Assembly (NCBI GenBank): GCA_902521465.1
Contig: CABYRL010000005.1
Coordinates: forward strand, 1 to 64,000
Reading direction: 5' to 3'
Length of the DNA stretch: 64,000 nucleotides
Source of the DNA: an uncultured Alphaproteobacteria bacterium
GTDB lineage: Bacteria; Pseudomonadota; Alphaproteobacteria; HIMB59
The position numbers and the translations under genes are program-made. The notes below the pieces were generated by a model, which saw only the letters and a program-made list of their open reading frames with translations, ran no database searches and had not been told where the DNA came from. Positions 1 to 64,000 of this stretch are shown one piece after another; the stretch's first letter is position 1, and every line of letters starts with the position of its first letter.

Positions 1-112
1 CTTGAGATAAAATATTCATAGGCAATTTTAGAAAACTAAGTCCAAATAAAATCACTAGAATTAAAAGTATTGCGATGGGTATTAGGACTTTTAATTTTTT
101 CATTTATTTTTC

Positions 113-1039
113 CTACAAATACAAGGTCACAAAATAGATCATATAGGCTAATATAAAGCCAAGAGAAATTAATTTTCCAGCTAATTTTAAAGAAATAATT
201 ACAAAAAATAATAAAGAAGTCAGTAAAAATAGCCATTTATCAATTTGACCAAGTAATTCATAAAAATTTATACTTCCATTGATTAGCACAGCAATAATCG
301 TTATTCCAAATATGTTAGCTATATTTGATCCGAGAATATTTCCAATTGCCAAATTATTTTGTTTTTTTACAATTGATAAAACTGTTGCAATTACCTCAGG
401 CAAAGATGTACCAAAAGCAACAATTGTTATTCCAATTGTAGTTTCTGCAACTCCAAATATGCTAGTTAGATTTTTCGCATAAACAATAAAATACTTAGAA
501 CTAAAAAATAACAAAATAAAAGCTAATATTATTTTTAAAATAATAAAAAAAGATGAAGAATGTGTTGCCTCGGATATTGTGTTAGTTTCATCAATTGGTT
601 TTTTTAATTCAAAATAAATAAAAAAACAAAGTAATCCAAAAAGTAAAACTCCGTAGGTGTAGCCAATATTAAAATTAAATATTATGAAAATAAAAAAAAC
701 GATTGAAAAAATTAAAAAAAATAAAAAAGTACTTTTATCCCTTTTATCAGTCACTAACTTAGTAATGGGATATAGCATGATACCCCCTACCAATAAAATA
801 TTTGCGATATTACTTCCAACAAGATTACCAGCTACTATTCCAACAGAATTTAATTTTATTGCTTGAAATGTTGCTGCAAACTCAGGGAGGGAAGTGCCAA
901 TTGCTATAATAAATATTCCAACAAGTATTGGTCTAATTTTATAAACTTGTGAGATTAGAATTGAATTTTTAATTGCAAAATCACATGACCATATTAATAG
1001 AGCAAGACTTATTAATACTCCTAATAAATTCTCAATCAA
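113..1039 (-). CDS. CaCA-family calcium/sodium antiporter
   Basis: ORF 308 aa; duplicated GTSLPE motifs ([20 protein letters not shown]) and GNxxGSNIAN repeats typical of YrbG-type exchangers. Confidence 0.9.
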
Positions 1040-3018
1040 TTCACACCCATTTGATCTTTTTTAAGCTTCCTTATCTCATCTCTGAACATTGCAGCTTTTT
1101 CAAAATCTAAATTTTCAGCTGCAGATAACATTTTTTTCTCTAATTTTTTAACATGTTTTTCAAATTTATTAGGACTCAATTTATCAATTTCAGATGTACC
1201 CACAGTATAGCTATCTTTTTCATAGATGCTCTCGATAATTTCACCAATATTTCTTTTCACTGATTGAGGGGTTATGTTATTTTTCTTATTAAATTCAACT
1301 TGTTTATTTTTTCTGTATTTTGTTTCCTCAAGAGCTGCTTTAATACTTTTAGTTAATACATCTGCATATAAAATCACCTTTCCATCTATATTTCTGGCTG
1401 CACGACCTATAGTTTGGACCAAACTAGTTTTTGACCTTAAATAACCCTCTTTGTCAGCGTCAAGAATGGCGACTAAACCACACTCAGGAATATCTAGTCC
1501 TTCTCTGAGTAAATTAATACCAATTAAAATATCAATCTCCCCAATTCTTAAAGAGCGAATAAGTTTTATTCTATCAATAGTCTCAACATCAGAATGCATA
1601 TATTCAGCCTTTAAATTATGTTCTTTTAAGTAATTGGTTAAGTCCTCGGCATTTTTTTTTGTAAGAGTTGTAATCAATACTCTATTTTTATTATTGAGTG
1701 TTATTTTAATTTCACCCATCAAATCTTCCACTTGATTGACAGTTGTTTTGATCACACACTCAGGATCAATTAGACCTGTGGGTCGTATAATTTGTTCAAC
1801 ATACTCATTTTCAACTTCATTCAATTCCCATGGCCCAGGAGTTGCAGATAAAAAAATAGTAGGGGGGCGCATCATATTCCATTCTTCAAAAGTTAAAGGT
1901 CGATTATCCAATGCAGATGGAAGTCTAAATCCATAATCTGATAAAGTTTTTTTTCTAGATCGGTCACCTTTATACATTCCATTTATTTGAGGCACGGATA
2001 CATGAGACTCATCAATTATAAGAAGCGAGTTTTCTGGAATAAACTCGTATAGAGTTGGTGGTGGTTCACCAGGCTGTCTTCCACTTAAATATCTCGAATA
2101 ATTCTCAATTCCTGAACATGTTCCCGTTGCCTGTATCATTTCCAAATCAAAATTAGTTCTCTCTTTTAATCTTTGAAATTCAAGCAACTTTTTTTCCTTA
2201 TCAAACTCTTCTAGTCTTATTTTTAAATCTTTCTTAATTTCTTTAATAGCGTTCTCTAATCTTGGTTTTGGAGTAATGTAATGACTATTTGCAAAGATTT
2301 TTACTTCTTCGAAGCTTTGAATGAATTCACCTGTGAGAGGATCAAACTCTTTAATATCTTCCACCTCGTCTCCAAAAAAACTTATCCTCCATGCTATATC
2401 CTCTAAATGCGCAGGAAAAACATCAACCCGATCTCCAGTTACTCGAAACATACCTCTTCTAAAATCAATATTATTTCTTTTATACTGTAACTCTACTAAT
2501 TCTCTCAGGAACTCCATTAAATTAATGTTCTGTCCTTTTTTTATTTCTAAAGTCATTTTAGAGTAAGAGTCAACGGATCCGATGCCGTATATACATGAAA
2601 CACTTGCTACAATAATTACATCTTCTCTTTCTACTAATGATCTAGTAGCTGAGTGTCTAAAACGATCTATTTGCTCATTTATAGAGGACTCTTTTTCTAT
2701 GAATGTATCTGATCGAGGTACATAAGCTTCTGGTTGATAATAATCATAATAACTCACAAAATACTCAACTGCATTTTTAGGAAACAATACTTTTAACTCC
2801 TCATATAATTGAGCAGCCAAGGTCTTATTTGGAGCCATAATCAATGTTGGTCTGTTATATTTTTCAATAACATTTGCAATTGTAAATGTTTTTCCAGAGC
2901 CGGTTACACCCAATAATACTTGGCTTTGTTTCCTTTTTTCTAAACCATCAATCAATTTTTTAATTGCTTGAGGCTGATCTCCTTTAGGTTTATTTTCACT
3001 TACTATTTTAAATGGCAT
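1036..3018 (-). CDS. uvrB: Excinuclease ABC subunit B
   Basis: 660 aa; [15 protein letters not shown] Walker [24 protein letters not shown]-terminal UVR motif. Confidence 0.98.
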
Positions 3019-3065
3019 ACTTGTAGAAATTTATAAATAAGTTTATAGATAACTAAATAAAAAAA

Positions 3066-4262
3066 ATGATTTCAAATAGAGTAAATAACATAAAACCATC
3101 ATTAACTATAGCTACCAATATGAAGGCTCAGGAACTGAAAAGAGCTGGTAAGGATGTGATTGTTTTAGCAGCCGGAGAACCAGATTTTGATACACCTGAT
3201 CACATTAAAAGCGCAGCTATTGAGGCCATAAATAAGGGTTTTACTAAGTATGTACCAGGTAAAGGAACACCAGACCTGCAAGTCGCAATTCAAAAAAAAT
3301 TTCAAAGAGATAATAACTTAGATTATGAACTTGGTAATATTACAGTTGGAGTTGGTGGAAAGCATATAATTTATAATGCTTTCTCAGCAACTATTAATCA
3401 AGGTGATGAAGTTATAATCCCTGCTCCATATTGGGTGAGTTACCCCGATATTGTAATTTTAAATGATGGAAAACCCATCATAGTTGAGTGTGGTGAGCAA
3501 AATGGTTTTAAAATCACACCCGAGGATTTGGAGAAAAATATATCTTTAAAAACAAAATGGCTGATGCTAAATAGCCCAAGTAATCCGACTGGATCTATGT
3601 ATACCAAAGAGGAATTGGTTGCTATAGGAGATGTTCTTAAAAGTTATGAAAATATTTATATTTTATCAGATGATATTTATGAAAAGATTGTTTATGACAC
3701 CAATGATTTCAAAACAATAGCTGAAGTTTGCCCATTTTTAAAAGAAAGAACGTTAACGATGAATGGATTATCCAAGTCTTATTGTATGACAGGCTGGAGA
3801 GTAGGCTACGCAGCAGGTCCAGTCAGTCTCATCAATGCAATGAACAAAGTTCAATCACAAAACGTATCTTCAACAGCATCAATATCAATGGCGGCTTCTG
3901 TTGAGGCATTAAATGGAGATCAAAGTTTTATCATATCAAACAATGAATCTTTTCTTAGAAGGCGTAATTTAGTTGTAAAACACTTAAATGAAACACCTGG
4001 ATTGTCTTGCAGAACTCCAGAGGGTGCTTTTTACGTTTTTGCTTCATGTAAAGGAGTTTTAGGTAAGACAACGGAGTCTGGTAAAAAACTCTTAACTGAT
4101 GGTGACTTTATGGATTATCTTCTTGAAGAGGTGGGTGTTGCAGGTGTACAAGGTTCTGCATTTGGGCTAGAGGGTTTCTTTAGAATATCTTATGCAACCT
4201 CTGACTCAATATTAGAGGATGCCTGCCAAAGAATTAAAACTGCTTGTTCTAAATTAAGTTAA
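3066..4262 (+). CDS. aspC: Pyridoxal-phosphate aspartate aminotransferase
   Basis: 398 aa; AAGEPDFDTP, NSPSNPTGSMY, GLSKSYCMTGWRVGY. Confidence 0.93.
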   Translation: MISNRVNNIKPSLTIATNMKAQELKRAGKDVIVLAAGEPDFDTPDHIKSAAIEAINKGFTKYVPGKGTPDLQVAIQKKFQRDNNLDYELGNITVGVGGKHIIYNAFSATINQGDEVIIPAPYWVSYPDIVILNDGKPIIVECGEQNGFKITPEDLEKNISLKTKWLMLNSPSNPTGSMYTKEELVAIGDVLKSYENIYILSDDIYEKIVYDTNDFKTIAEVCPFLKERTLTMNGLSKSYCMTGWRVGYAAGPVSLINAMNKVQSQNVSSTASISMAASVEALNGDQSFIISNNESFLRRRNLVVKHLNETPGLSCRTPEGAFYVFASCKGVLGKTTESGKKLLTDGDFMDYLLEEVGVAGVQGSAFGLEGFFRISYATSDSILEDACQRIKTACSKLS

Positions 4263-5690
4263 TTTACTATTAGAAATAATTTTAGCTATTCGAAGAATAT
4301 TTGTATTTCCAACTTTTCCAAAAGGCACTCCAGCTGTGATTATTATTTTTTCACCATGTTTTAGAATTTTTCTTACCTTTGCTATTTTACAGGCACGGTC
4401 AACCATCTCAGTTGATGATGAAATTTCATCTACAACATCCATAAAAGTACCCCAAGTTAAAGCATTTTGACGAGCAACTTTTTTTTTAGTTGTTAATCCT
4501 ATTAAGGTCACATCAGGCCTCATCCTTGCGACTCTTAAAACAGATCTTCCTGATTGAGAAAATGTTGCAATACAACTACATTCAGCAATGGTGGCTACTT
4601 CAAGTGCCGCAGTAGCTATAGCCTCTGTTGATGTTTTTACCATATTCAAATTATAATTTTGAATATTAGCTAAATATTTAGGATCACTTTCAACGCGTTT
4701 AATAATTTTATTCATCATTTCTACAGACTCTTTGGGATAATTACCAGCAGCTGACTCTGCAGATAACATTACAGCGTCTACTCCTTGAAATACTGCTGTA
4801 GCGACATCAGAGGCCTCAGCCCTTGTCGGAGTAGGTGAGTCAATCATACTCTCAAGCATTTGGGTAGCAACAATACATGGCTTTCCAAATTTTCTACATG
4901 CAGCGACCATTGTTCTTTGATGAATTGGCACATCTTCTGGGTTGGTTTCAACACCCAGATCTCCTCTAGCAACCATTATTCCATCAGAATTTTCAGTTAT
5001 CGACTCAATTTCTTTCATAGCAGAGGGTTTTTCTACTTTAACCATTACTTTAAATTTTGCAGGAATAAGTTTTTTTGCTGTTAATAAATCTTTTGTAGTT
5101 TGAATAAATGAAAGAGCTATCCAATCAACATCAAGTTTAATAGCTAGCTCTAAATCTTTTTTATCTTTTGGAGTAATTATTTTTAAATCAAGTTTTGTAT
5201 CTGGAATATTCAATCCTTTGTTATTAGAAATTTCCCCACTATCTGTAACAACACATTTAATTGCAGAAGCAGATTTTGATTTTACTTTTAACCTTACCTT
5301 ACCATCATTCACTAACAGCCTTTGTCCGATTGCTATAGATTTGAAAATTTCTTTGTGAGGCAAGTAGACTCGAGAACTGTCACCGTCTTTTTTATTTTGA
5401 TCAAAAGTAAATATTTGGTTTTTTTTTAGTTGTTCTTTGACATTTAGAAATCTACCAACTCTGAATTTGGGACCCTGTAAGTCACCTAAAATACAAATAT
5501 AACGATCATGTTTTTTTTCTAAATTTCTAATAATTTTAACTTTTTTTTTGTGATCCTCATGGTCACCATGACTAAAATTAAGACGAAATACGTCAGCACC
5601 AGATAGAAATAATTTCTCAATAGCTTTTTCAGTCTCACAGGCTGGTCCTAAAGTTGCAACAATTTTGGCTTTACGGTTTCTAAGTTTCAT
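4254..5690 (-). CDS. pyk: Pyruvate kinase
   Basis: 478 aa; KIVATLGPA, DGIMVARGDLGVE, ATQMLESMIDSPTPTRAE. Confidence 0.98.
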   Translation of the reverse strand: MKLRNRKAKIVATLGPACETEKAIEKLFLSGADVFRLNFSHGDHEDHKKKVKIIRNLEKKHDRYICILGDLQGPKFRVGRFLNVKEQLKKNQIFTFDQNKKDGDSSRVYLPHKEIFKSIAIGQRLLVNDGKVRLKVKSKSASAIKCVVTDSGEISNNKGLNIPDTKLDLKIITPKDKKDLELAIKLDVDWIALSFIQTTKDLLTAKKLIPAKFKVMVKVEKPSAMKEIESITENSDGIMVARGDLGVETNPEDVPIHQRTMVAACRKFGKPCIVATQMLESMIDSPTPTRAEASDVATAVFQGVDAVMLSAESAAGNYPKESVEMMNKIIKRVESDPKYLANIQNYNLNMVKTSTEAIATAALEVATIAECSCIATFSQSGRSVLRVARMRPDVTLIGLTTKKKVARQNALTWGTFMDVVDEISSSTEMVDRACKIAKVRKILKHGEKIIITAGVPFGKVGNTNILRIAKIISNSKLT

Positions 5691-5737
5691 TTGATTTGTT
5701 TAGAAATTAATAAATAACATGATATTAGTAAATTACC

Positions 5738-6031
5738 ATGAGTAAAATATCAAAAGAACAAGAGTACAAAATTAAAGCTAACGTACTTGATCATTTAATT
5801 AATCATTTAAGAGATAGGTCTGATGTGCAAAATATTGACCTGATGAATCTGAGTGGATTTTGCAGAAATTGTTTATCAAAATGGTATGTAAAATATGCAA
5901 AAGAGGAAAACTATGATCTAGACTATGAGGAATCAAGAAAGATTATTTATGGAATGACTTACTCTGAATGGAAAAGTAAATATCAATCAGAGGCAACAAA
6001 AGAACAAGTAGAACAATTTAAAAAAAAATAG
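5738..6031 (+). CDS. DUF1244 family protein
   Basis: 97 aa; LSGFCRNCLSKWY...MTYSEWKSKYQ; downstream of pyk as commonly seen in alphaproteobacteria. Confidence 0.85.
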   Translation: MSKISKEQEYKIKANVLDHLINHLRDRSDVQNIDLMNLSGFCRNCLSKWYVKYAKEENYDLDYEESRKIIYGMTYSEWKSKYQSEATKEQVEQFKKK

Positions 6032-6036
6032 TTTAG

Positions 6037-7788
6037 ATGACCGAGAAATTGCCGAATTGGAATTTAGGAGATTTTTATTCTTCTATCAAAGATGAAGGAA
6101 TAGATCTTGATATCGAAAAATATAGAAATTTCTCTAAATCTTTCAACAAAAAATACAAAGGTCAATTAGTTAATCAAGCTCAAAACCTCGAAAGCATCAT
6201 AAAAGAGTATGAAGACGGTAATGAACTTGGTGACAAGCTTGGCAATTTTGCTTTTTTGATATACGCAACAAATATGAACGACCAAGAGACGGTTCAATTT
6301 TATCAAGGTATAAATGAAAAACTTACAGAGATATCATCAAACTTGATTTTTTTTACAAATGAAATAAATGCTACAAACGACTCAGAATTTGAAAATTTTT
6401 TATCAAATGCTGGCAAATATAAAAATTGGTTAACCAACATCCGTCGATATAAACAACATCAACTTGATGAAAAGAGTGAGATGATTTTCCTTGATAAGAA
6501 TTTAACCTCTAACTCTTCATGGGTGAGATTCTTTGAAGAACAAATAAATGATTTAAAATTTAAAATCGATGATAAATATTTAAATAGTTCAGAAGCTTTA
6601 AATTTATTATCTGATCATAAATCAACAACCAGAAAAAAAGCAGCAAAAAGTATTGAAGATGTTTTTAAATCGAATGTAAAAACTTTTTCTTTTATTACAA
6701 ACACTCTCGCAAAAGATAAAATCACTAATGATAAGTGGAGAAAATACAAATCTCCAATAGACTCAAGAAATTTAGCGAATAATGTTGAAAATGAAGTTGT
6801 CGAGGCACTAACTAAAAGTGTCACTTCAAATTACAAGAATATCTCACATCGATACTATAAAATTAAGGCCAAACTTTTTAATCAAGAAAAACTTAATTAT
6901 TGGGATAGAAATGCACCTTATCCTGACTCACCTAATAAAAAGATAAATTGGTCTGAGGCAAAAGATATTGTAATCCGCTCATATGCTAACTTTGATAAAA
7001 GTTTTGAAGATATTGTATTATTATTTTTTAATAACAGTTGGATTGATGCAGAACTAAAATCAGGTAAATCTCCAGGAGCATTTGCAGCTTCTACAATTCC
7101 CTCAATACACCCTTACATTTTGACAAACTTCCACGGTAAAACAAGAGATGTAATGACATTAGCTCATGAACTTGGACATGGATGTCACCAATATTTGTCT
7201 GCTAAACAAGGTTTGCTGTTATCCAGCACTCCACTTACTCTAGCAGAGACTGCAAGTGTCTTTGGAGAGATGATGACTTTTCGAACATTACTCGAAGATA
7301 GTGATAAGAGTGCCAGAAAATATCTTTTAGCATCAAAAATAGAAGACATGATTAACACTGTTGTCAGGCAAATATCATTTTTTGAATTTGAAAAGTTAGT
7401 TCACAATGAGAGAAAAAAAGGAGAGCTATCATCTGATCAACTTTGTGATTTTTGGATGAAAACACAATCTGAAAGTCTTGGGCCTAATATTGAATTAACA
7501 GATGGATATAGATATTTTTGGACATACATACCTCATTTTATTCATACTCCCTTTTATGTATATGCTTATGCTTTTGGAGATTGTTTAGTAAACATTTTGA
7601 TTCAACTTTATGATGAGGACCTTCCAAATTTTAAGGAAAGTTACATTAGTCTTTTAAAAAGTGGTGGCTCGAAACACTATAGTGAAGTTTTAAAACCATT
7701 TAATGTGGATCTAAAACAAAAAAACAGTTGGGAAAAAGGCCTCTCAATGATTTCTGGTCTAATAGATGAGTTTGAAAAAAGTCTTTAG
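6037..7788 (+). CDS. M3 family oligoendopeptidase (PepF-like)
   Basis: 583 aa; zinc motif LAHELGHGCHQ. Confidence 0.93.
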   Translation: MTEKLPNWNLGDFYSSIKDEGIDLDIEKYRNFSKSFNKKYKGQLVNQAQNLESIIKEYEDGNELGDKLGNFAFLIYATNMNDQETVQFYQGINEKLTEISSNLIFFTNEINATNDSEFENFLSNAGKYKNWLTNIRRYKQHQLDEKSEMIFLDKNLTSNSSWVRFFEEQINDLKFKIDDKYLNSSEALNLLSDHKSTTRKKAAKSIEDVFKSNVKTFSFITNTLAKDKITNDKWRKYKSPIDSRNLANNVENEVVEALTKSVTSNYKNISHRYYKIKAKLFNQEKLNYWDRNAPYPDSPNKKINWSEAKDIVIRSYANFDKSFEDIVLLFFNNSWIDAELKSGKSPGAFAASTIPSIHPYILTNFHGKTRDVMTLAHELGHGCHQYLSAKQGLLLSSTPLTLAETASVFGEMMTFRTLLEDSDKSARKYLLASKIEDMINTVVRQISFFEFEKLVHNERKKGELSSDQLCDFWMKTQSESLGPNIELTDGYRYFWTYIPHFIHTPFYVYAYAFGDCLVNILIQLYDEDLPNFKESYISLLKSGGSKHYSEVLKPFNVDLKQKNSWEKGLSMISGLIDEFEKSL

Positions 7789-7794
7789 TTTAAA

Positions 7795-9123
7795 ATGAAA
7801 GAAGAAAATAATTTAGTATCAAGAGTAAAAAGGTACTCAAAAGTCACAACTTCCATGACTTCTTTAGCTACGAAATTTGCAGGTAAAAAATATTTAAATT
7901 TTGATTTAAGTGATCAAAAGTATGCGGCTCAAATTACAGAGATTTTAGGTAATTTAAAAGGACCTTTGATGAAGGTGGCACAATTAAGCGCCACTATTCC
8001 TGATTTACTGCCTGAAGAGTATGCTAGAAAATTAGCTGAATTACAGTCAAATGCACCTCCAATGTCTTGGGTGTTTGTAAAAAGAAGAATGAAAGCTGAA
8101 TTAGGTGAAAATTGGCAAAATAACTTCAAAGAATTCAATCAAGAGGCAAGTTTTGCTGCCTCTTTAGGTCAGGTTCACAAGGCCAAATTGAAAACCAATG
8201 ATTATGTTGCGTGTAAGCTCCAATATCCTGATATGTCCTCAGCAGTAGAGGCTGACTTAAACCAATTAAAAATAATATTTAAAATCTACTCTAGTTATAA
8301 TAAATCAATACAAATTAGAGAGATCTATAAAGAAATAGAAGCAAGACTAAAAGAAGAATTAAATTATAGTTTAGAAAACAAACATTTAAAAATTTTTAAA
8401 TTTATTCATAAAAATAACTCTTATATCAAAATTCCAAATGTTTACGAAAAAATATCTACAAACAGGCTTTTAGTGATGGAATTTCTTAACGGTAAAAAAT
8501 TAATCGAATATAAAAATGCACCACAAAAAACTAGAAATGAATTAGCAAAAAAATTATTCATGGCATGGTACTTACCCTTTTATAAATACGGTATAATTCA
8601 TGGAGATCCACACTTAGGTAATTACTCAGTAGATAATAAAAATAATATTAATCTATTTGATTATGGTTGTGTAAGAATATTTCCACCTAAGTTTGTAAAG
8701 GGCGTAATAGACCTTTATTTTGCTCTAAAAGAAAAAGACAACAAAAAGATAAAAACTGCTTATCAAGTATGGGGGTTTAAAGACATTGATGATAAATTAA
8801 TGAATGTTTTAAATAAATGGGCTTTATTCTTGTATGATCCAATCTTAAAAAATGAGGTTCGAAAGATACAAGACTCAGATAGTGGTATATATGGAGCTAA
8901 AATAGCTAGCGAAGTCCATAAAGAGCTCAAAAAATATGGAGGAGTTAAACCTCCAAGAGAGTTTGTATTTATGGATCGAGCAGCTGTTGGTTTGGGGTCA
9001 ATCTTTATTCATTTGAAAGCTGAAATAAATTGGTACAAGCTTTTTCATGACTTAATTAAAGATTTTTCAGTTAAAAGTGTTGAATCCAATCAAAAAAAAG
9101 CATTCAAATTTGCCGGTTTATGA
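7795..9123 (+). CDS. ABC1/UbiB-type atypical kinase
   Basis: 442 aa; AASLGQVHKAKLKT, YGIIHGDPHLGNYSVD, LFDYGCVR. Confidence 0.9.
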   Translation: MKEENNLVSRVKRYSKVTTSMTSLATKFAGKKYLNFDLSDQKYAAQITEILGNLKGPLMKVAQLSATIPDLLPEEYARKLAELQSNAPPMSWVFVKRRMKAELGENWQNNFKEFNQEASFAASLGQVHKAKLKTNDYVACKLQYPDMSSAVEADLNQLKIIFKIYSSYNKSIQIREIYKEIEARLKEELNYSLENKHLKIFKFIHKNNSYIKIPNVYEKISTNRLLVMEFLNGKKLIEYKNAPQKTRNELAKKLFMAWYLPFYKYGIIHGDPHLGNYSVDNKNNINLFDYGCVRIFPPKFVKGVIDLYFALKEKDNKKIKTAYQVWGFKDIDDKLMNVLNKWALFLYDPILKNEVRKIQDSDSGIYGAKIASEVHKELKKYGGVKPPREFVFMDRAAVGLGSIFIHLKAEINWYKLFHDLIKDFSVKSVESNQKKAFKFAGL

Positions 9124-9219
9124 TGACTTTCAACAAATGTTTAATAAATTTTATAAATCTTAGACTTAACAAATTAGATTTATCTGATATACAACATAAC
9201 TTCTAAAAGGAACAAGTTA

Positions 9220-10335
9220 ATGATAATAGGCGCAGTTAAAGAAAAAAAAAAGTTTGAGAATAGAGTTTCTATTTCTCCTGATGATGTAAAAAACTATGTA
9301 AAAGCTGGTCACCAAGTATTTATTGAAAAGGGGGCAGGTTCACTTTCAGGTTTTAATGATAAATCGTATAAAGAGTCTGGAGCGACTCTATCTACTTCAA
9401 AAGAAGTTTTTAAGAATTCTGATATTATTTTAAAAATAAATTGCCCAACCTCAGATGAATCTAAATTAATAAAAAATAATTCTATGGTTATTTCTCAAAT
9501 CAGTACACAGAACAACCAAGACAGTATTAAAATTTTAAATTCTAAAAAAATATCAGCGTTTGCTTTAGAACTAGTCCCAAGAATTACTCGAGCTCAAGAT
9601 ATGGATATTTTGTCCTCTCAAGCAAATTTAGCAGGATATCATGCGGTTATAGATGCTGCTCAAGAATTTAACAGAGTATTACCATTATTTATGACTGCTG
9701 CTGGTAAAGTTACTCCGGCAAATGTTTTAGTCATAGGTGCAGGTGTTGCAGGTTTACAAGCTATAGCAACTGCTAAACGATTAGGTGCTATTGTTTTTGC
9801 TACAGACGTAAGAATAGCCTCAAAAGAGCAAGTTGAGAGTCTTGGTGGTAAATTTGTTATGGTCGAGGATGAGGAGTCTAAGAATGCTGAAACGAAGGGT
9901 GGTTATGCAAAAGAAATGAGTGCAGAGTACCAAAAAAAACAAGAGGCTTTATTGGCAGAAACTTTAAAGACAATGGATATTGTAATATGTACTGCTCAAA
10001 TACCAGGAAGAAAAGCACCTTTAATTTTGAAAAAAGAAATGTTGGAGAACATGCAAAATGGTTCAGTTATTGTTGATCTAGCTGTAGAGTCAGGAGGGAA
10101 CTGTGAATTTAGCCAAGTTGGAAAAGTCGTTTCAAAAAATGGTCTTAAGATTGTAGGTCATGCAAACGTTCCTGGCAGAGTAGCAAATAATGCCTCAAGC
10201 CTTTTTTCAAAAAATATTTCTAACTTTTTAAAATTAATGAACTTTGAAGATAAGAAAAAATCTATGATTAATAAAAGTGATGAAATTATTAAAGCTACAA
10301 TGATTTGCTCAGCTGGAAAGATTTTAATAAAATAA
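9220..10335 (+). CDS. pntAA: NAD(P) transhydrogenase subunit alpha part 1
   Basis: 371 aa; alanine dehydrogenase/PNT fold; VLVIGAGVAGLQAIATAKRLGA. Confidence 0.95.
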   Translation: MIIGAVKEKKKFENRVSISPDDVKNYVKAGHQVFIEKGAGSLSGFNDKSYKESGATLSTSKEVFKNSDIILKINCPTSDESKLIKNNSMVISQISTQNNQDSIKILNSKKISAFALELVPRITRAQDMDILSSQANLAGYHAVIDAAQEFNRVLPLFMTAAGKVTPANVLVIGAGVAGLQAIATAKRLGAIVFATDVRIASKEQVESLGGKFVMVEDEESKNAETKGGYAKEMSAEYQKKQEALLAETLKTMDIVICTAQIPGRKAPLILKKEMLENMQNGSVIVDLAVESGGNCEFSQVGKVVSKNGLKIVGHANVPGRVANNASSLFSKNISNFLKLMNFEDKKKSMINKSDEIIKATMICSAGKILIK

Positions 10336-10347
10336 AAAGGAGTTACT

Positions 10348-10737
10348 ATGTCAGAAATTTCAAATCAATTAGAAAGTTTATCATACAAAGCACAACAAAT
10401 TGCAAATGAAGCAAGCCAGCTAGCATCTAGTGTGGCCGAAACATCTGGAGGCCATAGTGACTTTATTATTTTTGGTATAACTGTTTTGGTATTGGCTTGT
10501 TTTGTAGGTTATTATGTAGTTTGGTCGGTTACCCCAGCTTTACACAGTCCTTTAATGGGTGTCACAAACGCTATTTCGTCCGTAATTATTGTTGGAGCTT
10601 TATTGGCCGCAGGTCCTGTTGATACTAACATTTCTAAATATTTTGGTTTAGTTGCTGTAACTCTTGCTGCTGTTAACATATTTGGGGGGTTTGTTGTAAC
10701 AAATCGAATGCTCTCCATGTTTAAAAAGAAACAATAG
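10348..10737 (+). CDS. pntAB: NAD(P) transhydrogenase subunit alpha part 2
   Basis: 129 aa membrane protein; [18 protein letters not shown]; between pntAA and pntB. Confidence 0.95.
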
Positions 10738-10744
10738 GTAAAAA

Positions 10745-12136
10745 ATGTCTACTTTAACAACTGCAGCATATTTAGTTTCATCGGTTTTATTTATACTTTC
10801 TCTAAGAGGGTTGTCACATCCCTCCACTGCAAGGAGAGGAAATTTTTTAGGAATTTTAGGGATGGCTATAGCCATAGTCACAACACTATCTAATCCTGGT
10901 GTGCTTAGCTATAAAGAAATTGGAATAGCTTTTTTAATAGGTGGTTTGATTGGAACATCAATAGCAGTTAAAATTCAAATGACTGCATTACCACAATTAG
11001 TTGCTGCTTTCCATAGCTTGGTAGGATTAGCTGCTGTGTTTGTTGCTGCATCTGCATATTACAATCCTAGCGCATTTAATATAGGTGCCGTTGGATCTAT
11101 TCCGATGGGAAGTTTAATAGAGATGTCAATTGGAACAGCAATAGGTGCTGTGACATTTACAGGATCCATTATAGCTTTTGGAAAACTCCAAGGTTTTGTC
11201 TCAGGAAATCCTTTAGTTTTCAAAGGTCAACATTTTATTAATTTACTTTTGGGTTTAGGAATTATTGCTTTAATTGTTAAGTTTTGCATCGATCAAAACC
11301 AAGAATTATTTTGGCTTATCGTTTTTGCCTCATTTGTTATCGGGGTGCTTTTAATTGTTCCAATTGGAGGAGCGGATATGCCAGTTATTGTCTCAATGTT
11401 AAACTCATATTCTGGATGGGCCGCTGCTGGAATTGGTTTCACTCTATCCAATAACTTATTGATTATTACTGGCGCTCTTGTTGGGTCGTCAGGAGCTATC
11501 TTGAGTTACATAATGTGTAAGGGAATGAATAGATCTTTCTTAAACGTTTTACTTGGAGGATTTGGTGGTGAACAAGCAGCTAGTGCTGGTGGAGTAAAAG
11601 ATGATCGTCAAGCAAAACAAGGTAACGCTGCTGATGCTGCATTTATGATGAAAAATAGCAAAACAATAATCATTGTTCCTGGTTACGGAATGGCTGTGGC
11701 TCAAGCACAACACGCACTGAGAGAGATGGGTGATTTACTTAAAGCTGCAGGTGCAGAAGTAAGATACGCAATCCATCCTGTAGCTGGTAGAATGCCGGGA
11801 CACATGAATGTGTTACTTGCAGAAGCAAATGTTCCCTATGATGAAGTTCTAGAACTCGATGAAATTAATAGAGATTTCTCTGAGACTGATGTTGCATTTG
11901 TGATTGGTGCTAATGATGTAACTAACCCGGCTGCAAAAACTGATAAGACTAGTGCCATTTATGGTATGCCTATTTTAGATGTAGAAAATGCTGGACAAGT
12001 ATTTTTCGTTAAGAGAGGTATGGCTAGTGGATATGCAGGTGTTCAAAATGAATTATTTTTCCGAGACAACACCTTGATGTTATTTGGAGATGCTAAGAAA
12101 GTTTGTGAAGATATAATTAAAGGACTGGAGAATTAG
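10745..12136 (+). CDS. pntB: NAD(P) transhydrogenase subunit beta
   Basis: 463 aa; [36 protein letters not shown]. Confidence 0.97.
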
Positions 12137-12333
12137 TCAAATTTCTTCTTACGCATAAGTTTTTTAAATCTTTTAATTGATTCGGCTTTTTCACGAAGTT
12201 TTCTTTCTGATGGTTTTTCATAATTTTTTCTTAACTTTAATTCTTTGAAAATACCCTCTCTTAAAAGCTTTTTTTTGAGTACGCGTATAGCAGCCTCAAC
12301 ATTATTATCTCTGACTTGAACTTCTATTGCCAA
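12133..12333 (-). CDS. rpsU: 30S ribosomal protein S21
   Basis: [46 protein letters not shown]; inferred TTG start at 12333-12331 preceded by GAGG at suitable spacing. The longer tracked ORF to 12534 is judged over-extended. Confidence 0.93.
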
Positions 12334-12370
12334 TCTAGTAACCTCATAAAGGCGTAATTTATATATAAAT

Positions 12371-12997
12371 ATGAAGTCAAAGCAAGAAAAATTAGCTAAC
12401 TTATTTATTAATGAAGTGCCTAAATTTGGTTGGTCCAGAGAAACTCTCTTACAATGTGCAAAAAAGCAAAGAATATCAACATCCGCTCTAGCAAAATTAT
12501 TTCCATCTTTTGAATATGATGTCTTAAAATTCATAATTGCTCAAAATAACATTCAAGTTGAGAAGAACTACAACTCCTTCAACAACTCACGATTGAAAAC
12601 TAGAGATAAAATTAAAACAATCATGGAGCTAAAATTTGAAAATAACAGCCATCTCAAAAAAGCATTACCTGAAATGCTAAAATTTCTTTTGAGACCTGGT
12701 AACATATTAATGTCTATTAAAATGCTTCACGAAAATAGTGACTTTATATGGAGTTTATCAGGTGATAAATCAAATGATTTTAGTTACTATTCAAAGCGAG
12801 GTTTACTTTCAATGATTTATCTCGCCACATTAATTTATTGGCTTAACGATAAGTCAGAAAAAGATATTGCTACCAAAAACTTTATCAGCAAATCAGTTGA
12901 TGGAATAGTTGATGGAGTTTCAAGACTTAAACAATTAAGTTTACTCAAAGGCTTAGCTGAAAATTTTATGTCTAGGTATGCTAAAAAGACATCTTAA
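12371..12997 (+). CDS. COQ9-family / TetR-like protein (ubiquinone biosynthesis related)
   Basis: 208 aa; TetR-like N-terminus; adjacent to rpsU on the opposite strand as in other alphaproteobacteria. Confidence 0.6.
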
Positions 12998-13091
12998 ATT
13001 TCTTTTAAAACATTTAATAAATCTCCAAAAAGTATAAGAATTTATTCTCATTTAAATTTTAAATTTATTTTTGTTAATAGAAAGGCACATA

Positions 13092-13523
13092 ATGAATAAA
13101 ATTTTTATTACTTTGATTTTTACGATTTTTTCATCATTAGCTTTTGCAAATGGACATATGCAGCCAAACTCTTTTGCTGTAACTTTAAAAGTTCCATCTG
13201 CAGATGTAGAGAAAGTTGAATCTATCTTACAAAGCCATCATAAGTTTTTGCATGATAAACATTCTTTATCTGGTGATGATAGATTAAACTCTTATTCTAT
13301 CGTTAAAGGTTTTGAGCCTGTAGATTTAACTGACCCTTCGAAAGGTGTTACCGATAATGTCTTTTATTTTTTAAGCGAGCATTATCAAACTTCAGTTGGC
13401 TTGCAGCTTCATGGACAAGCATCTGAGACTTGGGAGGATGTACAAGAGTTTAGATCGATAATATATCAGTATGGTATCGCAATTGCTTTTCCAGGCGAAG
13501 TCATAGCTAAGATGAATCGCTAA
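13092..13523 (+). CDS. Secreted hypothetical protein
   Basis: N-terminal signal peptide MNKIFITLIFTIFSSLAFA at an internal ATG; no family recognised. Confidence 0.6.
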   Translation: MNKIFITLIFTIFSSLAFANGHMQPNSFAVTLKVPSADVEKVESILQSHHKFLHDKHSLSGDDRLNSYSIVKGFEPVDLTDPSKGVTDNVFYFLSEHYQTSVGLQLHGQASETWEDVQEFRSIIYQYGIAIAFPGEVIAKMNR

Positions 13524-13539
13524 GAAAAAATAATAAATA

Positions 13540-13565
13540 CTCGCGGTTATTAATTTAGCCGCGAG
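13540..13565. terminator. Perfect 7-bp GC-rich hairpin (CTCGCGG...CCGCGAG), likely terminator
   Basis: Inverted repeat just downstream of the 13092-13523 CDS; flanked by A/T. Confidence 0.6.
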
Positions 13566-13626
13566 AAAATAAAACCTCTTCAGGAACTCATCAAATACAT
13601 TATAATAAATAATAATTGGAGGACTG

Positions 13627-15015
13627 ATGAGTATTCAAAAAACAATTACACCCATAAATAATACTATTTATTTAGAGAGAGAATTAGCCTCAGATAGTAA
13701 AATTAATTCAGTCATAGATAAAGCCTCAACAAGTTTTGAAATTTGGAAAAACACATCTCTTGATGACCGAATTAATATTGTTAATAAATTTATTGATAAC
13801 TTAATCGCTCTCAAAGATGAAATATCAAAGGAAATTTGTTGGCAAATTGGAAGGCCCATATCTCAATGTGCAGGAGAATTAAGAGGCTTTGAAGAGCGCT
13901 CAAGACACATGGTAGATATTGCTAAAGACTCATTACAAAATCTTCCAGCCACTCAAAACGAAGAATTTGACAACTATATATACAAAACTCCTCTTGGGGT
14001 GATTTTTGTAATGGCCCCATGGAATTATCCGATTATTACTGCAACTAACACAATTGTTCCTGCTATAATTTCAGGTAATAGTTTAATTTTAAAACATTCA
14101 TCTCAAACACCAAGATGTGCAGAACTAATTTTTCAAGCTTTTGAAAATACGGGGATACCTGAGGGTGTTTTCCAATTTATTCATACTGATCATAAAGCTT
14201 GTGAAAAAATAATCTCTGACTCAAGAATAGCTCACGTTGTTTTTACTGGCTCTGTAAGAGGAGGCCAGGAGGTGAAAAAATATATAGGAACACGATTTAT
14301 TAATGCTGGTCTAGAATTAGGAGGGAAAGATCCTGCCTACGTCAGAGCAGATGCTGATTTAAAACACGCAATTGAAAACCTTGCAGACGGTGCACTATTT
14401 AATTCTGGTCAATCTTGTTGTGGTATAGAAAGAATTTATGTAGATAAAAAAATTTATAAAGAATTTATAGATGGCTTCAAAAGCATTACTGAAAATTATA
14501 ATTTAAACGATCCCTCAAAACCTGACACAAATTTAGGCCCTGTGGTAAGACAATCAGCAGCTAATTTTATTAGAGCTCAAATAAATGAAGCGGAGAGCAG
14601 CGGAGCAAAACGTCTTATTGATGAGAGTAAATTTACAATATCCAGAGAAGATAATTGTTATGTTAGCCCTCAAGTAATGGTTGATGTCAATCATGATATG
14701 AGATTCATGATGGAGGAAACTTTTGGTCCTGCTGTTGGAATTATGCCCGTAGATGACGATAAAGAAGCAAAAAATTTGATGAATGATAGCCCTTATGGAC
14801 TAACTGCATCTATTTGGACAAAAGATTTGGAGTTTGCTAAAGAATTTGGAAAAAATGTTCAAACAGGAACTTTCTTCATGAATAGATGTGATTACTTAGA
14901 TCCGGCACTTGCATGGACGGGCGTAAAAGACACTGGTATCGGTTGCTCACTTTCAGTATTAGCATTTGATCAATTTACAAGACCACAGAGTTTTCATATG
15001 CGTAAAGTAGTTTAG
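13627..15015 (+). CDS. Aldehyde dehydrogenase family protein
   Basis: 462 aa; APWNYPI, ELGGKDPAYV, NSGQSCCGIERIYV. Confidence 0.93.
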   Translation: MSIQKTITPINNTIYLERELASDSKINSVIDKASTSFEIWKNTSLDDRINIVNKFIDNLIALKDEISKEICWQIGRPISQCAGELRGFEERSRHMVDIAKDSLQNLPATQNEEFDNYIYKTPLGVIFVMAPWNYPIITATNTIVPAIISGNSLILKHSSQTPRCAELIFQAFENTGIPEGVFQFIHTDHKACEKIISDSRIAHVVFTGSVRGGQEVKKYIGTRFINAGLELGGKDPAYVRADADLKHAIENLADGALFNSGQSCCGIERIYVDKKIYKEFIDGFKSITENYNLNDPSKPDTNLGPVVRQSAANFIRAQINEAESSGAKRLIDESKFTISREDNCYVSPQVMVDVNHDMRFMMEETFGPAVGIMPVDDDKEAKNLMNDSPYGLTASIWTKDLEFAKEFGKNVQTGTFFMNRCDYLDPALAWTGVKDTGIGCSLSVLAFDQFTRPQSFHMRKVV

Positions 15016-15073
15016 AGCGATGGTCTACAAAGTTATTAATAAAATGTTAAAATATTTAATTTTTTAGTCGATT

Positions 15074-16435
15074 ATGAGCATTACTTTTAAAGAATTAGAA
15101 AAAAAAATAAAATCAAAAGAGATTGATACTGTTTTAGTCTCTCTATCCGATATGCAAGGTCGACTAGTGGGAAAAAGAGTAACAGGTAAGGCTTTTTTAG
15201 ACTACGTTCACAAAGAAACTCATTTTTGTGACTATCTTTATACGGTTGATATGGATATGTATACAGTTCCTGGATTTAAATCATCCTCTTGGGAGACTGG
15301 CTACGGTGATATGACTGTAAAGCCTGACCAAAGAACCATCAAAGTTTTACCATGGTTAGAGAAAACAGCTTTAGTTCTCGGCGATGCTTTTCAACATGAT
15401 GGAAAGACTCCTGTTTCGCATTCCACAAGACAAGTTTTAAGAGAGGCAATTATAAAAGCTAATAAAATGGGATTTGAGCCGATGTTAGGTTCAGAATTAG
15501 AATTCTTTCTTTTCAAGCAAACTTATGAAGATATTCATTCTAGTTATTATAAAAATTTAAAAGAAACATCATGGTACATAGAAGATTATATGATATTTCA
15601 AACTTCAAAAGAGGAGCCTTTTAATCAAGAGTTAAGAAATAGTTTATTAGACTCCGGTATATATGTTGAGTGCACTAAAGGGGAGGCCTCACCTGGTCAA
15701 CAAGAAATTAATGTAGTTTTTACTGATGCTCTTAGTATGGCAGATAACCATATTTTAATAAAAAATGCTGCAAAAGAGATTGCTTTTAAACATAATCGTG
15801 CAGTTAGTTTTATGGCAAAATACAAACAAGATTTCTGCGGAAGTTCCTGTCATATTCATAATTCTTTATTCGATAAAAAAACAAAAAAAAATATTTTCTC
15901 TGATACCAAAGACAAATATGGAATGTCTAAAATTTTCAAAAGCTATGTAGCTGGACAAATTTTATTTTTGAGGGATCTATCAATTTTTTTAGCTCCAAAC
16001 GTAAATTCTTATAAAAGATTTCAAGAGTCCTCTTTTGCTCCAACATCTGCCGCCTGGGGAATTGATAATAGAACCGCTGGATTTAGATTAGCAGGACATG
16101 GAAGTTCAATAAGAATTGAATGCAGAGTTCCTGGGGCAGATGTTAATCCCTACCTTGCTTTTGCTGGATTGATTCAAGCAGGTCTGTATGGAATTGAGAA
16201 TAAATTAGAACTTGAAGAGCCATTATCTGGAAATATATATCAAAATAGAAAGGCAAAAAATGTTCCTGGTACACTTTATGAAGCAATTGAACTCGCTAAG
16301 AAATCAAAATTATTACCAAAGATTTTCCATTCAGATGTTTTAGAACACTATATTCATGCTGCAAAATGGGAGCAGAGTGAATATGATAAGTCTGTAAATG
16401 ACTGGGAGCACCGTCGTTATTTTGAGAGAGGATAA
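15074..16435 (+). CDS. Glutamine synthetase-family (gamma-glutamylamide synthetase-like)
   Basis: 453 aa; GSELEFFLF, KYKQDFCGSSCHIHNSL, RIECRVPGADVNPYLAFA. Confidence 0.9.
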   Translation: MSITFKELEKKIKSKEIDTVLVSLSDMQGRLVGKRVTGKAFLDYVHKETHFCDYLYTVDMDMYTVPGFKSSSWETGYGDMTVKPDQRTIKVLPWLEKTALVLGDAFQHDGKTPVSHSTRQVLREAIIKANKMGFEPMLGSELEFFLFKQTYEDIHSSYYKNLKETSWYIEDYMIFQTSKEEPFNQELRNSLLDSGIYVECTKGEASPGQQEINVVFTDALSMADNHILIKNAAKEIAFKHNRAVSFMAKYKQDFCGSSCHIHNSLFDKKTKKNIFSDTKDKYGMSKIFKSYVAGQILFLRDLSIFLAPNVNSYKRFQESSFAPTSAAWGIDNRTAGFRLAGHGSSIRIECRVPGADVNPYLAFAGLIQAGLYGIENKLELEEPLSGNIYQNRKAKNVPGTLYEAIELAKKSKLLPKIFHSDVLEHYIHAAKWEQSEYDKSVNDWEHRRYFERG

Positions 16436-16447
16436 ATAGGGTTATAA

Positions 16448-17593
16448 ATGCAAAATATGAATTGGAATTATCCAACAAACGTTTGGTTTGGAGTTGATAG
16501 ATCAAAAGAAATACAAAAAGCTTGTGATACTTTAGGTATTAAAAATCCTTTAATTGTTACAGATCCTGGATTATTGCAAACATCAATTATTGATGAAATC
16601 AATAGTAGTCTGACATCAAATACACAAATTTACAGCGATGTTCAAGGAAACCCAACTGGTTCAAATGTAACTAATGGTGTAAAAGTTTTTTTAGAGGGTG
16701 ATCACGATGGTGTCATAGCCATAGGTGGAGGATCTGGAATGGACGCTGGAAAAGGAATAGCTTTTTTAGCTCATCAATCAAGACCACTTTGGGATTTTGA
16801 AGATATTGGAGACTGGTGGACAAGAGCAGACTCAAGTGTAATCAAACCTATAATAGCTATACCTACGACTGCAGGAACAGGTTCCGAAGTGGGAAGAGCG
16901 GCTGTCTTTTTAAACGAAGAAAATCATAAAAAGAAAATAATTTTTCACCCAAAAATGTTACCACAGATTGCGATACTAGACCCATCTTTGACATTAAATC
17001 TCCCAAAAAGTATTACAGCTGGAACAGGAATGGATGCATTGGCACACTGTATTGAAGCTTATTCATCTCCTTTTTATCACCCAATGGCAGAGGGCACAGC
17101 TTTAGAGGGTTTAAGACTAGTCAAAGAAAATATTCAAGAGGTTTATCATAATGGAAATAATGTTGAAGCAAGATCGCATATGTTAGTTGCTTCGATGATG
17201 GGTGCAGCTGCATTTCAAAAGGGTCTAGGTGCTATTCACTCTGTTACACACCCAGTAAATTCCTTATACAAGACTCATCATGGAACAACAAATGGTACAG
17301 TTATGCCATTTGTTTTGAATTATAACCGTAGCACTATTGAAGAAAAATTTACTAGATTGGCAAATTTTCTAGATATTAAAAATGGCTTCGAGGGTATCGT
17401 TGATTGGATTATTGAATTAAAAAAAGATATGGAAATACCTGAAACACTTAAAGATATGGGTGTTAATGAGGGAGATGAGATTAAATTGGCGCCATTAGCA
17501 CAAGAGGATCCAAGCACTGGTGCAAACCCACTAGAAATGACAGTAGAAAGATTTCAAGAATTAATATTAAATTGTATTGCCGGAAAATATTAA
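16448..17593 (+). CDS. Iron-containing alcohol dehydrogenase
   Basis: 381 aa; GGGSGMDAGK, IPTTAGTGSEV, GTGMDALAHCIEAY. Confidence 0.93.
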   Translation: MQNMNWNYPTNVWFGVDRSKEIQKACDTLGIKNPLIVTDPGLLQTSIIDEINSSLTSNTQIYSDVQGNPTGSNVTNGVKVFLEGDHDGVIAIGGGSGMDAGKGIAFLAHQSRPLWDFEDIGDWWTRADSSVIKPIIAIPTTAGTGSEVGRAAVFLNEENHKKKIIFHPKMLPQIAILDPSLTLNLPKSITAGTGMDALAHCIEAYSSPFYHPMAEGTALEGLRLVKENIQEVYHNGNNVEARSHMLVASMMGAAAFQKGLGAIHSVTHPVNSLYKTHHGTTNGTVMPFVLNYNRSTIEEKFTRLANFLDIKNGFEGIVDWIIELKKDMEIPETLKDMGVNEGDEIKLAPLAQEDPSTGANPLEMTVERFQELILNCIAGKY

Positions 17594-18372
17594 ATTTTTA
17601 GAAATTGTTGGTGTGCTTTTTTTGAAATTGATGCAACAACATCACCATTTGATTGAAAATTTAGAGGATTTCCTCTCCAATCACTAATTATACCTCCGCT
17701 CTCTTCTACAATATTTACTAAAGGGATATAATCATAAGGTTTTAAGAAAGACTCTACTACTAAGGGTATTCTTTTTTCAGCCAAAAGCCCGTATTGTACA
17801 CAATCACCACCAAAGGTTGCATATTTAGTTTTTTTAATCAGAGCATTATATTTTTTATTCTTATTATTTGATTTGAAAGCTGTCATTCCAGAGGTACTAA
17901 AATATAATTTAGATAATTTTAAATTATTTTGAGATTTCTTAATTTTTTTTCCATTACAATAAGCACCATTGTCTCTAATTCCAATCCATGTTTTGTTTAT
18001 ATCAGGACAGTTAATAATTCCAATTACGGGTATTTTATCAATACATAAAGAAATTAATGTGCCAAAATTTCCATTTCCATTAATAAAATTTTTTGTACCA
18101 TCTATTGGATCGATTACCCATACAAATGGAGAGTTATTTGATTTATTTTGGTATTCCTCTCCGTATATATCGTGACCAGGATATTTTTTAATGATCATCG
18201 ATCGCAATTCTTTTTCAATTTTCATGTCTATTTTAGTTACTGGTGATTTATCTGATTTGAAATCTATTTTTAGTCGATGAGATGGTGTTTTCTTTATTAT
18301 TCTTTCTGACGCATTAACGAGTTTTTTAGCAAAGTTTAAATATTGAGATAAATCTTTAAGTTTTAAAGGCAT
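17590..18372 (-). CDS. Inositol monophosphatase-family (histidinol-phosphatase-like)
   Basis: 260 aa; WVIDPIDGTKNFINGN, GEEYQNK. Confidence 0.85.
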   Translation of the reverse strand: MPLKLKDLSQYLNFAKKLVNASERIIKKTPSHRLKIDFKSDKSPVTKIDMKIEKELRSMIIKKYPGHDIYGEEYQNKSNNSPFVWVIDPIDGTKNFINGNGNFGTLISLCIDKIPVIGIINCPDINKTWIGIRDNGAYCNGKKIKKSQNNLKLSKLYFSTSGMTAFKSNNKNKKYNALIKKTKYATFGGDCVQYGLLAEKRIPLVVESFLKPYDYIPLVNIVEESGGIISDWRGNPLNFQSNGDVVASISKKAHQQFLKI

Positions 18373-18413
18373 TTACAAAATATATAGAAAAAAAGCATTA
18401 CTACTAATAATTT

Positions 18414-19049
18414 TTAATTTAAGCTATTTTTAAGCTTCTGAAAAATAATCTCAAAATTTTCTGATGTCTGAGCGCCATTTATAACAATTTGTTTATTTAT
18501 TATAAATGTAGGAACGCTATTTATGCCCATCTTTCTAGCTTGAATTTCCTCATTAGCGAGTGGCTCAATATTTTCTTGATCTGACAAATAACTTTTAAAA
18601 TCTTCAGCGTCAATTTTATGTTTTATAGCTATATCCAACAATACATTGGGATCACCTATGTCTTCACCATTTAAGAAATAAGACTCAAATAAACTATCTA
18701 AAACATTTTCCTGTAAACCCTGTTTATATGCTAAAGCTAAAAGTCTATGTGAATTAAAGGAATTTGGGGTTGTCATAATAGAGTCAAAGTTAAAATTAAT
18801 TCCTTCTACAAGTCCTTCATCATAGATATTGTCATAAATCGTCTTTGCTGCATCAGCACTTCCAAATTTAGAAATTAAATATTCTTGCCTATCCATACCA
18901 TCAGGTGGCATTCCCGGATTTAATTGAAAAGGTCTCCAAGTTTGTTTGAATTTTGTATCTTTGTGATTACTAATAGCTTTTTCTAATCTTTTTTTCCCAA
19001 TATAGCACCACGGGCAAACAGTATCTGAAAATATATCTAGTTCGATCAT
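18414..19049 (-). CDS. DsbA-family oxidoreductase (FrnE-like)
   Basis: 211 aa; DTVCPWCYIGKKRLE, GINSVPTFIIN. Confidence 0.92.
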   Translation of the reverse strand: MIELDIFSDTVCPWCYIGKKRLEKAISNHKDTKFKQTWRPFQLNPGMPPDGMDRQEYLISKFGSADAAKTIYDNIYDEGLVEGINFNFDSIMTTPNSFNSHRLLALAYKQGLQENVLDSLFESYFLNGEDIGDPNVLLDIAIKHKIDAEDFKSYLSDQENIEPLANEEIQARKMGINSVPTFIINKQIVINGAQTSENFEIIFQKLKNSLN

Positions 19050-19140
19050 AAATTTATTTCAATATTCATGACATAAAAAAATAATAATTCATAGTCATTA
19101 AAGTAAAAAAATCTGATAAAATAAAATATGGGAGATTCAT

Positions 19141-19548
19141 ATGATAGGAAATTTTAACGGAATATTTTATTTAGTAATTTTTTTAATTATTTTAGTGATG
19201 AATGCTTTTTACGGTTATAACTGTTTGTTTAATACCAAAAACTTCATAAGCAAATATGGAATTGATGTAACAGCCGCATTTTTTGCAAGGTTTGCTGGAG
19301 CAGTAATTGTAGGTGCTGTTTTAATGCAGTTATACATTTTATTCAGAGGCACAGAGGCTACATGGGCATTCTTTAATTTTATGTTTATAATCATGACCAT
19401 TATCGCAATATCAGCTTTTTATACTGGTGAGATTGATAAATTAGGAAGAACTGACCAATATTCAAGAGAGGGATGGTTATCTACAGGAGGTCTAGCGATA
19501 GGTTGGGCTATTCTTTGTTTTGGATTGTCAGATAAAATTTATATCTAG
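19141..19548 (+). CDS. Membrane protein, unknown function
   Basis: 135 aa with four hydrophobic segments. Confidence 0.6.
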   Translation: MIGNFNGIFYLVIFLIILVMNAFYGYNCLFNTKNFISKYGIDVTAAFFARFAGAVIVGAVLMQLYILFRGTEATWAFFNFMFIIMTIIAISAFYTGEIDKLGRTDQYSREGWLSTGGLAIGWAILCFGLSDKIYI

Positions 19549-20390
19549 CGATTTCTTATAAAATAAATAAAAATTAAAGACGTTAAATACATTATAACAC
19601 TGTATGTAGCAGCCGGTATTATATACAGCCCACCACCAAAAACACTTGTGCCAACAAAAATTGCTAATGTTCCATTCTGAAGTCCACACTCTATTGAAAT
19701 AGCTTTTTTTTGTGAGGTTCCTGTGCCAAAAACCTTAGCCCAGTAAAAAGCGATTATCATCATCAATAAATTTAGAGAAAGGACAACCAATCCTGTTTGC
19801 GCAAAATATTCAATTAAATTTTCTCTCTCAGCTAAAATAGCTCCAATCAAAACTAAAACAAATAAAGCGGTTGAAAGTATTCTAGCAAACCTCTCAATTC
19901 TCTTAGTTAAAAAGGACATACTAGCTCTAAATGTCATTCCGATTAAAACAGGTAATGTCACAATCAAAAACATACTTATAGCTATTCCTGTAAGTGAGAT
20001 TGAGCCTAAAGAATTGTCTGAAATTAATCCAATTGATATCCCCAAAACTATTGGTACAGAAATTACACTTAAAAGGCTCATCACTGCAGTTAAAGAAATT
20101 GATAGAGCAACATCCCCTTTAGCAAAAGATGTAAGAATATTAGAAGTTACTCCACCTGGAGCTGCAGCAATTAATATTAAACCTATAGCTAATTCAGGTT
20201 GAAGTGGCCAAACTAAAACAATTATTAAAGCGACTATTGGAAGAAAAATTAATTGACTAATTAAACCTATAATAAAATTTTTAGGTGCTTTTATTACTCT
20301 TGCAAAATCTGAAAACGTCAAACCCAAGCCTAAAGTGAACATAATGAAAGCTAAGGCTAAAGGTAGAATTACATCAGTTATGAAATTCAT
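19545..20390 (-). CDS. Bile acid:sodium symporter family protein
   Basis: 281 aa; LIAAAPGGVTSNILTSFAKGDVALS, IECGLQNGTLAIFV. Confidence 0.9.
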   Translation of the reverse strand: MNFITDVILPLALAFIMFTLGLGLTFSDFARVIKAPKNFIIGLISQLIFLPIVALIIVLVWPLQPELAIGLILIAAAPGGVTSNILTSFAKGDVALSISLTAVMSLLSVISVPIVLGISIGLISDNSLGSISLTGIAISMFLIVTLPVLIGMTFRASMSFLTKRIERFARILSTALFVLVLIGAILAERENLIEYFAQTGLVVLSLNLLMMIIAFYWAKVFGTGTSQKKAISIECGLQNGTLAIFVGTSVFGGGLYIIPAATYSVIMYLTSLIFIYFIRNR

Positions 20391-20419
20391 AGATAAATAC
20401 TAACAAAAACTCAAAATAA

Positions 20420-21379
20420 TCATATCTCATAACCGAGACTTTTTTCCTCTAAATCAATCAATTCCTCAGGGTAACCCTCAGCTCTGAATGCAGTATTGTA
20501 TTTATTTTCAAGCCTTTTTACGACCATTGAGGACCATGCACGATCACCAAAAGTTTTTCTTGCATCTTTAATAATATCAAGAACTAAAGGTGAAATTTCT
20601 AATTCGATCCCAAGTTTTGTGGCGAGATCCTGAAAAAGTCCTACATCTTTCTCAACTAAGTCCATTGTAAAATTTATATTATATGAACCATTTAATATTA
20701 CCTGACTCTCAGTTTCATGGACAAATGAGTTACCTGAAGAAGCCGCAATTCCTTTAAATGTTTTGTTCAAATCAAGATTTGATTTACTAGCAATAGTCCA
20801 AGCTTCTCCTAATGCAACTAAGTGAACAGTCGCTAGATAATTAGTAATAACTTTAAGAATGGATGCACTTCCAAAGTCTCCAGTATACAAAATTTTTCGA
20901 CCAAGACATTTTAACACTGGAATAGCATTTTCAAATCCCTCTCTACTTCCTCCAACAAAAATAGAAATGTTTCCTGTTGCAGCTCTATGACAACCCCCAC
21001 TTACAGGGGCTTCTAAAGCTATTGCATTTTTCTGCTGAATTAATGATGCATGTTTTTTTAGCTGATCATTTTCAGTTGTACTCATCTCAATCCAAATTTG
21101 ACCTTTTTGTATTGTGTCGATAATACCATCTTTGGACTCTAAAACCTCCGCACATATCTCTGGTGAGGGAAGACAAGTGATTAAAATATCAGAACTTATA
21201 ACAAGATCTTTAATTGATTTGGTTGTATTTGCACCCTTTAATTCAAATTCATTCATTAACTTGCTATTTTTATCTAAAACCGATAATTGAAAATTATTTT
21301 CTAAAAGGTTGCTTGCAAGTTTCCCTCCCACATTACCTAATCCAATAAAACCTACTCTCATGTGCTCTCCTTTGTTCAT
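20420..21379 (-). CDS. NAD(P)-dependent 3-hydroxyisobutyrate dehydrogenase-like oxidoreductase
   Basis: 319 aa; MRVGFIGLGNVGGKLASNLL, EAPVSGG; likely start at the internal MRVGF. Confidence 0.9.
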   Translation of the reverse strand: MNKGEHMRVGFIGLGNVGGKLASNLLENNFQLSVLDKNSKLMNEFELKGANTTKSIKDLVISSDILITCLPSPEICAEVLESKDGIIDTIQKGQIWIEMSTTENDQLKKHASLIQQKNAIALEAPVSGGCHRAATGNISIFVGGSREGFENAIPVLKCLGRKILYTGDFGSASILKVITNYLATVHLVALGEAWTIASKSNLDLNKTFKGIAASSGNSFVHETESQVILNGSYNINFTMDLVEKDVGLFQDLATKLGIELEISPLVLDIIKDARKTFGDRAWSSMVVKRLENKYNTAFRAEGYPEELIDLEEKSLGYEI

Positions 21380-21443
21380 TAAAAAAAATAATATTAATTA
21401 ATTTTTCAATGTTAATATTAAATAATTTTTATAAGATCAATCA

Positions 21444-21911
21444 ATGTCTATATATCTCAGAACAGAAAAAATTATCCCAGATTGGACTGATTATAACGGT
21501 CATATGAATTTGGCTTTTTATATTCACTTATTTGATCAAGGATGGGATGTATTATTAGATAGGTTTCAAATGGGAGGAGAGTCAGCAAAAAATGAGAAAA
21601 GATCAACATTTGCTGTAGAGTCTCATACTAAATACATCCAAGAGGTAAAAGAAGGAGATGAAGTTGATATTAACTTATTGTTTTTAGACCGTGATAAAAA
21701 AAGATTTGTATATCAATTGGAAATTGTGAGTAAAAGTGGAAATTTTAGAGCAGCCACATCGGAAGTTTGCTCTCTTTATGTGGACTTAAGTATCCGCAAA
21801 GTTATTGAAATGGAAGATCATAAAATAAAGTTAGTGGATGATTTCATAGCTGAAAATAAAAATAAATTTTCACCAATAGAATTTTATTTGCTAGATAAAT
21901 TAAAAAAGTAA
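21444..21911 (+). CDS. Thioesterase family (hotdog) protein
   Basis: 155 aa; IPDWTDYNGHMNLAFYIHLFDQG. Confidence 0.85.
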   Translation: MSIYLRTEKIIPDWTDYNGHMNLAFYIHLFDQGWDVLLDRFQMGGESAKNEKRSTFAVESHTKYIQEVKEGDEVDINLLFLDRDKKRFVYQLEIVSKSGNFRAATSEVCSLYVDLSIRKVIEMEDHKIKLVDDFIAENKNKFSPIEFYLLDKLKK

Positions 21912-21934
21912 ATGAAAATTACTATCATTGGCTG

Positions 21935-22378
21935 ATGAAAGCACCTAATTTCAAGTTACCAAGCACGTCAGGGACATTTCAACTAAGTGATAATCTTGGA
22001 AAAAATATAATTTTGTATTTTTACCCTAAAGATAATACAAAAGGTTGCTCTTTAGAAGCAAATGACTTTAACAAATATCTTAAAATTATTAATGAAAAGA
22101 ACGCAATTGTTGTGGGTGTATCTAAAGATACAATTGAAAGTCATGAAAAATTTATTAAGAAACATAAATTAAAATTTGATTTATTGTCTGATGAAAAAAC
22201 TATTGTTCTTAAAAAATATAAAGCTTGGGGACTTAAAAAATTTTTAGGCAAGAGTTACTATGGAATTATTAGAACGACAGTGTTAATAAATGAAAAAGGC
22301 AAAATAGTAAAAACCTGGAGTAATGTCAGAGTGAAAGATCATGTAAAAAATGTAATTACTGAACTATCAAATATTTAA
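21935..22378 (+). CDS. bcp: Peroxiredoxin (thioredoxin-dependent, BCP type)
   Basis: 147 aa; APNFKLPSTSGTFQLSD, YFYPKDNTKGCSLEANDF. Confidence 0.92.
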   Translation: MKAPNFKLPSTSGTFQLSDNLGKNIILYFYPKDNTKGCSLEANDFNKYLKIINEKNAIVVGVSKDTIESHEKFIKKHKLKFDLLSDEKTIVLKKYKAWGLKKFLGKSYYGIIRTTVLINEKGKIVKTWSNVRVKDHVKNVITELSNI

Positions 22379-22477
22379 TTTAATCCAAAATACTTATTCA
22401 CAAATTATAAACAGAAAAATTTATTTTTTCTGTTTCTAATATTGCCAAAAAAAATAAATTAATCTAACATGTTAAAT

Positions 22478-22590
22478 GTAGAGGGTAGGAAACTTCCCAA
22501 AACAAAGAAAAGAGCCAAAGAAGTAGAGGCCTAGAGAAGGGAAACCGGAACTAAGTCGAGACAACAGAGGCTCTTTTCTGCTTTTTGTCT
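22478..22590 (+). ncRNA. Candidate structured small RNA with Rho-independent terminator
   Basis: GGGTAG-GAAA-CTTCCC hairpin, second GG-GAAA-CC hairpin, then AAAAGAGCC(22508-22516)...GGCTCTTTT(22569-22577) followed by CTGCTTTTTGT; no ORF. Confidence 0.45.
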
Positions 22591-22641
22591 GTCATTTATT
22601 ATTGATTTCCTTTTATAAAATTGTTTATCATTATAAGTGTG

Positions 22642-23082
22642 AAAAAAATTCTCAAATATTCATTTATTATTATTTTTAGTTTTAACTTAAATTTATTCTC
22701 CGGTCCTTTTACAGATGAGTTCGCTAAATGCATTGTGATGAAAACAACAACTCAAGAAAAAACTGATTTAGTTAGATGGATATATGTGACAATGTCATTT
22801 CACCCTCAACTTATGGATTTGTCTAACTTAACAGCTGATGATGTTGAAATGGTGAACATAAGAGTAGCTGACTACATGACCAATGTTTTTGCTTATAAGT
22901 GCAATGAAGAGTTAAATATGGCTATTGATTATGAGGGCGAAGAAAGTGTGTATTATGCATTTGAACTCTTGGGAGAAATAGCAATGACAGAGTTAATGGA
23001 AGATCAAGGTGTTAGCGCTGCAAGTGAGCTATTTATTGACTATATAGATGTGTCAATTTTCGAACAAATACTAAACTATTAA
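22642..23082 (+). CDS. Secreted hypothetical protein
   Basis: N-terminal hydrophobic signal-like segment; no family recognised. Confidence 0.5.
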   Translation, partial: KKILKYSFIIIFSFNLNLFSGPFTDEFAKCIVMKTTTQEKTDLVRWIYVTMSFHPQLMDLSNLTADDVEMVNIRVADYMTNVFAYKCNEELNMAIDYEGEESVYYAFELLGEIAMTELMEDQGVSAASELFIDYIDVSIFEQILNY

Positions 23083-23116
23083 CTAATAAAACCATCTTAA
23101 AGAAATTAAACTTATG

Positions 23117-23163
23117 TGGTGCCGCCGAGAAGAATTGAACTTCCGACCCCACCCTTACAAAGG
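23117..23163 (-). pseudogene. tRNA-Thr 3'-half remnant (displaced att copy)
   Basis: TGGTGCCGCCGAGAAGAATTGAACTTCCGACCCCACCCTTACaAAGG matches 27933-27979 of the intact tRNA-Thr with one mismatch, then diverges just past the anticodon loop. Confidence 0.9.
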
Positions 23164-23179
23164 ATATTATCAATGAAAA

Positions 23180-23253
23180 ATACACTGCAAAACAACAATT
23201 ATAAATTCAAAAATTACTAAATTTTGCTTTGCAGTGTACCCAAAAGTGTATCC
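23180..23253. repeat. Arm-like repeats next to the tRNA-Thr 3'-half remnant
   Basis: TACACTGCAAAACAA / TTTTGCTTTGCAGTGTA inverted repeat followed by AGTGTACCCAAAAGTGTATCC direct repeats. Confidence 0.6.
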
Positions 23254-23261
23254 AACAAAAT

Positions 23262-23447
23262 TTATTTTTTAATTGTCCATCCTTGTTTTTGTAGAGCTTT
23301 AATTAATATTTCTAATCTATCATCTCTGAACATTTCTGGTTTTATTTCAGTGAGAAAAATATTTTTTAAACCTGTGTCTTTCTCTCTTTGTCTAATATAG
23401 TCCTCTTTAGACTTAACCTTATAGATTTTAATTTCTTGTTTTGCCAT
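23262..23447 (-). CDS. Small hypothetical protein
   Basis: 61 aa from internal MAKQEIKIYKVK start with RBS (aggagaataacaATG); imperfect hairpin in the 5' leader (about 23472-23505). Confidence 0.55.
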   Translation of the reverse strand: MAKQEIKIYKVKSKEDYIRQREKDTGLKNIFLTEIKPEMFRDDRLEILIKALQKQGWTIKK

Positions 23448-23723
23448 TGTTATTCTCCTTTCGGTCAAACAAGGCAACTAAAATGGAAGGGACCGTTTTA
23501 GCTGCATTTATATAGCACTCGCAATAGGTTCAAATCAGTGCTTAAACAAAATTATAATTTAATCAAAATATTGTAAATACAAATTATATCTCTCATCTCA
23601 TAAGAGTATGGAATTCGCATCCTGAGTTATATTAGGTTCTTTATTGGATTAATTTATTAAATAAATGTATTTTTCATATGTTAAATTTTAATAACTAATA
23701 GATTCTAATATGTACAAAAAACT

Positions 23724-24911
23724 ATGAATTTCATTGATTTATTTTGTGGCTGTGGAGGTCTGACAGAAGGATTTATAAAAGAAAACTATAAACCTCTTCT
23801 TTTATCAGATAATGATCCATATAGTATGTTAACATCAGAAAATAGACTGACAAGTCTAGGCTTTAATAAAAGCTTAGTTGGAAAAATTTGTAAAAAAGCT
23901 GACTTAACAAATAAAAAAAATATACCTAATTTATTGTCTAATATCGATAATAAATTAGAAATAGATGTTTTAGTCGCTGGTATTCCTTGTCAAGCCTATT
24001 CTAGTGTAGGAAGAGCTCAAGATGCCGACTCCATGAAGAATGATAAAAGAAATTATCTCTACAAATCATTAATCAATTTTTTAAATATATTAAAACCAAA
24101 TATTGTTTTAATTGAAAATGTATCGGGTATGTTATCTGCAAGGCCCAAAGATGCCTTAATAATTAAAGATATTTTCAATCAATTAGAAAAATCTGGATAT
24201 AACGTTCATAGAGAGAAAAAAGATATTTTATTGAATTCTTTAGAATATGGAGTTCCCCAGGTAAGAAAAAGAGTTATTATTTTTGGTGTAAAAAAATCTC
24301 TAAGAATAAATCCCGTATATTTCTATGAAAAACTTCAGAAAACACATTATGAACCTAATAATAAGAAAAAAGGATTAAAAAAATTTATATCAGTTAATGA
24401 AGCTATAGGAGACTTACCTAAGATTAAGCCAGGAAAAGGTAAGGAGTTTTATGAATTTTTTAAACCAAAAATCAATAGATATTTGAAAGAAATTAGAAAA
24501 AAAGGTTACAGATATCTTCATAATCATACCTGTAGGTCTCACAATGAAAAAGACAAATTACGATATTTTTATTTATCTAAAAATAATTGGCAATTAAAAG
24601 ATTTACAGCATAAATATCCAGAATTAATTCACCATGATCCTAAACATTTTGGCAATAGGTATACAGTACAAGCAGGTCATCTTCCAGGCAGAACAGTAGT
24701 ATCTCATCTTTATAAAGATGGAAATTTATTCATTCACCCTGACTATAAACAAACTAGAACTTTTACAGTTCGAGAAGCAGCAAGGATTCAATCATTTCCT
24801 GACGATTTTATTTTTTCAGGATCTAGAACTCAACAGTTCAAACAAGTGGGAAATGCAGTACCTGTTTTACTTGCAAAGGCTTTAGCAAAAACTATTAAAA
24901 TTCTTAGATGA
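23724..24911 (+). CDS. DNA (cytosine-5-)-methyltransferase
   Basis: 395 aa; FIDLFCGCGGLTEGF, GIPCQAYSSVGRAQD, ENVSGM, YGVPQVRKRVIIFG, TVREAARIQSFPDDF, QVGNAVP. Confidence 0.96.
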   Translation: MNFIDLFCGCGGLTEGFIKENYKPLLLSDNDPYSMLTSENRLTSLGFNKSLVGKICKKADLTNKKNIPNLLSNIDNKLEIDVLVAGIPCQAYSSVGRAQDADSMKNDKRNYLYKSLINFLNILKPNIVLIENVSGMLSARPKDALIIKDIFNQLEKSGYNVHREKKDILLNSLEYGVPQVRKRVIIFGVKKSLRINPVYFYEKLQKTHYEPNNKKKGLKKFISVNEAIGDLPKIKPGKGKEFYEFFKPKINRYLKEIRKKGYRYLHNHTCRSHNEKDKLRYFYLSKNNWQLKDLQHKYPELIHHDPKHFGNRYTVQAGHLPGRTVVSHLYKDGNLFIHPDYKQTRTFTVREAARIQSFPDDFIFSGSRTQQFKQVGNAVPVLLAKALAKTIKILR

Positions 24912-26341
24912 TATTTTTTTCTATACCCTCAGTTAATCAACCGAAACCAGAATTATTATTTGGAAATGATGATCATTATGGATTTATTAAAACTTTAATA
25001 GGAGAGGAATATAAAAGAGAAAAAATAAAGCTCCTATGTAAAAAATATTACGATAAGCCAACAGATAAATATTGGGACCAAATAATTACTTATGCAAATT
25101 TTTTAGCTTTTAAAAAATTAAATGAAAAAAAACAATTTCAAGATATACCGATTCTCTCCCTGGTATCTGAGGAGTACGATAAAAATAATGATTTACCTGC
25201 TAAAATATTATTTGATTATTTTTTATGTCAGTGGCAGTACCCTCATCCTATAAATACAACTCAAAAAATTAAAGAAAAAGGTGTTGAATTATCAATAGAT
25301 GAACTTAGGCGTTTTCAAATATCTAAACCTTATAGTTCAATATTAAATATATTATTAAATTTATATATAAAAGATCCTAGTCAATCTTACTTATCAAATG
25401 ATGAATTTTATTGGTTAGGTTTAGAATTTTATAAAAGTAAGGGAGGTATTTTTCAAAAAAACAACATTCATAATTGTACAGATAAAATATTTAAAATAAG
25501 AAAATCAGGTGGGTGGAAAGGGTATAATGAGCTAGTAAATAAAGAAATACCTGTAAAAACTCATTTATCTTATCCTAAAGGCTTCTTGAGAAACTCTATT
25601 TTATTAAGTGATGAAAAAAATTTATATCCAAATATCAGTAATTTATTTATCGGCTTTAATTTATATGCCTCAAAAAATATAAAAATAGTGAAAAAAATAA
25701 TTTCTGAAACAGATAAGACAAAGTTTGAATGGGAAAGAAACAGAAATCCTCGGGATGATAGTCTTGTTTATGAATACTCTAATTATCTTTATTCTGCTGA
25801 AAGGATAAATAAATGGCTTTCAAATATTGACATTTATCCTCAACACAAAACTCTTTTTGATAACATACCTAATTTTGATAGAGAATTTGATGAGGAGGAA
25901 TACAAAAATTTAAGAATTGAAAGCCAATTAAAAAGAATTTCCGTATTAGATAAAGAGAGAATTACTAGATTTAGGACAGAGCAAAATTATTTAAGAACTT
26001 ATTTATTTTCAAACTCAGATCGAGGGACTTGTGCTATTTGTCATAATATTTACCCCGCAAAGTTTATGACATGTGCTCATATAAAGAAAAGAACTTTTTG
26101 CTCTGATATTGAAATGAGAGATAAAAATGTAGTAATGCCAGCATGTAATTTTGGCTGTGATAGTTTATTTGAAGAAGGGTATTTAATCGTTAAAGAGGGT
26201 ATAATTACAAATAATATTAAAGATAAGCTCATCACTAGTGATTTATCTTTGTATTTAGATAAAATAATTGGAAAAAGATGCTTATCTTGGAATCAAGACT
26301 CAAAAAAATACTTTAAATTCCATGAAAACAAACAAAAATAA
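24908..26341 (+). CDS. Putative type II restriction endonuclease with C-terminal HNH-like domain
   Basis: 477 aa; CAICHNIYPAKFMTCAHIKKRTFCSDIEMRDKNVVMPACNFGCDSLFEEGYL; sandwiched between two C5-MTases. Confidence 0.75.
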   Translation: MIFFSIPSVNQPKPELLFGNDDHYGFIKTLIGEEYKREKIKLLCKKYYDKPTDKYWDQIITYANFLAFKKLNEKKQFQDIPILSLVSEEYDKNNDLPAKILFDYFLCQWQYPHPINTTQKIKEKGVELSIDELRRFQISKPYSSILNILLNLYIKDPSQSYLSNDEFYWLGLEFYKSKGGIFQKNNIHNCTDKIFKIRKSGGWKGYNELVNKEIPVKTHLSYPKGFLRNSILLSDEKNLYPNISNLFIGFNLYASKNIKIVKKIISETDKTKFEWERNRNPRDDSLVYEYSNYLYSAERINKWLSNIDIYPQHKTLFDNIPNFDREFDEEEYKNLRIESQLKRISVLDKERITRFRTEQNYLRTYLFSNSDRGTCAICHNIYPAKFMTCAHIKKRTFCSDIEMRDKNVVMPACNFGCDSLFEEGYLIVKEGIITNNIKDKLITSDLSLYLDKIIGKRCLSWNQDSKKYFKFHENKQK

Positions 26342-27488
26342 TTTTATTGATTTATTTTGTGGGGCAGGAGGACTGTCACTTGGCTTTGAAAGAGCAGGCT
26401 ATGAGTGTGTTGGTGCAATTGATAATTCTAAGGCCTGTATAGATACACATAAATTAAATTTTCCTAATTGCATATCCATTAATTCTGATATTTCAGATAT
26501 TACACCAAAAAAATTCAGCGATATAATAAAAAATAAAAAAATTGATTTGATTGTTGGAGGGCCACCATGTCCTACTTTTTCAACAATAGGTCATGCAAAA
26601 ATAAAATCAATTAAAACTAAGAATAATTCAAGTTTTACATTATTTGATGATGAGAGAAATTTTTTATTTAAAAAGTATTTTGACTATATTGAATACTTCC
26701 AACCAAATTTTTTTGTTATGGAAAATGTTCCAAATTTTATGACAAAATATCAAGGCAGTATATTCAAACAAACCAAAAATAAAATTGAAGAATTAGGATA
26801 TCAAATTTTAAATGAAAATAATTTATTATTTAATGCTGCAGATTATGGTGTGCCTCAAACAAGAAAAAGAATGATAATAATAGGAACTAAACAAAAAGAC
26901 CTAAAATACCAAGTCCCGAAGATTAAAAATTTTCCTGATGATGATCTTTTTTCTAAAGGAAAAAAATATATCACTGTTAAAGATGCAATAGATGACTTGC
27001 CAAAAATAACTGATAATTGGAGAGTCGATGAATGTGCTTATTCAAAATCAAAAAATTTAAATAATTATCAAAAATTAATGAGAAAAAATACAAATGGAAC
27101 AGTGAAAAATAATATTTGTAGAATGACCAATGATAGGGCAAAAAAAGTTTTTAGACATATGAGCCAAGGAAGTAAATATATGGATTTACCAAAACAAATA
27201 AGAAATATTTTACCCTTTAGAGAGGATATTTTTCATGACCGTTTAAAAAGATTGGTAAATAACAAACCATCTTGGACAGTTATTGCACACATAGGTATGG
27301 ATGGTTATATGTACATTCATCCAACTGAAACAAGAACTCTGTCAGTAAGAGAGGCAGCAAGGCTACAATCATTTCCAGATGATTTTGTTTTTTTGGGAAC
27401 TCAGATGCAAACTTATCATCAAGTTGGTAATGCAGTCCCTGTAATTTTGGCTGAAGAAATAGCAAGATCAATAAAAAACACAGCTTAA
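26322..27488 (+). CDS. DNA (cytosine-5-)-methyltransferase
   Basis: NFIDLFCGAGGLSLGFERAG, GGPPCPTFSTIGHA, ENVPNF, YGVPQTRKRMIIIG, SVREAARLQSFPDDF, QVGNAVP; start at internal ATG (MKTNKNN) overlapping the upstream stop. Confidence 0.96.
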   Translation: MKTNKNNFIDLFCGAGGLSLGFERAGYECVGAIDNSKACIDTHKLNFPNCISINSDISDITPKKFSDIIKNKKIDLIVGGPPCPTFSTIGHAKIKSIKTKNNSSFTLFDDERNFLFKKYFDYIEYFQPNFFVMENVPNFMTKYQGSIFKQTKNKIEELGYQILNENNLLFNAADYGVPQTRKRMIIIGTKQKDLKYQVPKIKNFPDDDLFSKGKKYITVKDAIDDLPKITDNWRVDECAYSKSKNLNNYQKLMRKNTNGTVKNNICRMTNDRAKKVFRHMSQGSKYMDLPKQIRNILPFREDIFHDRLKRLVNNKPSWTVIAHIGMDGYMYIHPTETRTLSVREAARLQSFPDDFVFLGTQMQTYHQVGNAVPVILAEEIARSIKNTA

Positions 27489-27901
27489 TTTAAAAACTTA
27501 CTAATAATTTTTTTATATCTGCTGTCCTCATGTATTTTAATTACTTCATTTATTATTAGTATCTCGAGGCACTCCTCTAACATTTCATTACTAGGTTCTT
27601 TACCAAAAATTTTGACAAAATATTTTTCTCTTATTACCCTTCTTAATTCTTCTAATGGGCAGTATTCGCACCACATTTTATCTTTCATTACTTCGATATT
27701 TAATTTTGATTGAAAAATACTCATTTCACCAAATTTCTGCAAAATAGTTTTTAATTCCTCGTCACTTATATAAGCTAAGTTTTTGATTTTATAATCGAAG
27801 ACCTCTTTTAGTCCTTCATATTTGTATATATCGTGTAGATAGCCAAGTAAGTGATCATAATAATTATATTTCCATTCTTCATATTCAAATAATTTCATCA
27901 T
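27485..27901 (-). CDS. Hypothetical protein
   Basis: 138 aa, convergent with the second MTase, no family recognised. Confidence 0.5.
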   Translation of the reverse strand: MMKLFEYEEWKYNYYDHLLGYLHDIYKYEGLKEVFDYKIKNLAYISDEELKTILQKFGEMSIFQSKLNIEVMKDKMWCEYCPLEELRRVIREKYFVKIFGKEPSNEMLEECLEILIINEVIKIHEDSRYKKIISKFLN

Positions 27902-27932
27902 TTACTATATTTAATTAAAATCTTTTATAATT

Positions 27933-28007
27933 TGGTGCCGCCGAGAAGAATTGAACTTCCGACCCCACCCTTACCAAGGGTGTGCTCTACCACTGAGCTA
28001 CGGCGGC
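27933..28007 (-). tRNA. tRNA-Thr(GGT)
   Basis: rc GCCGCCGTAGCTCAGTGGTAGAGCACACCCTTGGTAAGGGTGGGGTCGGAAGTTCAATTCTTCTCGGCGGCACCA; anticodon loop TTGGTAA; cloverleaf stems and encoded CCA. Confidence 0.97.
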
Positions 28008-28015
28008 ATAACTTA

Positions 28016-28044
28016 TATTTATAGGGATATTTAATAACTCTCAA
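28016..28044 (-). promoter_or_regulatory. Putative promoter for the intact tRNA-Thr
   Basis: TTGAGA (28044-28039) - 17 nt - TAAATA (28021-28016) just upstream of the tRNA 5' end. Confidence 0.5.
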
Positions 28045-28060
28045 GTATTAGATTTTATGA

Positions 28061-28079
28061 AGTGTGCTTAATGTGTGCA
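28061..28079 (+). repeat. Arm-like direct repeat, left end of second Thr insertion
   Basis: AGTGTGCTTAATGTGTGCA. Confidence 0.55.
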
Positions 28080-28080
28080 T

Positions 28081-28527
28081 TTAACTTAAATGGTCTTTGT
28101 AATTTTCAATGTCAGGGTCAAAAGCTCCAAAAGTCAAAAAATTAGCAAATCTGATTGTTCTTAACATTGTTATTTCTGAAAATAATAGATATGCATTACA
28201 GCATATAAATAAAAAAATTATTCCGAACCAAATGAATAAGAGTGCTAAAACATTTACAACAAAAAATAATAAAAAAATTAAAGTTCCAAAAATAAAATGA
28301 TCCTCAAAGATTTGATATATTCTCATGGCGAAATAAAATTCATATTTAAAAATTAGAATTAAATAAGGCTCAATTAAGATATAAAGTTTCCCACTTAATA
28401 AAAAATACCAAAAACCCAATGATATAACTATAGTATATAAAAAAGGAATTAAAAAAAACAAATCAGTTTTTTTTAAATCCCAATACTTATTAATAAATTT
28501 AAAAATATTTAATTTTAATTTGTCCAT
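28081..28527 (-). CDS. Membrane protein, unknown function
   Basis: 148 aa, multiple hydrophobic segments. Confidence 0.55.
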   Translation of the reverse strand: MDKLKLNIFKFINKYWDLKKTDLFFLIPFLYTIVISLGFWYFLLSGKLYILIEPYLILIFKYEFYFAMRIYQIFEDHFIFGTLIFLLFFVVNVLALLFIWFGIIFLFICCNAYLLFSEITMLRTIRFANFLTFGAFDPDIENYKDHLS

Positions 28528-28748
28528 ATTTTACGGATTTTTTTATATATTAAAAACCATATAGAAAGAAATATTACTGATAATATTATTATTTCCTCAT
28601 AGTTTATTCCCCAACTATATAAATGTTCTAAAAAATCAATAAGGGGAGCTCCAATAAAATTGGGCAAGTAAGGAGAAATAAAAACTATAAATAATAAAAT
28701 AATATTTGTTAGAACATATGAAGATACAATAGATAAGAAGATTTTCAT
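28515..28748 (-). CDS. Small membrane protein
   Basis: 77 aa, hydrophobic; overlaps the start of the downstream ORF (operon-like). Confidence 0.5.
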   Translation of the reverse strand: MKIFLSIVSSYVLTNIILLFIVFISPYLPNFIGAPLIDFLEHLYSWGINYEEIIILSVIFLSIWFLIYKKIRKIWTN

Positions 28749-28936
28749 TTCTTTTTATTTTTTTCTCTTCTCCACAGTATGAAAAATAACAATATCAAAG
28801 CTGGTTGTAAAATTACAAAGATTACAATATTAGCTAGTTCATAGCCCATTCCAGTTAAATCGCCTATTACTTCTAAAACCCAGACACACCATTGAAAGAA
28901 ATCATTAATCATTACAAACTCTCACTAAGAGGGTTT

Positions 28937-29242
28937 TCATTTTATACAGTTTGATTTAACTCTCTGAGAACTATTAATGAAATTTTGAGATGGAGTTTGA
29001 TATTTTTGTTGATAAGACATTTCTTTTTCATCAAGTAAATTCATCATAGATCTAATATAACATTCACAAAATGTATTATAATTTCCAATGGTCATCTTGC
29101 TTGCATTAAATTGTTGTTTGTCATTTTTACATTGTTTTATTCCATAATTGATTTGGTCTTCAGTTATAACTGTCTTTGCAATAGAGATATTGGTCGAACT
29201 CAAACTAGGGATTAATAACAATAGTGCTAAGAGTGTTTTCAT
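28937..29242 (-). CDS. Secreted small hypothetical protein
   Basis: 101 aa with signal peptide; conserved-looking Cys pattern. Confidence 0.5.
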   Translation of the reverse strand: MKTLLALLLLIPSLSSTNISIAKTVITEDQINYGIKQCKNDKQQFNASKMTIGNYNTFCECYIRSMMNLLDEKEMSYQQKYQTPSQNFINSSQRVKSNCIK

Positions 29243-29279
29243 ATGAAGTTAAGTCTAATTAAAGATTAATTTTCAGCCA

Positions 29280-29338
29280 ACCAAAATGTGCAGAAAATGA
29301 GCGAAAATTTCTGAAACTTAATGCACACTTTGGTTTGG
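29280..29338. repeat. Inverted arm-like repeat, right end of second Thr insertion
   Basis: GCCAACCAAAATGTGCA ... TGCACACTTTGGTTTGGC (imperfect inverted repeat). Confidence 0.6.
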
Positions 29339-29398
29339 CATTACCCAAAAGAACAAGTTTTTGTCGATTTTTGTTCATTATGGTAAGAAAGTACTCTA

Positions 29399-29436
29399 TT
29401 ACCAAGGGTGTGCTCTACCACTGAGCTACGGCGGCA
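29399..29436 (-). pseudogene. tRNA-Thr 5'-half remnant (displaced att copy)
   Basis: TTACCAAGGGTGTGCTCTACCACTGAGCTACGGCGGCA identical to 27971-28008 of the intact tRNA-Thr. Confidence 0.93.
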
Positions 29437-29455
29437 TTTTTAAAATTATAGACTA

Positions 29456-29641
29456 TTAATACATATTAAAAAACATTATCAAAAGACACCCTGCTGTCAG
29501 GTATTTAGAGATTTCATAAAGAATTTTCCATTTATTATTATTTTGACTCACACGCCATGTAGCAAAAGTAATTGCCAAAAAAACAAATGATACAAACCAC
29601 ATTAAATTAGGGTTTTTTGTTAAATCAATAATAACTGACAT
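29456..29641 (-). CDS. Small membrane protein
   Basis: 61 aa, two hydrophobic stretches. Confidence 0.4.
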   Translation of the reverse strand: MSVIIDLTKNPNLMWFVSFVFLAITFATWRVSQNNNKWKILYEISKYLTAGCLLIMFFNMY

Positions 29642-29643
29642 TA

Positions 29644-29832
29644 TTAATTCACAAGGTAAAACTTATCTACCAGATAGTTTATTAACAAGACTAATCCAAT
29701 CATAAATACCCAATATAGTTTTTTGTTGTTTCTAATAAAGGGTATCCCAATAGCACTGTATCTAAATAATTTATGAAGTCCCCACACAATTAAGGGGATT
29801 AAAAACAACCAAAAAATAATTTCCCAAATCAT
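29644..29832 (-). CDS. Small membrane protein
   Basis: 62 aa hydrophobic. Confidence 0.4.
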   Translation of the reverse strand: MIWEIIFWLFLIPLIVWGLHKLFRYSAIGIPFIRNNKKLYWVFMIGLVLLINYLVDKFYLVN

Positions 29833-29845
29833 TTTCTAACTTTAA

Positions 29846-30457
29846 TTATTTCTTTTTTAATAAGACTATCCTAATTTTAATATCTGAACCAAAATCTTTA
29901 TTTTTTGGAAGATAATTTAAAGGTCTTGATATATAGATCGAGTTGAAATCAGTTAATTTTTCCAAAATATTATCAAATTTTAATTCTCTCCATAAATCTA
30001 CTCTATGTGTAAATATAAAATAACCATTTTTTGAAAGATAATAAGAGACTAGTTTAAAAAGTGATTGATGATTATCACAATATGTCATTGCACCAATAAG
30101 ACTTACTATGTTGTACTTATTTGTTATTTTGATTTTATTCTCAAAACTCTTTTTATAAAGATATCTATATTTTCCATTTCTTTTAGATATATCTAATATT
30201 TTTTTAGAAATATCAGATCCATCACAAATACAATTAGGATAAGCTTTTAAAAATTCATCAACAAAAAGTCCTGTGCCACATGCTAAATCTAAAATAAATT
30301 TTGGTTTTTTTTTGATATATTTCTTTAAGATGTTAACCGATTGTAATGGCGCTTTATATTCCCATTGATACAATGTCTTATCATATGAACTAGACCAATT
30401 ATCATAATATTTTTCTATGTCTTTTTTGTTACCAATGCCTTTACGAAGAGATTTCAT
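29846..30457 (-). CDS. Class I SAM-dependent methyltransferase
   Basis: 203 aa; ILDLACGTGLFVDEFLKAYP, GSDISKKIL. Confidence 0.85.
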   Translation of the reverse strand: MKSLRKGIGNKKDIEKYYDNWSSSYDKTLYQWEYKAPLQSVNILKKYIKKKPKFILDLACGTGLFVDEFLKAYPNCICDGSDISKKILDISKRNGKYRYLYKKSFENKIKITNKYNIVSLIGAMTYCDNHQSLFKLVSYYLSKNGYFIFTHRVDLWRELKFDNILEKLTDFNSIYISRPLNYLPKNKDFGSDIKIRIVLLKKK

Positions 30458-30546
30458 TTAAATTTAAAAACTAGCTAATTTATTATCATTTACCAATTAA
30501 TCTTCATCATATTGTAATTTTTGTAAAATGATGATATTTAAATTTT

Positions 30547-30627
30547 ATGGATAATAATAAACCAAAACCTGATTGTGGTTGTTCTTGCCCATGCTGTTGC
30601 ACATGTGGCGACGGTTGTTGTCAATAA
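30547..30627 (+). CDS. Cysteine-rich micropeptide (26 aa, 9 Cys)
   Basis: MDNNKPKPDCGCSCPCCCTCGDGCCQ* read directly from sequence; absent from the ORF track because of length. Confidence 0.5.
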   Translation: MDNNKPKPDCGCSCPCCCTCGDGCCQ

Positions 30628-30779
30628 ATAATTTTAACAAGAACAATTATTCCTAAAATAAAACCGAATATTACGTCTACGTATTTCCCTTTTTTTCTGG
30701 CCATTAGATAAAAAGAAATTAAAGCTAAAGTAATTACTACAATGCTCGATAAGTTTGTTACAAAAGAAGAGGGCTCCAT
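30621..30779 (-). CDS. Small membrane protein (52 aa)
   Basis: MEPSSFVTNLSSIVVITLALISFYLMARKKGKYVDVIFGFILGIIVLVKIIY*; absent from the ORF track. Confidence 0.45.
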   Translation of the reverse strand: MEPSSFVTNLSSIVVITLALISFYLMARKKGKYVDVIFGFILGIIVLVKIIY

Positions 30780-30782
30780 TTA

Positions 30783-31508
30783 TTATTCTTCCCATTTAAA
30801 ACGATCGAAAGATTTAAAAATTTCAAATATTCCTTTTTCCCATTGTTTAGATATGTATTGATAATCGTCATCATTAATTTCAAGAGATTGTTGGTAAACT
30901 ATTTTTGAAAAATTATTTTTATATACAACTAAGTCTATTGGCGGACCAACAGATAAATCTGCTTTCATTGTACTGTCCATACTTATTAAAGCACATCTTG
31001 CTGCATCTCCAAGATAAGTATCTGACTTGACAACTCTGTCTAATATTGGCTTACCATACTTTATTTCTCCAATGACAAGGTAAGGTTTGAATTCACTTGA
31101 TTTAATAAAGTTACCCTGTGGGTAAACCAAATATAATTCTGAATCTTGATCTTTTATATGTCCGCCAACTATAAAAGTTGAACCTAATTCAATAGTCTCT
31201 TGATTAATACCATCTGGTGAGGAATGTTTAACATTTAATCTCCCAATATATTTTGCTATTTCATTTAAATTAAATAAATTATTTAAATTATTCCCATTTT
31301 TATCTTCTTCTAAATCTTTAGTAATCGAATTAAAGACTGCTTGAGAAGTAGCTAAATTTCCTGAAGTTAAAATTATTATATTTCTATCAATGCCTTTATG
31401 GACATACATTTTAGAATAAGAGTTAAAGTTATCTAGGCCTGCATTTGTCCTTCTGTCAGATGCAAAAACCATCCCCTCATTTACTTTTATTCCTACACAG
31501 TAAGTCAC
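30783..31508 (-). CDS. Proteasome-type protease (Anbu family)
   Basis: 241 aa; MTYCVGIKVNEGMVFASDRRTNAGLDNFNSYSKMYVH; Ntn hydrolase N-terminus. Confidence 0.88.
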   Translation of the reverse strand: MTYCVGIKVNEGMVFASDRRTNAGLDNFNSYSKMYVHKGIDRNIIILTSGNLATSQAVFNSITKDLEEDKNGNNLNNLFNLNEIAKYIGRLNVKHSSPDGINQETIELGSTFIVGGHIKDQDSELYLVYPQGNFIKSSEFKPYLVIGEIKYGKPILDRVVKSDTYLGDAARCALISMDSTMKADLSVGPPIDLVVYKNNFSKIVYQQSLEINDDDYQYISKQWEKGIFEIFKSFDRFKWEE

Positions 31509-31613
31509 ATTTTAATTAAATAGCTAATTTTTTAAAAATACAAACGATTATTTACATACCTTCAATCTAAACTATGCATAACTATTAATAGGCATATATT
31601 GTATTTTTAAGCA

Positions 31614-33059
31614 GTGAGCATAAACTGGAGAAATTACAATTCAAAAAATAGCTATGATGAGTATTTAACTCCTGAAAAAAGTCTAAGAAAAGAAGCTAAA
31701 GTAATTTCTAAAATATTAAATAGTTACTCAATCAAAGATTTAGAAAGAATTGAACAAAATTGTCAAAGCACAATAAGCTCTCGTGGCATTAATTTTAAAG
31801 TTTACTCTGCTGATAAAAAAGCTGCAGAGGAAAAAAAATGGCCATTGGATATTATTCCAAGGATTATTCTTAAATCCCAATGGCTTAAGGTAAGAAAAGG
31901 ATTAATACAAAGGTGTAAAGCTTTAAATCTTTTTATAAATGATGTTTATAATCAAAAAAAAATATTCAAAGACAACATTGTTCCAAAAGATTTAGTATTT
32001 AAATCTCAAAATTATCTTAAACAATGTGAGGGTTTTCATCCAAAAAAAAAGATTTGGTCTCATATTTCAGGAATAGATTTAATTAGAAACATTGATGGAA
32101 AATTTTTAGTGCTAGAAGATAACCTTCGTGTTCCTTCAGGTGTTTCATATATGCTTGAAAATAGAATGGTAATGGGGGAAGTGTTTCCTGAATTATTTAC
32201 GCGTTATAGAGTTTCACCGATCAATCACTATTGCAATAGACTCTATCATTGTATGTTAGATGCCATACCATATAAAAAAAATAACCCAACAATGGTTGTA
32301 TTAACGCCAGGAGTTTATAACTCTGCATACTTTGAACATTCATTTTTAGCACAGCAAATGGGAATTGCTCTAGTTGAGGGAAAAGATCTTTATGTCGAAA
32401 ATGACAAAGTTTACGTAAAGACAGTTAAAGGGGGTTTAAGAGTTGATTGTATATATAGAAGGATTGATGATACTTTTTTAGATCCCAAAACATTTTTTAA
32501 AGGTTCTTTGTTAGGCGTAGCGGGTTTATACAAATCTTACAGAAAAGGCAATGTTGGACTTCTAAATGCACCTGGAAGTGGGGTAGCAGATGATAAGGTT
32601 ATATACTCATATGTTCCTAAAATAATTAAATATTATCTAGATGAAGAACCTAAATTAGATCAAGTAGAGACATATTTATGTCACAATAAATCCGAGAGAG
32701 ATCACGTAATATCTAATATTTCAAAAATGATAGTAAAACCAGCTGATGGATCTGGTGGCTATGGAATTATAGTAGGACCTAAATCCTCTAAATCTGAGAG
32801 AGAGGCATATATTAGAAAAATTCTACATAACCCAAGAAACTTTATAGCTCAACCTTTAGAAATATTATCAACTACCCCAACTTTGCAGGGAAATTTAATT
32901 GAACCTCGACATCAAGATTTACGACCATTTATTCTTTCTGGAAGAGAGACATACGTGACTATGGGTGGTTTGACGAGAGTTGCTCTTAAAAAGGGAAGTA
33001 CGATAGTAAATAGCTCACAGGGTGGAGGCTCTAAAGACACTATGATTGTAGAAGATTAA
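31614..33059 (+). CDS. Circularly permuted ATP-grasp protein (DUF404/DUF407 type)
   Basis: 481 aa; LVLEDNLRVPSGVSYMLENR, VVLTPGVYNSAYFEHSFLAQQMG, VKPADGSGGYGI; divergent neighbour of Anbu. Confidence 0.88.
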   Translation: MSINWRNYNSKNSYDEYLTPEKSLRKEAKVISKILNSYSIKDLERIEQNCQSTISSRGINFKVYSADKKAAEEKKWPLDIIPRIILKSQWLKVRKGLIQRCKALNLFINDVYNQKKIFKDNIVPKDLVFKSQNYLKQCEGFHPKKKIWSHISGIDLIRNIDGKFLVLEDNLRVPSGVSYMLENRMVMGEVFPELFTRYRVSPINHYCNRLYHCMLDAIPYKKNNPTMVVLTPGVYNSAYFEHSFLAQQMGIALVEGKDLYVENDKVYVKTVKGGLRVDCIYRRIDDTFLDPKTFFKGSLLGVAGLYKSYRKGNVGLLNAPGSGVADDKVIYSYVPKIIKYYLDEEPKLDQVETYLCHNKSERDHVISNISKMIVKPADGSGGYGIIVGPKSSKSEREAYIRKILHNPRNFIAQPLEILSTTPTLQGNLIEPRHQDLRPFILSGRETYVTMGGLTRVALKKGSTIVNSSQGGGSKDTMIVED

Positions 33060-33062
33060 ATT

Positions 33063-34499
33063 TTATATCTTTTGCTTTACAACTATAGTCTGATTTAAAT
33101 TTTCAACCTCAAATAGTTCCTCATCCCCATTAGTCCATTTAATTTTAATCTTAAACTCATTTTCATTATCTCTAATTCCATAATGAGCAACTGGCTCCAT
33201 TTGACACAGATAACCTGATCCGGCATCGATTGTTTTAGAATGAGTTCTTTCATTTGTGTATAAAGTTACAGTCGCCCCTCTAGCTGGTGCACTATGAACA
33301 TTTAAAGGTCTAATTCTTAAAAAAGATCTTTTCTCATCATTGTGGTATTTAAATAGTGTCAATGGTTGAGCACCAGACTCACCATGTGATAAAAGAAGCT
33401 CTAGCACTCCATCATTATCAATATCTGCAACTGCTGCTCCCGTTCCAAGTCCATTTGGCTCTAGAGCTTGCTCTAGTTTAATTTCTTCAAAAACACCGTT
33501 TTCAATTATTTTATAAAGTCTATTTGGTTCTCCTATGTTATTTAGAAATACCTCATCATAACCATCATTATCAAAATCTGCAGAAATTACTGTTCTAATT
33601 TTTGATGGCTCATCAAAGTTAGAGTTAGCAATGTTTTTAAATTTATCGTTATCTAAAACGTAGGCTCTATTAAAACCTTCCCAATTACCGTTTAGAATAT
33701 CAAGTCTTCCTCGATAAAGGATGTCAGATAATGCTGTTCCTCTTCCATTTTGGTAAATATCTTTGACATTCATTTGACTAGCGACATCTGAATACTTTCC
33801 ATTTTGATTTAGATAAAGAAAATTAGGACCTCTTTCATTAGCCGCAAATACATCTATTTGCTCTGATAAGATATGACCAGCAACTACAGCTCTACCTCCT
33901 GTAACTTTATCAAGTCCCAGGCTTGTAGCTAGATCCACAACTCTATTATCAATGAACTCATAAAATCTTGTTGGACCACCATAATTTGCAACATAAATAC
34001 CATAATTTCCATTACCAACTCTGTCGACACAAACTACTGATCTTCCTGCTGTTAAATTCAATTCACTTTGATTAATTTCTTTTTCGAATAAGTCCTCTAT
34101 TGCATTCTGTGAATTTATTAAAAGCCTGTCTGAGTACATTTTCATGCCACTGTAGGTATCAGTGTTAAGAAAATAAATTTCCTCAAGACCATCTTTATCT
34201 ATATCACATGCAGCAACACCAATTGTAGACCTCTCAGGGTCAGAAAAAATATTATCAGTAATTTTATTTTCAAGTCTTTCTCCGTTAAAACCTAAAGCTA
34301 GATTACTAAATCTAAATCCTGTAACTATAAATTCGTCATTACCATCATTATCAAAATCGGTTACAGCCACCCCGTAACTTAGTCTAGCACTTTGATCAGG
34401 TAATAAATTACTTATATTTTTGAAAAAGCTTTTTTCTGCATATACATTCATAGAATAAAAAATAAATAAAAATAAAAACGGAATTTTATAAAATTTCAT
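33063..34499 (-). CDS. Secreted FG-GAP/VCBS repeat protein with ASPIC/UnbV-like C-terminus
   Basis: 478 aa; signal peptide; repeated DFDNDGNDE/DIDKDGLEE/DIDNDGVLE motifs. Confidence 0.85.
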   Translation of the reverse strand: MKFYKIPFLFLFIFYSMNVYAEKSFFKNISNLLPDQSARLSYGVAVTDFDNDGNDEFIVTGFRFSNLALGFNGERLENKITDNIFSDPERSTIGVAACDIDKDGLEEIYFLNTDTYSGMKMYSDRLLINSQNAIEDLFEKEINQSELNLTAGRSVVCVDRVGNGNYGIYVANYGGPTRFYEFIDNRVVDLATSLGLDKVTGGRAVVAGHILSEQIDVFAANERGPNFLYLNQNGKYSDVASQMNVKDIYQNGRGTALSDILYRGRLDILNGNWEGFNRAYVLDNDKFKNIANSNFDEPSKIRTVISADFDNDGYDEVFLNNIGEPNRLYKIIENGVFEEIKLEQALEPNGLGTGAAVADIDNDGVLELLLSHGESGAQPLTLFKYHNDEKRSFLRIRPLNVHSAPARGATVTLYTNERTHSKTIDAGSGYLCQMEPVAHYGIRDNENEFKIKIKWTNGDEELFEVENLNQTIVVKQKI

Positions 34500-34542
34500 A
34501 TAATTAATACTATTTTTTTGATGATCTAGATTTAGATATGAT

Positions 34543-35292
34543 TTGTACCACTATCAAGTGTACATAAAATTTATAACTTTTATTAATAATAATATCATTT
34601 TAGCTGTTATCACTATTTTACTTGCATTGATTGTTAATAAAAATTCTTACTCTACTGAAATTACAAAAAATGAAGCTTACTACTATGATACACTTGCCGA
34701 AAACTGGATTAATATATTTCCAGATGGGAATAGGAATGCCGCAGGACCAAAGTTTTTTAAATATCTTATAGATCAAGACCTTAGTTTTGACGATTTTGTT
34801 GAATTCAATAAAAGATATTGCCCAGTATCTGGTTCATTGATAGCTCCTGGATCTGAGCCTGCATTTATAAGTATGAACGAGGTCGACTCGGATAATAAAG
34901 TATGTGGTGATATGTATCGCTGTTGTTGGCCATGTGTTTGTGATTCAATGAAATATGCAAAAGCTATGGAAATATCACATAAATTTCAAGGTATTGAAGA
35001 AAAATTTACTGTTATGACTATTGATAACCCCTGTGGTAAAGAGGAATTTCCACTTGAGGTAAATCGAGATTATTTTTGTATTGGCGAAAAGATGAATTTA
35101 GATCAAGTCTTTGCAGTTGATCAAAAAATGATAATTGGCTTATTGCACAAACCAACTAGTTGTAATAGCAGTGATCTTTTAGCAATTAACAACCACCCTG
35201 TAGTTGGGCAACAATGTAAGATTAGAAACTCTACTAAAGAAGAGGAACTTATTTCTGGGATGGGTGATATATTTATAAAGCTATCCAAATAA
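34543..35292 (+). CDS. Secreted/membrane-anchored Cys-containing hypothetical protein
   Basis: 249 aa; N-terminal TM; CGDMYRCCWPCVCD motif. Confidence 0.55.
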   Translation: MYHYQVYIKFITFINNNIILAVITILLALIVNKNSYSTEITKNEAYYYDTLAENWINIFPDGNRNAAGPKFFKYLIDQDLSFDDFVEFNKRYCPVSGSLIAPGSEPAFISMNEVDSDNKVCGDMYRCCWPCVCDSMKYAKAMEISHKFQGIEEKFTVMTIDNPCGKEEFPLEVNRDYFCIGEKMNLDQVFAVDQKMIIGLLHKPTSCNSSDLLAINNHPVVGQQCKIRNSTKEEELISGMGDIFIKLSK

Positions 35293-35487
35293 CTGTACAA
35301 AAAAATTAATTTTTTAAAGCATAATCACCGTATATAATTGTATTACTACTTTTTAGTCTATATTTTTTTACAATTCTTACTGACTTGTATTTATTTCTCA
35401 GTTTTCTTAACTCTATAGAGGCCTCTTTTCTGTATTTTTTATTTTTCCACCAAGATGAATTACCAATCTCTAAAGTAATTATTTTAA

Positions 35488-35919
35488 TCATTTAAAAATA
35501 ATAAATATTAAAAAAATATACCTAGATGTTTTTGAGATACTAATAAGAAGTAAAAAAGTGAAAAACTTTACTCTTAATATTCCTGCTACTATAGTAAGAG
35601 GATCTCCAATGATTGGTACCCATGCCAATAATAATGACCAAATGCCATATTTTTTAAAATAAATTTCACCTTTTGCAATTTGCCTCTCATTGGCTGGGAA
35701 CCACTTCTTATCTTTAAAAATTAATATTTTTTTTCCTAAATACCAATTAACTGATGATCCAAGAATATTTCCAAAACTTGCAATAACCAAAAGTAAATAT
35801 TTATCAAATGAGTCTGTTAATAGCATTGTCGATAAAACTAATTCAGAGGAGAGCGGGAGAATTGTAGCTGCTAAAAAACTTATTATAAATAATTGAAAAT
35901 ATGAAATTAATATTATCAC
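35488..35919 (-). CDS. DedA/VTT-domain membrane protein (YqaA-like)
   Basis: 143 aa; FGNILGSSVNWYLGK, WVPIIGDPLTIVAGILR. Confidence 0.75.
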   Translation of the reverse strand: MIILISYFQLFIISFLAATILPLSSELVLSTMLLTDSFDKYLLLVIASFGNILGSSVNWYLGKKILIFKDKKWFPANERQIAKGEIYFKKYGIWSLLLAWVPIIGDPLTIVAGILRVKFFTFLLLISISKTSRYIFLIFIIFK

Positions 35920-35930
35920 ATTACTAACAT

Positions 35931-36344
35931 TTAAATATAAGTTTCAGCTTTTAAAATATCTAATATTAACATAAAGGTAAAATAACCTGCATTTATGAAT
36001 ACGATAAAACTAAACATATAAACAATCTCTTTAGAAACATTTTCACTTACAAAATTAGGGAAAAAATATTTTCCAAGAAGAAAACTTATTTCTGAATATA
36101 TTATTGTTATTGTAGCTGCTATAAAAAGAACGTAAGTAAATTTACCAAAAAAATTGACAACAAATAAGCTAGCAAAAGCAATAAATAATAAAAAAAGAGA
36201 AGAATATATTGATAAATTTGAAACTGTTAATTTTTTTTTATAAATTTTTCTTGTTAAAAGTAGAATAAAAAAAATTATTGTTAAAATAATCGAAACTATA
36301 AAAACCTTCGTGTTATAAAGAGAGTCTGTAAAAAAAAGTTCCAA
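35931..36344 (-). CDS. Membrane protein, unknown function
   Basis: 137 aa, multiple TM segments. Confidence 0.5.
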   Translation of the reverse strand: MELFFTDSLYNTKVFIVSIILTIIFFILLLTRKIYKKKLTVSNLSIYSSLFLLFIAFASLFVVNFFGKFTYVLFIAATITIIYSEISFLLGKYFFPNFVSENVSKEIVYMFSFIVFINAGYFTFMLILDILKAETYI

Positions 36345-36475
36345 AAATTATTTTTTTCTAATTTTTCTGATAGTCATTATTGAGAGGAACAATACAAAGA
36401 ATATTAAAGCAAATGCTCCAATTAAAAATATCCATTTCATAAATTAATTATACAAATTTTGCTTTAAGTTGAAAG

Positions 36476-39055
36476 TTATGATCTCAAAACCCTAAGGTTT
36501 TTATTAGCAATTACTAATCCGTATTTATCTTTAGTGAAAATTAATTTATCTTCAATATTCTCGCCTATATCTAAAATTACCTCTGATAAGGGGTTTAAAA
36601 CTTCATCTTGTAACAATCTTTTCAAAGGTCTGGCCCCAAATAACGGATCAAAACCTTTTTCTTTCAAGTAGTTAAAGGCTTCATCAGTAAAACCAATTGA
36701 AATACCTTTTGAAGAGATTCTTTGTTCAATTAATTGAATTTGGTTATTTAAAATCGCACTAATATTTCCTTTTGATAATTTGTTAAAGAGTATTATGTCA
36801 TCAATTCTATTTAAAAATTCTAGTCGAAAATGATTTTTAAGCTCTTCAAGGGCTAAGTTCTTTTTTGTTGTATAGTCAAAATTTTCATCAATAGGAATTT
36901 GTGAGCCAATGTTAGAAGTCATAATGATAAGGGTATTTTTAAAATTTACTATTTTTCCTTTTGAGTCTGTTAACCTACCATCATCTAAAATTTGCAGTAG
37001 AATATTAAATACATCAGGGTGCGCTTTTTCAATTTCATCAAATAAAATTACTTGGTAGGGGCGTCTGCGAACAGAGTCAGTTAACTTCCCACCATCATCG
37101 TAACCAACATAACCTGGAGGAGATCCAATAAGCTTACTAACTGAGTGTTTTTCCATATACTCGGACATGTCAAGTCTTAGCATTTGCTTTTCGTTATCAA
37201 AAACATACTCTGCTAGTGCTTTTGATAATTCAGTTTTTCCTACACCAGTTGGGCCTAAAAAAAGGAAGGACCCCAAAGGTTTATCAGGATCTTGAAGACC
37301 TGCTTTTGAAATCTTAATTGCCTTAGACACTTTCTCAATAGCATCTTGTTGCCCAATAACTCTTTTTTCTAACAGTTTTTCTATGTTTATTAACTTATCT
37401 TTTTCGCCTCCGATAAGTTTTTCTAAAGGTATACCCGTCCATTTTGATACCACACTTGCGATATCTTCAGCATTAATCACTTCATTTATTATTGTAGCCT
37501 GCTCTTTTTTATTCAATTCTTCATACTCTTTTTGAAGACTAGGGAGCAAGCCATACATGATTTCACTTGCTTTTGTTAAATCACCACTTCTTTGAGCACC
37601 CTCGAGGTCTTCTTTTGCTTGATCAATTCGTTCATTTAAATTTCTTTTTGTATCTAGTATCTTTTTTTCTGACTCCCAAGTGCTATTGAGTATATTTAGT
37701 TTTTCTTGAATATCTGATATTTGACTTTCAATTTTTTCATTTTTTTTCTCATCTTTTTCATTATCTTTTGAAAGAACGTTTTTTTCCATCTGTAGTTTAA
37801 TAAGATCTCTGTCAAGCTGGTCTATTTCCTCAGGTTTACTGTCAATTTCCATTTTAACTTTACTTGCTGCCTCATCCATTAAATCAATCGCTTTATCAGG
37901 CAAAAAACGATCAGTTATATATCGATCAGATAATTGAACTGATGATAAAATAGCCTCATCACTAATTCTTATTCCATGATGGATTTCATATTTTTCTTTT
38001 AGACCTCTTAAAATAGCAACAGCATCCGTCGAAGAGGGCTCATTAACAAAAACTGGTTGAAAACGTCTAGTTAAAGCTGCATCTTTCTCAAAATATTTTT
38101 TATACTCATCTAAAGTTGTTGCACCAACGCAATGTAATTCACCTCTAGCTAATGCTGGCTTTAACATGTTGGATGCATCCATAGCTCCATCTGTCTTTCC
38201 AGCACCAACAAGCGTATGAATTTCATCTATAAATAAAATAATTGAACCATTTTGTTTATGAATTTCTTTTAAAACGTTTTGAAGTCTTTCTTCAAATTCT
38301 CCACGATACTTGGCACCAGCAAGCAATAATCCAAGATCAAGAATACGAATAACTTTATTTTCTAATGAGCGTGGAACATCTTTATTTGTTATTCTCTGTG
38401 CTAAACCCTCTATCAATGCAGTTTTGCCTACACCAGGGTCTCCAATTAATATTGGATTATTTTTAGTTCTCCTTGATAAAACTTGAATAGTTCTTCTAAT
38501 TTCCTCATCTCTTCCAATAACCGGATCTAACTCTCTTTTTTGTGCCTTTTGAGTAACATTGATTGTATACTTTTCTAAAGCGTTAAAATTATCATCAGAA
38601 TTTTCGCTTTCAGATTTTCCATCTTTTCTAAACTCTTGAATTTTTGTTTTAACTAATCCAAGACTTAGCCCATTTTTTTTTAATATTTTTTCAATTTGGT
38701 CATCTGATTTTATACAACTTAAAAATAAAGAGTCGATCGATACAAAACTATCTTGATTAGACTTTGCAATTTTTTCTGCATCTTCAAAAAGACTCAATAA
38801 TTTAGGATCAGCATAAATTTGACTACTGTTTGAGTTATTTACTTGTTCTTTAGATAATATTTCAGAAATAGTTGTTTTAATTATACCGGTGTTAATTTTC
38901 TCAAAAATTTTGTTAATTAATTCATGATTGGAATTTAATAATTCATTAAAAATATGAATAGGGGCAATTTTTTGATGTTTTTTACTTAATGCTAAATTTT
39001 GTGCAGAATTAATAATTTTTTTTGAACTATTAGTATATTTTTCAAAATTCATCAT
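36476..39055 (-). CDS. clpB: ATP-dependent chaperone ClpB
   Basis: 859 aa; two AAA modules ([32 protein letters not shown]) and middle coiled-coil. Confidence 0.98.
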
Positions 39056-39077
39056 ATAATTTATTTGGTAATAATTT

Positions 39078-39185
39078 ATGAAGAAACAAGACCTAACAAA
39101 AAAAAATTTTGAACAACAAAAAAAAGATAAATTAGCTCAAAAATTAAGAGAAAATCTAAAAAAAAGAAAAAAAATTAAGAAATAA
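39078..39185 (+). CDS. Small basic protein upstream of murA
   Basis: MKKQDLTKKNFEQQKKDKLAQKLRENLKKRKKIKK*; ends 3 bp before the murA start; absent from the ORF track. Confidence 0.55.
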   Translation: MKKQDLTKKNFEQQKKDKLAQKLRENLKKRKKIKK

Positions 39186-39188
39186 ATA

Positions 39189-40445
39189 ATGCAAACGGTA
39201 GTTATAAAAGGTCCTTCAACCTTGAGAGGGCAAATAAAAATCTCTGGTTCAAAAAATGCTTCTTTGCCTATTATCATTTCGACTCTCTTGGCAAAAGATG
39301 AGTGTCTCATTCATAATGTACCTAACCTTAGAGATACAAGATTTTTAATCTCTATTTTAAAAGATTTAGGTTGTGATATTGATTTTCAAAAAAACACTCT
39401 ATTTGTTAAAAGTTCTGCCATTACAAAAAAATCAGCTGATTACGAATATGTTCGTCAAATGAGAGCATCGATTGTTATTTTAGGACCTGCGATTTCAAGA
39501 TATAAAAAATTTAAAATAGCTCTTCCTGGTGGTTGCTCAATTGGCACTAGAGGTATTGATTTGCACTTAAATGCTCTAAAGTTAATGGGTGTAAAAATCT
39601 CAATAAAAAATGGTTATGTAATAGCTGAGAGAAAAAAAAATAATTTAAACTCAATTGACCATAAATTTCCAAAAATTAGCGTAGGTGCAACACAAAATAT
39701 TTTAATGGCAGCTAGTCTTGCTAGTGGAAAAAGTACATTAAAAAATTGTGCCATCGAGCCCGAAGTCATAGATTTAATTAATTTTCTGAATAAATGTGGT
39801 GCACTTATAAAAGTAAAAAATAGGACAATTACAGTTAGAGGTGTAGAAGAATTAAAACTTCAGGATTATAAAGTAATACCTGACAGAATAGAAGCTGGTT
39901 CATATATTTTAGCAACTATGGCAACAAAAGGGAGACTCAAATTGAATAACTTCAATCCAAAAGACCTAGCTCTTCCTTTGAAAGTTTACAAAGAAATGGG
40001 TCTAAAAATAAAAAAGCTATCTAATTCCTCTTATGAAATTTACTGTAAAAAACTTAAATCAATAAAAAAAATTTCTACTAAAGAATTCCCAGGATACCCT
40101 ACAGATTTACAGGCTCAGCTAATAGCAACACAACTTAAGTCTGGTTTAAAGTCGAAAGTAGTCGAAAATATATTTGAAAATAGATTTATCCATATACCAG
40201 AGCTAAGAAGATTTGGTGCCAATTTATCAATTAAAGGAAAAACAGTAACAATTGATAAAACATCTGATTTACAGGGTGCAGAGGTCATGGCGACAGATAT
40301 AAGGGCTAGTTTTTCTCTTATAATTGCAGCAATGATGTCTAAGGGAAAAACTGTAATAAATAGAATTTACCACCTTGATAGAGGATATGAAGATTTTGAT
40401 TTAAAATTAAAAAAATGTGGCGTAAATATTATTAGAAAAAAATGA
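39189..40445 (+). CDS. murA: UDP-N-acetylglucosamine 1-carboxyvinyltransferase
   Basis: 418 aa; ISGSKNASLPIIISTLL, YPTDLQAQ. Confidence 0.96.
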   Translation: MQTVVIKGPSTLRGQIKISGSKNASLPIIISTLLAKDECLIHNVPNLRDTRFLISILKDLGCDIDFQKNTLFVKSSAITKKSADYEYVRQMRASIVILGPAISRYKKFKIALPGGCSIGTRGIDLHLNALKLMGVKISIKNGYVIAERKKNNLNSIDHKFPKISVGATQNILMAASLASGKSTLKNCAIEPEVIDLINFLNKCGALIKVKNRTITVRGVEELKLQDYKVIPDRIEAGSYILATMATKGRLKLNNFNPKDLALPLKVYKEMGLKIKKLSNSSYEIYCKKLKSIKKISTKEFPGYPTDLQAQLIATQLKSGLKSKVVENIFENRFIHIPELRRFGANLSIKGKTVTIDKTSDLQGAEVMATDIRASFSLIIAAMMSKGKTVINRIYHLDRGYEDFDLKLKKCGVNIIRKK

Positions 40446-41077
40446 AAAATCAAAATTTAATAATTGCCTGCCCTAAAGGGAGGTTAGAAGAAAAAGTTGT
40501 AAAATTTCTATCAGACAAAGGCTTAAGAATCGAAGAAGCTTTCTTCAACGATAGTGTTAGAAAATTAACTTTTGATACAAATCTTAACGAGATAAAAGTA
40601 ATAAAGTTAAAACCATCTGATATTCGATCATATATTATGCTAGGTGCAGCTGATATTGGATTTGTTGGATATGACGAGATTCTTGAAAACAGCTCAGAAA
40701 ATATTGTTCTTTTAAAAAAAACTAATATAGGAAAGTGTAGAATATCAATAGCTTCAAATAAGAAAAAAATTAATTTTTCGGAAAAGAAAATTTTTAAAGT
40801 TGCAACAAAATTTAAAAATATCTCTGAAAATTATTTTAAAGATTTAAATATACAGACTGAAACAATAAAATTAAACGGTTCTATCGAACTTGCTGTAAAA
40901 TATGGAATAGCTGATTTTATCTTAGATTTAGTTCAATCAGGTAAGACATTAAAAGACAATCAGCTTTATGAAAATGTAGTAATAAACAATAACATTTCAA
41001 CTGTAATAATTAGTAGCTATTTTGCATACGATTTAAAAAAAAAATTTATTAAAAAACTTTTAATGCAAGGTTTATAA
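40442..41077 (+). CDS. hisG: ATP phosphoribosyltransferase (short form)
   Basis: 211 aa; ACPKGRLEEK, GAADIGFVGYDEI, GIADFILDLVQSGKTL. Confidence 0.93.
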   Translation: MKNQNLIIACPKGRLEEKVVKFLSDKGLRIEEAFFNDSVRKLTFDTNLNEIKVIKLKPSDIRSYIMLGAADIGFVGYDEILENSSENIVLLKKTNIGKCRISIASNKKKINFSEKKIFKVATKFKNISENYFKDLNIQTETIKLNGSIELAVKYGIADFILDLVQSGKTLKDNQLYENVVINNNISTVIISSYFAYDLKKKFIKKLLMQGL

Positions 41078-42348
41078 TGAAGTTTGTAAATAAAAAATGG
41101 ATTTATGATCATCTCAACTCATATGTCAATACAAATTCTAATGTAAGTTTTACTGTAAAAAAAATTATACAGGACATAAAAAAAAATAAGGATTTGGCTT
41201 TATTAAAGTATGTTAAAAAGTTTGAGAACAAAAAAGCAAATTTAAAAAGTATCATAATTCCAAAAAAAACTTTAAAAGAAGCTTATAATTCTCTTTCAAA
41301 TGAAAGTAAAAAGTCTCTTAAATTAGCTTACAAAAGAATTTTTTATTACCACTCAAAACAAAAAAAATCTTCATATTCTTTCAAAGATCAACTCGACTCA
41401 AAGTTTTACATTGAATGGAAACCAATTGAAAATGTTGGTTTATACATCCCTGGTGGGTTAGCCTCTTATCCCTCAACTGTTCTTATGACAGCTATACCTG
41501 CAAAAATAGCCAAGGTGCCAAATATTATGATTTGCGTTCCCTCTCAAAATGGACAAACATCAAAATTAACTCTTGCAGCTGCATATTTATGTGGTGCAAA
41601 TGTTGTTTACAATATTGGTGGTGCTCAAGCTATCGCAGCTCTCGCTTTTGGCACAAAAATTATAAAAAAGGCGGATAAAGTATTTGGCCCAGGAAATCAA
41701 TACGTTGCTGAAGCAAAAAAACAATTATTTGGAGTTATAGGAATAGATCTACCAGCTGGTCCATCTGAGGTACTAGTCATTGCTAATTATAATTCTAATC
41801 CTATTTGGATAGCCTACGATGTTCTCGCCCAAGGTGAACATGACCCTAATGCAAAAACGTATGTTTTATCTAAATCCAAAAATATTTTAATTAAAGTTAA
41901 AAATGAACTAAAACGAATAATGGAAGAGATAAAATTAAAAAATGTCGATCAATCTATAAAAAATAATTGCAGTTTAATTTTAGCTAAGAGTCAAAAAGAA
42001 ATATATGAAATTTCAAATCTTATTGCTCCAGAGCACCTTCATATTCATGATAAATTTAATAAAAATATATTAAAAAATATAAAAAATGCAGGATCTGTAT
42101 TTTTAGGTGAAAAATCCCCTGTAGCTTTGGGAGATTATACAATTGGAACAAATCACGTGTTACCTACAGATCAAACTGCAAAATTTTCATCTGGTTTGAG
42201 TGTTGATGATTTCACAAAAAAAACAGTTTTCATTGATCCTGGAAAAAAAACTCTTAAGAAAATAGCAAATCACACAATTAATCTTGCAAGACAAGAGGGT
42301 CTGGAGGCACATGCTTTATCAGTTGAAATTAGAAAGATCAAACCATAA
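41077..42348 (+). CDS. hisD: Histidinol dehydrogenase
   Basis: 423 aa; [35 protein letters not shown]. Confidence 0.96.
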
Positions 42349-42359
42349 AATACAATAAT

Positions 42360-42581
42360 ATGTCCAAAGAAGATGCAATAGAATTTCAAGGTGTAGTTTC
42401 TGAGCTACTTCCAAATGCTATGTTTAAAGTTAAGCTAGATAATGACCATGAAGTCATAGCCCATACATCTGGAAAAATGAGGAAGAATAGAATTAGAGTA
42501 CTCGCAGGAGACCGAGTAACAGTTGAAATGACACCATATGATTTAACTAAGGGCAGAATAACATTTAGGTCTAAGAACTAA
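42360..42581 (+). CDS. infA: Translation initiation factor IF-1
   Basis: 73 aa; [46 protein letters not shown]. Confidence 0.97.
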
Positions 42582-42609
42582 TGAATAATTTTTTAAAAGG
42601 AGTAATGCC

Positions 42610-43737
42610 ATGTCTACAAAACTTATTGTTACAAACTATAAAAATTTTAAGTGCGGAGTTAAACTAAATGAAGGGGAATTGGTTAATATTCGCTTTCAAC
42701 CCAACGAAGATGTTCAAATTGGTGATATCTATAAAGTAAAAATTACAGAAATCTTACCTAATGATAGTGGGGCTTTCGTTTCTTACGGTAACGGAGATCA
42801 AAGAGGTTTCTTTAAAAGAATTAACTTTCCTAATGGTGATAAGGCGCATGAGGGACAATCTTTATTGCTTCAAGTAAGAAGTATAGGCTCAAAAGATAAA
42901 GTTCATCTTTTTACAAATAATGTCATTTTAACTGGTAAATTTATAAATTTATTACCATATGGTGACGAGATTATTTTAAGCAGAAGAACTAGAAAAAATT
43001 TAGATACAAATCAACAAGATAAAATTATGGATGCTCTTAGTGAGTCTGAAGTAGGATTGATAGCTAGGCATAATCTCGTTCCTGAAAACATAGAAATAGC
43101 TCAATCTGAGTTGAATGATTTAAATAATCAATGGAAAGAAATAGAATTAAATGCAAAAGAATTAAGTGATGAGGGTCTTGTTTTTCAAAATACATATTTT
43201 GATCAAAACTTTGTTTGTGATTACTCCGATAAAAACACTGATCAAATCATTTTTAGTGAAAATGATCGATTTGAAAAAGTAAAAAAATGGGATGAAAAGC
43301 TAGACTCTACTTTTGCAAATCTATGTGAAGAAATGTCCAATGAACAAATTGAAGAGGTATTTAATTTAGGTGAAAAGATAGATTATTTAATTGGTCATAA
43401 TTACGATTTACCAAGTGGTGGTAATATAATGATTGGTAAAACAGATGCTCTTACAGCTATAGATGTTAATACAGGTTCAGCAAAAAGATTTGATACAAAT
43501 AGAGAGGCTATTCAATTAATTTCTAAGCTCATAAAATTAAAAAATATATCAGGAAAAGTAGTTATTGACCCTGTAGCAAGTGATCAAAATACACTTAGAA
43601 AACTTGTAGGTATGTTAAAGAATGAATTTAGAGATGATTTAAGTATTACAAATGTTTATGGCTACACAAGGGGAGGGCTTTTAGAGCTGAGCAGATCTAG
43701 GAACGATCGCTCTATTGATGAGTTAAATCTTCAATAG
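42610..43737 (+). CDS. Ribonuclease E/G family protein
   Basis: 375 aa; TAIDVNTGS, catalytic-region arrangement; after infA. Confidence 0.85.
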   Translation: MSTKLIVTNYKNFKCGVKLNEGELVNIRFQPNEDVQIGDIYKVKITEILPNDSGAFVSYGNGDQRGFFKRINFPNGDKAHEGQSLLLQVRSIGSKDKVHLFTNNVILTGKFINLLPYGDEIILSRRTRKNLDTNQQDKIMDALSESEVGLIARHNLVPENIEIAQSELNDLNNQWKEIELNAKELSDEGLVFQNTYFDQNFVCDYSDKNTDQIIFSENDRFEKVKKWDEKLDSTFANLCEEMSNEQIEEVFNLGEKIDYLIGHNYDLPSGGNIMIGKTDALTAIDVNTGSAKRFDTNREAIQLISKLIKLKNISGKVVIDPVASDQNTLRKLVGMLKNEFRDDLSITNVYGYTRGGLLELSRSRNDRSIDELNLQ

Positions 43738-43747
43738 TTTTTAGAAG

Positions 43748-43823
<76 letters not shown>

Positions 43824-43870
43824 ATAGCGCATAATTCTTATTACAAATAGTCTCTTTTTACTAGTAAAAA

Positions 43871-44068
43871 TTAGTTATCTGCTGAACAGGACATATCATT
43901 TCCACAACAGGTTGGAGATTTAATTTTACCGTGATCATTTGGGCACTTGGATATCTGCACTTCTGATCCATTTTCTAGCTTTAGCACATCATCAACCAAA
44001 GGCGCATCACATTTTCCACATGTTGCATTTACTGACATTCCACAATTTGAACATTCGTAAGTTGCCAT
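43871..44068 (-). CDS. Small zinc-ribbon protein
   Basis: 65 aa with CxxC pairs (CSNCGM, CGKC, TCCGNDMSC). Confidence 0.65.
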   Translation of the reverse strand: MATYECSNCGMSVNATCGKCDAPLVDDVLKLENGSEVQISKCPNDHGKIKSPTCCGNDMSCSADN

Positions 44069-44153
44069 TTTTTTTCCTATAATAAGATTCTATAAATTTA
44101 AAATGAAAATGAAATAAAATTATTTTCAATTATTAAAAGATTAGAGGTTATTA

Positions 44154-44525
44154 ATGACAAATTTTGAAAAAGTTAGGTTATTTATGAAAACATATGGTCA
44201 AGAGGTAAAAGATAAAGCTGGATTTAGTGACGCTAAGACTAACAAGTTGAGAATTGACCTTATCAAAGAAGAATTAGAAGAATTAACTGAAGCAATGCAG
44301 GATGAAAATTTACTTGAGGTAGCAGATGCATTAACGGACATACTTTATGTCACTTATGGAGCCGGCCATGCTTTTGGTATTGATTTAGATAAGTGTTTTG
44401 AGGAAGTTCAAAACTCTAATATGAGCAAATTAGGTGAGGATGGAAAACCCATATATAACGAGGCTGGAAAAGTAATGAAAGGCCCAAATTATTTTAAACC
44501 AGACCTTTCAAAATATTTAAATTAA
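44154..44525 (+). CDS. MazG/HisE-like nucleotide pyrophosphohydrolase
   Basis: 123 aa; LIKEELEELTEAM, EVADALTDILYVTYGAG. Confidence 0.8.
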   Translation: MTNFEKVRLFMKTYGQEVKDKAGFSDAKTNKLRIDLIKEELEELTEAMQDENLLEVADALTDILYVTYGAGHAFGIDLDKCFEEVQNSNMSKLGEDGKPIYNEAGKVMKGPNYFKPDLSKYLN

Positions 44526-44846
44526 TTACTTTGGCATATTTGTAGCACCAGTTTCTAAAGAAAAGATTTTACCATCTTTGAAAGTGAATACCGCCATAAC
44601 TGCCTGTGTATTACCATCTGAAAAAGTTACAAATGAGTGCTCAATCCCAATTTCATCATTTTCATAAATTATTCTAACCTTGTCTCTATTGATATCGTCG
44701 CTCATTGCCCACTGTATAACATCTTGTTTGGTTAAAACTTTTCCAGAGGCATGCATTGTGAATTTATAATCATCATGAAGCACCTCATTCATTCCAGCTT
44801 CATCTTTATTCATAAAGACCTCATCGTATTTTTTTAATATTGACAT
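44526..44846 (-). CDS. SnoaL/NTF2-like domain protein
   Basis: 106 aa small alpha/beta protein pattern. Confidence 0.55.
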   Translation of the reverse strand: MSILKKYDEVFMNKDEAGMNEVLHDDYKFTMHASGKVLTKQDVIQWAMSDDINRDKVRIIYENDEIGIEHSFVTFSDGNTQAVMAVFTFKDGKIFSLETGATNMPK

Positions 44847-44857
44847 TTTTGATCCTT

Positions 44858-45160
44858 TTATTCGTCTAATGAGACTTGCGTTAATTCAAACAATTCAATG
44901 CTTTGTATACATTCATCATAAATTGGCTTCATCACTGGGTTAGTTCCTTTAACGATACCCATCATTTCCTCTTCATTATGAACATGAACTTTAAACATGA
45001 TACCGCTTTTATCAGGTAAAATTCCAGGAACTGTTTTTTCTACATGTGCTGCAGCTTTCCTCATTGCCATCCCCTCTTCAGATTGAAAAAAAGCCATAAA
45101 TTTTTCAAATTTACCCTCACCTTCTTTTAATCTACCAATTGCTAACATCATTTTTTCCAT
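44858..45160 (-). CDS. Hypothetical protein
   Basis: 100 aa with RBS upstream. Confidence 0.45.
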   Translation of the reverse strand: MEKMMLAIGRLKEGEGKFEKFMAFFQSEEGMAMRKAAAHVEKTVPGILPDKSGIMFKVHVHNEEEMMGIVKGTNPVMKPIYDECIQSIELFELTQVSLDE

Positions 45161-45296
45161 GATTACACTCTCCTTTATTATTAGGTTTACTTTAGCTTAT
45201 TATTTAAAAAAAAATTATTAATTTTTTATTAATACATTATGCAAATAAATCATAATTTAGTTTCATCCAGCATAATTCAAAGTCGTAATAACAATT

Positions 45297-45488
45297 ATGA
45301 AAACTATTTTTAAAATTGGTTCCAAAAGTCATACACTTAAATATCAAAGGAAAATGTCAGAGGGTGAAGTAAAAAAAATGAAATCCTTTGTTACATCTAA
45401 AGGCACAAAGATTGAAAAAACAGGTAAGTTCAAGATAATTGATATCAATGATCAGAAAGACTCTAGGACATACAAAATTACTCTATAA
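45297..45488 (+). CDS. Hypothetical protein
   Basis: 63 aa Lys-rich ORF. Confidence 0.35.
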   Translation: MKTIFKIGSKSHTLKYQRKMSEGEVKKMKSFVTSKGTKIEKTGKFKIIDINDQKDSRTYKITL

Positions 45489-45538
45489 AAGATTACAAAC
45501 TTAATTAGAAGAGTGTTCTGTAGAACGACTTTTAAAAA

Positions 45539-45925
45539 TTAATTACAGACATAACTCACTAAGACTTTTAAAATAGTATCATCTTTGACTTCAATCCATT
45601 CTGACTCCTCATTACCAACAAATGATGGTTCTCCTTCACCCATTGGTAATTTAAAGTAAAAATCAGTTAAATATTTGAATTTTAGATTTTTACAATCTAC
45701 TTCATGATGAATTATGCTAGATTTTTCTCCGTAATCATTAAAATCTGAATATTCATGCATTTTAATAAAAAAGATTTTATCTCCTTTTTGATTAATCGAA
45801 TTTTTATCAATAAAGAAGATATTTCCCTCGTCAGTTTTAAGAATTTGTTCCCATTCAAATTCAGATGAAGAAGCATTTGAAATTCCAGAAAATAAAAAAA
45901 TAAAAAAAATAAGTAATTTTTTCAT
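45539..45925 (-). CDS. Secreted hypothetical protein
   Basis: Signal peptide MKKLLIFFIFLFSGISNA; tracked start at 45955 runs into the att repeat, so start moved to 45925. Confidence 0.55.
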   Translation of the reverse strand: MKKLLIFFIFLFSGISNASSSEFEWEQILKTDEGNIFFIDKNSINQKGDKIFFIKMHEYSDFNDYGEKSSIIHHEVDCKNLKFKYLTDFYFKLPMGEGEPSFVGNEESEWIEVKDDTILKVLVSYVCN

Positions 45926-45936
45926 AAAATATAAAA

Positions 45937-45953
45937 GGGGCGTTCTGTTGCCC
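45937..45953 (+). repeat. tmRNA-3'-end direct repeat, core A
   Basis: GGGGCGTTCTGTTGCCC, identical to the tmRNA 3' end copy E. Confidence 0.9.
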
Positions 45954-46029
45954 ACAATAGATAATCTAAACTGAAATATTCAGTAATATCAACATTAATA
46001 TATTTACAAATTACAAAAAAATACACTTT

Positions 46030-46049
46030 AGTGTGTCAATAATGTGTCA
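46030..46049 (+). repeat. Arm-like repeat (gamma), left end of module 1
   Basis: AGTGTGTCAATAATGTGTCA. Confidence 0.65.
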
Positions 46050-46098
46050 TAATAATATTGAATTTAAAATACTCTATAAATCTGATTAAATAATATTT

Positions 46099-47040
46099 AT
46101 GGTTTCAAGGTTAACTAAACAAAAAATTAGAGACATTTGGAAAACTGAGGACAAAGAATTTACACCATGGTTAGTTCAGAATATAGCCTTACTTAATGAG
46201 GACCTTGGTTTAAATATTCAAGATCCTGAGAGTGAGAAAAAATTAGATACCTTTAAAGTTGATATTGTGGCCGAGGATGATCAAGGAAAAGTTGTAATTG
46301 AAAATCAATTTGAAAAATCTGATCATGATCATTTAGGTAAATTATTGACTTATATAAGCAATGTAGAAAATACTAAAAAGGCAATATGGATAGTAGAGGA
46401 TGCTAAACCTGAGCATCACAGAGCAATAGAGTGGCTGAATGCTAACATTAAGACTTGTTTATTCTTTTTAGTAAAAATTCAAGTTTTCAAAATAAAAGAT
46501 AGTGAACCTGGGGCTCAATTTTTTTTATTATCAGGACCAGATGAAAATATTACGACTGTTGGTAAAATAAAAGAAGAGGACTCAGAAAGAGAGAAAATTA
46601 AACATAATTTTTGGTCCCTATTTTATGAAAGACTGAAAGATAAAAGTAGTATTTATGATAACACTTCACCAAAAGGAAGAAACTACATGAGCATCAGTGC
46701 AGGAATTAGAGGAGTAGGCTTTAATGTTGCAGCGATGAATAATTCTGCACAGGTTGAAATTTACATTGATCGGGGAAAGGATGAAGGAAAAGAGGTAAAT
46801 TTAAAAATATTTAATGAATTGGAAAAACAAAAAGCAGAAATTGAAAAAAATTTTGGTAACAAATTAGAGTGGGAAAGACTTGATGGCTCAAGGGCATGCA
46901 GGATAAAATTTAAATCTGATATTGGAGGTTTTAAGGACCCTGATACTTGGGATCGTGTTCATGAATTTTTAGTAGATAATTTAATTAAACTTGAGAATTC
47001 ATTTAAAAAGCATGTTACTGGCTTGAATAAATTTTTATAA
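46099..47040 (+). CDS. DUF4268/PD-(D/E)XK nuclease-like protein
   Basis: 313 aa; FKVDIVAEDDQGKVVIENQFEKSDHDHLGKLLTYIS. Confidence 0.7.
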   Translation: MVSRLTKQKIRDIWKTEDKEFTPWLVQNIALLNEDLGLNIQDPESEKKLDTFKVDIVAEDDQGKVVIENQFEKSDHDHLGKLLTYISNVENTKKAIWIVEDAKPEHHRAIEWLNANIKTCLFFLVKIQVFKIKDSEPGAQFFLLSGPDENITTVGKIKEEDSEREKIKHNFWSLFYERLKDKSSIYDNTSPKGRNYMSISAGIRGVGFNVAAMNNSAQVEIYIDRGKDEGKEVNLKIFNELEKQKAEIEKNFGNKLEWERLDGSRACRIKFKSDIGGFKDPDTWDRVHEFLVDNLIKLENSFKKHVTGLNKFL

Positions 47041-47051
47041 AAATAATTCTC

Positions 47052-47071
47052 AGTGTGTCATAGCTGTGTCA
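47052..47071 (+). repeat. Arm-like repeat (gamma), right end of module 1
   Basis: AGTGTGTCATAGCTGTGTCA. Confidence 0.65.
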
Positions 47072-47129
47072 AACAACTTGTTTGTTTCTAAAAAGAGTTG
47101 ATAGTTTTTGTTAAAAGGAAGTTTAGAGA

Positions 47130-47146
47130 GGGGCGCTCTGTTTCCT
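47130..47146 (+). repeat. tmRNA-3'-end direct repeat, core B
   Basis: GGGGCGCTCTGTTTCCT. Confidence 0.85.
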
Positions 47147-47189
47147 AACTAAATTGCCCTAAGTCGCAGTATATAACAACTTTTTAAAA

Positions 47190-47211
47190 CTGTATGCATA
47201 AACTGTATGCA
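47190..47211 (+). repeat. Arm-like repeat (beta), left end of module 2
   Basis: CTGTATGCATAAACTGTATGCA. Confidence 0.65.
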
Positions 47212-47234
47212 CTAATTTCTCGTTTTTGACGAAT

Positions 47235-47264
47235 TTGCGACTTCTGTTTTTAATAAAGTATACA
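47235..47264 (+). promoter_or_regulatory. Putative module-borne promoter
   Basis: TTGCGA - 18 nt - TATACA, in sequence conserved with module 3 left end. Confidence 0.4.
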
Positions 47265-47295
47265 AATAGGTCTGAATAAATGTTAAAGTTAATTT

Positions 47296-47811
47296 ATGAT
47301 AAAAATTATTTTTTCATTCTTACTTGTATTTTCTTTTAATTCCTTTGCTTTAGATATTAGTTCTCCAGCATTTAATGACGGTGATAATATTCCTAAAAAA
47401 TATGGATGTAAGTATAATGGAGGTAATAATATATCTATACCATTAGAGTTTTCAGATATTCCAGACGATGCAAAATCTCTTGCACTAATTATTGATGACC
47501 CTGATGCAATGAGTGTTGCTGGTAAAATATGGGTGCATTGGATTTTAGTAGATATACCAACAAATACAAAAGAACTCAAAGAAGTTAAAGATGGAAAATT
47601 AGGTATCGGAAAAACTGGAAGAAATAGTAATGGTAGTAAAAATTATGGTGGACCCTGCCCACCCAACGGAGTTCATGTTTATAATATAAAAGTTTATGCC
47701 TTAAACATTGAAATAAACAAAAGTTTAGGCGAAATGACACAAAAAAAATTCGAAAAAAAATATAAGAATGAAATTATTAGTTCATCTATGATTTCAGGAA
47801 AATATAAATAA
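47296..47811 (+). CDS. YbhB/YbcL (PEBP/Raf kinase inhibitor-like) secreted protein
   Basis: 171 aa; signal peptide; SPAFNDGDNIPKKYGC, IIDDPDA, WVHWILVDIP, YGGPCPPNGVHVYNIKVYAL. Confidence 0.92.
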   Translation: MIKIIFSFLLVFSFNSFALDISSPAFNDGDNIPKKYGCKYNGGNNISIPLEFSDIPDDAKSLALIIDDPDAMSVAGKIWVHWILVDIPTNTKELKEVKDGKLGIGKTGRNSNGSKNYGGPCPPNGVHVYNIKVYALNIEINKSLGEMTQKKFEKKYKNEIISSSMISGKYK

Positions 47812-47865
47812 TCTCTTCTTACTAAATTCCTTCTCTTTGATTCATCGCCTAGAATGAAATTTCAA

Positions 47866-47898
47866 AGTGTCTGCTAAGTGTCTGCTAAAGTGTCTGCT
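47866..47898 (+). repeat. Arm-like repeat (alpha) x3, right end of module 2
   Basis: AGTGTCTGCTAAGTGTCTGCTAAAGTGTCTGCT. Confidence 0.7.
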
Positions 47899-47945
47899 CT
47901 TTAAAAATAAAAAAGTAAGAAGAAATAAAGGTTATTTAATTAAAA

Positions 47946-47962
47946 GGGGCGTTCTGTTTCCT
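47946..47962 (+). repeat. tmRNA-3'-end direct repeat, core C
   Basis: GGGGCGTTCTGTTTCCT. Confidence 0.88.
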
Positions 47963-48004
47963 AACACATCGTCCCTAAGTCGCACTATACAATGATTTTA
48001 TAAT

Positions 48005-48014
48005 AGTGTCTGCT
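48005..48014 (+). repeat. Arm-like repeat (alpha), left end of module 3
   Basis: AGTGTCTGCT. Confidence 0.55.
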
Positions 48015-48037
48015 CTGATTTCTTGTTTTTGACGAAT

Positions 48038-48065
48038 TTGCGACTTCTGTTCGCAAAAGTATACA
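48038..48065 (+). promoter_or_regulatory. Putative module-borne promoter
   Basis: TTGCGA - 16 nt - TATACA; same context as the module 2 promoter. Confidence 0.4.
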
Positions 48066-48088
48066 AATAAGATTTTGTTTATGTTAAG

Positions 48089-48616
48089 TTGAAACATTTG
48101 AAAAGCAATTTAGAGAAACTTTCTGTAGAAGAATTAGTACAATTATTATCTCCTTCATCTGATGTAGTAAAAGAACTCTACAAAAGAAATGTTCTAAGAA
48201 CTAAAAATACTGTAGGAGAATTAGGCGAATATTTTGCAATTAAATTTTACAATAAGATCGATAAAAATAAATATGAAGTTAGTAAAAAATTACCCAATTT
48301 AACATTAGCAGGGGAGACAACTAAAAATGTTGATGCTCTTAGTAGGGAAGGGAAAATCTACAGTATAAAGTGTATTTCATCCGCCCCTAGTACTACTGGA
48401 TCTTTTTGGGATCCCGAGTCTATAAAATCAAATAAAAAAACTTTTGATTTTTTAGTAATTGTCGTACTAGATGACACATGGAATGTTGATAGAATACTCG
48501 AATTATCATGGGAAGATTTTTTTGAAAATAAAATGTTTAATAAGAGAATGAATAACTTCAATATAAGAGTAACAAAAAAACTGATGAAGAAATTTACAAT
48601 AATTTCTAAGAAATAG
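48089..48616 (+). CDS. Putative PD-(D/E)XK nuclease-like protein
   Basis: 175 aa; GELGEYFAIKFYN ... NVDALSREGKIYSIKCISS; TTG start. Confidence 0.6.
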   Translation: MKHLKSNLEKLSVEELVQLLSPSSDVVKELYKRNVLRTKNTVGELGEYFAIKFYNKIDKNKYEVSKKLPNLTLAGETTKNVDALSREGKIYSIKCISSAPSTTGSFWDPESIKSNKKTFDFLVIVVLDDTWNVDRILELSWEDFFENKMFNKRMNNFNIRVTKKLMKKFTIISKK

Positions 48617-48658
48617 TTTAAAGTGGCAAAATTGTCTTGGTTGAGTTAATTTTGTCAA

Positions 48659-49390
48659 ATGAAAAATAGGTTCACTAGAAAAAGTAGAACGGAAAGAAGT
48701 CACATCCCAAAAAATTTCAAAAAAGAAATTTTTGAAAGAGATAGATATATTTGTATTTATTGTAAAAAAAATTTGGATAATAAAAATGAAAAACCAACTT
48801 TGGATCATTTAATACCTATATCTAATCATTCTGGACTTAATGAAAAAACTAATTTTGTGACATCTTGTTTGAGTTGTAATCAAAAAAAAGCAAGTATTCC
48901 TATTAAGGAATTTGCAAAAAATATTAATATAGATTTAAAAGACTTACCAATAACTGGAGATTTAATAATTGATAATACTGATTTACCTAAGCAAATTAGG
49001 CAGATAAGAAAAGAATTATTTGAAAAAATAAGAAATGAAGAATTATTAATTGGAGGTAGAAAATCTCAAAAAAAAATTGAAAAAAAATATAGAGAAAATT
49101 TAACCAATTCTAAATTAGGTCAAGATCTTAAAAATAAATTTCCAACATTACCTGGTCCAGTTAGAACGATGATACCAGAAATAGAAACTATTGTTTCTAA
49201 TAAAAATGATTTTAATTTATTAGTTGAACTTGCAAAATCTGCAAATACAAGAAATCTTATAGGAACTATTATAACAAAAAATTGTAATGTAATGGATACG
49301 TTAATCAATATTACCAAAAAAAGTAATGATAAGTCTTTGGTCAAAAGAATTAATTTTGCAATTGCAAGATTCAAAAAAATACAAAGTTAA
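48659..49390 (+). CDS. HNH endonuclease
   Basis: 243 aa; RDRYICIYCKKNL...PTLDHLIPISNHSGLNEKTNFVTSCLSCNQKK. Confidence 0.88.
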   Translation: MKNRFTRKSRTERSHIPKNFKKEIFERDRYICIYCKKNLDNKNEKPTLDHLIPISNHSGLNEKTNFVTSCLSCNQKKASIPIKEFAKNINIDLKDLPITGDLIIDNTDLPKQIRQIRKELFEKIRNEELLIGGRKSQKKIEKKYRENLTNSKLGQDLKNKFPTLPGPVRTMIPEIETIVSNKNDFNLLVELAKSANTRNLIGTIITKNCNVMDTLINITKKSNDKSLVKRINFAIARFKKIQS

Positions 49391-49448
49391 TTAAAATATA
49401 AAGATATTTCTATTCTAATTGATTCATCGCCTAGAATGAAACTTTAGA

Positions 49449-49480
49449 CTGTATGCAAACTGTATGCAAAACTGTATGCA
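49449..49480 (+). repeat. Arm-like repeat (beta) x3, right end of module 3
   Basis: CTGTATGCAAACTGTATGCAAAACTGTATGCA. Confidence 0.7.
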
Positions 49481-49527
49481 ACTTGTTTTTCAAAAAGTGA
49501 GAGGAAATAATAACTTTTAATTAAAAA

Positions 49528-49544
49528 GGGGCGTTCTGTTGCCC
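49528..49544 (+). repeat. tmRNA-3'-end direct repeat, core D
   Basis: GGGGCGTTCTGTTGCCC, identical to cores A and E. Confidence 0.9.
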
Positions 49545-49771
49545 GATAAACTATTTTGTTTTTTTCAACAAATATATATTTAAACCAATAGATATAAAAA
49601 TTATTAACAAAACAACTATTAGTATCAGTACATTTATTCCTGTATAACCTAGTCCAGTTTTATCACCTAAATAAATTAGTAAATCTACAGTACTATCAAA
49701 AATCCAATCTACCCAATCAATTCCACTATTAGCAACTGACTCGTAAATTCCTTTCTTGCTCATAATTTAAG
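49545..49771. mobile_element. ssrA-array module 4 (miniature, one small membrane ORF)
   Basis: Between cores D and E; no obvious arm repeats. Confidence 0.5.
49551..49763 (-). CDS. Small membrane protein
   Basis: 70 aa; C-terminal TM helix; start codon about 8 bp past the tmRNA 3'-end hairpin on the same strand. Confidence 0.55.
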   Translation of the reverse strand: MSKKGIYESVANSGIDWVDWIFDSTVDLLIYLGDKTGLGYTGINVLILIVVLLIIFISIGLNIYLLKKTK

Positions 49772-49990
49772 GGGGCGTTCTGTTGCCCGGCCGCCCCAAA
49801 GCCGCGCTTACCTAATTAGATTAAGCAGCGAGTGCTAATTCATTATCGTTAGCAATTATTTTAAGTTTCTATGTCGAAGAAACGCTTACAACGAGCAAAA
49901 ACTGTATCCTTCAGAGCACGTCAAACCTATATCACCCCCTCTAAATTTTATGGTGGAGGTGTCGGGTACCGCCCCCGAGTCCGATACACC
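49772..49990 (-). ncRNA. ssrA: Two-piece (circularly permuted) tmRNA
   Basis: Tag ORF rc 49821-49853 = GCTAACGATAATGAATTAGCACTCGCTGCTTAA (ANDNELALAA*); acceptor piece ...CACCTCCACCA ending at 49951 precedes the coding piece beginning GGGGGTG at 49939; GGGGGTG pairs with CACCTCC. Confidence 0.93.
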
Positions 49991-50069
49991 TATTACATAC
50001 AGCGTTTATTGCTATAGTTGATAAACAACGAAGATAATATAGTCTAATAAATGAATCCTTTAAACACCT

Positions 50070-50996
50070 ATGAAGAAAAAAGTCACTAAAGTGCCAAAAT
50101 TTAAAGATTTTAAAACTACAAGAGCTACATCATCTGCTTTAGAAAAAATACTTTATAAACAAATTCCAATTTTAGACCATGGTTTCATAAGAGTTATTGA
50201 TTATATGGGAACAGATCAGTCAATAGTCCAAGCAGCTAGAGTCTCCTATGGTGAAGGAACAAAAAAATTACGTGAGGACCGTGGTCTTATTAGATATCTC
50301 TTGAGTCACTGGCACACAACTCCCTTTGAGATGTGTGAAATTAAGTTTCATATTAAACTACCTATTTTTGTTGCTAGACAATGGATCAGACACAGAACTG
50401 CAAATGTAAATGAATACTCTGCGAGATATTCAGTATTAGATAAAGAGTTTTATGTTCCAGAAATGGATCAACTTGGATCTCAATCCACTACAAACAAGCA
50501 AGGGAGATCAAATACTTTAGATAAAAAGTTTGCAAAACAAGCCCAAGATTTAATTCAAAAGAATTCTGAACAACTCTATGATGACTACCAAAATTTATTG
50601 AATGGTAAGCTTTTGAATAACGATGAATACGTTGAAGGGGAGGGACTAGCTAGAGAACTAGCTCGAACAACTCTTCCATTAAATTATTACACACAGTGGT
50701 ATTGGAAAGTAGACCTTCATAATCTTATGCATTTTTTAAGATTACGAGCAGATAGTCATGCTCAGTATGAAATACAAATTTATGCTGAAAAAATGGTTGA
50801 AATTTTAAAAAAGTGGGTACCTTTAACATACGAAGCTTTTGAAGATTACCGTTCGGACTCATTCCAACTCTCTAAAGAGGCTATGAAAATTGTTAAAGAT
50901 AAATTAGCGAATAAAAAAATTAAGAAGTCTAATTATAAGCTATCACCAAGAGAGCTCAGAGAATTAGAAATAAAGTTTAATATTAAATTATCTTAA
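50070..50996 (+). CDS. thyX: Flavin-dependent thymidylate synthase
   Basis: 308 aa; RQWIRHRTANVNEYSARYS. Confidence 0.96.
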   Translation: MKKKVTKVPKFKDFKTTRATSSALEKILYKQIPILDHGFIRVIDYMGTDQSIVQAARVSYGEGTKKLREDRGLIRYLLSHWHTTPFEMCEIKFHIKLPIFVARQWIRHRTANVNEYSARYSVLDKEFYVPEMDQLGSQSTTNKQGRSNTLDKKFAKQAQDLIQKNSEQLYDDYQNLLNGKLLNNDEYVEGEGLARELARTTLPLNYYTQWYWKVDLHNLMHFLRLRADSHAQYEIQIYAEKMVEILKKWVPLTYEAFEDYRSDSFQLSKEAMKIVKDKLANKKIKKSNYKLSPRELRELEIKFNIKLS

Positions 50997-51739
50997 CTTT
51001 GAAATTTTTTTGTAATTGTTTTTGTTATATTTTCAAATTTTAGAGAATAATCATCTTTATAATCAAAACAATAAGGCTTTCCGTCATCACAACTTTTAGG
51101 GATATTTAAATTAAAAGGAAGTTCTTCAATTAAATTTATATTTTCTTTGAGTAGTAGAGACTTAGTCTTTGACTCACCAAAAATATATTTTTTTTCATTT
51201 TGTTCTTCTAAATAAGACATATTTTCAACTACACCAAGTATTGGAACATTAACCTTGATAAACATATTAATACCTCTGATGACATCTTTTAAAGATAGAA
51301 GCTGTGGAGTTGTAATAATAAGAGTTCCATCCAGTTTGAGCTTTTGAGACATTGATATTTGTACATCTCCGGTACCAGGGGGGAAATCAACAATTAAATA
51401 GTCTAAATCACCCCAAATTGTCTTGTTAATAAGCCCATCAAGCCCTTTTGCTAACATTGGTCCTCGCCAAACAATCGCTTGTTCTTCATTGACAAGAAAA
51501 CCTATTGACATTGCTTTAATCCCAAATACTTCAAAGGGTAAAAACTTCCCATCTTCAACTTTAGGTTCCTTATCTCCGATGCCAAGTAATGTTGGGACAC
51601 TAGGTCCATAAATGTCTGCGTCTAAAAGGCCAACTTTGTATCCTTGGTTTGCTAAAGTTATAGCGATATTGCAAGCTACAGTTGATTTACCAACACCACC
51701 TTTGCAGCTTGATATTCCAAAACAAGTCTTGATATTCAT
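50993..51739 (-). CDS. Mrp/ApbC-type Fe-S cluster carrier ATPase
   Basis: 248 aa; SSCKGGVGKSTVACNIAI, DADIYGPSVPTLLG. Confidence 0.93.
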   Translation of the reverse strand: MNIKTCFGISSCKGGVGKSTVACNIAITLANQGYKVGLLDADIYGPSVPTLLGIGDKEPKVEDGKFLPFEVFGIKAMSIGFLVNEEQAIVWRGPMLAKGLDGLINKTIWGDLDYLIVDFPPGTGDVQISMSQKLKLDGTLIITTPQLLSLKDVIRGINMFIKVNVPILGVVENMSYLEEQNEKKYIFGESKTKSLLLKENINLIEELPFNLNIPKSCDDGKPYCFDYKDDYSLKFENITKTITKKFQS

Positions 51740-51765
51740 ATATTAAACACTACATATAATGTATC

Positions 51766-52863
51766 GTGAACAAAAACAAATTTAAAATTTTTGCACTTGA
51801 TGGCCCGTGGGGACCTTCATCAGGCAATAATAATAGAGGTTCTGGAGGTTTCTCTGGTGGAAATAATGACTCTATTGATGATCTTCTCAAAGATTTAAAA
51901 AATAAATACAAAATTAAAATGCCTTTTAAAGGTGGTTTTAAAGGTGTTTCATTTTTAATATTAATAGCTTTTATAATTTGGCTTGCTACAGGTTTTTATA
52001 GAGTTGAGCCTGACGAACAAGGGGTTGAACTACTTTTTGGTAAATGGAACGAAAGTACAACAGATCCAGGACTCCATTATTTTTTTCCAACACCTATTGG
52101 AAAAGTCTTAACTCCAAAAGTCGAAGCAATCAGGAAAATTAATGTTGGTTTTAGATCTAATGGTAATTCTACTAGAGATGTACTCGAAGAAAGTATGATG
52201 TTAACATCCGACCAAAATATATCTGATTTAGACTATACTGTTCTTTATAGAATTAAAGATGCGGGGCAGTTTTTATTTAATTTAAGAGACCCTGAAGAAA
52301 CAGTAAAAGTTATATCTGAAAGTGTGCTAAGAGAAGTTGTCGGTCAGACTAACTTAGAGGGCCTATTAACCGTATCTAGACAATCAGTTGAAAGAGACTC
52401 AAGATCTTTACTACAAGAACTTTTGGATGAATATGAAGTTGGAATATTAATCCAATCAATACAATTACAAGATGTTAACCCTCCAAGAGAGGTTATAGAT
52501 GCATTTGATGATGTTCAAAAAGCAAGACAGGATAAGGAGAGAACAGTCAACCAAGCTGAAGCTTATAGTAACAGAATTGTGCCCGAGGCAAGAGGTGAAG
52601 CTGAAAAAATTCTCCAAGAGGCAGAGGGTTATAAAAATAAATTAATTAAACAAGCTGAAGGTGAAGCTAGTAGATTTCTTCAAGTGTTAGAAACGTATGA
52701 GCAATCTAAAGAAACAACAAAAAAGAGAATTTACTTAGAAACATTAAGAGACGTCCTATCAGGATCTAGCAAGATAATGATTGATCAGAATTCTGGCAAC
52801 GGAGTTGTTCCTTATTTACCTTTAAATGAATTAAACAAGAACAAGCAGACAGGTAACAACTAA
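51766..52863 (+). CDS. hflK: FtsH protease modulator HflK
   Basis: 365 aa; SPFH/prohibitin domain, Gly-rich N-terminus. Confidence 0.94.
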   Translation: MNKNKFKIFALDGPWGPSSGNNNRGSGGFSGGNNDSIDDLLKDLKNKYKIKMPFKGGFKGVSFLILIAFIIWLATGFYRVEPDEQGVELLFGKWNESTTDPGLHYFFPTPIGKVLTPKVEAIRKINVGFRSNGNSTRDVLEESMMLTSDQNISDLDYTVLYRIKDAGQFLFNLRDPEETVKVISESVLREVVGQTNLEGLLTVSRQSVERDSRSLLQELLDEYEVGILIQSIQLQDVNPPREVIDAFDDVQKARQDKERTVNQAEAYSNRIVPEARGEAEKILQEAEGYKNKLIKQAEGEASRFLQVLETYEQSKETTKKRIYLETLRDVLSGSSKIMIDQNSGNGVVPYLPLNELNKNKQTGNN

Positions 52864-53732
52864 TGAAAATGAGAAATTATGTAATTGTTGGATTATCATT
52901 CTTCTTTATTTTGTTTGCATCTGGCTTTTTCTTTGTTGTAGATCAAACAAAACAAGTAATCGTTTTACAATTTGGTGAACCGCGTGCTGTGCATCAATCC
53001 CCTGGTTTGAAATTTAAATTACCATTTATACAAAACGTTGTTTACTACGATAGCAGGGTGTTAAATCTAGATCCTGCTCAAGAAGAGGTAATTCTAAGAG
53101 ACCAAAAGCGTATTGTGGTCGATTCAATCGTTAGATATATGATTAAAGACCCTCTAAAGTTTTTTCAAACAACTAGAACAGAATTAGCTCTTAATGATCG
53201 TTTGGGGAGAATTGTAAACTCATCTGTAAGAGGTGTAATAGCTCAGTATCAATTAAATGATTTGTTATCCGATGATCGTGATAAAATTATGGCTGAGATT
53301 TTTGAGAATGTTCGTGAGGATCAAGATACCTTTGGCATTGAAATTGTTGACCTAAGGTTAAAAAGAACTGAACTTACGCCAGAAGTTCAATCTAACGTGT
53401 TTGATAGGATGAGAACGGAAAGAGAAAGAGAAGCAAACTTATTAAGAGCAGAAGGTCAAGAGATCTCACAAAAAATTAAGGCAACTGCTGATAGAGAGAA
53501 AATTGAAATTATTGCTGAAGCAGAAAAACAATCTAATATCTTAAAAGGTGAAGGTGAGGCTGCAAGAAATCAAATTTTAAATGAGGCTTTTTCAAAAGAC
53601 CCTGAATTTTTTGAATTTATTAGATCAATGGAAGCATACTCAGATACTTTTAAAGACGGAACAACGACCATGGTTATTTCTCCTGATAGTGATTTCTTTG
53701 AGTACTTTGAAAACTCTGAGGGCGCTAACTAA
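52863..53732 (+). CDS. hflC: FtsH protease modulator HflC
   Basis: 289 aa SPFH protein directly after hflK. Confidence 0.94.
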   Translation: MKMRNYVIVGLSFFFILFASGFFFVVDQTKQVIVLQFGEPRAVHQSPGLKFKLPFIQNVVYYDSRVLNLDPAQEEVILRDQKRIVVDSIVRYMIKDPLKFFQTTRTELALNDRLGRIVNSSVRGVIAQYQLNDLLSDDRDKIMAEIFENVREDQDTFGIEIVDLRLKRTELTPEVQSNVFDRMRTEREREANLLRAEGQEISQKIKATADREKIEIIAEAEKQSNILKGEGEAARNQILNEAFSKDPEFFEFIRSMEAYSDTFKDGTTTMVISPDSDFFEYFENSEGAN

Positions 53733-53746
53733 ATAAAATTTTTGAA

Positions 53747-55135
53747 ATGAAGAGACACTTTGTTTTATCTCTTTTCAGTGTATTTTTTATAATTCAGAGT
53801 GCATCAGCACAATTTGAGAGAGGTTATGCAGATTTAGTTGATGAACTTCTACCTTCAGTTGTAAGTATTGCTACTAGTCAAACCGTAGAAAGACAAACTA
53901 GGCAATTACCTGAATTGCCAGAAGGCCACCCGTTCAATGATATGTTTGATGATTTTTTTGGCAATCAAATGCCAAAACGTGAAAATCTAACTGGTCTTGG
54001 GTCAGGATTTATTATTAGTGATGAAGGTTATGTAGTAACAAATAATCACGTAATAAGTGGAGCAGATCAAATTACTGTAATTTTCAATAACGGGATAGAT
54101 GAAGTTCCTGCAAAGCTTGTTGGAACTGACCCTAAAACTGACATAGCTGTTTTAAAAATTGACCCATCATCTGTTAGTATACAAAGTGTTTACTGGGGTG
54201 ACTCAGATTTATCAAGAGTTGGAGATATTGTTTTAGCTATTGGTAACCCTCTTGGATTAGGGGGAACTGTAACTTCAGGAATAATATCATCTATAAACAG
54301 AGATATAGGTGGAGGCCCTTACGTTGACTTTATACAAACTGATGCACCAATCAATAGAGGCAACTCCGGTGGACCTCTATTTAATTTAGATGGAGAAGTA
54401 ATTGGTATTAACTCAATGATTATTTCTCAAACAGGCGGTAGTGTTGGCTTAGGTTTTTCTATTCCCTCTCAAACAGCAAAATTAATTGTTGAACAAATAA
54501 TCTCATTTGGTCAGGCAAAAAGGGGAAGACTTGGTGTTCAAATTCAAAATTTAACTGAAGAATTTTCTGAGAGTTTAGGCTATGACTCAACAGATGGAGC
54601 ATTTGTTGCTTCTGTTGAACCAAATAGCCCTGCTGCATTATCAAACATTCAAGCTGGTGACATAATAATTGAGTTTAATAATCAGAAAATTACATCATTT
54701 AAAGATCTTCCTAAAGTTGTTGCAGAAACCCCAATAGATAGTGAAGTAATTGTTAAAGTTTGGAGAAACGGAGAAATCTTAGATATAAAGGTAAAAGTTG
54801 GTGAATTAGAAGAGGGCAACAAACTTGCTAAAAATGATGGAGTTTATATAGAAGAGTTAGATATTACTGTTCTTGAGCTGACAATTGATGCTATCAATTC
54901 TTTAGGATTAGACTCAAAAACTTCAGGTATTTTAGTCTTAGAGGTAGGAGATAAAAACGAAAATCTTCTAAAGAATGACGTCATTATCCAAGTATCTAGT
55001 GAAAAAATTAAAGATATTAGCTCTTTTGAGAAGATCATATCTAATAGTATTAAGTTGAATCGAGATAAATTGTTATTAAGAGTTATTAGAGATGGTAATG
55101 AATTTTGGTTAATTAACCCATTCGTTATTGAATAA
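53747..55135 (+). CDS. degP: Do/DegP-family periplasmic serine protease
   Basis: 462 aa; GLGSGFIISDEGYVVTNNHVI, TDAPINRGNSGGPLF, PDZ regions. Confidence 0.94.
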   Translation: MKRHFVLSLFSVFFIIQSASAQFERGYADLVDELLPSVVSIATSQTVERQTRQLPELPEGHPFNDMFDDFFGNQMPKRENLTGLGSGFIISDEGYVVTNNHVISGADQITVIFNNGIDEVPAKLVGTDPKTDIAVLKIDPSSVSIQSVYWGDSDLSRVGDIVLAIGNPLGLGGTVTSGIISSINRDIGGGPYVDFIQTDAPINRGNSGGPLFNLDGEVIGINSMIISQTGGSVGLGFSIPSQTAKLIVEQIISFGQAKRGRLGVQIQNLTEEFSESLGYDSTDGAFVASVEPNSPAALSNIQAGDIIIEFNNQKITSFKDLPKVVAETPIDSEVIVKVWRNGEILDIKVKVGELEEGNKLAKNDGVYIEELDITVLELTIDAINSLGLDSKTSGILVLEVGDKNENLLKNDVIIQVSSEKIKDISSFEKIISNSIKLNRDKLLLRVIRDGNEFWLINPFVIE

Positions 55136-56039
55136 ATTTATTTTTGTTGTAGGTCCCACTTGTTCAGGTAAAAATGATTACACATATGAATTATCAAAAT
55201 TATTAGACATAGAAGTTATTAATGCTGATAGTATACAAGTATATAAAGAACTAAAGATTTTATCAAATAGACCCACAGAACAAGAATTAAAGATAGTACC
55301 TCATCATCTCTATGGACACGTCAATAATAAAGAATATTCAGTTAATCATTGGATAGATGAAGTTAAGAAAGTAATCAAAAATATTCAAAGTAGAAATAAA
55401 ATACCTGTGTTTGTTGGAGGTACTGGATTTTATACTCAATCACTAATAGAGGGTTTATCAGTAATGCCTTCAATTAGCTACAAATTTAAAAAAAAGGCAG
55501 AGGATTTATTTTTAGACAAAGGCTCAGATCATTGTCTAAATATTTTAAAAAAATATTATAGAGAAAAAATTTTCCCAAAAGATAAACAAAGATTATTAAG
55601 CCGTTTAGCTTTTTGCTTAGAGTATAATGATACAATGGAAAATAATTATGGTAGTAAAGCACCAATCACTCCTAATTCACTTGTTATCCAAGTTACAAAA
55701 CCCAAGAAAGATCTTTACGACAAAGCAGAATTACGATTTCATCAAATGATAAGCAAGGGTGCCTTAGAAGAGGTTAAATCACTTTATGAAAATAAAAGAA
55801 TATCAAAAACTCTCTATAAAGCTCATGGTTTACCAGAATTGCTATCTTGTGTTAGAAATAAATTAAGTTTAGATGAGGCTATTTATTTAGGAATTAAAAA
55901 TACAAAGAGGTATATTAAAAGACAGTTTACATGGTGGAATAACCAAAAATTTAGCCAACTTAATTTAAGAATAAACTATAAAAAAAGCTTCCCTAAAGAT
56001 TCAATTGAAAATATAAGTATATACCTAAATGAACAATGA
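55128..56039 (+). CDS. miaA: tRNA dimethylallyltransferase
   Basis: 303 aa; VVGPTCSGKNDYTYELS, NADSIQVYKEL, GGTGFYTQSL. Confidence 0.93.
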   Translation: MNKFIFVVGPTCSGKNDYTYELSKLLDIEVINADSIQVYKELKILSNRPTEQELKIVPHHLYGHVNNKEYSVNHWIDEVKKVIKNIQSRNKIPVFVGGTGFYTQSLIEGLSVMPSISYKFKKKAEDLFLDKGSDHCLNILKKYYREKIFPKDKQRLLSRLAFCLEYNDTMENNYGSKAPITPNSLVIQVTKPKKDLYDKAELRFHQMISKGALEEVKSLYENKRISKTLYKAHGLPELLSCVRNKLSLDEAIYLGIKNTKRYIKRQFTWWNNQKFSQLNLRINYKKSFPKDSIENISIYLNEQ

Positions 56040-57801
56040 AAACGAAATCACGGGAGCAGATATTTTACTTAAAGCCCTTAAAGACCAAGAGGTAGATACA
56101 ATCTTTGGTTATCCAGGCGGTGCTGTTCTTCCCATTTATGATGCAATATTTGGTCAAAACTTTTTAAAACATGTATTAGTAAGGCAAGAGGCTGGTGCAG
56201 TTCATGCAGCAGAGGGCTACGCTAGATCAAGTGGAAAAGTAGGCGTGTTGCTAGTAACATCCGGACCTGGTGTGACTAATGTCGTTACTGGATTAACTGA
56301 TGCACTGATGGATAGTATTCCAATTGTGTGTATCAGTGGACAAGTCCCATCACATTTAATTGGAACAGATGCATTTCAGGAATGTGACACAACCGGCATT
56401 ACAAGACCTTGTACTAAACATAATTATTTAGTGAAGGATGTAAGTAAACTCTCTGAGACTATCCATGAGGCATTTAAAATTGCTAGCTCTGGTAGACCCG
56501 GTCCTGTTTTAATTGATATTCCTAAAGATGTTCAGTTTGCAAAGTCAAAATATATATCAAAAAAAGATATTAGTTTTAGAGAACACAGAATCAAAGCTGG
56601 TTCCAAAAATGTTGATAAAAATTTTGTCGAAGAACTTGTAAATCATATAAAAAAATCTGAGAGACCTATATTTTATGTTGGAGGTGGTTGTTTAAACTCA
56701 GGCCATCAAGCTAGCCAAGAGCTTATTAAACTTGTAAACAAAACTAATATTCCAATTACAACAACTCTTCATGGATTGGGATGCTTTCCAGGTGAAGACA
56801 AAACATCACTTGGGATGTTAGGTATGCATGGAAATTACGAAGCTAACTTGGCTATGAACAAATGTGATTTGATGATTAATGTTGGAGCAAGATTTGATGA
56901 CCGTGTTACAGGAAGATTAGATGCCTTTTCTCCAGAATCTATAAAATTCCATATAGATATTGATCAAAGTTCAATCAATAAAAACGTTAAAGTCAATTTT
57001 CATTCTAATACTGACATTACTCTTACTCTTAAAGAAATTAACTCATTTATAGACTCCAATAACATTGATTTTGGCGATAAAAATTATAGTAATTGGTGGG
57101 GTCAAATTAATGAATGGAGAAAAAAAGAATGTCTCCACTACGAACAAGGCGATGAAGTTATCAAACCACAACATGCTATTTCTAGACTTTATGAATTAAC
57201 AAAACAAAAAGACACTTTTATTACTACAGAAGTTGGTCAGCATCAAATGTGGGCAGCTCAATACTATAAATTTTCAAAACCAAACAGATGGATTACATCA
57301 GGTGGTTTAGGCACAATGGGTTTCGGTATGCCTGCTGCAGTTGGTGCGCAAATGGCAAATCCAGACTCACTAGTTATAGATATTGCTGGAGAGGCGTCTT
57401 TTCTTATGAACATTCAGGAAATCGCCACTGCTGTTCAATATAAATTACCTATTAAAATATTTATATTAAATAATGAATATATGGGAATGGTAAGACAGTG
57501 GCAGGAATTATTACATGGTAGTAGATATTCAGAAAGTTACGTGGATGCCCTTCCCGACTTTAAAAAATTAGCAGAGAGTTTCAATGCTGTTGGAGTAAGG
57601 GCAAAAAATATTTCTGAATTAGACGATACAATTAATGAAATGATTTCAATTGACAGGCCAGTCATAGCCGATATTTGGGTTGATAAAAAAGAAAATTGTT
57701 TTCCTATGATACCAAGTGGAGCTGCGCATCACGAAATGTTACTATCTAAATATGATAAAGAAAATCCTGAAAATCAGGAAAAAGGAAAAGTGCTAGTTTA
57801 A
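56029..57801 (+). CDS. ilvB: Acetolactate synthase large subunit
   Basis: 590 aa ThDP enzyme; FGYPGGAVLPIYDA, TSGGLGTMGFGMPAAVGAQ. Confidence 0.96.
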   Translation: MNNENEITGADILLKALKDQEVDTIFGYPGGAVLPIYDAIFGQNFLKHVLVRQEAGAVHAAEGYARSSGKVGVLLVTSGPGVTNVVTGLTDALMDSIPIVCISGQVPSHLIGTDAFQECDTTGITRPCTKHNYLVKDVSKLSETIHEAFKIASSGRPGPVLIDIPKDVQFAKSKYISKKDISFREHRIKAGSKNVDKNFVEELVNHIKKSERPIFYVGGGCLNSGHQASQELIKLVNKTNIPITTTLHGLGCFPGEDKTSLGMLGMHGNYEANLAMNKCDLMINVGARFDDRVTGRLDAFSPESIKFHIDIDQSSINKNVKVNFHSNTDITLTLKEINSFIDSNNIDFGDKNYSNWWGQINEWRKKECLHYEQGDEVIKPQHAISRLYELTKQKDTFITTEVGQHQMWAAQYYKFSKPNRWITSGGLGTMGFGMPAAVGAQMANPDSLVIDIAGEASFLMNIQEIATAVQYKLPIKIFILNNEYMGMVRQWQELLHGSRYSESYVDALPDFKKLAESFNAVGVRAKNISELDDTINEMISIDRPVIADIWVDKKENCFPMIPSGAAHHEMLLSKYDKENPENQEKGKVLV

Positions 57802-57813
57802 TAATTTTTCAAA

Positions 57814-58350
57814 ATGTCCTCTACTTCAGTTTATCCTACACCTATAAACGCATTTAAACAGTCTAAGCGAAGTGTTCTTTCTGTGATTGTTGATAACGAA
57901 CCAGGTATTCTTGCACGTATAGTAGGTTTATTTTCAGGAAGAGGTTACAATATTGAAGCATTAAATGTAACAGTTGTAGACGTTAAGAAAAATCTTTCTA
58001 GAATTACTATAGAAACTCTAGGAGAAGAAAAGGTGATTAGTCAAATTATAGCACAATTAGAAAAACTTGTTCCTGTTCATAGTGCTACGAATTTAGCAAA
58101 TTTAAGTGAGTCTTATGAGGCAGAAATTTGTCTAGTAAAAATTGAATTTGAAAATGAGGAGCAAGATCAAAAAATACTAAATTTTGCAGATATTTATCGT
58201 TCAAGAACTGTTCAAAAAAGACAAAATATTGTTGTTTATGAAATATCAGGCACAAGTGAGCGAATAAACAAATTTTTAGATGACTTAGACACAATCGGTG
58301 GTATAAAAGTCGAATTAGTTCGAAGTGGGCCTATAGGGCTCGGAATATAA
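57814..58350 (+). CDS. ilvH: Acetolactate synthase small subunit
   Basis: 178 aa; ACT domain [28 protein letters not shown]. Confidence 0.96.
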
Positions 58351-58367
58351 CGTTTTTAGGGGGTAGT

Positions 58368-59384
58368 ATGAAGGTTTATTACGAACAAGATGCTGATTTT
58401 AACATAATAAAAGACAAAAAAATTGTAATAATAGGTTTTGGATCGCAAGGTCATGCTCATGCATTAAATCTCAAAGACTCTGGAGCTTCTAATGTGGTTG
58501 TGGGACTGAGAGAGGGCTCGTCATCAATTGAAAAAGCGAAAAAAGTGGGCCTAAAAACTCAAACACCTTCAGATGCAGTAAAGGATGCAGATATTGTAAT
58601 GTTCTTAGCTCCTGATGAAAATCAACAAGAAATTTATCAAACTCAAATCCACGATAATATAAAAAATGGTGCCGCACTAGCTTTTGCCCATGGTTTGAAC
58701 ATTCACTTTCAGCTTATTTCTGCAAGAGAGGATTTAGATGTTTTTATGGTAGCACCAAAAGGCCCAGGCCATACAGTAAGAGGAGAGTATCTTAAAGGCG
58801 GTGGTGTGCCATGTTTACTCGCAGTAGATAAAAATGTAAGTGGTAATGCAAAAGAAATTGGTCTTGCGTATGCTTCTGCTTTAGGTGGAGGTAAATCAGG
58901 TATAATTGAAACCACATTTAAAGAGGAATGCGAAACAGATTTATTTGGTGAGCAAACAGTTCTTTGTGGAGGGTTAATGTCTCTTGTAAGAAACGGTTTT
59001 GAAACTCTTGTTGAGGCTGGTTATGCACCTGAAATGGCCTATTTCGAATGTTTACATGAGGTAAAATTAATTGTTGATCTAATGTATGAAGGCGGTATGG
59101 CTAATATGAGATATTCCATATCTAATACAGCTGAATACGGAGATTATACTAGAGGTCCTAGGGTAGTTCCTAATGAAGCTACTAAAGCAGAAATGAAAAA
59201 AGTTCTAAGTGAAATACAAGATGGCTCTTTCACAAAAGAATGGATGGCTGAACATAAGTCAGGGCAAATTAAGTTTAAACAAATGAGAGACCAAGGAGCA
59301 AAGCACCAAATTGAAGAGGTAGGATCTAAATTAAGATCGATGATGCCATGGATAGCATCGAATAAACTCGTAAAGGATATCTAA
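58368..59384 (+). CDS. ilvC: Ketol-acid reductoisomerase
   Basis: 338 aa; [32 protein letters not shown]. Confidence 0.97.
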
Positions 59385-59386
59385 TA

Positions 59387-60955
59387 TTGCCTGATAAAGT
59401 ATTAATATTTGATACTACCCTTAGAGACGGAGAGCAGTCCCCTGGGGCTTCGATGAATCAAGAGGAAAAACTCTCTATTGCAAGGCTATTAGAGGAGTTG
59501 AAGGTTGATATAATTGAGGCTGGTTTTCCAATAGCTTCTAAAGGTGACTTTAATTCAGTTCAAGCAATTGCAAGTGAAATTAAAGACTGCCAAATAGCTG
59601 GATTAGCTAGGGCAAAACATGAGGATATTGAAACAGCTTGGAATGCTGTAAAAAAAGCTAAAAATCCAAGAATTCACACTTTCATTGCCACAAGTCCAAT
59701 TCATATGAAGTTTAAACTCAAGTTAACTGAAGAGGAGGTCTTAGAAAAAATTAAAGATAGTGTATCATTTGCGAGAAATTTATGCCCCAATATTGAGTGG
59801 AGTTGTGAAGATGGAGGGAGGTCCTCAATTGATTTTCTTTATAAATGTATAGAGTTAGCTATTGAAAAGGGTGCATCTACAATTAATATTCCTGACACAG
59901 TTGGTTATACCTTACCATTTGAATTTGGAGAGATTATAAAAAAAGTTAAAAATAATGTTCCTAATATTGATAAAGCAATAATTTCTGTTCATTGTCATAA
60001 TGATTTGGGTTTAGCAGTTGCAAACTCTCTCAATGCAGTTGAAAATGGCGCAAGACAAATTGAATGTACTATAAATGGATTAGGAGAAAGAGCAGGTAAC
60101 GCCGCACTAGAAGAAGTAGTAATGGCAATAAAAGTCAGATCAGATCTTTTAAAAGTTCAATCTAATGTCAATACGAGTGCCATTTCAAAAACATCAAAAC
60201 TTGTATCATCAATAACAGGTTTTCCTGTTCAGCCTAATAAAGCAATTGTTGGCGCTAATGCTTTTGCTCATGAGTCTGGAATTCATCAAGATGGAGTTTT
60301 AAAAAATGTTCAAACTTATGAAATCATGTCACCGGAAACGATTGGGTTAAAGAAATCAAGTTTGGTGCTTGGTAAACATTCAGGAAAGCATGCATTCAAA
60401 GAAAAATTAAAAATTTTAGGGTATGAAGTAGGTGATAATTATATGAATGAAATTTTCGAAAAATTCAAGCATTTAGCTGATAAAAAGAAAGATGTTTATG
60501 ATGAGGATATAATTGCTCTGGTAGATGATACTCATTTTAATAAATCAAATACTTTAAAACTTAAAAATTTAAGTATTATGTCTGGCACCAACTCTAAACA
60601 TGTTGCATCATTAGAACTAGAATTTAAAGATGAACTAAAAGAAGTAAGTGGATCTGGAAACGGTCCTGTCGATGCAGTCTTTAGTTGTATATCTAAAGTT
60701 GTTGGTTTTTCTCCAAAATTAGTTTTGTATCATATAAATGCCATTACACCTGACTCTGATGCACAAGGGGAAGTTGCAGTTAAACTTGAGTATTTAGATA
60801 AAGAATTTATTGGTAAAGCTTCCGATATAGATATTATAGTTGCTTCTGCAAAATCTTATATCAATGCATGTAATAAAATATTAAACTTTGAAAAAAACAT
60901 AAATATGCAAGAAGGGGTCTCAGAGATTAGTATCTCAAATATAAAGGGAATATAA
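59387..60955 (+). CDS. leuA: 2-isopropylmalate synthase
   Basis: 522 aa; FDTTLRDGEQSPGASM, SVHCHNDLGLAVANSL. Confidence 0.97.
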   Translation: MPDKVLIFDTTLRDGEQSPGASMNQEEKLSIARLLEELKVDIIEAGFPIASKGDFNSVQAIASEIKDCQIAGLARAKHEDIETAWNAVKKAKNPRIHTFIATSPIHMKFKLKLTEEEVLEKIKDSVSFARNLCPNIEWSCEDGGRSSIDFLYKCIELAIEKGASTINIPDTVGYTLPFEFGEIIKKVKNNVPNIDKAIISVHCHNDLGLAVANSLNAVENGARQIECTINGLGERAGNAALEEVVMAIKVRSDLLKVQSNVNTSAISKTSKLVSSITGFPVQPNKAIVGANAFAHESGIHQDGVLKNVQTYEIMSPETIGLKKSSLVLGKHSGKHAFKEKLKILGYEVGDNYMNEIFEKFKHLADKKKDVYDEDIIALVDDTHFNKSNTLKLKNLSIMSGTNSKHVASLELEFKDELKEVSGSGNGPVDAVFSCISKVVGFSPKLVLYHINAITPDSDAQGEVAVKLEYLDKEFIGKASDIDIIVASAKSYINACNKILNFEKNINMQEGVSEISISNIKGI

Positions 60956-62742
<1,787 letters not shown>

Positions 62743-62750
<8 letters not shown>

Positions 62751-63171
62751 ACTAATTTTTGTAATAATATTATTTTTAATATACGGAAATTTTAGTTTTA
62801 TTATTAATGATATTGTTGTTTTTTCTTTAATCAATATAGCTGTTTATACAGTTCTAAAGGAAAAAAATATTAAATTAATTGATGTTTTTATATTTATCTT
62901 ATCTACTTTTGTTGTAGAGGTTTTTGTAGGATTACCGATATTAATTGGCATTGTAGTTTTGTTTATACCTCTTCTTTTATTAAATTATATTATAAATAAT
63001 TATAATTTTGCACTATTTATAAAATCATCAATTATTTTTTTAATGAGTTTTGTTACTTTCTGTATTTTCGATCAAACAGTATTTTTCAGATTGCTAAATT
63101 TTCAATATTTTATAAGTATATTCATTCTAATTTTAATATTTTTAGGACTCTCAAAATATGGAAAAGAATAA
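62743..63171 (+). CDS. mreD: Putative MreD
   Basis: 142 aa polytopic membrane protein between mreC and mrdA. Confidence 0.75.
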
Positions 63172-64000
63172 GACAAGTGAAGATAGTATAAAAATATTAA
63201 ATAGAAGATCATTCATCATAATTATATTTGGTGCTATTTTATCGTTAATCGTTTCGTTAAGATTATTTTCATTGCAAGTTATTAATTTTAATTTTTATAA
63301 AAAAAAATCAGTTGAAAACAAACTTTCTATTAAATTGACTCCTCCTTTAAGGGGGGATATTTATGACTCAAAAAAAAATTTACTTGCTGGAAGCACCTCA
63401 ATGTATGAATTTGTAGTATTTAAAAACTTAAGCAAAGATCATTTTCATGAGATTAAAAAACTTGATAGTCTTATTAAACTTAACTTGAATTTTGACGAAA
63501 TTACAAATCAATTAAAAAAATATAATGAATATACTGGCTTTAGCTTAACTAGAGCCTCATGGGAACAGATAGTAGAATTTGAAAAAAATAAATTTTTATT
63601 TAACTCTATAAAAATAATTGAGTCTAAAAAGAGATATTATCCATATCAAAATTTTTCACAAATAATTGGCTATATGGGTCAACCAACTAAATCATCTGAG
63701 CCTTATTCTAAAGGAGTATTTCATTTAGAAAAAAGTTATGAAAAACATTTAAGGGGCACACCTGGTAAAATATTTAATGAGGTAAACGCCAAAGGCAAAA
63801 CTATCAGAGAAATATCTATTGAAAAATCTATCAAAGGCAATGATTTAGACTTAACTTTAGATTTAACCCTTCAAAATTACTCCCAATCTCAACTTCCTAT
63901 AGAAAAAAAGGGATCGATTGTTGTTATAAGGGTATCAGATGGATCTATCTTGTCGATGAATTCTAATCCTACTTTTGATGCACAAATCTTTGAGAATAGG
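63158..64000 (+). CDS. mrdA: Penicillin-binding protein 2 (partial, runs off window)
   Basis: MEKNKTSEDSIKILNRRSFIIIIFGAILSLIVSLRLFSLQVINFNFYKKKS...TPPLRGDIYDSKKNLLAGS. Confidence 0.9.
   Translation, partial: MEKNKTSEDSIKILNRRSFIIIIFGAILSLIVSLRLFSLQVINFNFYKKKSVENKLSIKLTPPLRGDIYDSKKNLLAGSTSMYEFVVFKNLSKDHFHEIKKLDSLIKLNLNFDEITNQLKKYNEYTGFSLTRASWEQIVEFEKNKFLFNSIKIIESKKRYYPYQNFSQIIGYMGQPTKSSEPYSKGVFHLEKSYEKHLRGTPGKIFNEVNAKGKTIREISIEKSIKGNDLDLTLDLTLQNYSQSQLPIEKKGSIVVIRVSDGSILSMNSNPTFDAQIFENR

Follow-up and report, generated by a model that had tools for sequence, protein, structure and literature searches.

Integration of mobile elements into tRNA genes is usually described as a one-directional process, in which the 3' end of the gene is restored and the host promoter is kept. 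Recombination tolerant of heterology in the overlap is known from the coupling sequences of Tn916, and the described Tycheposons encode a tyrosine recombinase. In the Islander set, tRNA islands are marked by an intact tRNA gene with a displaced fragment and may have their crossover in the anticodon loop; 159 of them have 5' fragments, compared with 3,760 with 3' fragments (PMC4383910). In streamlined marine and freshwater bacteria, additive flexible islands of Actinomarinales (PMC7771536) and Methylophilaceae (PMC10872708) are built of small cassettes stacked at tRNA genes with partial tRNA repeats, Tycheposons of Prochlorococcus (cited in PMC10872708) are cargo elements at tRNA genes of streamlined marine bacteria, and pTN3-like archaeal integrases target and restore the 5' half of the tRNA gene (PMC8371274). 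Phages with tRNA-dependent lysogeny, in turn, use a core of ~7 bp, do not rebuild the tRNA and encode a complete tRNA of matching isotype (Guerrero-Bustamante and Hatfull 2024, PMC10865867), and CTnDOT and NBU1, cited in the same paper, have tyrosine recombinases that tolerate overlap mismatches, with the overlap changing between copies of the element. Each of these systems resembles in some respect the tRNA-Thr(GGT) locus analyzed in this work, which lies within a 64,000-nucleotide stretch (the window) of the genome of an uncultured alphaproteobacterium.

The intact gene, called by ARAGORN on the minus strand at 27933-28007, where the first-pass annotation had also placed it, is apparently the single tRNA-Thr(GGT) copy of its host, a streamlined ocean bacterium. 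Its 3' half is repeated 4.8 kb to the left in a stretch of 47 nt (23117-23163, minus strand), differing by a single mismatch (TTACAAAGG for TTACCAAGG), and its 5' half is repeated without any change 1.4 kb to the right (29399-29435, minus strand). The length, distance and mismatch of the left copy agree with the first-pass annotation; the right copy is exact as claimed there, with a trivial correction of its 38 bp, as 37 nt belong to the tRNA and the repeat continues via two shared flanking bases to 29437. The overlap between the two fragments, claimed to be about 9 bp, is indeed limited to TTAC[A/C]AAGG, i.e., the anticodon loop plus 2 bp. For matches of 37-47 nt inside 6 kb, chance is excluded.

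An empty site with one uninterrupted tRNA-Thr(GGT) is present in four relatives (L038, L041, L045, and L161), and the outer flanks of the window, joined round one tRNA, align with these sites at ~94% identity with 8 gap columns in ~1.6 kb. The left chromosomal flank (22621-23116, plus strand), composed of a conserved 153-aa ORF and a 34-bp spacer beside the original tRNA 3' end, abuts the intact tRNA in all four empty sites, and the right flank (29436-29641, minus strand), with the original tRNA upstream region and a 61-aa ORF, lies immediately upstream of the intact tRNA in genomes that have an empty site or the left insertion alone. Since there are genomes with the left insertion only (e.g., L039 and L142) and with the right insertion only (e.g., L021 and L156), the two insertions are independent; the order 3' half, intact gene, 5' half recurs in two more genomes (L166 and L173). 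Both displaced halves of the window, the original 3' half with its core at 23155-23161 (TTACAAA, one mutation) and the original 5' half with the core TTACCAA (29399-29405) and 30 further nt, retain their chromosomal flanks, and the intact gene has neither of them. The functional tRNA-Thr of the window is therefore composed of two element-supplied halves, the 3' half (27933-27970) from the left element and the 5' half (27978-28007) from the right one, meeting at the 7-nt core (27971-27977), and its upstream region also comes from an element. Thus, the proposal that two insertions of opposite polarity occurred at one crossover is supported by the uninterrupted relatives that were to be sought and by the one-sided ones, and the possibility that the functional tRNA is wholly element-derived by the placement of the chromosomal flanks. 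As in Islander islands, an intact gene is accompanied by a displaced end fragment, correctly oriented and on the expected side of the gene, which was found for both fragments and compared with empty sites.

A single element of 6.2 kb that brought in a complete tRNA-Thr as its cargo and split the original gene once would leave the outer halves as its junctions, and indeed related phages have a whole tRNA-Thr(GGT) aboard and the outer fragments overlap in the core only. However, one-sided relatives join the intact tRNA directly to the opposite chromosomal flank, the intact tRNA of the window is a host sequence differing from the phage copy at 20 of 75 positions, and the two window ends come from different families; such an origin is very improbable, and for this genus it is refuted by the one-sided genomes. 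Tandem duplication or an assembly artefact, in favour of which there is nothing more than the presence of repeats, has a negligible probability and is refuted by identical breakpoints recurring in many separate genome assemblies with differing DNA between them.

The distal end of the left insert (23164-23330) was assigned to family D, with 93-96% identity to the inserts of L024 and L155 over the first 380-414 bp, and the adjoining small conserved 71-aa ORF (23262-23477, minus strand) also accompanies this end in L024, L155, L033, and L107. The cargo of this insert is a probable restriction-modification system. It encodes, on the plus strand, two C5 cytosine DNA methyltransferases (23724-24911, PF00145, E 4.5e-62, and 26268-27488, PF00145, E 1.4e-73; both PADLOC MTase_II) and a 477-aa protein (24908-26341), which matched nothing in Pfam, NCBIfam, PADLOC or PDB and is a candidate restriction endonuclease because of its position between the methyltransferases and its HNH-like Cys/His motif. 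Family searches gave no match for the 138-aa ORF (27485-27901, minus strand), and none above the cut-off for two small membrane-protein-like ORFs of 148 and 77 aa (28081-28748, minus strand), which are cargo of the right cassette. The latter also carries a 101-aa ORF (28937-29242, minus strand) with a signal-peptide-like start (MKTLLALLLLIPSLS), common to other cassettes, and its distal end (29281-29398) represents family A. The element-supplied region upstream of the tRNA (28008-28062, minus strand) resembles the L021 cassette at its tRNA-proximal end (84% identity across 58 bp), and related sequences are present in L022, L153, and L172. Because this upstream module is conserved among cassettes, it may be presumed to act as the tRNA promoter; promoter scans of the AT-rich DNA were about equal to those of shuffles and thus uninformative.

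As the left and right inserts have different ends (D and A), nothing indicates that a single integrase was responsible for the two, and no integrase was found among the ORFs of either; the sole PF00589 match in this genome is on another contig. The window inserts differ in this respect from Islander islands, which have an integrase inside, and from Tycheposons, with their tyrosine recombinase. The 4.8-kb left insert falls inside the Islander length range of 2-200 kb and the 1.4-kb right insert below it. A PICI-like phage satellite was also considered and rejected, as the window inserts have neither an integrase nor a recognisable packaging gene.

The crossovers lie within the 7 bp that form the anticodon loop of tRNA-Thr(GGT). 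This target is a near-perfect palindrome (CACCCTT-ACC-AAGGGTG), i.e., a 17-bp inverted repeat broken by the anticodon triplet alone, and its dyad is the longest of the host tRNAs examined, in a tie with tRNA-Gly(GCC). In contrast to the Islander islands, 5'-type and 3'-type junctions are nearly equal in number (13 and 14, respectively) and arm families occur in both polarities: across the genus, junctions with 5' halves as well as with 3' halves are present for end family A and likewise for end family F. It is therefore well supported that elements with phage-type family A and F arms used the target in both orientations, unlike the pTN3-like elements, which are archaeal and have one fixed polarity as described (PMC8371274). 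Two conventional families, a 3' restorer and a 5' restorer, each of fixed polarity, could have met at one loop with no two-way integrase involved, and this would agree with the different ends of the window inserts and with family D being joined to 3' halves only. Nevertheless, the two-way junctions of families A and F in the relatives, together with the A/F phage attP cores found in both orientations, near-identical pairs included, make it quite unlikely.

The terminal 113 bp of the right insert (29281-29393) are 99.1% identical to the attP arm (P arm) of phage contigs L085, L096, L099, L130, and L132, which represent uncultured marine temperate phages; these phages appear to aim at the same tRNA spot. 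The family F end was also found in viral contigs, in which exact patterns revealed no family D or B ends. The phage core comprises 7 bp, with unrelated flanks on both sides and no tRNA half adjoining, and it is present in both orientations. Contigs L087 and L088 differ over 752 bp solely by the change of GGT to ACC, i.e., an inverted anticodon triplet, the triplet is likewise flipped between L207 and L208, which share 99.3% identity across 7.3 kb, and in the integrase tree the core orientation switches at least four times. This suggests that the phage enzyme is able to insert DNA at the spot both ways round. A whole tRNA-Thr(GGT), identical at 75/75 positions, is encoded in all four distinct phage contigs reaching the region (L117, L129, L133, and L207). 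The host tRNA 3' half had no match in viral contigs, and the 5' half had three, all within full-length tRNA genes on contigs that lack the phage arm. Searches for cultured relatives of the phage gave weak matches only. Neither a lysogen nor the phage integrase was detected with the integrase protein, in 162 genomes of the order and in the genome collection, or with the junction pattern (a positive control was absent from the first of these searches).

The short core without tRNA rebuilding and the whole tRNA of matching isotype, characteristic of tRNA-dependent lysogeny, are traits of the related phages, and this comparison applies to them and not to the window. In contrast to the phages described previously (PMC10865867), those found here are uncultured and marine, their lysogeny is putative, their core occurs in both orientations, and host cassettes carry the phage arm. 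In contrast to our case, the reports on flexible islands (PMC7771536, PMC10872708) mention neither a phage arm nor insertion in both directions, and they do not say which half is restored.

The explanation that we regard as probable joins an anticodon-loop hotspot, the two window insertions and a phage integrase working either way at a symmetrical stem-loop. Integrative elements would cross over in the 7-bp loop of tRNA-Thr(GGT); in the window, the left element, with its family D end and probable restriction-modification cargo, displaced the 3' half and gave a new one, and the right element, with its family A end, displaced the 5' half and brought both a replacement and the region upstream of it. 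An integrase tolerant of a central 3-bp mismatch may insert either way at the symmetrical anticodon stem-loop, and a wrong-way event would produce mismatched overlap DNA, whose resolution may leave the triplet inverted. The near-identical GGT/ACC phages and the flipped triplet found beside the displaced 5' half in L156 (a single case) would be accounted for in this way. Such tolerance may be presumed from sequence footprints, namely the inverted attP triplets and the one flipped host junction. Compared with Tn916, CTnDOT and NBU1, these footprints always involve the same triplet, inverted, in one conserved tRNA loop. It is also conceivable that integration is always matched, with the attP triplet inverted in another way (homologous recombination of attP alleles or independent inversion) and polarity following the allele. 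The core orientation at most host junctions is that expected for a matched overlap, but the first origin of an inverted triplet with nothing else altered (L087/L088) and the L156 junction would be left unexplained, and we consider this unlikely.

Within the explanation based on a two-way integrase, the phages would complement the broken gene with their own whole tRNA-Thr(GGT), whereas the integrase-less cassettes would have kept the phage arm and carry a tRNA half, and would therefore integrate without loss of the tRNA. They would presumably be moved by the phage integrase in trans; no circular form of a cassette was seen, and both trans-mobilisation and phage lysogeny are inferred. Cassettes with different ends have cargo in common, so homologous recombination also acts. 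It might even be that phage integrase does not mobilise these cassettes and that they are relics which transformation and homologous recombination have spread, with the tRNA halves as fossils, since most inserts lack an integrase, one lyase gene occurs in cassettes that differ in their ends and are opposite in polarity, and there are common leader regions. This is possible but rather doubtful, as crossovers falling precisely in the core, stacks of several displaced halves free of mutations and the 99% phage-arm match suggest fairly recent site-specific events.

A keyword search of the literature retrieved no report of two-way insertion into tRNA genes, which is weak evidence of novelty. At this one gene both insertion directions are about equally represented, and phage arms link them to an attP with an inverting anticodon triplet. 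This makes it a testable question how large an overlap mismatch a tRNA-targeting integrase accepts, and whether insertion polarity is set by the symmetry of the anticodon loop. The data also suggest tRNA-dependent lysogeny among the phages of streamlined ocean bacteria. As one part of a wider reading, to which we incline slightly, elements that arrive one after another with defence and other cargo may rebuild host tRNA genes in their entirety, together with the upstream region, and the locus exemplifies one route for stacking restriction-modification and helicase-type defence genes and polysaccharide lyases in small genomes.

The intact tRNA-Thr(GGT) gene of the window lies at 27933-28007 on the minus strand, and the copies of its 3' half (23117-23163) and 5' half (29399-29437) were found where the first-pass annotation had placed them, the sole mismatch of these repeats falling in the left copy, whose anticodon loop reads TTACAAA. 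The window belongs to contig C5 of a 1.34 Mb genome, in which one tRNA-Thr(GGT) and one tRNA-Thr(TGT) were recognized among the anticodons read of 32-35 tRNA matches.

The locus was compared with those of related marine genomes, taken as single-cell genomes from their AG- isolate names. Relatives with an uninterrupted tRNA-Thr, which the annotation had proposed as a check, do exist: four loci (L038, L041, L045, and L161) carry a single copy between the same two flanking genes, and the outer flanks of the window, joined around one tRNA copy, align with these empty sites at ~94% identity with 8 gap columns over ~1.6 kb. At L021 and L156, the intact tRNA adjoins the left chromosomal flank, and insertions are stacked on the 5' side only (two and three displaced 5' halves, respectively). 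At L039, L048, L036, L029, L142, and others, it is joined to the right flank, with insertions on the 3' side only, and both sides are occupied in the window, L166, and L173. The one-sided and two-sided genomes therefore imply that both displaced halves of the window carry the original chromosomal context, so its functional gene has received the 3' half from the left element and the 5' half, together with the upstream region, from the right one. Thus, the two-insertion history proposed earlier is close to certain, and the suggestion of a wholly element-derived functional tRNA also stands. Up to 4 mutations outside the core (i.e., the 7-nt anticodon loop) were found in the displaced halves, and most intact copies are identical to that of the window.

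Inverted arrangements were also observed at this hotspot. In L153 (G011), the orientation of the intact tRNA-Thr (6534-6608 in window orientation) is reversed with respect to both chromosomal flanks, and its upstream region is of the element type, which suggests an inversion, and in L156 (oriented as the window) a displaced 3' half (3272-3316) is inverted within the stacked 5'-side array.

The core, TTACCAA, forms the start of the displaced 5' halves and the end of most displaced 3' halves; a few further bases are common to some 3' fragments, and the fragment of L036, an ordinary integrase-bearing insert, has 65 nt. The loop is placed within a perfect inverted repeat with 7-bp arms, broken solely by the anticodon (CACCCTT-ACC-AAGGGTG), and among 18 host tRNAs examined, arms this long were found in tRNA-Thr(GGT) and tRNA-Gly(GCC) only. 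The 27 displaced-half junctions comprise 13 of the 5' type and 14 of the 3' type, whereas in the Islander survey the 5' type was far rarer (159 vs 3,760; PMC4383910).

The element ends adjoining the core, read from the end toward the core, were grouped into families, several of which occur in both polarities. In the window and L021, the family A end (CCCAAAAGAACAAGTTTTTGT...) is joined to 5' halves, and in L027, L029, L166, and L173 to 3' halves, with 95-98% identity over 130-165 bp between the 5'-type cassette of L021 and the 3'-type cassettes of L029, L166, and L173. Family F is likewise found with both, in L027 next to a 3' half and in L156 next to a 5' half; a third family in L156 adjoins both types. 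The left insert of the window ends in family D (93-96% identity to L024 and L155 over 380-414 bp), which was found with 3' halves only, so the two inserts of the window come from different systems. A conserved small protein (61-71 aa; window 23262-23477, L024, L033, L107, and L155), without a family match, adjoins the family D end and is possibly an accessory factor of that element. In the left inserts of L155 and L033, reading frames at the tRNA-proximal end resemble the N-terminus of the L036 integrase, which suggests that the integrase gene has been largely lost from some family D elements. At ~1440-1620 of L107 (G034:C4), family D and A ends meet directly at a TTGGTAA core and no tRNA half is present; a displaced core may have been used there as a secondary insertion site.

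The family A end was also identified in 18 IMG/VR contigs, and more were added via integrase relatives. A representative contig encodes terminase subunits, a primosomal protein, an exonuclease, an endolysin, and a tyrosine integrase; no close cultured relative was found in the phage collection searched. In the phage attachment site (attP), the 7-bp core has the integrase stop codon at a distance of ~80 bp on one side and the family A arm on the other; over 113 bp, five phage contigs match the window arm (29281-29393) at 99.1% identity. A second integrase lineage (45.6% amino-acid identity; contigs L207 and L208) has family F as its arm. In L137 and L138, encoding distant integrase relatives (44% identity), TTGGTAA is likewise found beside the integrase gene, and TTACCAA occurs twice nearby.

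Both TTACCAA and TTGGTAA occur as the attP core, depending on the contig, and the orientation changes at least 4 times on the integrase tree (17 distinct contigs). Over 752 bp, the three bases GGT/ACC are the only difference between phage contigs L087 and L088. L207 and L208 (99.3% identity over 7.3 kb) carry opposite forms of the triplet and also differ at a few scattered positions near attP. At one host junction, that of the displaced 5' half located at 4786 in oriented L156, the family F arm is followed by TTGGTAA and the 5' half. TTACCAA would be expected after a matched exchange, and the junction therefore resembles the trace of a mismatched event in the wrong orientation. The phage integrase would thus tolerate a central mismatch in the core, and a two-way, mismatch-tolerant integrase is the best-supported candidate mechanism at this locus. 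Such tolerance is known for CTnDOT and NBU1, as cited in PMC10865867.

The chromosomal inserts are mostly devoid of an integrase, typically 0.9-6 kb long, and modular: an end arm, often a gene with a common signal-peptide-like leader, cargo, and a tRNA half, to which 5'-type cassettes add an upstream module conserved at 94-100% over ~50-90 bp within one family. The cargo includes a 477-aa protein of no assigned family between two C5 methyltransferases in the window, probably a restriction-modification system, a HaeIII-like pair (L155), a restriction-helicase protein (L028), a GajB-like helicase (L156), and polysaccharide or alginate lyases. In L037, L156, L166, and L173, secreted lyases of this kind with a common leader peptide are frequent beside defence genes. 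One lyase gene, ~95% identical over ~955 bp, is shared by opposite-polarity cassettes with different ends (right in L037 and L166, left in L173), so homologous recombination also shuffles cargo. In the reading we prefer, the cassettes would be mobilized in trans by the phage integrase. The fGI-2 repeat ACCAGCTGAGCTAATCCCCC, given as the last 20 bp of tRNA-Lys (PMC10872708), corresponds to a tRNA 5' end when reverse-complemented, which raises the possibility that this island, too, is an array of the 5' type.

As the phage attP carries no tRNA half, phage integration would break the host gene. A whole tRNA-Thr(GGT) was present in all four distinct contigs reaching the right region (L117, L129, L133, and L207); these copies are mutually identical (75/75 positions), with diverged flanks in the three compared, and 20 positions distinguish them from the host gene. 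Together with the tRNA-Thr complement of the host, this fits tRNA-dependent lysogeny, whose pattern (PMC10865867) is matched by both the attP and the whole phage tRNA. No phage lysogen was found among the 162 genomes of the order searched, and the lysogeny step is presumed. Beyond the two insertions first noted, the locus would exemplify how one palindromic anticodon stem-loop is used in both directions, with a triplet that inverts in phage attP.

What the first reader, a model, noticed from the sequence alone, without database searches (positions are those of the whole stretch)
23180..29338. Arm-like repeats and inverted repeats also at the tRNA-Thr insertions, again without integrase
Second insertion: AGTGTGCTTAATGTGTGCA at 28061 and ATGTGCA/TGCACAC in an imperfect inverted repeat at 29280-29338. 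First insertion: TACACTGCAAAACAA/TTTTGCTTTGCAGTGTA inverted repeat and AGTGTACCCAAAAGTGTATCC at 23180-23253. The style (paired GTGT-starting octamers 20-110 bp from the core) matches the ssrA array. This suggests the same class of trans-mobilised elements uses two different RNA-gene anchors in one genome region.
Basis: partly seen in the sequence, partly recalled or inferred. Interest (0 to 1): 0.7.

Follow-up and report, generated by a model that had tools for sequence, protein, structure and literature searches.

The report
Gene cassettes borrowing phage integration sites
In a streamlined ocean bacterium (order HIMB59), small gene cassettes sit inside a transfer-RNA gene without an integration enzyme of their own; the ends of one of them match the integration site of marine phages that do carry such an enzyme, so the cassettes probably move by borrowing it.

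Summary
tRNA-Thr(GGT) (27933-28007) is flanked by a displaced 3' half (23117-23163) and a displaced 5' half (29399-29437). Both breakpoints lie in the 7-nt anticodon loop (TTACCAA), and the named repeats are present. Relatives carry at least 27 such insertions (0.2-6.3 kb) at this gene, plus empty sites. Paired 10-12 bp direct repeats are enriched at their ends (24/51 termini at p<0.05, against 3/84 controls). Neither window insertion has an integrase.

The main result is a candidate source of the enzyme. The right end of insertion 2 (29278-29398) matches a 121-bp phage attP arm, 115/121 identical. It occurs in 19 viral contigs, next to a 376-380 aa tyrosine integrase wherever that stretch is held. 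No homolog was detected in 162 genomes of the host order. One phage differs from three others over 1000 bp only by inversion of the 7-bp overlap, matching the two insertion polarities. Four phage records carry a whole tRNA-Thr(GGT), as in tRNA-dependent lysogeny.

A second arm family also matches phages. Insertion 1 has a third family (GTGTACCC); its cognate integrase lies in a relative's element at the same tRNA, with relics in others. So trans-mobilisation is likely, but by several integrases, and mobilisation itself is inferred.

The parts
27933..28007 (-). Intact tRNA-Thr(GGT), the attachment gene (attB); the only GGT copy among the 30 tRNA loci checked in the genome
   Evidence: ARAGORN; whole-genome DNA search; isotype list
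27971..27977 (-). 7-bp overlap TTACCAA (anticodon loop UUGGUAA), the crossover region
   Evidence: 3'-half copies mostly end at or beyond query 47 and 5'-half copies start at about 41 in relatives; three-base core inversion between otherwise identical phages
23117..23163 (-). Displaced 3' half of tRNA-Thr, left boundary of insertion 1 (overlap here reads TTACAAA, one mismatch)
   Evidence: left flank 87-91% identical to relatives
29399..29437 (-). Displaced 5' half of tRNA-Thr, right boundary of insertion 2
   Evidence: 100% copy; right flank 95% identical to the empty site L051
23164..27930 (.). Insertion 1 (3'-type, 4.8 kb): two cytosine-5 DNA methyltransferases and an unassigned 477 aa protein between them
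   Evidence: PF00145 at 4.5e-62 and 1.1e-73; none for the 477 aa protein
23181..23238 (.). Inverted repeat in the left end of insertion 1
   Evidence: block 23165-23480 conserved at ~96% in L036 and L041
23233..23255 (+). Arm-type direct repeat pair AGTGTACCCAA/AGTGTATCCAA, 12 bp period
   Evidence: p=0.028 here; same pair at both ends of L036, L041 and of the integrase-bearing element L037
23262..23477 (-). 71 aa ORF next to the arms, conserved in L036 and L041 (candidate directionality factor, by position only)
28010..29398 (.). Insertion 2 (5'-type, 1.4 kb); carries its own 5' half of tRNA-Thr and the upstream DNA of that gene
28061..28079 (+). Arm pair AGTGTGC/TGTGTGC in the left end of insertion 2 (P side)
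   Evidence: p=0.024; shared TAATGTGTGCATT with the other end not significant alone (p=0.11)
29278..29398 (-). 121-bp P' arm block shared with phage attP sites, including GTGTGCATTAAG and CTGCACATTTTGG
28937..29242 (-). 101 aa probably secreted protein with the leader MKTLLALLLLIPSL; the 46-bp leader DNA recurs in other cassettes

Best explanation
The two insertions are site-specifically integrated gene cassettes (hitcher elements) without a recombinase. Each joins one half of tRNA-Thr, split at the 7-bp anticodon-loop overlap, to the arm-binding DNA of an integrase attachment site. A tyrosine integrase supplied in trans recombines the cassette's att site with the anticodon loop of tRNA-Thr. 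For insertion 2 the supplier is a temperate or transiently integrating phage; for insertion 1's family it was a self-integrating element like the one in L037. The half-gene carried by the cassette rebuilds the tRNA, so insertion is harmless and can repeat as tandem arrays on either side. A 3'-type cassette carries the 3' half and a 5'-type carries the 5' half with its upstream DNA; which half depends on the orientation of the overlap, which is seen to flip in the phages. Cargo includes polysaccharide lyases, hydrolases and restriction genes. SHOWN: breakpoints, empty sites, arm identity with phage attP, the phage integrase next to that attP, no detected integrase in the cassettes, overlap inversion between phages. 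INFERRED: that the phage enzyme acts on the cassettes, and that cassettes travel between cells (route unknown; possibly in phage particles).
For: Halves and overlap. Empty sites L050 and L051 with 84-96% identical flanks. Arms enriched at termini, 24/51 against 3/84. Insertion 2's end in 19 viral contigs. Shared block begins at the core and ends after 121 bp, with 2-5/17 matches beyond. Phage integrase directly upstream of attP in 17 of 19 contigs, the other two being cut short there, PF00589 2.8e-18 and phrog_1. No homolog detected in 52 genus and 162 order genomes; the PF00589 search, which would recognise it, found 1-4 hits per genus genome, mostly Xer-like. Host arms match particular phage arm subtypes (window 79/80 with L129, L042 80/80 with L124, but down to 52-57/80 with other phages) and the two phage arms co-vary (GTACAT/GTACAT, GCACAT/GCACAT, GGACAT/GGACAT). 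L120 differs from L119, L126 and L130 over 1000 bp only at ACC/GGT in the overlap. Second phage arm family. Integrase-bearing element with insertion 1's arms at the same tRNA.
Against: No excised circle, transfer or particle was observed. No lysogen of the P0002 phages was found. Insertion 1 lacks arms at its right end, so it may no longer move. Arm matches between the two ends of one element are significant in only 8 of 23 elements, and a permutation across elements is not significant (p=0.15). In the second phage family the overlap in the phage is not TTACCAA. The genome is 92% complete, so an integrase in a gap cannot be excluded. HIMB59 as host of the phages is inferred, not shown.
Confidence: 0.72

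Rival explanations
1. The insertions are immobile remains of elements that once carried an integrase (decayed prophages or islands, CIME-like): the integrase was deleted, the att ends and cargo stayed.
For: Integrase N-terminal relics next to the same arms in L036 and L020; insertion 1 has arms at one end only; PMC3146451 describes ssrA islands lacking an integration module that may be cis-mobilizable.
Against: Insertion 2 has no recognised phage gene or integrase relic. Phage attP has no tRNA half, so a deleted phage would leave a broken tRNA, which is not seen. Host arms match several different phage subtypes at up to 79-80 of 80 bases, which suggests recent, repeated use.
Confidence: 0.2
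2. Homologous recombination between tRNA copies on incoming DNA, without a site-specific recombinase.
For: tRNA halves give 39-50 bp of identity; PMC10734472 proposes homologous exchange for other HIMB59 islands.
Against: Breakpoints repeat at the same 7 bases in both polarities, and are joined on the element side to phage attP DNA that starts exactly at the core.
Confidence: 0.04
3. The host Xer recombinases integrate the elements.
For: Xer-like proteins are the only tyrosine recombinase hits in many of these genomes.
Against: Xer uses no arm-binding sites (own knowledge), whereas ends here carry arm pairs; phages with the same att encode their own integrase. A dif-like site was not searched for.
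Confidence: 0.03
4. The repeats are chance features of AT-rich DNA.
For: Each window repeat alone is only p about 0.025.
Against: Enrichment over termini, and 115/121 identity with phage attP.
Confidence: 0.01

Closest known systems
CIME (cis-mobilizable elements) and integrase-less ssrA islands of Dehalococcoides (PMC3146451)
   Same: Flanked by att copies at an RNA gene, tandem arrays, no recombination genes
   Different: Here the ends match phage attP arms rather than those of a neighbouring ICE/IME; both tRNA halves are used; cassettes are mostly ~1-5 kb with one or a few genes
tRNA-dependent lysogeny phages (PMC10865867)
   Same: Tyrosine integrase, very short common core inside a host tRNA gene, complete phage tRNA of the same isotype
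   Different: Described in actinobacteriophages; here marine viral contigs, and host cassettes share their arm sites
Phage satellites: PICI, PICMI, VEIME, tycheposons (PMC11389934, PMC10803314)
   Same: Dependent on phage functions; some marine; tRNA sites for tycheposons (own knowledge)
   Different: No integrase or other satellite hallmark gene was recognised in the cassettes; packaging not shown
CALIN integron cassette arrays and MITEs (PMC11389934)
   Same: Recombinase supplied in trans; CALINs also carry cargo cassettes
   Different: No integron integrase recognised; att sites are tRNA core plus arm sites, not attC or transposon ends
T7-like cyanophages integrating transiently at tRNA-Leu (PMC8776855)
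   Same: Marine phage integrase plus attP acting at a host tRNA during mostly lytic infection
   Different: No cassettes exploiting it were reported in the passages read

Membership tests
CIME / cis-mobilizable element | Flanked by att sites, no integrase | tested here: met
CIME / cis-mobilizable element | Derived from and mobilised by a neighbouring ICE/IME (accretion) | tested here: not met
   No integrase-bearing element next to them in the window; insertion 2's end matches phages
Phage satellite | Uses a helper phage function | tested here: inconclusive
   Arm sites shared with the phage and its integrase adjacent; action not shown
Phage satellite | Packaged into helper particles | not testable with these tools
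   no particle data
Tycheposon | Hallmark tyrosine recombinase in the element (from own knowledge) | tested here: not met
Integron/CALIN | attC sites | not tested
   No attC scan was run; breakpoints are in the tRNA anticodon loop
tRNA-dependent lysogeny (the phages) | Tyrosine integrase beside attP | tested here: met
tRNA-dependent lysogeny (the phages) | Common core too short to rebuild the tRNA | tested here: met
   7 bp, no tRNA half in attP
tRNA-dependent lysogeny (the phages) | Phage tRNA of the same isotype | tested here: inconclusive
   tRNA-Thr(GGT) in 4 of 12 records, all 4 tRNAs found being that one; records are fragments
tRNA-dependent lysogeny (the phages) | Phage tRNA required for lysogeny | not testable with these tools
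   experiment needed

The most novel reading that the evidence does not exclude
A general cassette system of streamlined marine bacteria: small cassettes with phage-type arm sites plus either half of an RNA gene, stacking in tandem at several RNA genes and moved by whatever phage integrase matches their arms, so that infecting phages act as the shared recombinase of the population.
Probability: 0.45. Interest if true: 0.88.

Novelty: new variant of a known kind. Interest (0 to 1): 0.78.

Why it matters
It offers a concrete route by which genome-reduced ocean bacteria, with few mobile-element genes, could gain and lose genes such as polysaccharide lyases and restriction systems: they use the integrases of their phages. 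It gives testable helper-cassette pairs with near-identical arm sites, a marine candidate for tRNA-dependent lysogeny, and a natural 7-bp overlap inversion that shows where strand exchange happens. The polarity (5'-type versus 3'-type) has a simple explanation.

Tried and rejected
Exact tRNA 5'-half search in viral contigs: 4 hits, all containing at least most of a tRNA-Thr; the two whose reading frames I listed are unrelated phages. Exact 3'-half: none. L037 integrase in viral contigs: no relative; in phage records only distant relatives at about 28-32% identity in the rows shown. TTGACACA arm, insertion 1 arm and ssrA-array end in viral contigs: none. Cross-end arm permutation over elements: not significant, reported as inconclusive because related families inflate the background. 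A Xer-driven mechanism was rejected on the presence of arm sites and phage integrases.
Full report
WHAT IS THERE. The window is contig C5 of a 1.34 Mb alphaproteobacterial genome. Relatives reached by a fragment of the same element are single-cell genomes such as AG-916-M14, which PMC10734472 names as an HIMB59 reference genome; I therefore place the host in HIMB59. tRNA-Thr(GGT) lies at 27933-28007 on the minus strand. A copy of its 3' half (23117-23163) and one of its 5' half (29399-29437) lie on either side.

COMPARISON WITH RELATIVES. The 79-bp tRNA query found extra partial copies in about 20 of 52 genomes of the genus, up to four in one genome. Twenty loci were fetched. 3'-half copies mostly end at or beyond query position 47 and 5'-half copies begin at about 41. 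The overlap is TTACCAA, the anticodon loop. Genomes G018 and G029 (L051, L050) have one intact tRNA and the same flanks without insertions. I count at least 27 insertions of 189-6299 bp, the window's two included. So the window shows two site-specific insertions in opposite polarity.

ARMS. A test for direct repeats of 9-15 bp period in the 150 bp next to each breakpoint gave p<0.05 at 24 of 51 termini and p<0.01 at 14, against 3 and 1 of 84 control stretches from flanks. The repeat sequence differs between elements (GTGTACCC, TTGACACA, TGTGTATC, TCCAATTT, TTATGCA and others) but the period is mostly 10-12 bp. That is the layout of arm-type sites of tyrosine integrases (own knowledge; PMC10865867 mentions arm-type sites flanking phage att cores).

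INSERTION 2 AND ITS PHAGES. A 23-base string from the right end of insertion 2 was found in 19 viral contigs. In every contig it lies beside TTACCAA or TTGGTAA. An alignment shows that phages and host cassettes share the 7-bp core and the following ~121 bp, and nothing on either side: the other side is a tRNA half in hosts and GACCTATCA or a close variant in phages. The window shares 115/121 with L117, L128 and L131, and only 2-5 of the next 17 bases with any contig. A 376-380 aa tyrosine integrase ends about 120 bp upstream of the core; it was found in 17 contigs, and the remaining two are cut short at that point. No host genome in the genus (52) or order (162) gave a match to it. The PF00589 profile, which recognises this protein, was searched in the 52 genus genomes and found mostly Xer-like proteins, with a single integrase at tRNA-Thr, in L037. 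The contigs carry an endolysin-like protein, an Erf-like annealing protein, a terminase small subunit and a repressor-like protein. The closest cultured relative by DNA is Pelagibacter phage HTVC115P.

ARM SUBTYPES AND POLARITY. Phage arms come in subtypes, and left and right arms of one phage agree (GTACAT, GCACAT, GGACAT). Window insertion 2 matches L129 at 79 of 80 arm-block positions, and host L042 matches L124 at 80 of 80, while the least similar phages fall to 52-57. L120 and L119, L126, L130 are identical over 1000 bp except ACC versus GGT in the centre of the core. Because TT and AA are complementary ends, this is an inversion of exactly the 7-bp overlap. It fits strand exchange in either orientation with the symmetrical anticodon stem, and explains why cassettes occur as 3'-type and 5'-type. 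The inversion is observed; this explanation is inference.

PHAGE tRNA. The phage attP contains neither tRNA half, so phage integration would split the only GGT tRNA found among the loci checked. Four of twelve phage records hold a tRNA, and all four are complete tRNA-Thr(GGT), with anticodon stems different from the host's. This is what PMC10865867 calls tRNA-dependent lysogeny. No lysogen was seen, so the phage may integrate rarely, as described for T7-like cyanophages (PMC8776855).

SECOND PHAGE FAMILY AND INSERTION 1. Host elements in L032, L035 and L044 share ~170 bp with attP-like regions of phages L139-L141, again up to the core, beside a 388 aa integrase that is 34% identical to the first. 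Those phages have a different overlap sequence. Insertion 1 belongs to a third family: 23165-23480 is ~96% identical in L036 and L041. An element with the same GTGTACCC arms at both ends and its own 324 aa integrase sits at the same tRNA in L037. L036 and L020 keep only the first codons of such an integrase. In the window the right end of insertion 1 lacks the arms, so it may be immobile. Hence trans-mobilisation involves several integrase families, and loss of integrase is part of the history.

OTHER ANCHORS AND CARGO. In the same genome tRNA-Arg(ACG) has a 5'-half copy 1.2 kb upstream, bounding a one-gene cassette with a polysaccharide lyase. Cargo at tRNA-Thr in relatives includes polysaccharide lyases (PF14099), alginate lyase (PF05426), hydrolases, restriction enzymes, a UvrD-type helicase and an acyltransferase. 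Many cargo genes share a leader peptide and its DNA.

WHAT IS NOT SHOWN. No excision, transfer or packaging was observed. The matching of arms implies but does not prove that phage integrase acts on cassettes. That HIMB59 is the phages' host is inferred. The ssrA array was not linked to any phage.

Noticed in passing
G000:C1:109000-113500 (L173; L167 228-1501): Third RNA anchor in the same genome: 5' half of tRNA-Arg(ACG) duplicated 1.2 kb upstream of the intact gene, flanking a polysaccharide-lyase cassette with ACCCGGTA/GCCGGTAC repeats at both ends.
   Followed up: partly
window 29197-29242 and many element ORFs: A 46-bp leader (MKTLLALLLLIPSL) is 78-96% identical in DNA between otherwise different cargo genes at several tRNA anchors, including loci with integrases near tRNA-Arg(TCT).
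   Followed up: partly
L119, L120, L126, L130: Phage pairs identical over 1000 bp except for inversion of the 7-bp att overlap.
   Followed up: yes
L116, L117, L118, L127 contigs (tRNAs in L135-L138): Complete tRNA-Thr(GGT) genes in the phages that share att sites with the cassettes; a marine candidate for tRNA-dependent lysogeny.
   Followed up: partly
window 22480-22580: GC-richer stretch with a terminal inverted repeat (AAAGAGCC..GGCTCTTT), part of it conserved upstream of the tRNA in L050; possible small RNA; no Rfam match at gathering cut-off.
   Followed up: no
window 23492-23526: Short motif CTAAAATGGAAGGGACCGTTTTAG in insertion 1; the 35-bp stretch recurs at 94-97% in L099 and in the loci of integrase-bearing contigs L096 and L097.
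   Followed up: no
L110, L111: Host-assigned contigs carrying the same phage arm block at places that are not tRNA-Thr halves; L111 seems to have another tRNA half beside it.
   Followed up: no
L088, L089 (G051, G003): Elements at duplicated tRNA-Gly(GCC) with integrases related to L037's, both matching with one in-frame stop.
   Followed up: no
window 45937-49787: ssrA array: 3 extra copies of GGGGCGTTCTGTT[GT]CC; 7 other genomes of the genus have 2 copies and one has 3.
   Followed up: partly
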